Below, piece after piece: positions 1 to 64,000 of a stretch of DNA of 64,000 bases (positions are counted from its first letter, which is position 1; each line of letters opens with the position of its first letter). The notes beneath the pieces are model-generated. The model saw only the letters and a list, made by a program, of their open reading frames with translations. It made no database searches and was not told the DNA's origin. A program made the translations under genes and the position numbers. The stretch is from NCBI GenBank assembly GCA_947561715.1, contig OX387197.1, forward strand, positions 1,865,001 through 1,929,000, written 5' to 3'. The DNA comes from Ascidia mentula. Its lineage: Eukaryota; Chordata; Ascidiacea; Phlebobranchia; Ascidiidae.

Positions 1-3000
1 GGCGTCTCGAACACTTAATTGGGCACCCATAAAACTGACCGGCAAGGCATGCAGCTGTAAAAGCGAAGCATATAATAAACCACAAGGACCTAAACCTCAA
101 CTGATCGCAGAAAGGCATAACTAAGAAATAACCCTGACACTCCATGACACGAATACGAGACACGATCTTCGCGTAAAAAGTTCTGCACATCACGAGACTT
201 AAAAATGTAAAACTTGGCGGAAAGCAATGAAAAAATCTGCGCTCGTAAGATACCTTCTAACGCCAGAAGCACAATGTTGCCATGTTGCAAGAACGCGAAT
301 AACCTCTGCGAGTTTTTCGCCTGCTTTCTGTTTACAACAGCTCGTGTGAAAAACAACACGGACCACTTGAGGCTAATGTGGGTGCGAAACCCTGAACTGT
401 TAAAATTCAGTGACTAATTAAACACGTTTCTACAAAATTCCACGCCGCAAATCGAAGTGGTAAAACACCACACGCGGCAAACCGACGTCTCTCACATCTA
501 AAAACCTTTTGTCGTGAGCGCTTCGCCGCGTGGTCATTTGCCGAAAAACAGCTGATAGGCCGCTCCATTGTGACGTCATATTGCCTTCTTTCTAAGTGTA
601 GTTGTTGTGATCGCGACACATGAGTGCGCACGGCCCGACAGGCGCGCAACAAAGAACTGTTTTGACGACGTGTTTTTGAAAGGTTTTTGTGCTGGAGAAA
701 TTCATCACATGACCTTGCAAATTCCACAAAACACAAAAGGTCTTTAGCTTAAATTGGGCATGGGTCGCGTCTCTTCCAAATGAATGAAGGTTGTACGCGT
801 CGGTATTGTAACACAACCTTTGGCATACATTCAAACACAAAGCTTGATATTCTGCCTGCAAGGTCGATTTGTGATCAAAATGTCAACGTCTCATTAACTA
901 AACGGATGAGAAATGGATCCTTCAATAATATTGGTAAAAAATGTGAAAAAAATATCATGAATAATGTCATTTTGAATATTTTTCCATTATTATTTAAATA
1001 AACTTATGTACAAGGAATATAATATATGAATAAAGCTCTTTGTTATACCAAGTGATAGGTCAATAATGACTGATCATCCAATATGTCATGATCTATCACT
1101 GAAAACTGCACACACTGCGCCTAATCTCTTTTCCATGGGATTTCAAACCGAATGGCGCCACTGATAGCAGTGGGTTTGGGATTTGACATCTTACAATGCG
1201 TAATCAATGAGTCCATTTCCGGCTTGGTCCAAAGTTTTTCATTACGTTGAAATTAAGTGTCAGGAAACACATTCACAGCGCACTGTATAAGTTTCTAATT
1301 AAAAAAGAACGTATTTACAAATGTTTCGAAACCAGCATGCAGCCTTAACTATCCGTTTTGGTTCGGATAAGTTACCATTTCATTTTCTGACCAAGAAATA
1401 TAAAATGAACACAAGTGTCGATTGTACTCATGTCAGAAGCGTTTCTGTTACGTCACACGTGCCCTTATTTTAAATTCTATTGTTGCATCGTTTGAGTGCT
1501 AGTATTGTATGAATGTTTGATGGTTACACAGCAGGAAATACCAACTTTTACTAAGAAATAAGACGGATGTTTAGTATCTCCATTATATGAAAAAGTAAAA
1601 TAAACAAGTGTGCGTTTTCGTTATGGGCAACAGCTTCGGCCTGCTTCTATTGTTACATTACAAAGGACGTTTTACACGTGAATAGTGTAACTCGAACGCA
1701 ATCTTTATTTAGAAACAATGCCTTTAGAAACAATGTCCATTATATGTACTTATTTCTAAACAGGAGCCCTTGCAAGCAGAAATTTTAATATGCCGTAAAA
1801 TACTAAGAGGTATATTTGTTCTACCACTGACAAAAAATAACGGTTGGCTTCGATTTTAAACAGACAGAGGTTTAGTTTTCTGTTGACCGGAAACCAGACA
1901 CCGCGATGCCCATTGTTCGAACAATAAAAGAGATTTTCGTGACGACCTTTGTACTTTCGTTAGAATCGCAACTCCGTGGAAATTGAATCTAGAAAACGTG
2001 ATTAAAATTGATCTTATTGTTCATTTGTTGTTCGCCAGCTACGAACGTTTTAAGATGTGCTTTCAAAACATTTGCTTCAACTAAGAAAGTCACCATGTTT
2101 ATTTAACAGCAATAAGCTGTGAATCAGAGGCTAAACTATGTAAGCCAATAATAAAATTCGGCTTAACGACGTGTAAAAGGGGATAAACTGCTTTCGTTAC
2201 ATGGCGAAATTAAGCGTTGACGACAAACCAATTTATTCAGCATTAATTTTACCATAGATGTTTTATTTAGGTAGCAATGCATCTTATTTACTGAATAGCT
2301 GTGAGTATTTTCTAAAACACGTTAAAAATGACAATTTATACCAACAAAAAGCAGCTGAACACGAATTAGAAACCACACGCAAAAGACACAAGAGTAAAAA
2401 ATGAAAAATGGGTACAGCCTGCCTCTAGCGGTTTGCAAATAAAGCAAAACTGGGACCAAACAATAAAACAAAGGCGTTTGAGCAATGAAACATTTAATAC
2501 GATGACACAACACCAAGACAAACGTCTCCATATTGGAAGTAACGACCAAACCCAACGTGAAGGGTGTGAGTCGGTCCAGCGCAACAGTGTCCATGCCAAT
2601 CTAGAGGGCACTTGAATAACAAAAGGGGGCCCACGAACACCATTTTCCTCAAAACTAGAGGATTTCTAGCGAAATACTGGGTTTTATCTGTAAGTTTATG
2701 TGATCTACAAAAGAAAAGTCCTCGCACGGCATATTTTATTTCACTCAAGATTCCTGGAAATCAACTTCTTAAATGTAAAACCGATTCAACAACCCCCTCT
2801 TTGCCCCCTGCAACCTCCCCTGTTTCGTATCATGTGAGACCTGGGGGAATACCCTTCCGTCATCATTGTTGTTTGTGAGGCTGGGGGCCCTAGGGCGCAT
2901 GGGAATGGGCTTGACGAGTTCCTGGGTCGGATTTAGGGGGCGGGCTGTATGAAACTTCGGGTTTTCAGGGAATTCCCCTTGAATGGGTTTCGGGGGTGGA

Positions 3001-3808
3001 GGTGGGTGCCGGTGGTGGGGGGAGAGGGCGCGATTGCCGTTCGTTGGGGTTTTCCCTCCTGCCTGGAGTCGCGATTTTGAATTAAGTTCTGAAAAAAGAA
3101 GTGAAAAAATACGTGAATAAAAATTTTTGACCTCACTTGTTCAACTCAAAAGTGACAGAAAAAAAGATTTTTCACAGCAATGTTCGAGAGTTTATTGCAT
3201 AAGTCGTTATTTTTAGCAAACGTCTTCACAAAATCTTATGTTAAGGAAACGAAACAGCAAAATATAAAATACCCATGCACTCTCTATCGGCATCACTCGG
3301 TCTGTCACATCTTGAGGCAAGTTCGTCCGCCACAGTATTGAGGCATTCAACTGAGCTTCTGATCAATTGCTACAAAATATGATGAGAATTTGTTAAAGCT
3401 GTGGAGTGGAGGCTAAAAATGCCAAAAAATATTTGTGAATAAATTTGACTAAATGCTCTATGGGCTGTTGACCTCAAACCGGTCATAAGTCAAGTGATTT
3501 GTTTCTCTTCGTTTTATGCAATTTGTAATCGGGGAACATTTACATAACGTAACTACATTCGTTTTCTGAAAAAAGCAGCAGTCGTAGCTTTTTATTACAG
3601 GATCAGCCTGGCCTATAATCAGGAATATATATTTCGCCTCATGGGCATCTTCAGTTCCTGCAGTAAACATAATAAATGATTTTAAAATAATAAATGATCG
3701 TTTTCGTTACGCTTTATTGGCAACCGCGCGGACGTTCTTTCCCTAAACATTTAGTAAAGGTTGAGAAGGCTGGCTGTAAACTACCAGGCTCCTCAATATT
3801 GTCTGGAC
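1..3808. other. Unassigned left flank
   Basis: No gene is recognised here on either strand. Only short reading frames without family signatures occur. If the minus-strand Kelch-like gene at 4174-6543 has kelch exons they would have to lie here or beyond the left edge; none is visible. A G-rich patch sits at about 2880-3060. A CTGAAGA-stem-GGCGAAA motif lies on the minus strand near 3630-3655 (see findings). Confidence 0.6.
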
Positions 3809-4046
3809 CAGTGGTTTTCAACCTTTTTGTGGCCCCTAAAGTAATGATCCAGAGCCTGTGACCCCCTGCTCATCTACGAAACATAGATGGAAAGCTAAAC
3901 CAGCGAAACTAAAATTTGTTAAACTTATAAGTAAACTTTTATGAACTTATATTAACGCTATTCTATACAACGAGGCCACAGATCACTGTTGAGAAACCCT
4001 ATTCTGGCCATAGGTCACGATTGAGAAAGCCTATTCTGGGCAATCA
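3809..4046. mobile_element. hAT-like non-autonomous element, decayed
   Basis: The left end begins CAGTGGTTTTCAACC, close to the CAGTGGTTCTCAAMC terminus typical of many hAT elements. The right part has two degenerate repeats of the reverse form (CACTGTTGAGAAA and CACGATTGAGAAA). No coding capacity is seen. The right boundary and target duplication are not resolved, so this is an old MITE-type relic. Confidence 0.5.
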
Positions 4047-4173
4047 TGACGAAGTGAGATTAAAGAGAACCATTTAAGAGTTGATCCAAATAACCCAGTT
4101 TCAGAGGTATTTAAAACCAATAAAATCCCCACCATATTTGCAGTCGCGTGTAGTGTGTGGCTTGACAACATAC

Positions 4174-6543
4174 CTCGTGCAAAACGACATCTTTGATGAA
4201 AGATTCCGTGAAGAATTTTACATCAATATGACCGAACAGACGAGTAAAATACTCCTGTCTTACGTCACTATCGTGTTTCACCCAAACAACAGTGGCCACA
4301 TAAGCTCCTTCCTCATTGCTGCTCTGTAAGAAAACTCGTTACGATCAAAACAGGAAGTCTATGCAAGGATTTAATCAAATGTCAGCTTGAGGACAATACA
4401 CCAGCAAACATTGTTATGAAGTTGGAAGTATGGGCTTAAGTTTTATAAAAGCGGATTTGGGCCTTTTGCGTTGTAATTACACTTTCTTCACTGGAATGTG
4501 TATATGTAAACGTCACTTAGTCCCTCTTTAAATAGAGTAACATAAACTTGTTCACGTCACAACGGCATGATTTTGGACCTTATTACATCACTTTAGCTTA
4601 AGTTTTATGGACAGAATACATAATAGACTGCAAGGCAGCGTAAAGTTTTTTCGTCTTTACAGCTATGCGATTGTTGGAACACAACAACGTACATTCTTCT
4701 TCCGTGTTGCGACGACCTTCTCGAAGTCGACCAAATCCAATGAGAGGAATTGTTTGTTTCCGCAAACACTTTTCAGATTATTTCCGATGAGAAGTGTGCT
4801 GCGTCGGATGAGCTCGCCTACGTTGTACTTTATCCCGCACGAATAAACATCAAAGCAGTTTTCAACCGAAAGCGATTTCCCGAGAAAAGTCACGCAGTGT
4901 TTTATGATTTCTATGTATACACAAGAAAATGCACCCATGAGGTTTTCCAAAAGTCTTTGCCAAGAGACACCAAGTTTTTCTTATTCATTTACAACAACGA
5001 AACGAGTTTAATTTTAAATTGAACCGATTTGTCCAAAGAAATGGTGTCTTCAGGACCTACCTTTTTTAACAAAAGTTGAAAAGCATGGGCTAACTCTCTA
5101 GCAGTGGCTCATATATTGAAACTTCCCAAACAAGGAAAGACTAGGAACCACGTTTATATCAGACTTATCTGAAAGGTTAAAAGGTCGCCAGTATGAACCC
5201 CCAGACGCGACCTACTTGGTAGTTTCAGCAGTTCCGCTGCGTCTAGCAACTCTATGGCGTTCTCGTCCGTCATAAAAATTTGCCCGCTGTAAACAAACTC
5301 CACTATTTGCCGCATGGAGTCGCCCTTTACTTCATCCACAACAACGACGTCATTGTTGCCCTGGAAACAGTGACATATCATTGTGATGTGCTTGGCCTTA
5401 AAAATTTTTTAAATACATCATAAAATTCCAGTAGTTTCTACACCGGCCACTCAAACCTTTGAAAGAGGCAACCGATATTGAATGAATTGAAAAGTCGTAT
5501 TCAGGTATTTTTGATGTTTTTTGCCAGGTTGATTTAACAAATTTGATGATGATTAAAAACAATCAAATGTATAAAACGTCATCACCGAAAAGACCAGATA
5601 TGGTGGTTGTACACAATCCGTTATTGAAAGTTTAAAATATGAGGAAGTGTTTAGTCATCAAACAAGTGTGGATACAATTGTCCTACTCGAATTTGTTGTC
5701 GTTCTCGAAAAAATGACTGTTAAATAACATCAAGTTTCCTTAAATGTTCCAATGTGCAAAATTCTGATTCTATTGTTCTACTCGAAAAATTTATCGCATA
5801 AAATACCTGGAGATTCTCGAACTTCTCGTCGAAATAACGCGCGAAGCTTGCGAATAAACATTTGTGGACGAAGAATAATTCCCCACCGGCTTCAAGTTGA
5901 ACCTTGCAATATTTCTTGTCCCTGAACAAGTTGAAGTAACAAGAAGTTAAAACTATCTCTTTTACGAAGAATTAAAATCCATTAAACGAGAATTTTATTC
6001 TGTGTTCATGACTGTCATCACTCAAGAGTGGCCATAAATAGCAAAATGGGGGCGAGAACATTGTTTGCTTTGAAACCGGGGAATTTCCACAAAAAGGCTA
6101 AATTTCAACTATAATTTTGTGTGATTTCCGTAAAAAGTCCATCGACCCGGATCATTTCTTTTTCTCTCAAAACCCCTGGGTTAACTTGGATGGGAATTAA
6201 TTATGGACGTAGAATTATCGATATTCCGCATAATTGCTTTAAAATCGTGATACATTATGAACCAACATAAATAAAGCAGTCGAAAATGGCAGAAACCAAA
6301 CCCCACTGCTTCAAACTCACCTCTGCAATCTCCTAAGAAGTTCCAATGCGTGATCGTCATCGATGATGCTGGGAACGTGAGTTGATAAATCTGCAGAGAA
6401 AAATACTTGTTCGAATTAAACGAATATTTGGGGAATTTTACGATGTTAAATAAACGTTGCTTTCTTTCTCGTTTCCTGCTAAAAACGACCAACATAAAGG
6501 TTTTAAACAAAACCAGTTCACCTTCACTTGAACTTGTTTCCAT
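4174..6543 (-). CDS. Kelch-like protein, BTB and BACK domains only (kelch part not found)
   Basis: Six exons read on the minus strand: 6522-6543, 6321-6390, 5807-5921, 5216-5360, 4693-4910 and 4174-4323, all with GT-AG borders and consistent phases. The protein starts METSSSE, then HALELLRRLQ, and runs into the BTB core (KKYCKVQL, FVHKCLFASF, EFVYSG, AAELLKLP) and the BACK domain (WVKHD, DVVLHE). Kelch-like proteins are substrate adaptors of CUL3 ubiquitin ligases. Exon sizes of 115, 145, 218 and 150 match 112, 145, 212 and 150 in the plus-strand paralog at 11322-15842, so the two arose by inverted duplication. The last exon ends at a good donor (GTATGT), but no kelch exon is visible in the next 4 kb. 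The gene is either truncated, decayed, or has a very long intron reaching past the window edge. Confidence 0.85.
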
Positions 6544-6964
6544 ATTGAGAAGTTCCTCCTCCCTTTAACTTCGCTTCCTTGAATCAAGATATTTTGCAGT
6601 TTTAAAAACACTTAAAACAACAAAGTAAGTATTCTTATAACCACAGCTTCAGGATCATATCAGTACTTCACATATTCTTGGCACTTTTTAGGTTAAGCTT
6701 TGCTACATTGTTGACCAAGTGTGACAAGAGACACGCGAATTGGTTCTCCATCAAAACATAATACTATTTATATTTATGTAAAAATTAAGATAAACGCAGT
6801 AATGTTTCTTCCAATGGCATGGTTGGCAGGATCTTCCCACTGCGCTTAATCACCGCTATCAATGCCTTGGCTCCGAAGCCTGTAAACCTAAAGCAAAAAA
6901 CATGGATTCTTTGAGCTGCGTACAAATGACCACTGCTTTAGTTGCAGCTTGGTGTGACCATACA

Positions 6965-7034
6965 CCATCTTGCCGTCTCAACAGACTACTGATACGACCT
7001 TGTAGGTCAAAACAATGACCATCTGTATGCAACT
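6965..7034 (+). repeat. Decayed hammerhead-ribozyme-related repeat
   Basis: This segment aligns with the two hammerhead ribozymes at 59039 and 61849. It keeps the order CTGAT, stem II GACC/GGTC, AAAAC, and CCATCTGT followed by TGCA. The conserved core has changed: CTGATGA is CTGATAC, GAAA is AAAA, the cleavage triplet GTC is GTA, and stem I no longer pairs well. It should be inactive. It shows the ribozyme belongs to a dispersed repeat family. Confidence 0.65.
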
Positions 7035-7281
7035 CACAGTCTACTCAAATTGTCCAAAACACATTGGCTGAAATAAATGCGACACACTTTCACCAACTAC
7101 TTGTCGTCGTTTTGTTCAGGCGTGCGTGGGCTACTTATACCCCTGCTATGAGGTTTTAATGTGGAAATCACCACGACCCAGGCCCACATCACGGAAGTGG
7201 AAGAACAATCGTTACGTCATCAGGTGGTCATCCATCAAATTCCATTTCCCCGCAAGCCGAGAAGTTTGGGCCAACCTTATC

Positions 7282-7510
7282 TATGATGGCCCACCGTTAT
7301 CACACTCGTTGCTATAAGTTATATTCAAAGTACATTTCAAAGTCAAACTTGAAATCAGTTTTGAAGCCAAGTTGATTACAAAAACACATTTTCTTTATTT
7401 TAATTCACGATCACTTTAAACGTTACTGAAAACTATTCTAAAATCGAAAATTAAATTCGAATTTAAAGATTTATTCGTTGGAACCAGCATGATAGCGATG
7501 GGCCACCATG
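7282..7510. mobile_element. Short IS3EU-like MITE, diverged
   Basis: The left end reads TATGATGGCCCACCGTTATC and the right end, reversed, CATGGTGGCCCATCGCTATC. Both match the terminus of the 4.0-kb transposon at 46598 (TATGGTGGCCCATCGCTATC). The flanking hexamers CTTATC and CTTGTT are 4/6 identical, as expected for an aged 6-bp target duplication. The interior is about 180 bases, AT-rich and non-coding, resembling the transposon's subterminal sequence. It is an old internally deleted relative. Confidence 0.7.
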
Positions 7511-10500
7511 CTTGTTAAGAACAAAGAACAAGTGTTCGCACGAAGCGTAAAGGTATGCGTTTTGTTCAACCCGGACATTGTTTATTCAAAATCTTATTCA
7601 TGACAAGGTTTACTGTATTAATTCTACATTGTGTGTTTGTTGGTGGATATTTCAGATAAGGTTGAGCAACCACACTTTTTTTATGGTTTCAAAATGTTTT
7701 TGAGGCCTTTACATGAATACTAAAAAGCTGGAAAATATTAAATTGTCTTTAAATTCTTACATGGACAATATCTTACTCTTGGCCACGTTTATAATATGAA
7801 ACCTAATTTACATACGCGACATCTGTTGTCATGTTGTTTACGTCATTTATTGAGTACAATGCAAAACGTAACTTCGGCCTGTCGTGTTTAACGTCACACC
7901 TCATACGATGATCGTCAGTGTTTTACTTCAAATTGCATTGTTACGTCACATAGCAGGCTTGCCGCAATATGCAAATAAGTGCTAATGTGGTGACAAGTGA
8001 AAACACCGAAGATTGAAATAAACGTATAATTTTTGCATTCTGTAACAGTTGGTTGTGACGTAATAGTTGCCATTTCAGAATTCGATCTTCACTGTTTCGG
8101 AAACCAAGTCTTGTATTACGTTTTACATAACTTCCATCATCACCACCGCCATTTTCTACGTCCGGAATATGACGTCATTTAGTCGAGCGATGATTCATTG
8201 TTTGTTTTTATTGTGACGAAACAATGTAAAGGGTGACAGTGTTTATGGGAAGACCGTTTGGTGCGTGGAGTTGAAGAAGTGTAGATTGGTGTTAAAAAGT
8301 TAAACTGTGTTTTGAAATTGGCCAGTACTTCGAAGCTGGTTAATTGATGATCTTGAATGGTTGACGTTGAACTACCACCTGCTGTACATGGTTATTACAT
8401 GCCCAACCTATTATCAATGTGTATGGAATGTAAATTAAGTGCTGCGGCCATTAGACGATACAAGTTTAAGGAGAAAGTGCCCTGTGTTCGCTCGAGGTAG
8501 CGTCGTTGCTACGAGTGGTGATATGATGTATTGCACTTCTGTAATTGCTGGTAGCAAGCAAAGTGAAACGGAACTTAGTGTCGGTTACATCACGGTTTAA
8601 TGGCAGCGTGTAGTGGAATGCTTGTAGCAACGAAGTGGACGGTAGACGTAACAAACGTTACCTGGTGATGAGAACTAAGTGCTGGTTGTTGGTGCGATGA
8701 AAGTACTGGAAATCTAACACAAACCCCGCTGTCAAATGAAATGAACCAGAATGTTGTTTGCTCAGGAATTGATCATGTTTGTGTGCAGAGGTGGATGTTC
8801 TTGCTTAGTTGTTCAACAGAATAGACATTGCAGACAAATTAAACCGATACATATTTACGTATTGTTTATAAGTTCCACATTGCACAATGCAAATAGAATT
8901 ATTTTTATGACGTCATACAAGGTGAACTAGCAAAACACTTGGACGGTTGAAATTCTTTTAATATTTGTTGCAAAATTGAAACCGATTTGTTTTCAGAGAC
9001 AGTAAACAGGTGGTTTGTTGAAATACGTTCAGCAGGCCATGGTAGCAGCCTTTTTCCTTTCCATGCTTGTGGTTGTCGGTGATCCGTTTTAAAGAGATGT
9101 TCGTGACGCTTTGTGAAGAGTTGTTGTGGCTTGTGTTGCGTGGGAAGGCGTAAATGTGACAAGTTAACGTGGGCACACGACTGAAAAGGCTTGTGTTTTG
9201 TTTTGCGGAATATAACTTCAAATAACTCGAAAATCAGGAAGAATGCGAACAATGTGGCAGGGGGATATTTGATGTGTTTGAGGGTTTACCAACATTGCAA
9301 TGAACTGGGTTTATCAGCTTGTGTTGAGCAATATATTTTCACTTGTCATGTGTATTGATTGTGAAATGCGCGCTGATTGTTCGTACAGTATGGTAATTTG
9401 CACTGTGGAAGACCTGCTAACATTCTGCATTTACTATTCTTATCAGAGTTGTGTTTTTGCAAACTGACAAACAGATTTGCGAACAAAACAGTAAACGTTC
9501 AGATACATTGAATAGTTTTACCATCTACAGGAATCGTGAGACGGGACTTATTTGGTTATAAGTTGAATAGAGTGCGTTGAAAAATGTTACAACGTTGCTG
9601 TACGGTTGTGCCCAAGCACCGCATCATATTTGTCAATGTAATCATTTGATTCTTATGAGTCAGTTTTTTGAAAAAATAAATCTCCAGTAGACCTTAACAC
9701 CAGACCTGAAGAAAACCAGACTTTGTACCAATTATGATCTTAAACCCGGATTAAACTCGTGTCAAGTTTGCTGTATTTCGTCAGGTTACAATCAGTTTCT
9801 ATGGGTTCGTAAAAAAAACTTCAATCAAGGCGCAGAAAAGCTTGTTTTACCAAAAGCACGGATACGTCGCGTGTTTCCCATCCCTTGTGTGTGCAGAGGG
9901 CACTCAATCTCTTGGATGTTTGTGAGCAAAATAACTTCAAGTGCTTTAGACAAGCAAATATTTGTGTTTCGCCGCACGACAGAAAAATAAATCCATATTT
10001 CACTGCGTGTGGCCCGTGATAGGTTTTGAAGGCTTGAAATATTACAGAGCACAACAGTTTCACGACAAGCTCGATTAAATTTCCATTAGACTGAGCCGCG
10101 CGCATTTTGAAAGGCAAACATCCCTCTCTGATGACTGGAAAGACGCATGAAGAAGCTTCTTTAATGTTTTGTTTAAAATTCGTCCCTCCAGAGAAAGTTC
10201 AGCGGTGGAAAAAGTCAACTTCGAACAATGATTTATTTTCAAATCGATGTTAAGATGCATGATGGAAATATTGTATTTAGTGATTACAGGAAAATGCCAA
10301 TTCAAATTCTGGCTAATACTATTATAGAATTAGTCGGCAATCAATTTTCATGAATTGTGATGATCAATTCCTTCTCAGGCGCCTGGCACAAATGCTTCAG
10401 TTGTTTGAATTGGAAACATTTTAGTTTTAAGAGTTGTTTTGGCGTCTTGCCAGATTGATCGCGATTCTCGAGATGCCCACTGATTTCACAACAGACAATC

Positions 10501-11321
10501 GTCAATTAATCTTTACTAGTGTTGTCAACGATAAGATTCCCTAATTTGTTTTTCAGCGTGTTGTTCCTTTGTCACGTCTACCAACCTTTTGCCTTCATTT
10601 TCAAACTCAACAATTAAACATTGTTGGAGCAAAAGAACAGGTTTTTTTTTAAATGAATGTTTTGCATTTTCAGGTGTTGTTTCCGTTAACTTAGGTTGGT
10701 GGCAACTTTTTTTGTCAGTTGCTGCGACGACTCCGCTTAAAGAATGTCTAGTTCCGTACATGCCAGGAGTATTAACATACGAGGTAAGACCGCGTCACTT
10801 TGATGCGGTTTCTTTAACGATTTAATGAGATTATATCTCCAGGCTGAAGTGCATCTTAAACTACACGCATTGTTAAACCTGACTCCAGAAAAAAACATGC
10901 TGTTTTTGTTTTTTGGTCAATTCCATGACAAATATGGTGAAGGGACGTCAAAATCCGACGATCTTCACCTGTAATCGCAATGACGATGTTTTTCTCAAAA
11001 GTATTTTGCGCATAAAATATGCACGCAATGTAAAATCGCCGCAATTTTTAATTTGGTTTTGAGAATTTGCGCACTCAAGTATAGCTTACTCAACATGGAT
11101 GTGGAATTACTGCAGATTGCAGAATTTGAATTTTAAATGACGTCATACAGGACTATCTATAGCCCTCAAAATGACAGGCTGCGTTAACTGCTAGGCTTAA
11201 CTTACTCAAAACGTGCTATTACAATTTTACGGACCGTACATACATTTCTTAGTATTGAGGTAAACGCCGGAAATAACTCAACACACAAACATGTGATTAT
11301 AAGAATGTGTTTTATGTTCAG

Positions 11322-14300
11322 GTTCTTTTGATGCAGAAGTTTTCCATGAAACTCACGCCAACGATGTTCTAAACGCCCTGCACAGGTGACCAATTGTTCT
11401 GTACATTTACTTAGTCCCATGCAACGTTAAACGTGTTCAATGTCTGTTTCACTGGTATTAAAATGTCACGTCTTTCACAGAAATAAAAAATACTGTGACA
11501 TCACAATTCACACTAAAGATGCGCAGTTTCCGGTCCACAAGTGCATTGTGGGTACAACTTGTGGATTATTTGATCGATTGTTTTCACAAAACGTGAGTTC
11601 TTTTTCTTGTGTGACGTAACAATGTGGTTTGATGTTTGTCCTTTACGTGTATTTTGTAACTACAGATTTAATTAGATAAGAACCTATATTACGTAACTGC
11701 GTCACGAGTCGTTTATGACCTCATAATGAGCATTTTATTCTCTCGAATAGAGTAGACAAACGATCATTGATATTATCGAATGTGGATTTGCGCAGGCAAT
11801 TGTTTATATTTGGCGGTCGCGGTCGCGCCTTAATTGATGACTGGGTTTGTGCCGAAAACAACTTGGTGGTGCAGGAAATCATTTCCCAATCCAATATTAA
11901 AGGGAAAATGTACCTCTAATCGAATAATATTGGGTCTCTCCATTGTGATCTCAATAATTTCGTCACCAGGGACAAAGCAAGGATATTAATGTGAGCAACG
12001 TGACGTCAACGATCATGCGCGTCATCATCGATTACGTGTACACGAGTACTTTAAATGTGACGGATGAGAATGTGTACGAGCTGTATTCGGCCGCCCAATA
12101 CCTGCAAATACCCAGTAAGCCCAAGTTGTTGTTAAAAGTTTACATTTTGAATAAGAATGCGGAAGCTAAGATGTTGGACATAAGTGCGCTCCACGGTGGT
12201 TCGTCTCTGTTGTTTGGTACCCAGTTCGGTACCCAACGGATCGACGTTGACCGAAAGGTACCACAAAGTGGAGATCTGTGTACCCGACAGTGAAAAAGCT
12301 AGCGTAGTGCTGCACCGATGAGACCTGTGGTGTACAACTGTCAGCAGCTCTCAATGATTGCTCTTTTGCATATATATAAGTCATTCGTCAACAGCACTGA
12401 CGATAAGCACATTTGTGATTGAAACGTTTGCTTTGAAATGTTCAGCATATTAGCTTTGGCTTTCCTATTCAAGGTAGTCGGCTCCAATTCTTTGCACCTA
12501 AAGTTTTTTTGTTATGTAACAAAAACCATTATCTGCCAGAAATCAAACGTCACTGCTTGAAATACATCCTAAGCGACCTTCACCCCCGCCAATATGTCAA
12601 AGTCCACGATACAGCACTCAAATTTGAATTATCGGAGTTGGGCGATAAAATCGGATCCATTATCGCCGACAAACTTGCATCAGATCGGAAATCGATGTTT
12701 GAAATCAAACCAAACGATTTCATTAAAGTTCTTCAGCTTCGGAACAGAAACGTGAGTTATTTTTTTTATGGTTAAGACTTTTTGACAATATTTCTCATAA
12801 TGTTTTTGATTCATGGGTTTGTGTCCCATGAAAAATCGGGCAACTTACAAAGAAATTCTGCAAGCTCAAATTATAGGAGTTTATATTTTTTGACTTTTCT
12901 CATAGCTTTATGGCTGTAGAGTGCGCCTTTACACCACAAACTGTTAAACTTGACTGATGGGATTGTTTTCCGATGAAGTTGTGAGAGTTTGTAAATTAAT
13001 ATCAACAGCAACTTCTATAACTTAATAATCTGTTCTTCTGGCAAAGATAAAACGTAACTTTATTCACCGACGTTTCGCCTGTTATTCAACAAGGCTTCCT
13101 CAAGCAACTTCTATATTAAATCCTAACTCGTTTTTTAAGGCAATACACAAGGCGATTTGAAAATTCTTTAAGTACAGAAGCTCGATTTATGTTTATAAAT
13201 TTGATGTCAATCAGTTTGAGGACAAAGCTGTAGCATCCTCAGTTCCTCCTTTCCTTATATTTCCCAGTTTCAATGAATATTTCCCCTAAACCTTGCAGTT
13301 GATATCGGAAGAGGAAACGTACGTGGCGATCGTTGATTGGGTAAAATTTGATTACGTCAAAAGATCGAAATTGTTCAAAGACATTTTCCCGAAAATCGAC
13401 ATCCATTTGTTTTCGAGGCAATTTCTCAAAGAGGTTGTTCTAAACGAGGTGGGTTACTTGCGTCGGGATTCGAACCCGCAACCTTTCGATTTAACATAAT
13501 ATTGTAACCAGGAACTGGTGAGGACTTGTAACTCCTGTCTCAACGTTGTGGTGGACGAACTTGCGAAGGAAATCTCAACACCACCAAGAAATCACAGGAA
13601 GAAAATTCAGAAAGGTTCAAAATTGTTGTTTGCCGATTTTTATTGTTGAAAAAATCAGAGCTTTCTCGGCGGACTTCATTGCAGCTATTTTTGTTTAAAA
13701 ACTTGTCATAACTTGGTATTTTGTTATTGTTAAAACGAACCAAAAATTATATTTTTCAGAAACTTTAACAAGTTTCGTTGTTTCAACAAAAGAAGGAACA
13801 CTCCATAAATTTGAAATCAGCACAAATTCGTGGAGTGACCTCTGTAAAGTAAGTTGCCGTCTCACTTTTCTTTGCTCTACTCGTTTTCACTAATAACTGG
13901 CAATAACTTTACTAATAAATCAGTCAAACGTTCGCACACCGAGCAACGCAACTACCTACTTGCAAATGTTAAGCAACAAGTGTTTAAATCCACAAAACAA
14001 ATCCACCTGCAAATGAACGTAAGTGTCTTTTTTCGCTCAGTGACCATGTTTGCTTATTGAAAATTTAGGAAGAATTTCATCGGAAAGAAACATCTGTCAC
14101 TTTCCATGGCAACCACGTGTACGTCATTGGGGGCGTGGGGGTGGATGGGTTGCCCAGCAACAAGGTGTCGAAAATCGACGTGACGTCAGTCGGGTGTGGT
14201 TGGCATGAAGTGACGTCGATGAAAGTGCCCAGGAGGCATTGTGGGGCAACTTTCTTCAACGGTGCGTAAAGAATTTTTCTTACATTTTCTCCCAAAACCA

Positions 14301-15842
14301 CGGATGGTGACGTCGCAGCCGATTGTGGAATATCTGATGCCTTTTTAGCGAGAGGATAAAAATGCATTAAAACCTTTCCGTTCTTCCATTTATGGCATGA
14401 TTTTGACTTCAGGCAAGCTTTACGTGATTGGAGGGGTCGGCGTAGACGGTTGCGACCTCTCATCCACCGAAATGTACGACCCGAAATCCGATGAGTGGAA
14501 GATCACGGGATCCATGAATGAAGCAAAATCTCATCCTTCTCTTGTTGGATGTTCGGGTTCGTGGATTTCTCTTCATACAATCGAGATAGTTGTGGGCGAG
14601 CCAATGTTCCCATGGTGACCATAAAACCAGCACTCGTTATGTACAGGGTCGTGAGTTCAAATCTCAACGGGAGCGCGTTTTTTTTTAAGTTTTGTTCCGA
14701 TGTGAAAAGTAATAATGTAGTCGTCAGTTCTAATGAGATAACTCTATTTCCCGAGAGTATTTCACTCAAGTTGAAGGTCAAACTGTGACTCAGGTCGTTT
14801 GTACGCGTTGGCGGGAAACAGGGACGACGAGAGACTTCAGTCTGTGGATTGTTACGACCCTGACACTGGAAAGTGGAAACTAACCGCCCCGATTCCACTC
14901 ACTAAACTATACGGACCCTCAGCGGTACGGATCGATGACGTCATATATCTTATTGCGACGATAGGTGAGACAAACATGTACATGGAATTTGATAAAGTGC
15001 AGAACTATTTGCCGAAGCGATATAAAGTCATATGCACATGAGGCGACTATAATGTCCGTGCTTTGGGTCCTGTTATAAATGGACGTACGCCGTTCATATT
15101 CAATTGTGATTAGAACATAACGAAACGCTTATATTGTGTTTTTACCCATATGAGATTACTTATATTTAGGTGAATGCACGTTGTATATTCGACCACTGAA
15201 TATGTTTCTTAATGCACATGTTGAGTTTAAATTTTTCCCGCTGTTATATGTTGTCTGTCTGTTTTCAATTGAGGTACACATGCGTCGCTAGAGGCGCTAA
15301 AGTACGACCCCGCAACGGACAATTGGAGCCAACTGACGTCATACAACCTTCCGTATCTTTACACTTCCGCTTGTGCGGTGGAAGGAAAAATATATATGAT
15401 CGATAAGTGGTGAGTAAACATTGCAAGTGTTTGGCATAATATGAACGGATGCGAGAGTTGAACTACTAATATATCAGTTGCGTTTTATTAGGAGATGGTT
15501 ACGGTTAAGTCGGCAATCACATTGGATTGTTAATGAGAAGTAAGAAATGCATGTGAAAAGTTGCATATTGTAACGGCAAAAGGGACACTTCCATGCAAAT
15601 AATGCTTTTCGTCATAGGATTCCAACCATAGATTGTTCAATCTATACATCCAATTTTATGTTTGTGAGGAATACTATTTAAGGCTTTCGTATATTTTGCA
15701 ACCTTAAATCAAAGACAACAATTGTTTCTTCAGGCGAAAAGGTGACGAAATCGCGATATACGATCCAAAGGACGACGATTGGTCGACGATCATCCCCCAA
15801 CGCAAGCTCGGAAAACGCGTCCGGGTTGCCATGGCAATATAA
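11322..15842 (+). CDS. Kelch-like protein (BTB-BACK-kelch), first exon unresolved
   Basis: Twelve exons with matching phases: 11322-11385, 11481-11592, 11970-12114, 12540-12751, 13299-13448, 13512-13614, 13760-13848, 14069-14261, 14413-14556, 14794-14964, 15274-15409 and 15734-15842 (stop TAA). About 540 residues are covered; the family is usually about 580-640, and the initiator exon upstream of 11322 was not identified. BTB: THANDVLNALH, KKYCDITIH, VHKC. BACK: IKRHCLKYI, DWVKFDYVKR. About five kelch blades follow, one per exon, with the blade signs GKLYVIGG, MYDPKSDEW and CYDPDTGKW. The expected role is a CUL3 E3 ligase adaptor; the substrate is unknown. The donor at 13614 (AAG|GTTCAA) is weak. 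It pairs divergently with the shorter paralog at 4174-6543. Confidence 0.9.
13449..13511 (-). repeat. 63-base intron built around a tRNA-like B box
   Basis: This very small intron of the plus-strand Kelch-like gene contains, on the minus strand, GGGTTCGAATCCCG: a perfect RNA polymerase III B box (GGTTCGAATCC) inside a T-arm-like hairpin. The intron ends also pair (GGTTAC near the 5' side, GTAACC near the 3' side). It resembles the 3' half of a tRNA or tRNA-derived SINE; no A box fits in the intron. Confidence 0.55.
14587..14693 (+). mobile_element. tRNA-derived SINE fragment in a Kelch-like intron
   Basis: The sequence around the B box (GGGTCGTGAGTTCAAATCTC, then CGGGAGC) matches the minus-strand repeats at 61025 and 63742 at nearly every position. 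It is followed by a T-run. The A-box side is degenerate. It lies in the intron between kelch exons 14413-14556 and 14794-14964, in sense orientation. Confidence 0.6.
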
Positions 15843-16390
15843 ATTGACGGTGTATTTTTGAGAAACTGTGCAATTGATTTGTTTTGTACCAACGCAATAC
15901 AGAGATGTTCCATCGCAAAAGATCTGTTTATATTTAGCAAAGGTCATTATTTTGGAATGCTGTTTTGTTGGAACACATTTTTCAAAACAGCTTTTAGTGT
16001 TAGGCTGCAAAAAGTTCCCCAGCACTTCCAGAAAAATGCAAAAAAAACGAAAAGCAAAGAAATTGAAGTGTTTAGCATGCTTGAGTAACTTTCCGTCATG
16101 CTCTTTTGTAGCTGAGTCACGTACACAAAATAAATCCTTGCCGCTGTGGTGACGGAAGCAAAAACATACCATTTTATTGGATGGTCACTTGTAACAATAT
16201 TGACAGTTTTATTTTTTTTTTTTTTATAAATATAACCTTGAGGCTGTAATTTTTGGTAAAGTTAAATTTGCTTTCAAATCAATGACGCAGCCAAGAACGA
16301 ATAAACATTAGGTGGTCTGGATTAAGAAAAAAACTATTGCTTTGTAATGATTAGGTAACTTGACCACAATTTCGTTCCTCTGCTGGATAA
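15843..16390. other. 3' flank of Kelch-like gene and upstream of PPCDC
   Basis: This 548-base spacer holds the 3' end of the Kelch-like gene with a polyadenylation signal, a T-run at about 16206-16226, and the presumed PPCDC promoter. No other gene is seen. Confidence 0.5.
16129..16134 (+). terminator. Polyadenylation signal AATAAA, Kelch-like gene
   Basis: AATAAA lies about 290 bases after the stop codon at 15842, a plausible 3' UTR length; a T-rich stretch follows at 16206. It is inferred from position only. Confidence 0.45.
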
Positions 16391-17307
16391 ATGGTGAAGG
16401 TACTGCTTGGTTGCACAGGGAGTGTAGCGACGATAAAAGTTCCTCAAATTATTGAAAAGCTCAGAGAGGTGTTGCCTGGTGTTGTGATCAGGCTTGTGGT
16501 GACGGAGCGGGCAAAGCACTTTCTTGATTTGAGATCAATCGGTGTCGAAGTAAGTCGTAACAATGTAATTCAAGCTTAAAAGACAAATTATTTGAAGGTC
16601 CAACTAACGAACAAATTAAGACTGCTTTTCTTTAACAAAATACACAACAGGTGAATTTCAAGTAACTTTAAGCATCACCAGCTTATATGACTAAATGGCA
16701 AAGCTCTCTTTGCACACAAAACAAGAATAAGGTTATTACATTTACATAGCCTACCAGATTGGAAAAAATGTCGTGCAAAAATTGACTGATAATCTGTGCA
16801 ATAAAATTTATCCAATGCATTAACATACGACAAAGATTGCAATTGTCCATACAAATACCAAACTTTCCAATCTGGTTAATGTACAGTGTTTAATCAAATG
16901 TATTACCATGTGTTTAGGTCTTCAGTGATTCTGATGAGTGGGAAAATTGGTCAAAGATAGGAGACCCTATTTTGCACATCGACCTACGAAATTGGGCCGA
17001 TTTGTTAGTAATTGCTCCACTTGATGCGAACACGTTGGGAAAATTGGCTCACGGCATTTGTGACAACCTCCTTACTTGCATCGCTCGAGCGTGGAATGTT
17101 AAAGAAAAACCAGTGATAATTTGTCCTGCCATGAACACATTGATGTTTGAACATCCGTCAACAGAAAGAAACATAGAAATCCTAAAAGATTGGAATTATA
17201 TCGAGGTTCCACCTATAGTTAAGAAACTTGCATGTGGTGATGAAGGTATTGGTGCATTAGCCACTGTTGAAAGTATTGTATCTTGTATTACTGCCAACGT
17301 ACACTGA
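16391..17307 (+). CDS. PPCDC: Phosphopantothenoylcysteine decarboxylase
   Basis: Two exons, 16391-16549 and 16918-17307 (stop TGA), give 182 residues; the human enzyme is about 204. PPCDC is the flavin enzyme of coenzyme A synthesis that decarboxylates 4'-phosphopantothenoylcysteine to 4'-phosphopantetheine. Family marks are LLGCTGSVA near the N-terminus (flavin site), the block [24 protein letters not shown], the substrate-binding CPAMN motif, and [10 protein letters not shown] with the catalytic Cys region. The start is the first Met of exon 1, directly before the conserved strand. DPH1 begins only 5 bases after the stop, suggesting a shared transcript. Confidence 0.95.
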
Positions 17308-17312
17308 GGACA

Positions 17313-18602
17313 ATGAATGCCACTGTAAGTGAAAAGACCCAGGCCCCTGTCACAGTTGTGAAAGCAAACCCAATAAGAAAGCGATTCGGCCCAAAGGCCA
17401 AAGTCAGTTTAACAAACAAAATTCCTGATGACATTTTAAATGATGTCAAATTGCAACAAGCTGTCTCATTGCTTCCGCCCAACTACGAGTTTGAAATCTA
17501 TAAAACTGTTTGGAGAGTCAGACAGGCAACCGCAAAGTGTGTTGCCCTGCAGTTTCCTGAGGGCCTTCTCATGTTTTCATGCATAATATCTGACATCATT
17601 GAAACTTTTACTGAAGCTGAAACTGTGGTAATGGGTGACGTGACGTATGGAGCATGCTGTATTGATGATTACTCAGCAAGAGCTCTTGGCTGTGACTTTA
17701 TGGTACATTATGGCCACAGTTGTCTTGTCCCAATTAATAACATGCCCGACATGAAAATGCTTTATGTGTTTGTTCACATAAAGATTGACAGCACACATTT
17801 TCTCGACACTTTAAAGTATAACTTTGAGATTGGATCGAAGCTGGTGATCATAAGCACCGTCCAGTTTATCACCACCCTTCAAGCTGCCAAGAAAGAGTTA
17901 TTAAACCATGGCTTCGATGTAGTTGTTCCACAAATTAAACCCCTCTCCCCTGGTGAAGTGTTAGGCTGCACTTCACCTTCGTTAAATGGAATAAATGCTA
18001 ATGCCGTCATTTATCTTGGAGACGGCCGTTTCCATTTGGAGTCAATGATGATTTCCAATCCAGACCTGCCGGCATTTGCCTACGACCCCTACAGCAAGGA
18101 ATTCACCCGCGAGCATTACGACCATGAAACTATGCTTCACACAAGAAAAAAAGAAATTGCAAAAGCTGTCAAATGCAAGAGATGGGGTTTGATCATGGGG
18201 ACCCTTGGTCGACAAGGTTCCACTAAAGTTCTCGACCATTTAAGGACTTTGATGCTAGCTGCTGGTAAAGAGGTTACAACAGTTTTGTTGTCTGAGATAT
18301 TTCCAAGTAAACTGGATTTATTTGAGGACATTGAGGTATGGGTCCAAACTTCTTGTCCTCGTTTGTCGATTGATTGGGGAACTGCTTTCAATAAACCTCT
18401 CCTTAATCCATATGAGGCGTCTGTTGCCTTAAACCAACTTGAATACAAAGAAAAATATCCAATGGATTTTTATGCCAATGAGAGCTATGGACCGTGGACT
18501 CCTAACAATGAAAAACACCGACCAGCAGTGAAGAAAACAAACAGAACTAAATCATCACAACCTTCAATCATCTCAAAGGCAAATGGGATTTTATCTATTT
18601 GA
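17313..18602 (+). CDS. DPH1: Diphthamide biosynthesis protein 1, 2-(3-amino-3-carboxypropyl)histidine synthase subunit
   Basis: A single uninterrupted exon encodes 429 residues (human about 443). DPH1 with DPH2 forms the radical [4Fe-4S] enzyme that moves the 3-amino-3-carboxypropyl group of SAM to the histidine of elongation factor 2, the first step of diphthamide synthesis. The three cluster cysteines are visible at about C115 (YGACCIDD), C219 (LGCTSPS) and C348 (QTSCPRLS), spaced as in yeast Dph1. The frame is open upstream to an ATG at 17283 inside PPCDC, but the ATG at 17313 is preferred because conserved sequence follows it and PPCDC ends at 17307. The lack of introns amid intron-rich neighbours is notable. 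It is probably the downstream cistron of a two-gene operon, released by spliced-leader trans-splicing. Confidence 0.95.
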
Positions 18603-20325
18603 ATCCTGTCCTGTCTTGTGTTTTACTTATTTTTATTTTACAAAAAACGTAAGTACAAAAACATTTAATGCATCAAGTATCATATAAAACAGTATGGATT
18701 CCAATACAAAATACCTAATTTTTTCATCCATTTTATCTTGCATCTTTCACTTGCATCGTTGCATGTTCGTGTACGGTTGTGTCTCTGTGTTCATCATAAT
18801 CAATTTCAAACTTTCAAATACGATTTGAAATACTAAGTTGTATACTTTTCTTTGCCTTTATGTCTATATTAGCATTGAAATGTAAAAACGTTTTTGGGGT
18901 ATTAAGCCATGGACTTATGCATTATTGCAAATTTACTCCTCCAATCAAGTTTCATATGTGTGGAACCACCATAATGAATTCAATTAAAAAAAACAGTTTC
19001 ATCACTAAACCTTAAACATTCGCATGTGTCGTGTGGTGAAAAGGTGTCCGCATTCAGCGATAATTTTTGACGAAATACAAACGTCACGAAATGCTCGCGG
19101 AATTTGTTGCATCGTTTTTTCGCCTCACCCAATAATGTGCAAACTATGCATTGCTTCACAGTGGGAATAAATAAGTTGAAAGAAAACTGTGTTTCGTGGT
19201 TTAATTCCATTTGAAGGAGCTTCGATTTTCATTACGTAAGGCTAATTTGGTTACAGTTGAATCGCAGCCAGACTGGATCGAAACCACTTAATTCAAACCT
19301 TGCTGGAAACCTGATTTGTGATTATTTCGCTTCGAATACAAAAGTGGGTTTGCTTCAGCCCAGTTGCGAACCCAATGATTGATCGGAAGTGGGTGGATTA
19401 ACTTTCCCCATTCAGAGGTCGGCAACTGTTCGAACGAAGTTTGCCACTTTATTCCAATTTATGTCAAAATGTGCATCTCTTGAACTACTTGTCACAAATA
19501 GATTTTATCACATCAACAACTATTGGGATCTAAACTTATACTATCTCACGTACCATAAGTGGTCCTAATTTAACTCGTATAAGTTCCTACAAAACACAGA
19601 CTAAATAACCTTAGGAATGGCGCGAGTACAAGGAGTTAACGAAACAAAAAAAGATTGGAAAAACGGTTTGTAATTTCGTCGCAACAAAATCGTACTTTAC
19701 CATCTTTATTCGGCGATGAAATAGGTTATGTTTTCCATGCAACTAGATTTTCGTGTATAAATAAATCTCTCCGACAAGAACTTATTTCACGCAATCGTTT
19801 TAGTTTTGCATGCAACTATGATTCGCTGCTGCCAGAATTCGGATTTGTTCCGGAACATTCCTAATGTAACAAAATTGTTGGGAATGCAGAATTGTTGTTT
19901 CGAGGGAGCAACTTGGTTTGGGTTGTCCACTAATGCAAATTGTGCCCGGTAGTGAAAGGGGTTCTTGTTTGAATAAAATAAATTAATTGACCTGAGGTGT
20001 AAATTGCACAAACCCGGGCTGGACCTGACCCATATAAAAAACTTCCAAGAAGCCAAACCTGGAATGAATCTGTATGAAAACGGCTCGATTCTTTTATACT
20101 TGGAACTGGGGTTGATGTAAACTGGTTTTAGAATAAACTGACATGACAATAAAAAAAAATAACGAATGTAGACGTTTCATTACTTAACGCTTGACTTCAG
20201 AAGTCGCCGATGCGTGACGCATTTCAACGTGGCTGTACTTACTACGTCATCAATTGCAGTTTTCGATCTTTGTGTCGTTGCATATCAAGTACAGTTGATT
20301 TTTGTTGGAAAAAGTCTGAAACAAG
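18603..20325. other. Intergenic spacer, DPH1 to RPN1
   Basis: No gene, RNA or clear repeat is recognised in 1.7 kb. It should include the 3' UTR of DPH1 and the RPN1 promoter. Confidence 0.5.
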
Positions 20326-23300
20326 ATGTTGAAGTTGTCGGTAGTTTTGTTGCTTGGTGCAACCATCGCTATTACAAGTGCAGCGTTGGTGAATGAAGAA
20401 GTTTCGCGTGTAATCGATTTGAAAAGCCATCTGGTGAAAATCTCAACGACCGTCACTTTGAAAAATGAGGGCAGTAGTGGAGTTACTACATTTGAATATG
20501 CTGCAGAGCCATCTCACGCCAAACAACTTGCCTACATTTCAATCAGTGAGGTAACATTGACTCCCCAAGTTTAAAAACACGTTTTTTTTTAATTGCAACA
20601 CATTTTTGTAATTCTTGGTAGGCCTAATTGTAAAACCTGTAAATTTTGTAGGTATATTTTACAACATGAAGACACTTGAGCAAAATACCCACGTTAAAAA
20701 CCTCTTTTTTAGGACAAAGCAGGTGAGACAACAAACTTGAAACTGGTTGAAAAAGATTCTGTGAAGAGATTATTTACCGTCACACTCCCCAAAAAACTGG
20801 ATGCCAAGTCCAGCATTAAGTTTGTTGTGGAAGAAGTTTTTTCTGGTGCTCTCAGTCCTTTTCCCAAGTAACTCCTGACTATGAATTATGTCTAAATTGG
20901 TTTTCATTAATTTACATTAGAAATGCACAACTCATTAAGGTATGCATTCTGCCATTTCCAATCAATAGAATGTCAAATTTATCTCTGATTTAAACTATGC
21001 AAAATGAACTAAAAGCGGGACTTAGGCTTTAGTTTTTGTTCTTAATTTTTTAATTTTATTAAGTTTATCGTGTCCGTTTTGTTTTATGCACTTTATAGTT
21101 AAACTATCGTGCAATTTTCTAAAACAGGGAAATCAGCCAATCCCAGAGCCAGCTTTTAGTTTACCGTGGCAACCACTTCTATTACTCACCCTACAAGACT
21201 GTGACACAAACAACAAACGTTGAACTTCCATCAAACACAATTGAAAGTTATTCCAAATTTGGAAATCCTTCTAAAGAAGATTCTGTCATCAAGTATGGGG
21301 ACTCTGATGAGTTCGATAACGTTGCTCCAAATTCACAGGTAGATTATTGAAAATTTGTGATTCTATTTTTTCTGTTACCTAAAGTTTATTTTCAACAGAA
21401 TAAATAGTGAAAATAACTTGTTTTAAAACTATATCGAAAGCAAAACACCTTTTGGATATATTAGACTCCCTGTTTTTGCCATTTAAACAAAAAAATTTTT
21501 TTAATATTTTTTACCGCCAACATTGTTACAGAATGCAATGAAAGTTCATTATGAAAACAACAGCCCTTTCTTGTCCATCACCAAACTTACCAGAGTCATC
21601 GAAATTTCACACTGGGGAAATATTGCTGTGGAAGAACATGTGGATATCAGGCATACCGGTTCAAAACTAAAAGGTTCGTTCAGCAGATACGACTACCAAA
21701 GACAGCCCAACTCTGGCGCCTCCTCTGTTAAATCATTCAAGACCATCCTTCCAGCTTCTGCTGCAGATGTCTACTACAGGTAAAACGACTTTTTTAGTTT
21801 TAATTTCTCAAATAACTTTGCTCAGGATGTATTTTGGGCACGGGACTTAATAGCCTTCGTGGTTTTATCAGGGCCCAATGTCATTTTACTTATGATTTAT
21901 GCAAAATAATATGATTTGTTCATGTGAACTAATTATTTTTCATATATTCTCAAATTCAATATTGCCATACTAATTCTCAAAAACTATCCATCATTGAAAA
22001 TGCTTCCCTGCATTGAAAGTTGCATTGGCAAGAAATAATCAACCCCTTGTGAAACTTTTTGCATAAAACTTCTTTTACAAAAGTAAATTGTTACGCAGCT
22101 AAAACAAGTGTATAAATATTTTCATTACTCCAGGGATGAAATTGGAAACATCTCGACCTCCAACTTGAACGAAAAAGATGACTCTGTTGATTTTGAGATT
22201 CGACCAAGATTTCCATTATTCGGGGGTTGGAAGACCCATTATTACTTTGGGTACAACTTGCCGAGTTACAACTACCTCTACACCAGAGGTAAAATGGGAA
22301 TAGTAGAACTGCTTGTTATGTTTTATGCACTGCTGTTTTATGGAAAAATTTTAGGATTTTTCCACTCCTGATTTTACGTTTTTGCTTCTGTGTAAATTTT
22401 TTACCCAATGAAGTAACACTGACTTGTAAAGTTTTTGGAAAATCTTTCCTTTTTCAGGTGATTTGAATGCGATCAAGATGAGATTTGTTGACCATATCAT
22501 GGACGAACAAATTGTTGAAGATTTCACCTTGAAAATTATTCTTCCTGAAGGATCCAAGTAAGACGTTCTCACTATCTGAATAATTCCAATGTCATAATAT
22601 AAGTGGCTGGTGTATTTATTGTCAATATAGTAGTATTATTTTATTTCTGCCCACGATAAAAAAAGGCCCTGAACCCCGTCGCCAACAAAACACTTGCCCT
22701 TATTGCAATTTTTTTCTGTTATAATAAATAAATGGTTGCTATCTTTGTTTTTCTTCTTACTGAGACAAGAAAGATCTTTAAATAAACATTATGATTTGTG
22801 AATGGTTTAATTATTGCACATATGTGTCAGGAACATCAAAGCAATCCTCCCGTACACCGCAAAACGTGAAAAGGACGAACTCCACCTGACCTACCTGGAT
22901 ACTGTGGGCCGTCCTGTCATCATGTTCACCAAACAAAACTTGGTTGAACAACATATCGACGACTTTACCGTATGTTTATCTTATTTATAAAGGGAAAACT
23001 TTTGGTAGCTTCTGGAACTAGTTCAGTAGTTAAAGTTTATGCAAGTGTAAGTTGTGGTTAAATGTGAAGTGGAAGTTTAAACCAAGATTACAAACAGGAA
23101 TTCCAATTCTATGTACTCACATTTGTTTTTGAGAACTTAGGTTAATTTCCATTAGGAGTCAATTTGTCTCAGTGATTTATGTTTTATTGTGGGTTTGTGG
23201 AAACATTAAGAAAGATTATTTTGTGTGGGACACTAATAGGTTACAACTACAAGTTACGGGTTTAAGGCTCTATTGAATGAAAGCTAAGTTTTGACATATT

Positions 23301-25342
23301 GGCAACAAAGAAAGTCCACAAATGTAAACCTTTCCATTAGATGTTGATTGTCACTGGGGAAAAAATCATGTTCAAACTGTAATCACTATAATTATGTTGC
23401 AGCTAACGTACTCTTTCAACCGCCTCCTGCTCTTGCAAGAACCTCTTCTCATCGTGGGAGCCTTCTTCCTCCTCTTCTTTACTGTCATCATCATCGTCCG
23501 ACTCGACTTCTCCATTGCCCATGACAAAATGTCTGAAGCTCGTATGAGGGTTCAGGGTGTCATTGAGAAGGTCAGTTCAAAGTCATTGTAGTGTCTAGAT
23601 TTAATGATACTTAAAAAAACTTAACCTTTTACTATATAATTTCTTGTTGAAAGTCTGCGGGGGCTAAAGTGTGTATTGTTACATCACAAAAACATGGCCT
23701 TCGGGAGTCATGGACCACTTAGGTCATGCAATAAATTGTTTTTAGCTGACAAAAATCAATTATGCATAAAAATTTTGTAGTTTCTTTGCAAACAGATTGT
23801 TTTAGACTGATCACCTGTCATAAAATTAAGTACTGTATTCTTCCGACATTTTGTCTGCCATGCCATTAATGTTATGTCTGAAGATCAGTCAATTTTTAAT
23901 TTGTATAGTACAAGATTGTTTTAGTTCTTGCTTCTTTATATTTGTTCTGCAAGGTATTGATTTGATTTTTACAAACTGACATATTGTTTAACAGGTGCAA
24001 TCGGAGCAAGCCAAGCGTGACAGTTGCTACAAAGCTTATGAAAATGCTGTCTCCAAGTTTAAGGTAGTTATACTTGCGTTTCCCTTTCGACAATTATTAT
24101 TTTATGTTTTGTGTGTTTAGGCAAGTAAGGACCATGCCAAGTTTACCCAAAGCCGGAAAAGTATCGAAAAGGACCACAAGGAGGCGACAAACTCAATCAA
24201 CCAGTTGTTGGGAAAGCTGAGAGAGGACGCCACCGAGGCTGCTGAAAAAGTATGGAATGAGTTTTATTTATAAATAGAGTGGCTTATGTATTGCTATCTG
24301 ATTTAGTTTAACTTGATGGAAATTTGTAAACATTCTTTCCGAAAACTTAGGTTGTTTTACTTATTTTTGGACTAATCATGTTATTGAGCATTTCTTTCTA
24401 TTTGATCATGTGGTGATCCAGGTTATAAAGTGAAAGAGAAAACAATAGGTTTAAAAAGAGCTCTTCAGTGGGATTAAAATTTAAGTTATTGTTCAGACCA
24501 GACTTGTTCAGTAAGTCAGATTAGGTACAAAGGCATAGACAGAATCACTTAAGATTAGTTTTAATGATCAACAGGGAGGAATAATTTTGCGACCAAAAAA
24601 GACAGAAATAGTGAAGTTGATTCAGGAGCAACAAATAAAACATCGTAACTCAGGGAAGCGAGGAGTTAAGAAGGGATGCTCCCTCATCTCCATACAGGAT
24701 GCTTTTAATGTTCACACTGTCGAGGAATATTTTAAAACCAGAATAAACATGGTCAGTGGTATAATGCAATGATGCTTGCAATCTTGCATGTATCAAGTTA
24801 GATGGGAAATACCAACCTGGTCTGTAACTATCATTTTGTCTAATATTTGAAGTGTGAACAGAAATGTTAGAATAATTTGCAGACAAAGATAAGAAATGCC
24901 TTCAATTAGACTGAGTTAAATTGTTTTTAAACCCATACCTATTACCTCACATTGTTCGCTGAACTGGTTTCATTTGAAAGTACAAATATCCTTTAATCTA
25001 CTCATAAAAAATATTTCCGTGGTACAAATAAAACCACCATTGTTGCGCGTAATGTGACAACATTAGAGCCCTTGTGTCATTAAGTCCTGGGCAATCCGCT
25101 TTTTTACTCCGACTGTTGTCCTGTGCTTTTTTATTTAAATCCCAGACGTTACTCTGTAGGTTGCCGGCTTGAACAACTTGGATTCAAACATCAAAGAAAA
25201 AATCTCCCAGACGATTCAACTTGCCGAGAAACTGGTTCAAAAGAAGATGAGCCGAGAGCAATATCTCGAGCACGACGGAAAATGCCAGAAAGCGATCGAA
25301 GAAATGAAGGATAAAATCTGTGACGTCACGGATGCATTGTGA
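20326..25342 (+). CDS. RPN1: Ribophorin I, oligosaccharyltransferase subunit 1
   Basis: Eleven exons with perfect phase: 20326-20550, 20713-20867, 21128-21338, 21532-21779, 22134-22288, 22458-22557, 22831-22969, 23403-23570, 23995-24063, 24121-24249 and 25160-25342 (TGA). They encode 593 residues (human 607), so the gene is complete. RPN1 is a non-catalytic subunit of the ER oligosaccharyltransferase that presents nascent proteins for N-glycosylation. The N-terminus [19 protein letters not shown] is a signal peptide. A long luminal region follows, then one membrane span at about residues 424-445 after the family motif LLLLQEPLL, and a cytosolic coiled tail with AEARM-like [13 protein letters not shown]. 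The last two residues before the stop come from a TGACGTCA-containing 3' end. An AATAAA follows near 25444. Confidence 0.97.
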
Positions 25343-26515
25343 TGTCATAAAAAGTTCATCAACAAACGAGTGTTTCGCAAAAAATATTTTTGGCCAAATT
25401 TGTTTTGATGGTTTGAAGCGTTCGTTTTTGTTTTGGAAGCATGGAAATAAAAATGTTAAGTTTTGGACAAATTCTACTCCGTTCACAGGATGTTGAGAGT
25501 CGATATCTTGATTGTTACGTAACAAACCACCCGTTTCTAGACCGTGGTAACATGTATTGATACAGCACAGTAGATACGACACCATGCACAGAATAATAAA
25601 GCGCTTCCAATTTCCTACCAACGAAATATCACTTCACAATCACAGGACGAAATAATCGTGTTTTTCAATGAGGTACACTGGATGACAGTTAGCTGAAATT
25701 TTCCACTACCAAAGTGCGTGATTTTGAGAGGAGAAGTTTTGCGGCAGCCCTCAGCTTGTGTATTGTGTGTGACGTAATATAGCGTTATTATAACGCAACA
25801 AATGACGAAGGGGCGAAATGCAATAGATGCCAAGCGAAACTAGAAAATGTTACGATGAAACATTGCAAAGTGCAAAAAGTTAAAACTCGAATGAAACAAA
25901 AAAAAAACAGGATTTCGAAAACCCAAAATTCTTCTAAAGTCAAGGCAAGAAGAATTTGCAACAGTTCCCAGTTTTAATGCGATCGTGTACTGCGCATCGT
26001 CGCCACCTAGTGTTGAGCGGCATACGTATGTTGTGCGGTTTCTGTGGCGGCACAAAAATGTCGAAGCAGGGTTGACATCAAAAGTTTTATCAAATGTCAG
26101 GACCAGAAGTAATTTAAACGAAATCTTTACTGTGGGAGCGGTAAGATGGCGGACATTGTGGGATAATCTGTTAGCGGAAACGAAATATTGTTTACAAGTT
26201 TGCGCAATAGAGAAATACCGGCAGTAACAAAACTGGTAAAACAGCAAAGTCTGCGCTACAGGAGAAGGTGAAAATATTCATGCAGAAAAAAATTCCGCTT
26301 TTAAAAATAAAAACAAACTTTGCAAGAAAATCCACACAATAAAATTCCGACAATCTAACAAACAGAAACTGAAATGTGACAATCACATTACACGTGAGAA
26401 AACAAACAACAAATAGCAATTTTCTTTTAGATTGTATCAGAACATAAATTTACCAAAAACACACACAAAAATCCAGAAATTCATCCAAACAGCAGCATAT
26501 TGTGACGTAACACAA
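25343..26515. other. Spacer between the 3' ends of RPN1 and HDHD5
   Basis: The two genes converge here. It holds the RPN1 3' UTR and the HDHD5 3' UTR on the other strand. Open frames opposite RPN1 exon 11 and at 25840-26247 show no family signature and are taken as chance. Confidence 0.5.
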
Positions 26516-31781
<5,266 letters not shown>

Positions 31782-34700
31782 AAATGTACAAACATTACAG
31801 CATAGGAGACACCTAGCAGCGACAAGTTCGGTTGTGGAAGTTTCTGAAAGGTAAGTTCTTGGTCATTTCTTGTCAATATTCGTCTAATCTAAAAGACAAC
31901 TGCATATACTTGTTACGACTGACAGTTAAACAACTTCGTTGGCAATCTAAAAGGAATCTTTCCAGATCTTCAAGTTTGAAACAACCTTTTTCAACTTACA
32001 GAAGCTCCGCAAAGCAACGTTACCGTTTTGATCTGACAGAGAGACGATTAACCTTGAGTAACCCTGCGGAAAATGATTTCGCAATACGCCCCTTTTTATT
32101 CTGACCAATCAGAGAGTCTTATATTTGACCAAATCAGCTGAGGGTGGCAGGAGCAGTCAAGCGAAACAAATTTCAATCCGTTAAAATCAAACATAGAATA
32201 TTTTTGGTATTCTAAGGTAAAATGAAAAGTTGAAGAAAAAAGCAATAAATGTGCATGCATGTCCTTTGTCCATTTTCATCTTTCACATGAACATATTTAT
32301 CAGTAAATCTGACGGATTATAAATAAACACAAGAAATAAAATCAAAACCATAAACGAGTCAGTTGCAGCGGACATAACAGGCGCCTATGTGAAGGTGATT
32401 TCCTCACGGAAAATGGGTTAATTCTCATCAGGATGGGTCGAATTCGCATAATGGGCATTTTTAAACATTTTGCAGAATACGGATATGGACACCGAGTTCT
32501 ACGATTAATGTGCTTTGGATCAAACTGAAGCAACGGCGCTACAATTTAGGCTTATTTACGAAGATGTGACTACCGTATTTTACGGACCATAAAGCGCACC
32601 CGAATATAAGGCGCGTTGTCAATAAATTGCTTTGATTAGTTTTTTGTTCATACATAAGGCGCACCGGGCTATAGAGTTTACCTTTCAAATATGACTTCAC
32701 GTATTTTAAGGAGTATGGGTTACCGTATAAAGTTTATTTATATAATAATAGTATCGGTACTGGTTTTGAGTGTAGGCAATAAAGCACTACTTGATCCATA
32801 CATTAGGCGCACCGGCTTATAAGGCGCACGATCAATTTATGGGGGGGAAAAGGATTTAAATTGCGCCTTATGGTCCGTAAAATACGGTACATGAAACAAC
32901 ACAGCAGCAAATTAGGCGCAGGAATCATGCAGGTCAAATCAATTCATTTTGTTCTTGCGATCTTCCAAAAAAAGTGATTGGATTCATTGAATATTCGGAT
33001 TCGGTCCTGATTTATAATTGTTCTTTCATTACAAAATGCTGTAAGTTTTTGTTTGTATGTGTTTGTTACAACTAAGTTTTTTAATTAGCAACCATTGCAA
33101 CTACGAAAAAATTCCCGCCTTTTTAATAATTTTTTAAACTACGATGTCTGTGAAAATATTTCCGCAGTTCACAAAGCGTGGATTCGTTCAATTTGTCGGA
33201 TTGTTGTTGAATCTTTTCCAAAAAAATCGAAGAAAATCGTGCATTTAAAGGTTTTTGATCACCTGTGTTTCCAAGGATAGCGTACAGGTGAACAATTGAA
33301 TTGTGTTTTGTGTGTGATTGCACCAGTCATAGTGGAACTTCCTAGTTTCTAAACGAAATTATAAAAGGCGTAATATCTAGCCTATAATTGGTTTGGTAAA
33401 GGTGTTTTTTTTCCATACATTATCTAATATGTCGGAATTTACAAGGACAAATTCATGTCATGCGTTCGGTTTTATTCCTTGAAAAACATCTCCACTTTGC
33501 TTTCAGTTATTTTATTTGCATGGTTAGGCAAAATCATCCATGGTTTCGTCTCACTTGAACCACATGCCATCTTGTTACTTTTGCACTTCACACTTCTCGA
33601 TCAGTTTCATTTATAACTTTTAAAAACAAAAATTAGCAGAAACTTCCAGAAATAATTAAGGGTCAAACAGTTGATACAGTAGAAGTCCTGGTCAAGAGGG
33701 AGGGTTATCTATTTTCTCATACCGAAGAAATTTCTTTGTAATATTCTGTACTTTTGGGAAGAATATAGAATAATAATCTACAGGACAAACGGACTTTTTT
33801 TCGGCTGTCATTTATTTCTGATTGTGAATTAGCTTGAAAATAAAGTTTAAGATTGCAGTAGTAGGTTTATAAGTTTAAACATTTAACAACAACATTATAA
33901 AACACTTCAACTTCTTTTCTTGATCTTCGTATTTCAAAAAATGTTAAAACCCAAGCTTTCCAACCATTGGGGCCAACCCCCCAATTTTTGCTCCTGGAGA
34001 AATGTCAGTGGGAACGTGTTTAAAAACCATCAAAATCATATGATGCAGATGTAACTGTGCCAAGACAGAAAAATAAAAGAATGGTTTGGCTAAAAATAAG
34101 TTCTAAAAAGGTGGTAATTGCCACACTATCTTGATGTGGTGTCGCACATCTGCAAAATTATTGTCGTCAGTGATATATGTACTGCATAAAGCTGTTGTCC
34201 AGTTTTTACTGGCTTGCACGTAGACAACGATTAATTCAGATAATTTCTGTTGTATTGTTGCGCCCCTAAATTTTAGACTTAAGCATTATAAGCTGTAATA
34301 AATTTCTTTGCACTGGGCTTTCACTACTATTTTGCTGTATTTATGTCACATCAGAAGGGAAAATATTGTTGTGTTCAGGAGAAAAAAAACAATTCCAAAC
34401 TTGAGCAAACCAAAAAGATACAAACTTAAGCAAACTGCAAGCAGTTTATCCAAAACAATAGTCTGCAAATTTCATGATTTTTCAGCAAACTATGATGGTG
34501 ACCTCTGACCTCACACAGGTTGTGATACTGGGTTTAGTTTATTTTTAAATTGGTTTTGATACTGTTTCATACTTCAACCTAATATAAGTTACTATGATTG
34601 ACCTGCAGTTAGTGGTTGTTGCTTATAAAATATTATCGTAAAAAAACTATGTTCCAGAAGTTAGCAAGTGGTACAGCCTGATTGATTGGTCTTTAATATT

Positions 34701-35749
34701 GATTGGGTGTTATAAGCCAACATCCACAGCAATCTCTGAGTATTCTTCAGATTTTTAAAGTAATTGTGTACAAATCTTCATGTTGGTCGAGTCATACTGC
34801 AAAGTCAGTCTTCCAGCTATTGCATGTCGAATGAGACATACAAATTTCATCTCTAGAATAAAATGTCAAAATTTTTGTGTTCTGTCAAAAAAATCTGTAA
34901 AGAATGAATGCATCACTGGTTCATGAAAGTTTGGAACCGATGTTTTACATGTTGGCCCTTTGTATGATCTATGGTCAGTGGAATAAATCTTAAGGTCAAG
35001 GTTTGGGAGAAGCTGATAAACTCTGTTGATACAGCTTTAATTTCTAATGCCGCTATTTTTCTTGTTGTGTGAAATGCAAAGAAGGTTATCCATGGTGGTA
35101 GCTGTGTTGCATTCAAACCATTCACCAATAGTTACATAGAAAATTGCAAAATGTATGGTTCGCCTTTTCCTTAGTTTAAAACATAATTTGTACAAATGTA
35201 GGTTTCTTCCATCGGGTGCATTTTCAAACTATCTGAATGCTTGTAATCTAAGGGGTGCACTATAAACATGTAGCATCTGTCCTGACATCCTTGAATTGTG
35301 GAAAATCCTTTTGCTTGGAAATATAACTTTTCATCAAAGTGGCAGCATATATTGCTAGAAGTTTGTGTGGTTTTTGGGCCACAAACATATGTTAAACTTG
35401 CACAAAAAAGTGAAATTGTTTTTTAATGTTGTCAGTGATTCGACGCAGGCTATGTGTGATATCAGGTAAGTCCAGAAAAATATTGTTGTTGCCTCAGTTA
35501 GTATGTATATACTTGAAACTCACCACAGGATGTTGGACATGTTAAGCAGGGATTTCAAACACACCTTTGTTTATCATCAGTACTATGTGACTAGCTGTAT
35601 CGACTGCCACAACTTAACATGTCAGCATCCTGCTTCTGACCTATTTGTTCAAAGTTATTTAAACCCAAGTATTTTGCACCTGAAACACTACAGTGTTGTG
35701 AAAGAACAGGTGTTTTTGTATAGTTTGGAAGTGTTAACAATTTAAGGTG
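31782..35749. other. Intergenic region between HDHD5 and the TOPAZ1-like gene
   Basis: This 4-kb stretch lies between the divergent start of HDHD5 and the start of the TOPAZ1-like gene and contains both promoters. Apart from the TA-flanked MITE at 32571-32889, nothing is recognised. Short open frames near 33095 and 34308 have no family signature. Confidence 0.5.
32571..32889. mobile_element. TA-flanked MITE with palindromic ends
   Basis: Terminal inverted repeats TACCGTATTTTACGGACC and GGTCCGTAAAATACGGTA are perfect over 22 bases and extend to about 28 with one mismatch (ATAAAGCGCA versus TTGCGCCTTAT). The outermost TA on both sides fits a Tc1/mariner-type TA duplication. The interior repeats GCGCACC and AAGGCGCA words several times and has no coding capacity. 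It is a 319-base non-autonomous DNA transposon. Confidence 0.8.
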
Positions 35750-38700
35750 ATGAGCGCGTACCGACCGACCGATAAAAGATGGAGAGGAGGAGGTCGTCAG
35801 AGGCCATATCATCACCAACGGCGATGGGAAAACAATGGACATCATTCCAACCGAAGCCCCCTATGTAGAGGATGTGACAAGTAAGTGAGCAATCCATAGA
35901 AAAAAGTTGTTTTCATGTTAAGTTTTGTTGTATTGAAGTTTGTGGTGTAGTGGTGTGATCAGTGGGAAGGAACGTTGTGATTCGTGGGGATCGAGCAGTT
36001 GTCATTCACACACTGTGCAAGAAGCTCATGGTCAAGAGGTCACAAGAAGGTTACCTTCCAATGACAGAAGACCACAATTATGCAAAAGTATTGACTTGAA
36101 CAACAACAACCGTGTTCTCAATAAGCAAATATGCTGTAATCGCACGGACAAACCAAACAATCAATCTCCTTTGGTTGCTAACAATAGTTCTTCCGGTTTT
36201 CAAGTCAAACCTGTTGCCACAATTACTGAAGGAAGTGTAGGAACAAAAACAGGTAATGGTGGTGCCAGTGTAGCTGGTTTTATTCCAAGAACTTCAGAAA
36301 ATACCAATCACTCTTTGAAAAAGGGTTCTTCAATTAATGAGCTTTCAATGTCAACAGAGAGGTCAGTATTTCACTACTATAAAGTGCATTACATGGATAG
36401 GCAAATTGTTTTTTGTGTCTGTTACATGTGTTTGCAAGTTAACCAGCCACTTCTGTTGTAACTTACTGTGCTTGATTTTATCAAGATATTTATACCAAGC
36501 TGTGTGAATTCAGGCATTTACTGAGTGGTTCTGATTTGGAAGATGACGCAGGATCTTCGCTGTTAGATTTCGACTTCGATGAAGAAGATGCAAAAAGTAA
36601 TAGCGGCAGCAGTTCCCCAAAAATAACGAAAAGGGTGCGAATCAACGGATGTTTCAGGTTGTTTACAGTTTTTATAGATTTGCCTGTGCATGGACTCAGT
36701 GCTCTGTGTTGAATTTTAGCCAAAGCTCTGGTGTCGAAGAAACAAAACCAAAAGTAAATGAAAACTCATCTTTGAGATCAATGTCATTGAAAAACCAAGG
36801 TAAAACGTAATATACATCTACGGAAATTAATTTGTTGTAAAACATTTTATTATGAGTCTGAATAAGAAAGCCAAAGCTAATATACTATTGATCAGTAATA
36901 TAGAATATTATCCTTTGCTTTCTTATTTAGACTCATTACCTCCAAGTATTTTGCACCCAATTTTATTATGTGTGATTCTGGTTTGTGGATTTCATGTAAA
37001 TTTAATAGTTTCAATGAATTAGTTGTGTGACATTTCAGAGGTAAACTTTCAACAAAACAACGGTGACTTTTTGTATCTCTCTGAGATCTTGGACAAAGAC
37101 TTTGTTGACCTTGAAGGCAAACCTGCTGTTGAAAGTAGTTTGAATGAGCTTGGTACAAATCACCAGGTAGTAAAATTCAAAACAAAATCTTTGATTAAAT
37201 ATTTATATACAGTGCTCACAGAAATTTGTTTGCAGAAACCTAACACTGAAAACAAAACTTTGGGCTCAAAATGTGTTTCCAAGCCCAAAAGTTGTCTGAA
37301 AAAGTTGAACAAAAGAGCGGTGAAGTCAAAGTCACAAACTCGAAAACCTTTAAAACGACCCGGATCTGCAACAAAGAAAACAACTAAAAAAAGGAAATCA
37401 CAAGAAATGAGGTCTCTCGTTGTGAAAGCTGAGACCATTGAGGGAACTGAGGACGCAGCCAACAATTCTGTCCATTTTATGCCGCTTACTGAGAAACTTT
37501 GTCCAACCGAGCACAAAATAGGTAAAGTAGATTATCTATTAATTTTCTGATAATCAGTTTCTCACAACTGTCACTATTTTGAAGTGATTGAAAAGACTGA
37601 AAGTCAGGTGACCCTGGCAACAGATAAAATGGCATCGCAAAAGAAAAATTTTGTTGATTTGTTGACAAACAAATTCATGTCAGACTCTGAGATTCCAGAA
37701 ACGATTGTGATCGATAGCGAAGAGGAAGTGATTAACCAACTAATGGAAGAACAAAAATATCACATCGAGCAAATTAAGAAGAAAAACCTGAATACGTTGC
37801 ATGGCAACATAAAGCAGACAACAAATAGTGATAACAAAAATGAAGAACCATCGACTCAAAATCAAAGTGAGATTTAATTTTGTGAATACAAATGTTCAGA
37901 AAAAATATGCCATGTTTTTATTCATAATTACTGTTGTCATTTTTAATACTATGCAACAATATTTGAGCACACTTGCACACAATTACCCCCTGCTTTGTTG
38001 CGACAATATTAATGTTTGCAGGTGGTGTTAGCCTACAAGCACTTGATTGTGAGTATGAGTGGTTGAATATGTACGCCCCCGAAGAGGATTCAGTCTCACT
38101 TTATGCCATGGAAAAGTGTGTAACAGGTTTTCCTCTGTATTGTTTACTTACGTTGGCATGTTTTTTTTGTCAGATTGCCAGAAAGTTCGAGTGAGTCTGG
38201 AGAAAGCGAAAGTCAGGTTTGATGAGACTTTCTTTTGAATATTTTTCAAATCTTCTAAACTTAAACACAATTCATATTATTGGCGCCATTTTGCTTATCT
38301 TAAACACAATATATTGGGTATATACCCTTGACAATTTTCCTTAATCACATCCATTTAACTGTTTTCTGGTCAAATTTATTCAACTGAAATCATGCAGTTA
38401 CATATAACAGTCTCAATTAAATATCCTCGGTTCCATAAGAATACTGGAAACCCTTAAAAAGGTTGACATATTGAAATGCATTGTTAATTCTATGACCTGC
38501 AGACAGATACAGCTGTGTTGACCTAAAATGTCTCATCAGTGCTATTAAGATGACAGGGTCATCTGCAATAGTCACACCAAACTGTACTGATAAGACCATA
38601 ATAGGTTATAATAGAGTGGCCATATGTCCGCATGCTTAGAATGCGTTGTTAATATTTGTTTGTCAGACGGCCATACAAACTACCTCAAAGGAAGTTCCTT

Positions 38701-41700
38701 TACCAGAAAACATCAAGGTAAAAATAAGTGTTTGCATGAAGTTTATGATTGGTTTATACTTTTTCTACTCTTTCCACAGAAATCAGTCGACCTGATAAAT
38801 GTTCTTCTTGATTTTGAAACTCAATCTCAAACACAAATGGCCGCTGAAACATTTTTCCAGATTTTTGTCGGTTCCAAGGATGGAATGCAACATAACAATG
38901 TGATTGCCGTCACTAGAAGGTAATTGCAAAGTAATAATTCAGGCTTAAATACTAGAATGAATAGAGTTCCTGACAATGCTAATAAACACAGCATTGTTTG
39001 TTGTGGCAAAAATCAACAAACATTTGTGTTAAGGTTTGAGACGAAATTTTTGCACCAAATGTAATCCACATTAAAAAAGACTTGAGTTCTTTATTGTTGT
39101 AGGTTGTCATCCTGTTTAAAAAAGTTTGAGCAGTTCGAATACCTTGAAAAGCTTGTTGCCCTCACAGTTGAATTGTCAATAACTCTTGATGAAGATGTTT
39201 ATGTTACTTTGTTTAAAAATGTTCACCAAAATCAGAATTCAAAATTTGACAGCCTGATAAAACAGGTAAATTATGGGATTAAATTCAGCTATAATATATG
39301 ATGAGTTTTTCAACTTTCTCCTCAGAAAAACTTTTTTGTTATTTTTGTTAAAGGCACCTAATGTGTCCGATGCATCTTTGAGCATTCACACTTTTAATAA
39401 TTTTAATTTGAACATTTTTAAGCTTGAGGAACGACAATTGGTTTCATCCAAGTTGGCAAAGAAGATCCATGACCTTTTCAACGTGTCCAGCTCTAATTCT
39501 TCCGTATCAAATCAACAATCAAATGATGAAGAACAAGAAGATTCGAGACATGATGTGAGTGAAGATGAAGACAAACAGGTGGAAAATGCACAGTCACCAT
39601 CACAAGATACTGACAACACAATGACTCGGCAAAGAGAGGATAGTTTATCGGAGACATTTTTGCAGAGTCACAGAATTTTGCAAACATCGGACAAACGTGG
39701 GACACAAGGGAACAAAATAGTGGTGGATTGTGTGTTTTCCCCAGAAAAATCATTGAATGAGGAAAGTGCAGAAACTCATAAAAATCGAACTGAGAATTCT
39801 GTTCCAGAGGTCGAAGGTCAAACAAAAACATGTGAAAATAAAATTGATTTGGAACAAAAGAAGAAGCAACAAACTGGGCTTCTACCAACACCTGGTATTT
39901 CTGCAAACAGAAATTTGCTCCCGAATGTGACATGTGGGAAAAATGGACACTGGTGGAATTTGAATGGAAAAGATCCCAGAATGCAAGGTAATGGATCCAC
40001 TGCTCGTAACTTGTGGGGAAAAGGCAACCGCAGGACTATCAACGAAAGTTGCGAAGCGTACGATCCGGCAAATCCATCTATTACAGGCACCAGACGGCGA
40101 CCATTGTCTCCACGACAACCTTGCACCAACGGAACTAAGGGATTTCATCCTATTGTCAATAAGAAAAGTAACAATGTTAAGGTGACAAGCTTCTTTTTTG
40201 TAAGATTAATTACCTAAAACAACCAAGTAAAAGTAAAAAAAAAATACTAATAGAAATAGTACTAGGCTTAGTAGCTGTAGAGGGATCTGGCCCTAGGTTA
40301 GGCATTGTTTATTTATCTGCGACAGAAAATTACTTTAGTTCGTGAATATAATGAGCCTCGGATTTACGCCAGCAGATTTTATTGTGAAAAATCAGCTGGC
40401 GTAAATCCGAGACTTATAGTAACATTTACTAATGATAAAGTACTTCCACATGTTACCCAACAGGATTAATGTTTCTCTTGTTTTAAAATCTTGTTTTTTT
40501 TATTCCTGTAGCTTTTATAACACTTTCTCTTTCTTTTAAGTTCCATTCCATTTAACAATCGCTAGTAGTTTGCCAGAGTAAAGTTTGCACACATGGCATT
40601 CAGCTAACCTTGTATTTAATGTTAGGCTTTACCGTAACTTTTGTGTAAAGAATAATGAGTTGGATTGGGGATCACTCGGTCATAACTTCGGTGAACTTGT
40701 TTCCACGATAACTTCTCCGTCCAATGAGGACAATGTTATGCTAATATTTCTTGAAGCAATGTTGGATGGGAAATTGAAAAGCTCGCCAAATTTTGCTCTC
40801 TTTGTACACGGAGCAAAGCAAACTGGGACCAACAAGTGTAAGTTTTTGTTGTGGAGTTAATTTTAATATGGCATCTGGGAGTATAGGAGATTTCCTTTCG
40901 AGTAAGACATTGCTTTATGCAACCACAGTTGAAGCAGTTTTTGATGCATTGCTCATATGTTATTGGGCTGCTCTGAAACAAATTCTTTTAAAAATTTGTT
41001 TTAGCTATTTTTTGTCTTTCAGTTTTATGATAAAAGCTTGTTGAATTTATTTGGGTGAATTTTGTACCATATTCATTCAAACTTCTCAATTATGTTTCAG
41101 ATCCTGCTAGTCTGCCAACCATTGAAAAATGTCTTTCGAGAATTGCTGTATCACTGGTTTACCAATGCAACCAGATGTTGGTAATTCATCTACATTTCAT
41201 CTCGTTCAGAGTGATGTGTTTGGTTTGTAGATTGTTAAATTTTTCAGGCATATGGAATGATTCAGTACATGAGGAAGACAAAGTTAAACTACACTTCCCA
41301 CTTGCCCGTTAACATCGTCAAAACAAATCCCTGCACTATCGCCATCCGCTTCCTCAACGTCTGTTTGGAGAGATGTGATTATGCCTTGGCCTCTGATATT
41401 GCTGCAGGTAAACTTCTGTAGGAGATATTGAGAAGTTTGTTAGAATAAATATCTGGTAGGTAATTATTGTAACAAGATAAAGACGGTCATTTTGCTGAAA
41501 AATAGTAAAAAGGGGTTTAATGTTGCTTGTCATAACCAGAAATGCAGTCGATTTCCTTGTTTGCAAGAAAACAGTAAAAAAAAATTATAAAATCATCAAC
41601 ATAATACATTGAAATGAAAGGTTCAGTGCAATTCCTATGTCCTGTAACTCCATTTTTGAGGCTTTCTTCATTCATGTGGAAAAGTTATATTGGAAACATG

Positions 41701-43705
41701 TGGTCGACAACTGCAAGAGAAATGGGAATGTCATCCATGTATAAAAACCAATCTTTCAACGCAATTTATTACATTTAGATTTCTTTGTGAACAACAAGTC
41801 AATGGCGATTGGACCGATTCAAGGTCAAACCATAAGTTCAATGTTAGAAGGAGTTGCGCAACATTGTGTGTTGAAGAAAATGTTTATTCCTGCTGTGAAG
41901 TTTCTACAGTCCATCCCTATTTTACATTGTACAGGTGTTGTAGATTCAATGTGTTATATACTTTTTTTTTAATGGAGGGTGAAAGCTTGGGTTGTTTTTA
42001 TTAATATTATATAGGTCCTAACTTTCCAATAGTATTTTGTAACATTTTTTAACTGTATCTTTATCAGTTTAATTTGGTTTGACCTGCTTTCAACATAGTT
42101 TGCACTGATATGTCACAATGTTTATTGACAGCACAAACAATCAGTCATTAGTGAATTCTGTACTCGTGTAAATCTTTTTATAATTAGTTAATCATGCCGT
42201 GGTTGCCATGACGGTATAACAGCAAGTCTTCATCACAAAATCCTTTGTTTAACATTTTTATCTAGCCAGAAATTTGTGTAATAACTTCGTTAAATGAACG
42301 TTTTGATTTCTTTAACAGGAAGAGAAGTTAAAATCCTCCAGGAAGTCCTCATCTGCCTCCTGCAAGTCGATTCACAACAATTTGACCTTGCAAGGACCGT
42401 GTCTGACCTTCTCCTGCAGAGAAAACAGCTCCTCTCAATGAGGGTTATTTTCAACAACTCGCCCATCAACAAGATAACACTCAGTTTTTACAAACGTAAA
42501 CACTAGATGTCACCACACACATCACTACTGAGTTGAACATAAACTATCAAAGGAAATGGGCTGTTATAGTGTATTTGTGTAAAAAATCAATACGTTTTAT
42601 TTGGAAATCAATTTTCGTACGGCAGTTTCACTTTAATAATGCAGTAACAGTTGCATATTATTTTATCAGAGAAAAAAGATGATTTGATAAGGTGCTCTGG
42701 AAGGATAGATTACTGACAACAATTTGAATTGCAGATTTGGAAGACAAGGGTATTTACTGTTGCCCCCGAATTGCTCAGAGACCCCATCTAGTGTTTATTC
42801 CATACACAATGGGTCGATCGGAAATGATTCTTACACTTTACAGGTATTTATTGTGGCAGAAATCCGAGTGCTACCACAGTTGTTTGGGATGTTAATTAAT
42901 TTTTATTTTTTGGCTCTTTATTGAAATTAATCGAACTTTATTAAGCTTCTGATGCTTTTCAGGCATTTTACTGAGTTGTCGTTGTTTCTGGTTGACATAA
43001 AACAAAGACTTCGTCCCAATCTTCCTCTTCGAATCGTCCTACTTCGGAATGATGTCGGACATCTTCACCCCATGATTCCCAACAAACCACCGGCTGTAAG
43101 ATCTCTATGTTTCCGTTATTGATATTGTGGAAGTGTTTTGATATAAGGTTAACATTATAAGGAGGCACAGATTGCAATAAATTTACTGAATAAAATTAAC
43201 TGCAAAATGTCAAGTATTCTTTTCACTTCTGAAAAAAAAAATAGTACGATTTTTAGGCTATAAAATAATTACTTTGCCTGTAACCCTGTTGCCACTTTTA
43301 ACTCACGTAAACTTGTTGCTTACAGGAACAATATGCAAGGGCCAGTGACCTTTTGAAGGAGGTTCTCATGCAAATAATGATGCCCACACTTCAAATACAA
43401 ACAATCACTAAAGTCCAGACGACCAATGTATGTAATACTATAATAAGTTAATTGAATTACTGTTTATTCCATTCCACCAGCATGCACATGTCTCGTTACT
43501 GATTTCAATAATGTAATTGTTATGTTAACTGACATTGCAGCGTTATCTATTTGCCATCTTTGTTTGCAAAAGTTGAATAAGGTTGATTTCTGAACGAGAT
43601 ATTGAATGTTGTCTTGTTTTACAGGAGTTCATGTTTAACATCCACATAAGTTCTGTGAGGGAATGGTTGATCAAAAATACCGAATACAAAGAGTTCAACA
43701 AGTAG
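35750..43705 (+). CDS. TOPAZ1: TOPAZ1-like germ-cell protein
   Basis: Twenty-two exons in phase (about 1336 residues; human TOPAZ1 is about 1690): 35750-35880, 35939-36361, 36514-36657, 36720-36799, 37039-37166, 37236-37521, 37585-37866, 38022-38115, 38174-38216, 38667-38717, 38779-38919, 39103-39265, 39354-40167, 40604-40837, 41101-41180, 41248-41407, 41779-41934, 42319-42495, 42735-42843, 42963-43095, 43326-43427 and 43625-43705 (TAG). TOPAZ1 is a vertebrate gonad-specific protein needed for male meiosis. The C-terminal half matches remembered TOPAZ1 blocks: LSRIAVSLVY, YMRKTKLNYT, LVFIPYTMGRSEMIL, and a final SVREWLIKN. The N-terminal half is low-complexity and polar, with a Cys/His-rich patch near residues 38-65. 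The borders of the second exon and of 40167/40604 have alternatives. Confidence 0.75.
40357..40411. repeat. Short perfect foldback
   Basis: CTCGGATTTACGCCAGC at 40357-40373 is the exact reverse complement of 40395-40411, and the inner AGATTTT/AAAATC adds further pairing. The loop is about 7-10 bases. It lies in a TOPAZ1-like intron and may be a MITE remnant or a strong RNA hairpin. Confidence 0.75.
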
Positions 43706-43944
43706 TTGCTGTGACGTGACAGTGGTCGTTATAAAGATTAGGATGATTTTTTTGCTCTCACTTTTAGCCGGGAACTCGTGTATTTTGCAAAACCTGACAA
43801 TTCGCAGCTTTTCATGTTTCCTGCCTTGCGCTCCAACAAGTTTCAAATTACTTCGTGATTTTTAATAATCGTGTTCCGCCGCACGTCGGGTGATTCCCCC
43901 ATTTCGTTTCCTTCCACTTTTCAGTTCCTTTCATTTTCTTTCAC

Positions 43945-43950
43945 AATAAA
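43945..43950 (+). terminator. Polyadenylation signal AATAAA, TOPAZ1-like gene
   Basis: AATAAA about 240 bases after the stop codon at 43705. Assigned by position only. Confidence 0.5.
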
Positions 43951-44093
43951 TGACGTAACGCGATTTGTGTCTGACGCGACAACATCCACGGTTTTGGGGA
44001 CTACGAGTATTTGTAAAGTTGTTTAAGAAAGGCGTGAACATGATTGGGAAGCAATAATACTCCCCCTTAGTTTGGAATAACCAATATACATAT

Positions 44094-44241
44094 GAGAATA
44101 AAAAGACTGGCCCATACTGTTATAACATTGGCATGTTTAAAAAAGAAGTTTGATTCAAACTGATGATGGCATAAGTTCTTGCCGAAATGTTTTTAAACAT
44201 GCCAATGTTAACAACAGTATGGGCCAGTCTTTATATTCTCA
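44094..44241. mobile_element. Foldback element with hammerhead-like centre
   Basis: Arms of about 45 bases pair: the left holds GACTGGCCCATACTGTTATA and CATTGGCATGTTT, the right AAACATGCCAATG and CAGTATGGGCCAGTC. The centre (44159-44190) has CTGATGA, a GGC/GCC stem and GAAA, the layout of a hammerhead core, but the base after the putative cleavage U is G and stem I does not form. No coding capacity. Confidence 0.65.
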
Positions 44242-44465
44242 GAATTGAGGAGTAAATCCGTGAGTTGTGTTCAAATATACATTTAATTATGGAAATTTCC
44301 CTCGGAAACGTACGCTCGACATTAGAAGTCATAAAAGCGTTGCGACCATTACAATTTGCCGCAAAATGTTTCTTTTGTTCTATCACAAAATTAACTAAAT
44401 AATGTACTTTGTTACGTCACAAAACATCACAAAGTGAGAAGAATACTATTCTGAAGCGGCAAGAT

Positions 44466-44833
44466 TTACGGTGTGATTAGGATAACGATAATCAACATGA
44501 TCAGACGTAGTTCGGTAACTTTTACATCGTGAAACAATAAAATATCTCCATCATCACGATTCACCTTTATGATGATGGGCAGCATTATAGCGCGTGTCTT
44601 GCACCACGTGTATTCACCTTTTTGAAGGTCGTGAGTCACAACATTTTCCCGCCATTTATTTGCATCATTAAGATGGTAAGCAGGTTGGAATAACACGTTA
44701 TGTTTCAGCTTTTTGTGATATGCTGGATCCCTGTGGCTTGTAATTGTGTAGATGCGCACAGAACAGCTAAGTTTTTTTCCTACAAACGATTTTGGAATAG
44801 CTTGTGCAGTTTTAACTTGACTTGTTTTAGTAT
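44466..44833 (-). CDS. Possible exon of an unrecognised minus-strand gene
   Basis: From a good acceptor (CTTTCAG at 44834-44840 read on the minus strand) the frame stays open for about 120 residues to a stop at 44466. It includes VRIYTITSHRDPAYHKKLKH, then TRAIMLPIIIKV, and a hydrophobic end LRLIMLIIVILI. The composition looks protein-like, but no family is recognised and no partner exon was found. It could be a terminal exon with a membrane-seeking tail, or chance. Confidence 0.3.
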
Positions 44834-45079
44834 CTGAAAGTTAGAACCGATATTATAACATAAAATTCATCTCGTAGGTCAGTCAAGACTAATAAGAATA
44901 TACATTCTAAATCTGGTTTGTTTCTATGTGTTTATTTCTTTCTTTTGTGACGCCACAATTGTAAATTATTACACAAAGCCATTCTAGATCGCTATAATTT
45001 TGTTTATTGATGTTTAATTGCAGACTCTATTTGTGTTTTATTGTAATTCACCTTCGCAACTGAAAGTTGGTTCATCAGA

Positions 45080-46442
45080 ATGTATCGCATCCTAATTCTA
45101 GCTGTAATCTTGGTTGGGGTTTCTGCCGAAATTTATCATTACCCAGGTGAGTTTATAATGTCCAATTTGCACATACAAACACGAAGCACTTCTGTCTGTC
45201 TGTTATCACTGGAAGGAAAATGATCGCTAGGTCATCGCCTGTAGCTGTAGTTAAAATCCTCATATTTAACACCAACCATTAAGATAGTTTCGAGACATTA
45301 ATCCTGTTAAAAACATGCAGGTACAGGACAATAACCACAATTCCTTTCAGCTTGTGTATTTACTGGGTACCTGACACAACTTTAAGTGGGGTTTAAGCAA
45401 CATGTCATTTATGATAACAACAGCATTTCTTACTTAAATTGTGTCGTCACAGTGACGTACAAGAGCCTGGGTTGCTGGAATGACGACAAATCGCGTGCAA
45501 TTACGTCATTGGAAGGACATCCCCTGTTGCGAGAGCCGTACAGAGTGCGTGCATTGGCAATCCAGAAATGTGGATCCCTCGCCAGTCAACTGGGGTATGA
45601 CGTGTTCGCAATACAGGTTGGTATACTGTTGTTCATGTAGTGGTTTCTTTTCTTTTGTTTCAACACGCGTTATTTTTAAGGGATACTGACGGTGCCTGAT
45701 TGTAGGCGAAATATATAATATATAAAACATAACGACAAATGACTTTATTCAAAGAGTTGTTTCATGATGTGCTGTTTTTGCATCGTAGAATGGTGGCATG
45801 TGCATGGCATCCAAGTCCGCTCGAAAAACTTACCGGTCTTTCGGGAAAAGTAAAATGTGTCGGCCGGACGGGAAGGGAGGAAAGTCCGTCAATCAAGTTT
45901 ACGAACTCGATATTGTTTCAAAAGGTGTGACGTAATCCGACTTTGGTGAAGATATATAAGTTTGTTTGTTAAAAACACACAACATTAGCTTCATTGCGAC
46001 ATATCAAAACATTTATTTTCGTGGAGATGTCAGCTATTGTAACGGTACGATGGCGTTTACAATCATCGTTATAATAAAGCATACAACAAAATACACGCAG
46101 AAGAAAAAAAGAAATTAAATAATTTTTTTTTCAGTTTCAACCACAAGCCTCGGTTGCTGGCGGGTAAGCACCCCACGGGCAATCCCCACACTCGAGAAGC
46201 TGGTACCAATATTGAATGGAGATTACGTCACAAGAAAGCAGGCGTTCGAGAAATGCCTTACAGCAGCCGCAAGCAGAGGTCACCACGTGATGGCGCTCGA
46301 GGATGGGGGCATGTGTTTGTCGTCATCGGACGGCTTGGAGAAATATATGACGTATGGTGAGAGCGACGGTTGCCAAGACGACGGAAAGGGAGGAGAGGAT
46401 TCGATGCAGGTTTATCGACTCCGGTATCATTGGATCAAGTGA
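45080..46442 (+). CDS. Secreted two-domain Cys-rich protein, paralog A
   Basis: Four exons, 45080-45146, 45453-45616, 45789-45924 and 46135-46442 (TGA), encode 224 residues. MYRILILAVILVGVSA is a signal peptide. Two copies of a domain of about 95 residues follow, each with LGCW, RAI..LE, a KC helix, GGMC, then a Cys and DGKGG..VNQVY-like ending. Similar GCW...DGKGG domains occur in secreted invertebrate proteins, but I cannot name the family. Domain 1 is split over two exons and domain 2 lies in one. The paralog at 52329-53628 has middle exons of identical size (164 and 136 bases). A 4.0-kb transposon sits 155 bases after the stop. Confidence 0.85.
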
Positions 46443-46597
46443 GTTTTCACCAAATAACTCAAAAAGCTTATGCGGCAAAAAATTACCGGTGGTTGAAAGT
46501 ATTTAAGTTCACTTAATAAACAGTTTTCTGATTTTTTTATGATTTCGGATGCAACAATGTAAGTTTGGGTGTTTAGTTGAGTATATTCATGCACCAG

Positions 46598-47223
46598 TAT
46601 GGTGGCCCATCGCTATCACACACATTTTAACAAAAAAATATCAAATGCGTATTTTGTTTTGCATTATGACTTTATTTTTAATTACGTTTTTGAAAGCGAT
46701 AATAAATTGAAATGGAAAACGCATTTTTAAAATTAACTTCGTTTTAAAACAGATTTCAAACTTGACTTTGAGATGTATTTTGAATAAAACTTTCAAATAA
46801 ATTTTTAATATCACTTTCAATTTTATTTTGGAAATCAATTTTACATTTCATTTTCAATTTTATTCTGAAAATAGTTTTAAAATCTATTTCGAAAACCATT
46901 TTCATTTTCATTTTGAATTTCATTTTCATTTGAAATATGCGATTTTTTAAATCCCCACGTAGCCCAGCGCTATCAATCCCATACACATACAATAGCCATT
47001 GGCCCAGCGCTATCAAATTTAATAGAAATCATACAACGTTCTAAACAAACTTCGTAATTAGTGCTGCAATAAAGTAAAGTGTTGTTTGGTTGCAGACGAT
47101 GTATTTATTTGTTCCACGTCGTTCTGTTGTACTTGTTTGTGCCATGCGAGGCTGAATTAAAACTAGACAACAATCTTCTTTATAATTCCAAAAAGTTGCG
47201 ACAGTTTTTGGGAACGAGATTGC
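46598..47223. repeat. Left terminal inverted repeat of the 4.0-kb transposon
   Basis: It pairs with 49975-50599. The outer 400 bases are essentially identical between the two arms; a few mismatches appear toward the inner edge (for example around 47030 and 47200). Dense ATTTT/AAAAT words make up the subterminal part. The mirrored 86- and 65-codon open frames in both arms come from this repetition and are not considered genes. Confidence 0.9.
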
Positions 47224-47276
47224 GTAGTATATTCATACTACAGTTGCATAAGACGTAAACGTAAACCCTGTTCGAG

Positions 47277-48431
47277 ATGAAACGAGTCAAGGAAACGTGG
47301 GAAGATTTCGAAAAAAGGGTCGGAATGAAACGCAGAAAACAAACTAAGGCTGTTCCAGAGGATATAATGGTCCAACGGTTATCTTCGACACCATCAGGAA
47401 GAATAAAAAAATTTGAACCTTTGGACACAAGGGATTTTGTTCCCTTCTCTTACGAAGAAGTAAATTTAGAAAACATAAAATTAGCTTGTGAGTCTTATTA
47501 CCAAGCACCGCCTGGCTCTTGTGATGTACTTGCATCGGACAGAGGACCTTCTTGTTCCAGATATGAACAAATAAAGGGCAAAAAGTTTTACTACGTTAGA
47601 TTTATGGAGCCAGTAGGGCGCGACAGGAAAGACCTTGTTGAGGAGAAACCACCTCAGCCTGTACAAAAGTCTATCTCCATAAGCACCCTTTTAAAGGCTG
47701 GAAAGTTAATAAAAAATGAAGTGAGGTCTGTTTCTGTGGACTTAGAGCAGTTTGTTCTAGATGATTGTGCATGGAAAAGTAAAGCCAACTTACTTTTGCA
47801 AGTATCATGCACCAGCTTTGCTAGTGGTGCCTTCCGCAAGGCATTTATGGCAAATCAGGTTCCCCCAAAAGATAAACTTGTAGTAAAACTGTACAATGAA
47901 AGTGCTGCTTCCACCATCCAGGAAGATTTACACATTTCTATGGAAGACCATTGCAGAAAGCAAGTTCAAATGCACACAGTGGCAAAGAGTTTGACAGAAA
48001 AGTTCTCTGAAAAAGTGCCCATTGAATTTGGAGAACATTTGAAGTATGATGATGTATTTTTTTGCAAATACAATGAAAGCCCTGCTACTGTGGAAAACTA
48101 TTATTCTGGTGAATTCGTGAAATATGTAAACAATGATGGTTCATGCTGTAAATTCACCAACAACGTTCTACAGCAAAAATGTGAATGTCTGGTGCACTTT
48201 AGTTACATATTTTCTGAAAAGAAAATGATGTTGCTCGACATTCAAGGAGTGAACCACACATTATTTGATCCCGAAATTGCTACAACACATCTCTTGGATG
48301 AAAATGCAGAAGTGTTTTTTTGTGCAGGCAATTTGTCAAGTGTTGCTATTGATACATTTATTGAGAGTCACATTTGCAACAAATTTTGTGTTATGATGTG
48401 TCTTCCTCAACTAAATCTAAATAATACCTAA
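47277..48431 (+). CDS. Alpha-kinase (MHCK/EF2K family), transposon passenger
   Basis: An intact single-exon frame of 384 residues. Alpha-kinases are atypical Ser/Thr kinases (EF2 kinase, myosin heavy-chain kinase, TRPM6/7). The domain fills about residues 175-380: the nucleotide loop FASGAFRKAF, the ATP lysine in VVKLY (K204), the block FVKYVNNDG, HFSYIFS, the catalytic DIQGV (D321), LFDPEI, a GN loop, and the zinc-binding end SHICNKFC (His and two Cys). All signature residues are present. The first 170 residues have no recognised domain. It lies wholly between the inverted repeats, convergent with the transposase and about 90 bases from it. Its role in the element is unknown. Confidence 0.92.
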   Translation: MKRVKETWEDFEKRVGMKRRKQTKAVPEDIMVQRLSSTPSGRIKKFEPLDTRDFVPFSYEEVNLENIKLACESYYQAPPGSCDVLASDRGPSCSRYEQIKGKKFYYVRFMEPVGRDRKDLVEEKPPQPVQKSISISTLLKAGKLIKNEVRSVSVDLEQFVLDDCAWKSKANLLLQVSCTSFASGAFRKAFMANQVPPKDKLVVKLYNESAASTIQEDLHISMEDHCRKQVQMHTVAKSLTEKFSEKVPIEFGEHLKYDDVFFCKYNESPATVENYYSGEFVKYVNNDGSCCKFTNNVLQQKCECLVHFSYIFSEKKMMLLDIQGVNHTLFDPEIATTHLLDENAEVFFCAGNLSSVAIDTFIESHICNKFCVMMCLPQLNLNNT

Positions 48432-48522
48432 AGCATGTTTTTGTTACTTTTATGTGACTCTGTAATTTGTTTCAATTCTGCTATTACAAAAGCAAACATG
48501 ATACATTTGTTTTTATTGTTTC

Positions 48523-49715
48523 CAGTTATGCAGAAAAATTTTGCCGTAAAAAACAATAGATGCTGTCAGCATCTCCACAAGAAATTAATTCAGGATTGGG
48601 AACAAGCTGTAAACATTTATCTTTTATACTGGTGCTTAACCATTCCTCCTGGGCATGTAAAACACCAGATATTTCAGCAACTTCTTTAAGGTCACAGTCA
48701 TTAACTGTAAGACCTTTACAAGTTGTGCCATAAAATTCAGGACATTCAAAAATATGTACAGGTACACCAGTAGGTAAAAGAATATTGTTTTGATTGCGTA
48801 TGCGATGACTGTTCCAATTTGCCACAAAAATATCACATTCACGTTGTACAATAGGTTTGTAAATATAAAACAGTAGCTGACGGTCAGTTAGACAATGTGG
48901 ATCATACTTTCCATTTGTTATTAATGATCTAAGTTGTGCTTTGAAAAAAAGCTCTAATCTTTCATGCAGCTCCCTCCACCAGCGCTCAATTTTATTTGTG
49001 TTAGAAGGACCATATATAACACTCTCTGTCGGATCTTCTAAATCTCCATGTTTATTCCTGAGATATGTATTATTGCCATTTTTCCTGTTTCAGTTCCTCT
49101 ATCCAGTCTTAAAAACTTTGCCATTGTTTGAGTTTCATATATGTGCTCCAAATATTTCTTTCCGATAATCTGAGGGTTGGAGTTTGAGTGAGTAACAAAG
49201 AGAAATAACACTTTACGTGAAAATGTATCTATTGCACCATATATGCCCAGCGGAAAAGTGTAGTTTTGATATCCACACAACTTGTCGTGCCCATCCAATG
49301 ATACAAGTTGAAGAGGGCCACTACAAGCAAACAGTTGTTTGGGTTTTTTAATTTTCTGTCTTACATTTCGACTAGCAACACCCTCAGGGTCTTTTTCTTG
49401 CAACACTTTCTGAACTAAATGCCTTGGCACAAAAATTTTATGTTTACACCGTAGCTTTTGATTCATTGCTCGATAACCTAACAGTTTTCCAGGTCCCTGT
49501 AACTCTTCATCAACAGCAGCACAAACTTCATTCAAAGAAGTGTCGTATCTTATGTATGTAATATCAAAATAGCGAAGTCTTCGGTCTAGAGTTGCAACAC
49601 TCCAAGAATATTCAGAAAACCTTTTCTTCACCAACTGCAAAATTTCTTTTCGCTTCATGTTTTTTGCAACACAATTTTGTAACATAGCTTTTAAATCACT
49701 ACTCTGTTGCCACAT
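48523..49715 (-). CDS. IS3EU-like DDE transposase (integrase core), one frameshift
   Basis: Starting MWQQSSDLKA at 49715, the N-terminal part looks like an IS3-type helix-turn-helix (TLDRRLRYF, GYRAMNQKL). The integrase core follows: SLDGHDKL with the first Asp at 49293-49295, RLDRGTETG with the second at 49101-49103, and the Glu in NTNKIERWW at 48985-48987, then the conserved ANWNSHRIR. The C-terminal part ends at FSA near 48523. The frame shifts once at about 49060-49075, between the second Asp and the Glu. No GT-AG intron explains it, so this copy probably lacks active transposase despite its young inverted repeats. Confidence 0.8.
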
Positions 49716-49974
49716 TATAACTTTTGCACCTGGATGTGACTAGACCATCAATTTTACAAAGCTGCAAAAATATGACATCATAAGAAAATTTGCAATAAAT
49801 GCCAAAATAAGACCAAGAAACTTAAAATCAAGTTCAAGATCCGAGCGCAGCGGTGCATTAAACTTGCATTAGTTTAATTGTTTTTATTCTTCCACACGGT
49901 GTTAAAGATAAACGTTGGACCATTATATCCTCCAGTCCCCCAAAAACCTATTGTTGGCATCGCAGGCTGTCAAT

Positions 49975-50599
49975 GCAATCTCGTTCCCAAAAATTGGCGC
50001 AACTTTTTGGAATTATAAAGAAGATTGTTGTCTAGTTTTAATTCAGCCTCGCATGGCACAAACAAGTACAACAGAACGACGTGGAACAAATAAATACATC
50101 GTCTGCAACCAAACAACACTTTACTTTATTGCAGCACTAATTACGAAGTTTGTTTGGAACTTTTATGATTTCTATTAAATTTGATAGCGCTGGGCCAATG
50201 GCTATTGTATGTGTATGGGATTGATAGCGCTGGGCTACGTGGGGATTTAAAAAATCGCATATTTCAAATGAAAATGAAATTCAAAATGAAAATGAAAATG
50301 GTTTTCGAAATAGATTTTAAAACTATTTTCAGAATAAAATTGAAAATGAAATGTAAAATTGATTTCCAAAATAAAATTGAAAGTGATATTAAAAATTTAT
50401 TTGAAAGTTTTATTCAAAATACATCTCAAAGTCAAGTTTGAAATCTGTTTTAAAACGAAGTTAATTTTAAAAATGCGTTTTCCATTTCAATTTATTATCG
50501 CTTTCAAAAACGTAATTAAAAATAAAGTCATAATGCAAAACAAAATACGCATTTGATATTTTTTTGTTAAAATGTGTGTGATAGCGATGGGCCACCATA
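49975..50599. repeat. Right terminal inverted repeat of the 4.0-kb transposon
   Basis: Reverse complement of 46598-47223 with only scattered differences near the inner edge; followed directly by the CACCAG target duplication. Confidence 0.9.
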
Positions 50600-50605
50600 C
50601 ACCAG

Positions 50606-52328
50606 ACAAAGCACGCTTGTGGTAGCTGAAAATCTATCTAAAGACGCACCCTTTGTCTGCAACCGTTCTACATATAACGTATCGTATTGAGGCGTTGACG
50701 TTAGACAGATTGGAGCACGTTTTACGCTTACTCATAAAATAACTTCACATAATCACTTTGTTCCATCAGATACTACATGATCTGACCTCATTGAATTACG
50801 TCACAAACCATCAGAGAATCATGGACTACTTTCCTCATTGTTAAGCGTTCGAAAACACCACAACTAACGTCATAATTTAAACAATTGTAACGTCGATATT
50901 TGATGATTATGCAAATTTATGTTAAGTCGAACTTTAAATGTGTTTAGACAAGAAATATATTTCCCAACTTGATTTGTGTGAGTTATCGTAGAATAAAATG
51001 TGTTTATTGCTTTCCTGGTTAATTGCAATGTAAATAAAAGATTGCAACCTTGTTTATGTGCATTGTTGCGTACGAAGTTTTGTGGAGTTTGGTTCGCATA
51101 TAATCTGTAGGTTTGCGAGGTCAACTTTATGTCCACGAATCAAAACCAGCACAGCTGTGGAAAATAACGGTTTTACTAAACAAGTAATCAGTTTTAATTG
51201 AGCTGTGAGGCAACCTTACATCAAGAGTTGGATGTTTAAGCTCACGCAGAACAGGGTTCAAAGGATTTAGTGTGGCGCAGTAATTTGAGACGTAATGATC
51301 CAATTTCTTGGCAATATTAAGATCTTTGTTCTAAAATTACTTGTGTAGCGTTGAATTATGTACCCCGACCTTCAAGCTTTAATTTTTAGCAAAACTACCT
51401 GAGAATATTTCGTATCAGATGTTTTCTACAAACTAAAACGACTACGTAGTTAACTTTATGTGTAGCATTGTTAATTGCCACATATTACGATCAGGCAAAT
51501 TTCTTTTGGAGAAAACAGTTTTTAAGTAAGATGCAAATTTGGACCTTATTTATATTGACACCACAAAGGTCACATTGTTTTAATCAAACGTTCGCTTATT
51601 TTTAACAAGCTGCAAACAAGTTGCCTTTTCAAGGTAAAACAAACTCTCTATGTTTTGAGAAACATTTACTTGCGACAAGTGACCTTTGTTTTACTTTACT
51701 AAGATGTAAATTTAACGTTTTATTAAAACAAATTGTTTGTTTAGCTGCTGGAGTCAAATCATCTTACAAGAATGGGAACAACCCTCGTGAAATGTCACTA
51801 AGATAAGACGGAAGAAAACGTGATCGATTAAACTCTTATGAGAGGGCATTGCGTGAATAGAACAACTGACAAATGTCACGAAAAAGTAACTTAGACTGAG
51901 GTTTGCCAACAGTCAGTGCTGGATCAACTATCACACAGTGCTTGCAAAGCAGCTAGATCGAAACGTTTGTCTCGTCATAATCATTAAACTGATTAGGGAT
52001 GCAGGAACTGAAAAGTATTTGTAGTAGCGAAGAAAAAAAGTCAAACGACAAAATTCTATAAAAAACTTATTGTTAGTTAATTGTTTAGTTGTTGTGGTTT
52101 GTTTTCAAATGAAAAGCAAATTAAATAAGGCTGAACCTAATTTATCCACTGAGCACAAATAACGTGCCCCCCTACAAACGTTGAAATCAAGTTTGTTTCA
52201 CTTTTGTGAACACGACTAAATAACCACTTTCGATGTTGTGAAGAGTTGATTGAATTAGAAATTAACAAAGCATTAAAAGGTTGAAACAAAAAAATATAAC
52301 TGAAAGCATAGACATCAAACATATAGTT
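50606..52328. other. Spacer between the transposon and secreted gene B
   Basis: Before the insertion this was the continuation of the downstream flank of secreted gene A and the promoter region of gene B. No gene or repeat is recognised. Confidence 0.5.
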
Positions 52329-53628
52329 ATGAGGCTGTCACTATTGGCGTTGGGTTTTTGTGTCATATTTGTGTGTGTGGCTTCGGACAAAACCTATTAC
52401 ACAAGTAAGTTTTAAACTGTAACAAAAGCTGGCTTTGTGATTTCGTTAAAATTGGAATCGTTTCTAATTCAAACATGTTTCTGTGCAGTATTGTACGACA
52501 ACCTTGGATGCTGGAACGACACGCATGAGCGAGCAATAGCCACCGCTGAGGGACATCCCCTTTTACGCGACCCTTGTCATTTACGTTTGGACGCCGTTGA
52601 GAAGTGTGCGAGGGTTGCTCACCTTCTTGGAAACGATGTATTTGCTGTTCAGGCGAGTAACTAAATTATGATTGGAAATCGTAATATGTGTGGCAAGAAA
52701 TCGGACAACATTTGTGTTGATGCAATATTTCGCTGTTTTTATATTAAATAAATATAAATTTCGTATTTTTATTATTTTTCGAGAAACGAACACACATTTT
52801 TTCAAGAATTTCCTCAGTGTTTGGTCAAAGTTCCGTGAACCTTGCACTGCCCAGCTTAAATTTATGTTTAATTATTAGAATGGTGGATGGTGCTACACCT
52901 CCAAGAGTGCCCTGACAACATATAGAAGGTACGGACCGTCAGATGCATGCCAAAACGATGGCAAAGGTGGACCTCTCGCTAACCAAGTCTATCAGATTTA
53001 CCGGGTTGTGAAAGGTATCAATTGTTTGATGTTTGTTTCAATGTTGTGGTTTTACCCTTTTTTGGCTGCGCCGGGATTCGAACCCAGGATATCCTGGCCA
53101 CGAATCCCGATCAGGTTTGCTTCTTGGAATATGAGTCGGGCCCTCTACCAATGCTGCCAATCACCAAGTTTTACCTGTTGTGGGATAAACAACTTTACTT
53201 TTGGGTCTTGTGCACTGGATTATGTCCCTAATTATGTCATCAAGATTTATTTGGAATTCTGAATCGCTTGCTGACACCATTTTTACGATTTTGGTCCAAA
53301 CTTATTTTTTATTTTAGTTGAAACTTGTGACATGGGATGTTGGAGGGACACCCCGGATCGGGCAATACCCACACTCGAGAACTTGGATAAAGTTTTGATG
53401 GACAGCTATAGAAATCGTACTAATGCAATAGCAAAGTGTATCGAAGCTGGTGCAAGGCGTGGATACCGGATGGTTGCAATTCAAGATGGGGGGTGGTGCG
53501 CTGGTGCCAAGGATGCACACAAAACTTACCAGAAATATGGCAAATGTTCTGAGGCATGCGATGTAGATGGTAAAGGTGGTTTGTGGGCCAATCAGGTTTA
53601 CCAACTGGAATATCAGTGGATCAAGTAA
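52329..53628 (+). CDS. Secreted two-domain Cys-rich protein, paralog B
   Basis: Four exons, 52329-52404, 52489-52652, 52879-53014 and 53318-53628 (TAA), give 228 residues. MRLSLLALGFCVIFVCVAS is a signal peptide. Domain 1 runs from LGCWND to DGKGGPLANQVYQI; domain 2 from MGCWRD to DGKGGLWANQVYQL, ending QWIK like paralog A (HWIK). Exons 2 and 3 have exactly the sizes of those in paralog A. Exon 2 ends at a GC donor (CAG|GCGAGT) where paralog A has GT. Intron 3 carries a tRNA-derived SINE. Function is unknown; the two-domain, disulfide-rich, secreted plan suggests binding outside the cell. Confidence 0.85.
53070..53165 (-). mobile_element. tRNA-derived SINE or tRNA-like repeat in intron
   Basis: On the minus strand an A-box-like TGGCAGCATTGGTAGAGG and a perfect B box GGTTCGAATCC followed by CCGGCGCAGCC are spaced about 60 bases apart. 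The middle does not fold as a tRNA anticodon arm. It sits in intron 3 of secreted gene B and differs from the SINE at 61025. Confidence 0.6.
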
Positions 53629-54957
53629 GTGGTTAACATTATTTTGTGAAAAAAAATGCCGATTTACTTTTCTGTTGATGTCAAATATGTAAATAAGATT
53701 AATTAATGCTTGAACATTTTGCAGGCACGAAAGTTAAAGCCCTGAACATCAGCATTCAAGCGTGTGTAAATCAAAAAAATGCAACTTCAAAGCCATCTTT
53801 TTGAACATCTTTCAGAAGAAATCTGACGCTAACATTTTATTTTGCTGTGTATTATATATGTATAACTTGAAAAAGTATTGCAGTAACTTTGCAAGTTTCA
53901 AATTTGTATCAAATTGTGTTCGTGTAGTTTTTGCTTTTGTTTAAACTTGAATTGTCAGTTTTTAAATAGAATCCATACATTGATGTGCTTTGAGTTATGT
54001 TTTTTAGATGAGAAACAAATATTTGAACCAGGGGCTTTTAGGATGTTCGTTTAAGTTGTTGTTGACTGTATGCAATATAGGATAGTTGCTTGACTGCATT
54101 GTTCTCATTGCATTCTACAACAATGTTAAATGGCTTTGATTAACCATCATTATTGCTGCTTGTGTGATGTCGCAATCAATTCGCACAATGCTTGTTTAGA
54201 AACATGTGCTGCAGTGCTTTTTTAACAAAAGTGTCTGGTAAGAGCAAGTGTTACTGATATCCGACTAACCATGTAGCATCAGGCTTGAAACAAATGTTTA
54301 TGCGCAATTTTGCATAACTTTTTTCTACACCGAATTTTGGGATTTTGTTTGTATGTAAAAAAATATGCTTGTAGCAGAACACATTTTTCCAACCTCAATA
54401 ACCCTGAACATTGTTAAACCGACCTTGGTCAATATTTAGCTCTAATTCGAATGTTTACTGCTAACCTACATTGCATTTGCAAAATTCCTTGAACCGAACA
54501 CGGGCACCCCAGTTGGATGGAATTGATGTTTGTCGTGCAATAAAACTTAATGACAAGAGACCAATGGAAGTTTTATTGCACTCACAAAGATTCCCAAATC
54601 GTTAAAAGTGCATGTTAATCTATAACTAAAACCAGGAAATATTGAGCATCTTAGCAGAGCCAGGCAACCTTTAACACACATTCAGCCAACAAGACCAACT
54701 CATGTTCATGGCAGTCTGCAAACATTCACAGGCCTTATTTGGATCAGCCTCAACTTTCCTGTTTAGTTTTGCTCCACTAAGACTGAAGGACTTAACTTGC
54801 ATAATGAAGAATAAATGCAATTTTAGTTTGTGTTGAGGGTGAAAAATATGAATGATGGCCTTTGCTTCATCTGTTGTTGACCCACAAGGACCAGATATTG
54901 TAAGTATAACACAGCTGTATGCATTCAATGTTGTATAATGAACTGTTGTATTTTTTA
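53629..54957. other. Spacer before the kinase locus
   Basis: No recognised gene. A minus-strand frame at 54671-54928 (85 codons, including SLSGAKLNRKVEADPNKACE) looks protein-like and could be a terminal exon of an unknown gene, but no family or partner exon was found. Confidence 0.4.
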
Positions 54958-55134
54958 GCTGAGAGAATTCAAAGCTGAAAAATATTTTGTGACGTCAAGC
55001 TGTGTGTGGTCGGTCAAGGTAGCTATGGCAAACATAAAAAAGTTGGGTTTCTTTCTGTCAAGTGTTTAAAAGTCACTGGCGGAGAACATGAAGAACATTT
55101 GCTAGAAAAAAGGATTATGGTTTTAAATAAATTA
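54958..55134 (+). pseudogene. Broken duplicate of the kinase's first exon
   Basis: After a TTTTTTAG acceptor the sequence LREFKAEK, GQGSYGKHKKVGF and TGGEHEEHLLE copies exon 55670-55839 of the kinase (LREFKAEN, GRGSFGK...GKHKKTGF, TGGEHEQLMLE). It lacks four residues after the glycine loop and has a one-base frameshift near the start (between AEK and CDV). No donor follows in register. It is a decayed tandem copy of the ATP-loop exon. Confidence 0.75.
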
Positions 55135-55669
55135 CCACTGCTGTTTTTGGTGGCACTGAAATATTATCCCCAGAAAAACGTTAGACAATAAAGAAACTAA
55201 AAATAAAGTACAAAAATTCCACCCCATTCAAAATGATTCATTTCGTGTTGGTTATTTCAATTTGAGTCTGAAATTTACATTGTCATTAAACATCAGCTAG
55301 CTTGGAGAAACTTTGTGACTTTTTCACTACGATGTGAAAAAGCAAGTTGTAAGTTAATGTTTAACCAGCATGAAGGTTTGTGGCAGTTGCCCATACTTGC
55401 CTGCCTCGGCCACACCTAATTAAATAGAATTGGTTCCTGTATTGGAAACAGAGTGAAGTTAGCTATTTTTCGTGGTTACACATGTTTAGGCAAAGTAATA
55501 CAACATAATTCAAACAGTTACATTATTATTTTCCGGGAGAACAAATGGAATCCAGCAAAACTAAATGATGGCAGTTTTCTCGCATACTGCGAATCCAGAA
55601 GAACTTCATATAGTATGTATCACCTGTTTTATGTTTATATAATATTCTAATGCAATATTGTTTTGTCAG

Positions 55670-58600
55670 TTAAGGGAATTTAAAGCTGAAAACATATTTT
55701 GTGATGTCGAAAAATGTGAAGTTGGCCGAGGTAGTTTTGGCAAAATTTTCATTGGAAAACATAAAAAAACTGGATTTTTTGCTGTGAAATTCTTTAAAAT
55801 TACTGGTGGAGAACATGAGCAATTGATGCTGGAGAATGAGTAAGTTATATGGCTCAGTTTAACTGCCCATCAAAAATATCCAACTGTATTTTTAGGTTTA
55901 ACCAAGAATATGATGTGTTACTGCGTATTCGACATGACAACATATCAATTGTTCATGGATATACCAAATGGCCAGGAGCAATCGGGATTGTAATGCAATT
56001 CTATGGAGGGGGTAATTTAGAAGTCTTACTCCTAAATAAACGTATTGAACTTGGATCGTGTTTGATTCTTCGTATGACAACTGAAATAACATCAGCAGTT
56101 GCCTACATTCATAATTGCGGGCTTGATAAGCGTGTAGTCCATGGTGATCTTAAGCCTGGAAACATATTCATCACAATAGACATGCGTTGCGTAGTTGGTG
56201 ACTTTGGATGTGCTCGGCTTGTAAACTTTACTTTATGGTTGGCCATCGGTGTCATAATTCGTCATATTGTACGCGTACCTTAGATAACGTGCGCGTGCCT
56301 TATTAACGAACGTGCTCGTTATTTAAAGCCTGGCCAACAGTGTCATAACTCGAATAAGAGCGACATCATGTGGAATAATAAGGTACGCGTGCGTTAATAA
56401 GCAGCACGTTCGCTATTAGTGTACATGCACCTTAATAGGATACATTTCATGGCCAACCGTGTCATAAGTCAAACTCATGTACGCGTACCTAATTAACGAA
56501 CATGTAACTAAGTAACGTGCGCGCATGTTAAGTTGGCCGATAGTGTCATAATCTTAGGTAAAATTACTTGTACTGTCATCAGCTTATGGGAGTCGACATC
56601 CTTTTGTTTTCTGCTTTTACTTTTGCAAATATCACTCATGTATCCATCTAGTGGATATCTGTAGTTCGCGCCGTTTACTTTATTGTTAGTCTACACCGGT
56701 CCGCAATTATTTTTTGGCGCTACTGACCAAAATATTCCTAATGTCTGGCGACCCCAACAGGAATTTGCAACGTGAGGTTTTACTGCAATCAACTCTGCCT
56801 TTGGCAAACTTAACACAATTAAATTGCAACCTATTGAGACTTAAATCCCTAGTTTGACAATATTGAACAAGTAAATTACACATATATTTTATCAAGCGGT
56901 TCATAAATGTGAGGTTTACACACAAAAGGCAACATATTTTTGTCACCAAATCAAATGCAACTTTGGCCCGGCTGTGCTAAAGGTTGCCCAATCCCTGGTT
57001 TAATCTAGAAGGGAAGTGCCTATATTAGTCTCCTTTAGCACATGTTGGCAGATAGTGTCAGATCTATGGTAAATCCTCAAATGTTATCGCAACTGCTTAA
57101 AAATGTGTTTGATCACAGGCCCAAATGTACCATGGCACCACACAAATTTTTCAGTACCGGAAATGTATTTTGCAAATATTAAAAATTTCTTCTCTTTTTC
57201 CGTAATTAAAAATTTGGACCAAAATTCACTGGCGACAATCTGATCATGTAGTTATTGGATACACTCCGAATAGACACCGCTTTTTAAACACAATCATGTA
57301 AGTAACTACAAAAACCCTACAAGTCCCAGCTAATATTAAGATTAAGCAATTGTAAATTTCACAGCACTAGGGGAGATCAAAATTAAGTCAAATTCTTACA
57401 TAAAATCACCAATTACACTTAATTCAAGAACTTGCGCACAAGTGTGCGCCAAAGGAAAACGAAGCAAACCAAGGAGGCGATTAAAACTTATTTTACAAAG
57501 TTTACATCTTTACGTCGCAATTTAATTGTGTTAAGTTTGCCAAGAGCAGAGTTGATTGCAGCCTCACGTTTCAGGTTCTCTTTAGGGTTGCGAAACAACA
57601 AAGTAAATGGCGCGAACTACAGATATCCACTAGATGGATGCATGAGTGATATTTGCAAAAGTAAAAGCAGAAAACAAAAGCATGTCGATTCCCATAACCT
57701 GAACACAGTACAAGTAATTTTACCTAAGATTATGACACTATCGGCCAACTTAACATGCGCGCACGTTACTTAGTTACATGTTCGTTAATTAGGTACGCGT
57801 ACATGAGTTTGACTTATGACACGGTTGGCCATAAAATATATCCTATTAAGGTACATGTACACTAATGGCGAACGTGCTGCTTATTAACGCACGCGTACCT
57901 TATTATTCCACATGATGTCGCTCTTATTCGAGTTATGACACTGTTGGCCAGGCTTTAAATAACGAGCACGTTCGTTAATAAGGCACGCGCACGTTATCTA
58001 AGGTACGCGTACAATATGACGAAGTATGACACCGATGGCCAACCATATTACTTAGGCAGCAACTCAGATTCAAGGTCAACAAAAACGACAACCATTGACA
58101 TTGTACTATGCGGCACCAGAAAAATTATCTGATGACGTTAAACCGAAAAAGGAGCAAGACACATACAGTTGTGGTGTAATTTATTATGTCATGCTGGCAC
58201 GCAAGCAGCCATATCCCTCAGCTGATATTTTTTGGCTAAAAATTCAAAATGGTGGTCGTCCAAACCTTCAAGGTATTAGAGAAATACAGGATGAAACCAA
58301 TGATGCAAGCAACAGAGAAATAGTTGATGTGATGGAAAGAGCGATGATCAGATGTTGGAATCAAGATCCAAATCAACGACCAGACATGGTTGACATTCGT
58401 GATGAATTCCAACAACTTCTTTCCAAACAAGACCCCACAGTAATTTTGCTGCAAGTAGCAAATGCTGCAAGGAACATGCATATTGTGGATCCAACAGCAA
58501 CCCACAATCCAACTGTTTCACTCAGCCAGTTTTCTACACAGACATGGAAATTTCATGGTATGATATTTTGTCAGTTTCATGAATTCAAGTTTGTTTTGTA

Positions 58601-61600
58601 TCATACTTCCACAATAGTGTTTATGTACAATGGAACTTATATATTGATATGCATGCTTTATATCTCTTGTTTGTGTATTTGTTGAGGATTTTTGTTTCTA
58701 GATATTGGGCCTGAAATTAACCAACCACTTGATGGCAACATTCATCCAGTTGAACAAGCACAACAATCCCCACAAGTACAAGGTAAGCAATTTATGTTGC
58801 AAAATTATTATCCAAGTATGTGGGCGTCAGAGGCTGTAATCCTTTTTCAATGCAAGCTACCTGGCCGAAAGCATAAACATTGCGCTTATAGAGTTAGCTG
58901 CAGGAATTTAAAAGAAACAATCACCGTCATCCGTTCACCAACGGATGACGGTGATTGTTTCTTTTAAAGTATAGTCACCACAAAGTGGAAGTCTTTGCTT
59001 GGCCGTTTGGTCTGCAAAGTTCGCCTTATAGTCACACCAGCTGCACTGATGAGAACTTTTAGGTCGAAACAGTGGCCATCTGTCTGCAGCTTATACACGA
59101 AACATTTTATTTCGAAAAGTATTCAAAGATTATGAGAAATCTTTCCAAGCCAACGTTTGTTTCACCCTGACTAAGGTCATTGTTTTTGAAAGTAGAATAA
59201 AGCCTATATCACCTATACATACATACATACATACATACATACATACATACATACATACAACAAAACACTTGGGATTGCAAATGTTGCTGATTTGCTACTT
59301 CCCAAACAACTTTGATGTAAACTATATTGTTTTCAGATGAATTAGCAATTGCTGAAGTTGCCCAGATGCAGATACACCAGATACAACCAAGTGCATCGCA
59401 AAATAGAGGTTTTGTAACCAAACATGGAATATTCTATCAAATAATGCTAATAACTGCTCTTTATGTTATTATGAATTGGAATGTAACAAGTTACTATGAA
59501 CTAAAACATAATAATAATTTTCTGATTGAATAAATAATGCCTAAATGCAATGCATTTAACTGGATATATTTGTCTACAGGTGCAAACAGAAGATCTGCAA
59601 GACATGTTACACCCCAAAATCCACCCATTGAAAGAAACCTTCCAGTGGATGATGACTTGCCCAACCCATCACCAGGAAGAAGTGGAAGAGGTAATTTTGT
59701 CTTGGAAGTAATCCTACTGTTTCCATTGTACATGATTTATCTGCTAAAAAAGTTTTGAGACTGCATATCCTTGCTATAAAGAGTAAGTTATTTTTAGGTG
59801 TTGAAGCTTTAAAATGATCGAAAACACCTTCTTAAAACAGTAGTGTACACATTTAGGTGTGAGGCATGAAATTATTCCACCACTCGAGAACAACATACAG
59901 CCTAGTGAAAGAGAACAACAATCACTGCAAGTACAAGGCAAGTGTTTGGGTACAGACTTGTGTTTCTGTATTTCTTTTTATTCACAAAATCTAAATACAA
60001 ATAGAAGCAAATAGAAGATCTACAAGTCATTCAACACCTGAAGTCCCACCCAGTGGTAGAAATCATCCAGTACATCATGACTTGCCCAACCCATCCACAA
60101 GGAGAAGCAAAAAGGGTATATAATTTGTGCTTTTTGATAATCTGACATGGTTAGCATTGAGCATAGCAGCGTGACAGAATCAATACCAACATGTGAAGTA
60201 ATTTGCTACAAAAATGTTGGTTTGATGTTTGTGTATGACGACTGTAAGAATACCCCATATTGCAGCTACTTCACATGCCTTATGAAATGATTGTCATAAG
60301 TAAATTTAAAATATCAATTAAATGGATCTTGTGCTTCATTTATTTTTGTTGCATGAAAACAGATAATCATGCCTTGATAACAACTGTCTGAAAACGTACT
60401 TAATTAAAGTTATAAATGGCTTTAACAATTGAACTTTGTACAAATTATATATGTATAAATGTCTAGTCATTGATGAAGTTCATTGCAAGTTATAATACTG
60501 TACAATTTCACACCAGAAAAAGTGAAACCTGTTACCAACCCTCTGACACCACCCAGTGACCGTAACCTGAGAGTAGATCATTCCACACCCCACTCATCCC
60601 ATCAACAACCAGGTAAAATAAAACAGGTGATAACGTAACAAACAAAACATGTGATATGTAAGATAAAAATGTAATGAAAAAATAGAATGTCAAATTTAAG
60701 TATCAGCTTTTTGAACATTGACATATCAAAAATTTCCTGTTAAGTATTTCTGCAATGGTGAAAGTAGGATATTTAAATGTTCAGTTCAATATTCATGTGT
60801 GGTGCACTAGCTACTCACTATTCACAAACCTATCAGGACAATTTGTTCCAATGAATTTTCTGTTGCAGGGGACTAACTTGTTATTTGAACCATTTTCCTA
60901 ACTTGATTTTCCTATTTAAAATTGTTATGAAACAGCCATGGCATTGCAATGCACAGATTGAGAACAGTCAGCCAAGCTGGATCAGCCATTTTCCCGACAA
61001 GTCGGAGCGAGATCTGAAAAATTAAGCTCCCGGTGAGGTTTGAACTCACGACCCTGGGCTAACTAGGCCCAACGCTCTACCAACTGAGCTAGCTCGGTGG
61101 TTTCACGGGGTATATCATGGCCAAGGTACAATGGTGTGCAGGGCACAATTTGTCAGGCGACTTTCACATGCATAGAGGATCTCCACCACCGTAATCAGAC
61201 AACGCAGAAGTAATACCATGCTTTGAAGGCAGGGTCGCCCCACTATAAAGGGCCTGCGCAGTGGGGCGATCCTGCCTTGCTATGCGAAAGCATGGTATTG
61301 CTTCTGCGTTCTTCTATACAGTTTTTTTTTTTTCATGGTATGATATTTAGAAATTTCATGGTATGATATTTTGTCAGTTTCATGAATTCAAGTTTGTTTT
61401 GTATCATACTTCCACAATAGTGTTTATGTACAATGAAACTTATATATTGATATGCATGCTTTATATCTCTTGTTTGTGTAATATTTGTTGAGGATTTTTG
61501 TTTCTAGATATTGGGCCTGAAATTAACCAACCACTTGATGGCAACATTCATCCAGTTGAACAAGCACAACAATCCCCACAAGTACAAGGTAAGCAATTTA

Positions 61601-63388
61601 TGTTGCAAAATTATTATCCAAGTATGTGGGCGTCAGAGGCTGTAATCCTTTTTCAATGCAAGCTACCTGGCCGAAAGCATAAACATTGCGCTTATAGAGT
61701 TAGCTGCAGGAATTAAAAAGAAACAATCACCGTCATCCGTTTGGTGCCCAACGGATGACGGTGATTGTTTCTTTTAAAGTATAGTCACCACAAAGTGGAA
61801 GTCTTTGCTTGGCCGTTTGGTCTGCAAAGTTCGCCTTATAGTCACACCAGCTGCACTGATGAGACCTTTTAGGTCGAAACAGTGGCCATCTGTCTGCAGC
61901 TTATACACGAAACATTTTATTTCGAAAAGTATTCAAAGATTATGAGAAATCTTTCCAAGCCAACGTTTGTTCCACCCTGACTAAGGTCATTGTTTTTGAA
62001 AGCAGAATAAAGCCTATATCACCCACACATACATACAACATTATACTTGGGATTGCAAATGTTGCTGATTTGCTACTTCCCAAACAAGTTTGATGTAAAC
62101 TATATTGTTTTCAGATGAATTAGGAATTGCTGAAGTTGCCCAGATGCAAATACACCAGATACAACCAAGTGCATCGCAAAATAGAGGTTTTGTAACCAAA
62201 CATGAAATATTCTATCAAATAATGCTAATAACTGCTCTTTATGTTATTATGAATTGGAATGTAACAAGTTACTATGAACTAAAACATAATAATAATTTTC
62301 TGATTGAATAAATAATGCCTAAATGCAATGCATTTAACTGGATATATTTGTCTACAGGTGCAAACAGAAGATCTGCAAGACATGCTACACCCCAAAATCC
62401 ACCCATTGAAAGAAACCTTCCAGTGGATGATGACTTGCCCAACCCATCACCAGGAAGAAGTGGAAGAGGTAATTTTGTCTTGGAAGTAATCCTACTGTTT
62501 CCATTGTACATGATTTATCTGCTAAAAAAGTTTTGAGACTGCATATCCTTGCTATAAAGAGTAAGTTATTTTTAGGTGTTGAAGCTTTAAAATGATCGAA
62601 AACACCTTCTTAAAACAGTAGTGTACACATTTAGATGTGAGGCATGAAATTATTCCACCACTCGAGAACAACATACAGCCTAGTGAAAGAGAACAACAAT
62701 CACTGCAAGTACAAGGCAAGTGTTTGGGTACAGACTTGTGTTTCTGTATTTCTTTTTATTCACAAAATCTAAATACAAATACAGCAAATAGAAGATCTAC
62801 AAGTCATTCTACACCTGAATTCCCATCCAGTGGAAGAAATCATCCAGTACATCATGACTTGCCCAACCTATCTACAAGGAGAAGTAAAAAGGGTATATAA
62901 TTTGTACTTTTTGATAATCTGACATGGTTAGCATTGAGCATAGCAGCGTGACAGAATCAATACCAACATGTGAAGTAGTTTGCTACAAAAATGTTGGTTT
63001 GATGTTTGTGTATGACAGCTGCAAAAATACCCCATATTGCAGCTACTTCACATGCCTTATGAAATGATTTTCATAAGTAGGTTTAATGTATCAGTTTAAT
63101 GGATCTTGTGCTTCATTTATTTTTGTTGCATGAAAACAGATAATCATGCCTTGATAACAACTTTCTGAAAACGTACTTAATTAAAGTTATAAATGGCTTT
63201 AACAATTGAACTTTGTACAAATTATATATGTATAAATGTCTAGTCATTGATGAAGTTCTTGCAAGTTATAATACTGTACAATTTCATACCAGAAAAAGTG
63301 AAACCTGTTACCAACCCTCTGACACCACCCAGTGACCGTAACCTGAGAGTAGATGATTCCACACCCCACTCATCACATCAACAACCAG
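55670..63388 (+). CDS. TKL/RIPK-like protein kinase with duplicated proline-rich tail (5' end unresolved)
   Basis: Kinase exons are 55670-55839, 55896-56220 and 58056-58557. They carry the glycine loop GRGSFG, the lysine in FAVKF, the catalytic loop HGDLKPGN (a non-RD type, Gly for Arg), DFGCARL, AAPEKL, SCGVIYYVML and NQRPDM. Tail exons follow, each starting and ending in phase 1: 58702-58782, 59337-59408, 59580-59690, 59857-59937, 60005-60115 and 60517-60612, then a second set 61508-61588, 62115-62186, 62358-62468, 62635-62715, 62785-62892 and 63293-63388. The tail is Pro/Gln/Arg-rich (ANRRS, PPSGRNHPV, HHDLPNPS). Exons 59857-59937 and 62635-62715 use GC donors. The start codon and the 3' end are not seen. 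The best guess is an innate-signalling kinase. Confidence 0.8.
56234..58047. mobile_element. IS3EU-like non-autonomous element filling a kinase intron
   Basis: The ends are TATGGTTGGCCATCGGTGTC and its reverse complement, like the 4.0-kb transposon's TATGGTGGCCCATCGC. A 6-bp TTACTT flanks it on both sides (56228-56233, 58048-58053). Inverted repeats are long: about 56234-56830 against 57514-58047, with one unmatched block. A word of the form TGGCC-A-C-GTGTCATAA recurs four times per arm (about 56240, 56332, 56451 and 56534), probable transposase sites. The centre (about 56830-57510) has no recognisable gene. The intron is 56221-58055, so only 13 and 8 bases of it lie outside the element, duplications included. 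Confidence 0.8.
58907..58968 (+). repeat. Perfect 29-bp hairpin, copy 1
   Basis: 58907-58935 is the exact reverse complement of 58940-58968 around the loop CACC; the core is AATCACCGTCATCCGTT. It lies about 70 bases before the hammerhead ribozyme in the same intron and is probably part of the same repeat. Confidence 0.85.
59039..59091 (+). ncRNA. Type I hammerhead ribozyme, copy 1
   Basis: The order is stem I AGCTGCA, core CTGATGA, stem II GAAC-TTTTA-GGTC, GAAA, stem III CAG/CTG closed by the A15.1-U16.1 pair with loop TGGCCAT, cleavage triplet GTC (after C at 59084), then TGCAGCT closing stem I with 7 perfect pairs. All conserved core bases of the hammerhead are present. Stem II has one A-G mismatch that copy 2 lacks. 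Stem I is the open end, so it is type I. It lies in sense orientation in the intron between kinase tail exons 58702-58782 and 59337-59408. Self-cleavage is inferred. Confidence 0.88.
59213..59259 (+). repeat. CATA microsatellite
   Basis: About eleven CATA units. In copy 2 the same site (near 62026) holds only about two units, so the array has changed since the duplication. Confidence 0.95.
61025..61100 (-). mobile_element. tRNA-derived SINE head (tRNA-Thr-like), copy 1
   Basis: On the minus strand: A box TAGCTCAGTTGGTAGAGC, a TGGGC/GCCCA anticodon stem with loop CTAGTTA (anticodon AGT), and a T arm GTGAGTTCAAACCTCAC with B box. The two acceptor halves (ACCGAGC and CGGGAGC) do not pair, so it is not a working tRNA but the head of a SINE. 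The same family occurs at 14587 and 63742. Confidence 0.75.
61201..61310. mobile_element. Foldback MITE, copy 1
   Basis: The arms start AACGCAGAAGTAATACCATG and end CATGGTATTGCTTCTGCGTT, with the inner pair AGGCAGGGTCGCCCCACT/AGTGGGGCGATCCTGCCT. The loop is about 15 bases. No coding capacity. It lies next to the junction of the two tandem copies. Confidence 0.8.
61716..61775 (+). repeat. Hairpin, copy 2
   Basis: Arms 61716-61741 and 61750-61775 pair perfectly around the loop TGGTGCCC, which is longer than in copy 1 (CACC); the arms are otherwise the same. Confidence 0.85.
61849..61901 (+). ncRNA. Type I hammerhead ribozyme, copy 2 (canonical)
   Basis: Stem I AGCTGCA/TGCAGCT has 7 pairs, the core is CTGATGA, stem II is a perfect GACC/GGTC with loop TTTTA, then GAAA, stem III ACAG/CTGT with loop TGGCCAT, and cleavage after C at 61894 in GTC. 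Every conserved hammerhead base and pair is present. It lies in sense orientation between tail exons 61508-61588 and 62115-62186. Confidence 0.93.
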
Positions 63389-63741
63389 GTAAAATAAAAC
63401 AGGTGATAACGTAACAAACAAAACATGTGATATGTAAGATAAAAATGTAATGAAAAAATCTGTTAAGTATTTCTGCAATGGTGAAAGTAGGATATTTAAA
63501 TGTTCAGTTCAATATTCATGTGTGGTGCACTAGCTACTCACTATTCACAAACCTATCAGGACAATTTGTTCCAATGAATTTTCTGTTGCAGGGGACTAAC
63601 TTGTTATTTGAACCATTTTCCTAACTTGATTTTCCTATTTAAAATTGTTATGAAACAGCCATGGCATTGCACAGATTGAGAACAGTCAGCCAAACTGGAT
63701 CAGCCATTTTCCCGACAAGTCGGAGCGAGATCTGAAAAATC

Positions 63742-63818
63742 AAGCTCCCGGTGAGGTTTGAACTTATGACCCTGGGCTAACTAGGCCCAACGCTCTACCA
63801 ACTGAGCTAGCTCGGTGG
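63742..63818 (-). mobile_element. tRNA-derived SINE head, copy 2
   Basis: Same SINE as at 61025, carried along by the tandem duplication; differs in the T arm (ATAAGTTCAAACC instead of GTGAGTTCAAACC on the minus strand). Confidence 0.75.
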
Positions 63819-63918
63819 TTTCACGGGGTATATCGTGGCCAAGGTACAATGGTGTGCAGGGCACAATTTGTCAGGCGACTTTCACATGCGTAGAGGATCT
63901 CCACCACCGTAATCAGAC

Positions 63919-64000
63919 AACGCAGAAGTAATACCATGCTTTGAAGGCAGGGTCGCCCCACTATAAAGGGCCTGCGCAGTCGGGCAATCCTGCCTTGCTA
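63919..64000. mobile_element. Foldback MITE, copy 2 (partial)
   Basis: Left arm and part of the right arm of the element at 61201-61310; cut by the window end. Confidence 0.75.

Follow-up and report, generated by a model that had tools for sequence, protein, structure and literature searches.

The locus described here raises the question of whether an alpha-kinase gene lying between the ends of an animal DNA transposon is chance cargo or a working part of the element. The window, a stretch of 64,000 nucleotides from Ascidia mentula (contig OX387197.1, positions 1,865,001 to 1,929,000), contains a complete IS3EU-type transposon copy of 4002 bp at positions 46598-50599, which begins with TATGG at 46598, ends with CCATA at 50599 and is flanked on both sides by a perfect 6-bp target-site duplication (TSD), CACCAG (left copy 46592..46597, right copy 50600..50605). 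The left terminal inverted repeat (TIR) spans 46598..47223 on the forward strand (tip TATGGTGGCCC), and the right one spans 49975..50599 on the reverse strand (tip CCACCATA). Aligned over their whole length, these ~625-bp repeats show 4 mismatches and 2 gap columns in 624 aligned positions. The arms 46597-47036/50161-50600 are 100% identical over 440 nt, a match that runs one base past the element on each side by chance, and the arms 47035-47223/49975-50163 are 98% identical over 189 nt. These values bear out the borders given in a sequence-only reading of the same DNA, which had described 0.6-kb inverted repeats and a perfect CACCAG duplication. A 15-bp motif is present three times within the left TIR (at 46605, 46962 and 47002), and its occurrences could be candidate transposase-binding sites. 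Because the same TIR pair recurs at five other genomic sites, a chance origin of the window element is excluded.

Inside the repeats lie two convergent genes, an alpha-kinase gene on the forward strand and a transposase gene on the reverse strand, and no further long frame was found between them in the window copy or in the other elements inspected. The kinase gene (47277..48431) is predicted as a single open frame of 384 amino acids and matches the Pfam family Alpha_kinase (PF02816) along the entire profile (1-185/185; E = 7.9e-32; score 111.3 bits, cut-off 21.3). When aligned with TRPM7 and MHCK A, the protein shows K204, E273, D321 and D331, which we take to be the ATP-binding lysine and catalytic residues, and H307, H365, C367 and C371, presumably the zinc ligands; the full catalytic and zinc-binding set reported earlier is thus present, and K204, E273, H307, D321 and D331 are invariant across all four families in the kinase alignment. 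The catalytic domain and the zinc site are common to the element kinase and the solved structures of TRPM7, MHCK A and eEF2K, whereas a conserved N-terminal extension of ~110 amino acids outside the kinase domain sets the element kinase apart from all three. Its best phmmer match is TRPM7, at only 60 bits. The predicted structure has 36 fold matches at E ≤ 0.001, every one of them an alpha-kinase; this lends weak support since the model is of low confidence (mean pLDDT 49). With this frame open between TIRs bordered by a 6-bp duplication, the proposal of a eukaryotic cut-and-paste element with an intact alpha-kinase is upheld.

The transposase gene, of the DDE (integrase) type with an rva_4 (PF24764) core, runs from 49715 down to 48526 on the reverse strand and is frameshifted. 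A 225-aa ORF passes into another frame where 4 bp are missing between 49070 and 49071, a deletion absent from all four other aligned copies; the earlier description of two convergent genes therefore holds for gene content and orientation, but the transposase of the window copy is broken. The rva_4 profile gives E = 2.3e-19 on an uninterrupted 397-aa homologue and E = 2.4e-4, under the cut-off, on the first frame piece of the window transposase. In the numbering of that homologue, D141 and D205 precede the break and E245 follows it. Among the aligned transposases this DDE triad, assigned from conservation, keeps D205 and E245 in 5/5 and D141 in 4/5; the transposase of the longest family B copy is without the first D. 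Programmed frameshifting occurs in some bacterial IS3 elements. It was rejected for the window transposase, as none of the four other copies shares the 4-bp deletion and two copies read in one frame. The frameshift in its own transposase probably makes the window copy non-autonomous. We regard it as almost certain that the element is an IS3EU-superfamily DNA transposon with a DDE transposase and a convergent alpha-kinase.

The family of the window copy comprises six TIR-bounded copies on four contigs with different flanks, five of which have different 6-bp TSDs, and the five aligned copies share 98.7-99.4% pairwise identity. The full-length kinase frame is open in 4/6 copies and the full-length transposase frame in 2/6; two copies other than that in the window hold both genes open. 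Across the genome, 20 of the 28 kinase loci have a transposase match within 5 kb, and tblastn adds one more. As the 28 include the host eEF2K, a related transposase lies near 21 of 27 element-like kinase loci; near the remaining six no transposase was found, and these loci are short fragments or contain stops or frame changes. Both genes occur in all four main families. In the family C copy the final zinc cysteine is missing, both genes point the same way and the transposase has a gap. Of the 14 kinase-clade elements for which both ends could be placed, 11, from four families, have perfect 6-bp TSDs; none was found for the other three (C69:21370172, C70:12746931 and C69:8692338). It is thus probable that the window holds a recently moved IS3EU-superfamily transposon whose standard gene set, as seen in its own genome, pairs a DDE transposase with an alpha-kinase convergent to it. 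The window also carries a short, apparently non-autonomous relative of 229 bp at 7282..7510; its two ends are degenerate, each with one mismatch in the outermost 12 bases, and its part 7316-7509 is 73% identical to the element TIR. Pattern matches examined elsewhere (76 in other genome contigs; 2, 38 and 49 in viral contigs) confirmed no relatives of the element. The genome that holds the element contains Wnt (36 matches) and connexin (48 matches) sequences, which mark the host as an animal and probably a chordate; a tunicate would be consistent with them.

No kinase match was found within 5 kb at eight of the 28 close transposase loci. One of these belongs to a split element whose kinase sits in the other half, one is a deletion on C52, one is on C73 and five on C71 are fragments; in the one C71 fragment inspected, C71:13807889, no kinase piece was found in its loci. 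The short element on C73 (C73:9646055) retains a kinase remnant. The C52 locus (C52:17295973-17298648) is a 2.7-kb kinase-less copy with both ends and a TSD, and was rejected as an ancestral kinase-less element since it equals the full element minus ~1328 bp, a stretch that includes almost the whole kinase and the last ~25 transposase codons. The host has an alpha-kinase of its own, the multi-exon eEF2K at C69:5602178-5602884, which is separate from the element kinase and is not recovered with the latter as query. It was rejected as the source of the element kinase, being split over several frames in pieces that match eEF2K best. The sequence-only reading had named kinase-less copies together with a single-copy host kinase as the pattern that would refute it; the genome does not show that pattern but holds a deletion derivative, a kinase remnant and a distinct eEF2K.

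That reading also called for a check of purifying selection on the kinase, and such selection is present between families. Between the family A and family B kinases, 72 of 384 second positions differ compared with 59 of 83 four-fold sites (P = 8e-20). In none of 500 neutral simulations, each given the observed number of differences (411), did the kinase frame stay open, and the top amino acid identity was 0.417 versus the 0.638 observed between the kinases. Second-position and four-fold divergence and simulation were used because almost every between-family pair gave saturated or undefined values with NG86 and YN00; the kinase dN is far under the saturated dS, so that dN/dS is only bounded. 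Transposase second-position divergence (0.165) is similar to that of the kinase, and the trees of both genes recover groups A, B, D and (C, E, G). Within family A, 9 non-synonymous and 5 synonymous kinase codons are not different from neutral expectation (P = 0.24), and thus selection is not seen on the youngest branches. Because the kinase is inherited with the transposase and evolves nearly as slowly, in families at ~50% protein identity, the sequence comparisons make it very likely that selection at the level of the element maintains it. It is a stable part of the element and not something captured by chance.

A sister IS3EU-like clade in the same genome resembles the window element in end type, 6-bp TSD, related transposase and convergent second gene; that second gene, however, resembles a HECT ubiquitin ligase, whereas the window element has a kinase. 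In one example, C52:9616564-9621556 (TACGG..CCGTA ends, TSD ATGGTC), a related 433-aa transposase (28.7% identity) is accompanied by a convergent second gene. No kinase match lies within 5 kb at 23 of the 24 sister loci, and a HECT-type gene is present at 16 of the 24, which suggests that the kinase is dispensable for such transposases generally. A whole-genome HECT search placed 3 of the 16 above the cut-off, and a PDB comparison of the sister gene also points to HECT. Three pieces of the sister gene, compared with Pfam for HECT identity, gave one match, under the cut-off (E = 0.034); of four other pieces, two had no match and two matched, again under the cut-off, families that are unrelated or of uncertain relevance, with RNF220 (E = 0.0056) as the strongest.

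The anatomy of the element suggests how it would move. Intact copies would provide the transposase in trans, and this enzyme would bind to the long TIRs, cut the element out and reintegrate it, creating the 6-bp duplication. The kinase most likely helps the element, and may phosphorylate the transposase complex or a host restraint factor of the chromatin, small-RNA or repair machinery. We tentatively favor the reading that the kinase antagonises host restraint of transposons. The kinase could instead regulate the transposase itself, phosphorylating it for cell-cycle timing or to limit copy number rather than acting on host defences. The co-inheritance and like constraint of the two genes, and their joint occurrence in the four main families, would fit; however, the sister clade combines a related transposase with a HECT-type gene, and the 2.7-kb C52 copy has its ends and TSD without a kinase, though its deletion may postdate insertion. 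We consider regulation of the transposase rather unlikely.

Other accounts place the kinase outside the machinery of the element. Eukaryotic DNA transposons capture genes, and a host kinase captured once, having no role and never removed, would agree with the few, neutrality-compatible changes in family A. Such a passive passenger is strongly disfavored, at the level of a very small residual chance, by an open frame with 64% amino acid identity at saturated synonymous sites that no neutral simulation reproduced, by the distance of the kinase from host eEF2K, and by fungal IS3EU elements in which, as reported in PMC12730594, both genes are likewise paired and oriented relative to each other as here. 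A kinase that benefits the host, as a domesticated gene or advantageous cargo kept by host-level selection, would account for the intact kinase frame beside a broken transposase in the window and for the six element-like kinase loci without a transposase nearby; but those six are the fragmentary or interrupted ones, and, given how young and nearly identical the copies are, the loss of the transposase next to a kinase that stays open may simply be recent. We therefore think host benefit improbable. An artefact of assembly or annotation, or a host kinase gene placed between repeats by coincidence, has a negligible chance of being correct and is refuted by the multiple independent insertions of the window family.

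Returning to antagonism of host restraint, we put forward, also tentatively, a joint reading in which the convergent slot of IS3EU elements would hold interchangeable protein- or DNA-modifying enzymes that disarm host restraint, and in which "host" alpha-kinase expansions would largely consist of transposon genes. If so, the slot would be filled by an alpha-kinase in the clade of the window element and by a HECT-type ligase in the sister clade, with a TET dioxygenase added in fungi, and expansions such as the lineage-specific one of alpha-kinases in rusts (PMC4469406) would be largely of transposon origin. An animal DNA transposon keeps a signalling kinase in its own machinery, selected for longer than synonymous sites record, which raises the testable question of what a transposon gains by phosphorylating something. 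For annotation, alpha-kinase expansions may be mobile-element genes and call for caution. The kinase clade and its ubiquitin-ligase sister clade offer two solutions that can be compared in one genome.

Among known systems, IS3EU/GingerRoot elements are described in the accessible text of Kojima 2023 (PMC10045372) as having TA..TA termini, usually 6-bp TSDs and a DDE integrase-like transposase without an HHCC domain; GingerRoot is not separable from IS3EU there, and "kinase" has 0 occurrences in that main text. The window element shares the termini (TATGG..CCATA), the 6-bp duplication and the DDE integrase-like core, the three features on which its IS3EU label rests; it may belong to GingerRoot. 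PMC6505742 was set aside as irrelevant, since it concerns an eIF2-alpha kinase. The closest parallel is fungal. According to the accessible parts of Kojima 2025 (PMC12730594), rust IS3EU families have 6-bp TSDs and TAYGG..CCRTA ends, and in all TET+ IS3EU families, hosted by rust fungi and a truffle, the TET gene lies between transposase and alpha-kinase genes of opposite orientation. The window element agrees in TSD length, ends and opposite orientation, the family C copy being the exception in orientation. Judged by their published description, the fungal elements differ in carrying a TET/JBP dioxygenase gene between the two genes; the window element is not a TET+ IS3EU element because no further long frame lies there. 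The earlier statement that no such case had been described is thus contradicted by the fungal families. Since the same pairing is in print for fungi, it seems to be an arrangement already on record, though little studied, rather than a one-off; as far as the literature found goes, the animal family set, the evidence for selection and the HECT-type sister clade are new.

The complete element spans window positions 46598-50599 and has the ends TATGG and CCATA. Its terminal inverted repeats of ~625 bp each show 4 mismatches over 624 aligned positions plus 2 gap columns, and a perfect 6-bp duplication, CACCAG, flanks it on both sides, in agreement with the borders proposed in the sequence-only reading. 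The alpha-kinase frame (47277-48431, + strand) is open over 384 codons, and its product covers the Pfam alpha-kinase profile from end to end (E = 7.9e-32). The residues that we take to be catalytic and zinc-binding are retained when it is aligned with TRPM7 and myosin heavy chain kinase A. The integrase-type transposase lies on the - strand, convergent with the kinase gene, and an uninterrupted 397-aa homologue of it at C71:17367817-17369007 (Cn, contigs of the same genome) matches rva_4 (E = 2.3e-19). A full kinase and two convergent genes had thus been correctly recognized. Similar + strand coding pieces (GCWR...RAIPTLE) are present on either side of the element, at 46119-46439, without a Pfam match, and at 53275-53625, with a WSC match just under the cut-off (E = 7.9e-6); the insertion may be intronic, within a gene with WSC repeats. 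Elsewhere in the window (16918-18599), a Flavoprotein (PF02441) piece stands immediately before a 443-aa frame with a Diphthamide_syn (PF01866) match.

In the searched genome (195.8 Mb, 79 contigs; search counts are lower bounds), where the window occupies C1:1865001-1929000, the 203 terminal bases of the element match 16 sites; 12 of these are termini of the six elements that make up family A. Five copies bear perfect 6-bp target-site duplications (TSDs), all different: CACCAG in the window copy, GACCTC at C69:6916687, CATTAT at C71:17365886, ATGGTG at C1:14931521 and CATAAC at C52:17295973; the remaining one (C69:21370172-21393153), interrupted by other DNA, lacks a TSD. Pairwise identity among the five aligned copies, the split one excluded, is 98.7-99.4%. 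Four of the six copies have an open full-length kinase frame, and two (C69:6916687 and C71:17365886) an open full-length transposase frame. Judged by sequence, this is a cut-and-paste element with intact siblings, whose transposase would be able to move the window copy. Kinase-less copies together with a single-copy host kinase had been named as evidence against a kinase cargo; the sole kinase-less copy in family A, C52:17295973, equals the full element less ~1328 bp and is therefore a deletion product. Exact TATGGTGGCCYAT ends number 74 genome-wide versus 5 for a reversed-pattern control, and for 35 of the 46 TATGGTGGCCTAT sites the nearest kinase or close transposase match is >6 kb away, so that the genome probably contains many non-autonomous derivatives. 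An apparent non-autonomous relative of 229 bp lies at window 7282-7510, with degenerate IS3EU ends and a possible flanking duplication (4 of 6 bases equal by eye).

The same pairing is found in diverged families of the kinase clade. The longest copies of families B and C pair both genes, with identities to A of 62% (kinase) and 67% (transposase) in B and 48% and 57% in C, and so do those of family D, read piecewise (~26-48% and 35-58%). Both ends were located in 14 elements (six of A, one each of B and C, and six D-like ones, including two on C70 and a short one on C73), and perfect 6-bp duplications flank 11 of these 14, the exceptions being C69:21370172, C70:12746931 and C69:8692338. Pfam profile and element-kinase searches yielded 28 merged kinase loci, 20 with a transposase match within 5 kb; with one locus being the host alpha-kinase gene eEF2K, and a transposase added by tblastn near C67:15680673, 21 of the 27 element-like loci have a nearby transposase. 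Transposase matches merge into 52 loci, 28 close (≥42% identity) and 24 distant (≤38%). A kinase match lies within 5 kb at 20 of the close loci, and the other eight comprise one half of the split copy, the deleted C52 copy, the C73 element and five C71 fragments (one examined); among the distant loci it does so at one, C1:14817405, adjoining a family D element. The complete 1533-bp element at C73:9646055-9647587 (TSD CCTATG) retains part of a transposase gene and the remnant of a kinase (E = 2.5e-6) and is therefore an internally deleted derivative of a kinase-bearing element. The longest family B copy lacks the first D of the transposase. The family C transposase has a gap and, unlike in other families, is flipped into the same orientation as the kinase, which lacks the last zinc cysteine; where that cysteine is lost, a perfect 78-bp inverted repeat is found (C2:18884363-18884440 and 18884856-18884933). 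The kinase elements C70:12746931-12752022 and C70:12757475-12762356 are mutually inverted, their facing flanks being reverse complements, and probably represent an inverted segmental duplication carrying the transposon.

As for the source of the kinase, the Pfam search found one locus that the element kinase missed, C69:5602178-5602884, whose coding pieces, in different frames, have eEF2K as best PDB matches (E = 1e-13 and 1.3e-22); recent copying of this host gene by the element is therefore rejected. The genome also has 36 Wnt and 48 connexin matches; to our knowledge, only animals have Wnt genes and only chordates have connexins, so the host is an animal, probably a chordate, and its small genome would suit a tunicate.

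The distant transposases (28-33% identity by tblastn in the five read) belong to elements of similar build, a sister IS3EU-like clade with another second gene in place of the kinase. The one whose ends and duplication were checked, C52:9616564-9621556, begins with TACGG, ends with CCGTA, is flanked by ATGGTC and has a convergent second gene. A 141-aa piece of such a second gene from C2:19299169 hits 19 loci, several weakly (~30% identity, E near 8e-4); 16 have a distant transposase no more than 3 kb away, all convergent with it, and 16 of the 24 distant loci carry the gene. It appears to be HECT-type: three of the 16 loci (C72:10747063, C2:19136256 and C2:19299037) pass the Pfam HECT cut-off of 23.9 bits at 34-37 bits, and PDB matches are E6AP (E = 6e-5 over 34 residues) and TOM1 (E = 7e-4). 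None of seven separate second-gene pieces scanned passed a Pfam cut-off, and most of the 70 HECT matches genome-wide are outside the sister loci.

Purifying selection on the passenger kinase is detected between families but not within family A. Between A and B (63.8% protein identity, dN 0.28, NG86 dS undefined at saturated synonymous sites), second positions differ in 72 of 384 codons versus 59 of 83 four-fold sites (P = 8e-20), and the contrast holds for A-C (P = 1.5e-9) and B-C (P = 1.1e-8); the A-B transposase behaves likewise (64/389 versus 51/88, P = 1.7e-14). In 500 neutral simulations with 411 nucleotide differences each, no frame stayed open and protein identity reached at most 0.417. 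Four family A kinases have 14 variable codons (9 N, 5 S; P = 0.24), which fits neutrality, and the claim is thus limited to long-term history. A, B, D and (C, E, G) emerge as groups in both kinase and transposase trees, built from query-anchored pieces of at least 100 residues, broken copies included; F stands only in the former and H only in the latter. These comparisons indicate that selection kept the kinase together with the transposase. Kinase residues 1-125 are at least as conserved as the remainder (A-B 68.8% versus 61.8%, A-C 63.6% versus 44.3%), hold invariant cysteines (C71, C82 and C93) and match no Pfam family at E 0.01. A conserved N-terminal extension within them, CDVLA..GPSC (residues 26-110, window 47352-47606), is common to four aligned element families and is possibly a targeting domain.

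The kinase would act on behalf of the element, either antagonizing host restraint or regulating the transposase. We place antagonism slightly ahead, because in the sister clade another kind of modifying enzyme takes the place of the kinase, and fungal elements add TET, a dioxygenase gene proposed to counter silencing (Kojima 2025, PMC12730594, in part). This idea of an accessory slot could be the new part; outside subscription papers and Repbase Reports, our search found no paper joining IS3EU with HECT. In the same scope, PMC12730594 is the only paper listed on transposons encoding the kinase, and earlier animal descriptions may exist in those two sources. An excerpt of PMC4469406 describes the alpha-kinase family as highly expanded in rusts (79 and 39 in a table row), and we infer that these are transposon genes. 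The supposition that no case had been described does not hold, as the consulted part of PMC12730594 mentions the IS3EU pairing of alpha-kinase and transposase in passing for fungi. Compared with these fungal elements, as far as that part describes them, the window element shares the kinase-transposase pair and differs in its presence in an animal and in lacking TET.
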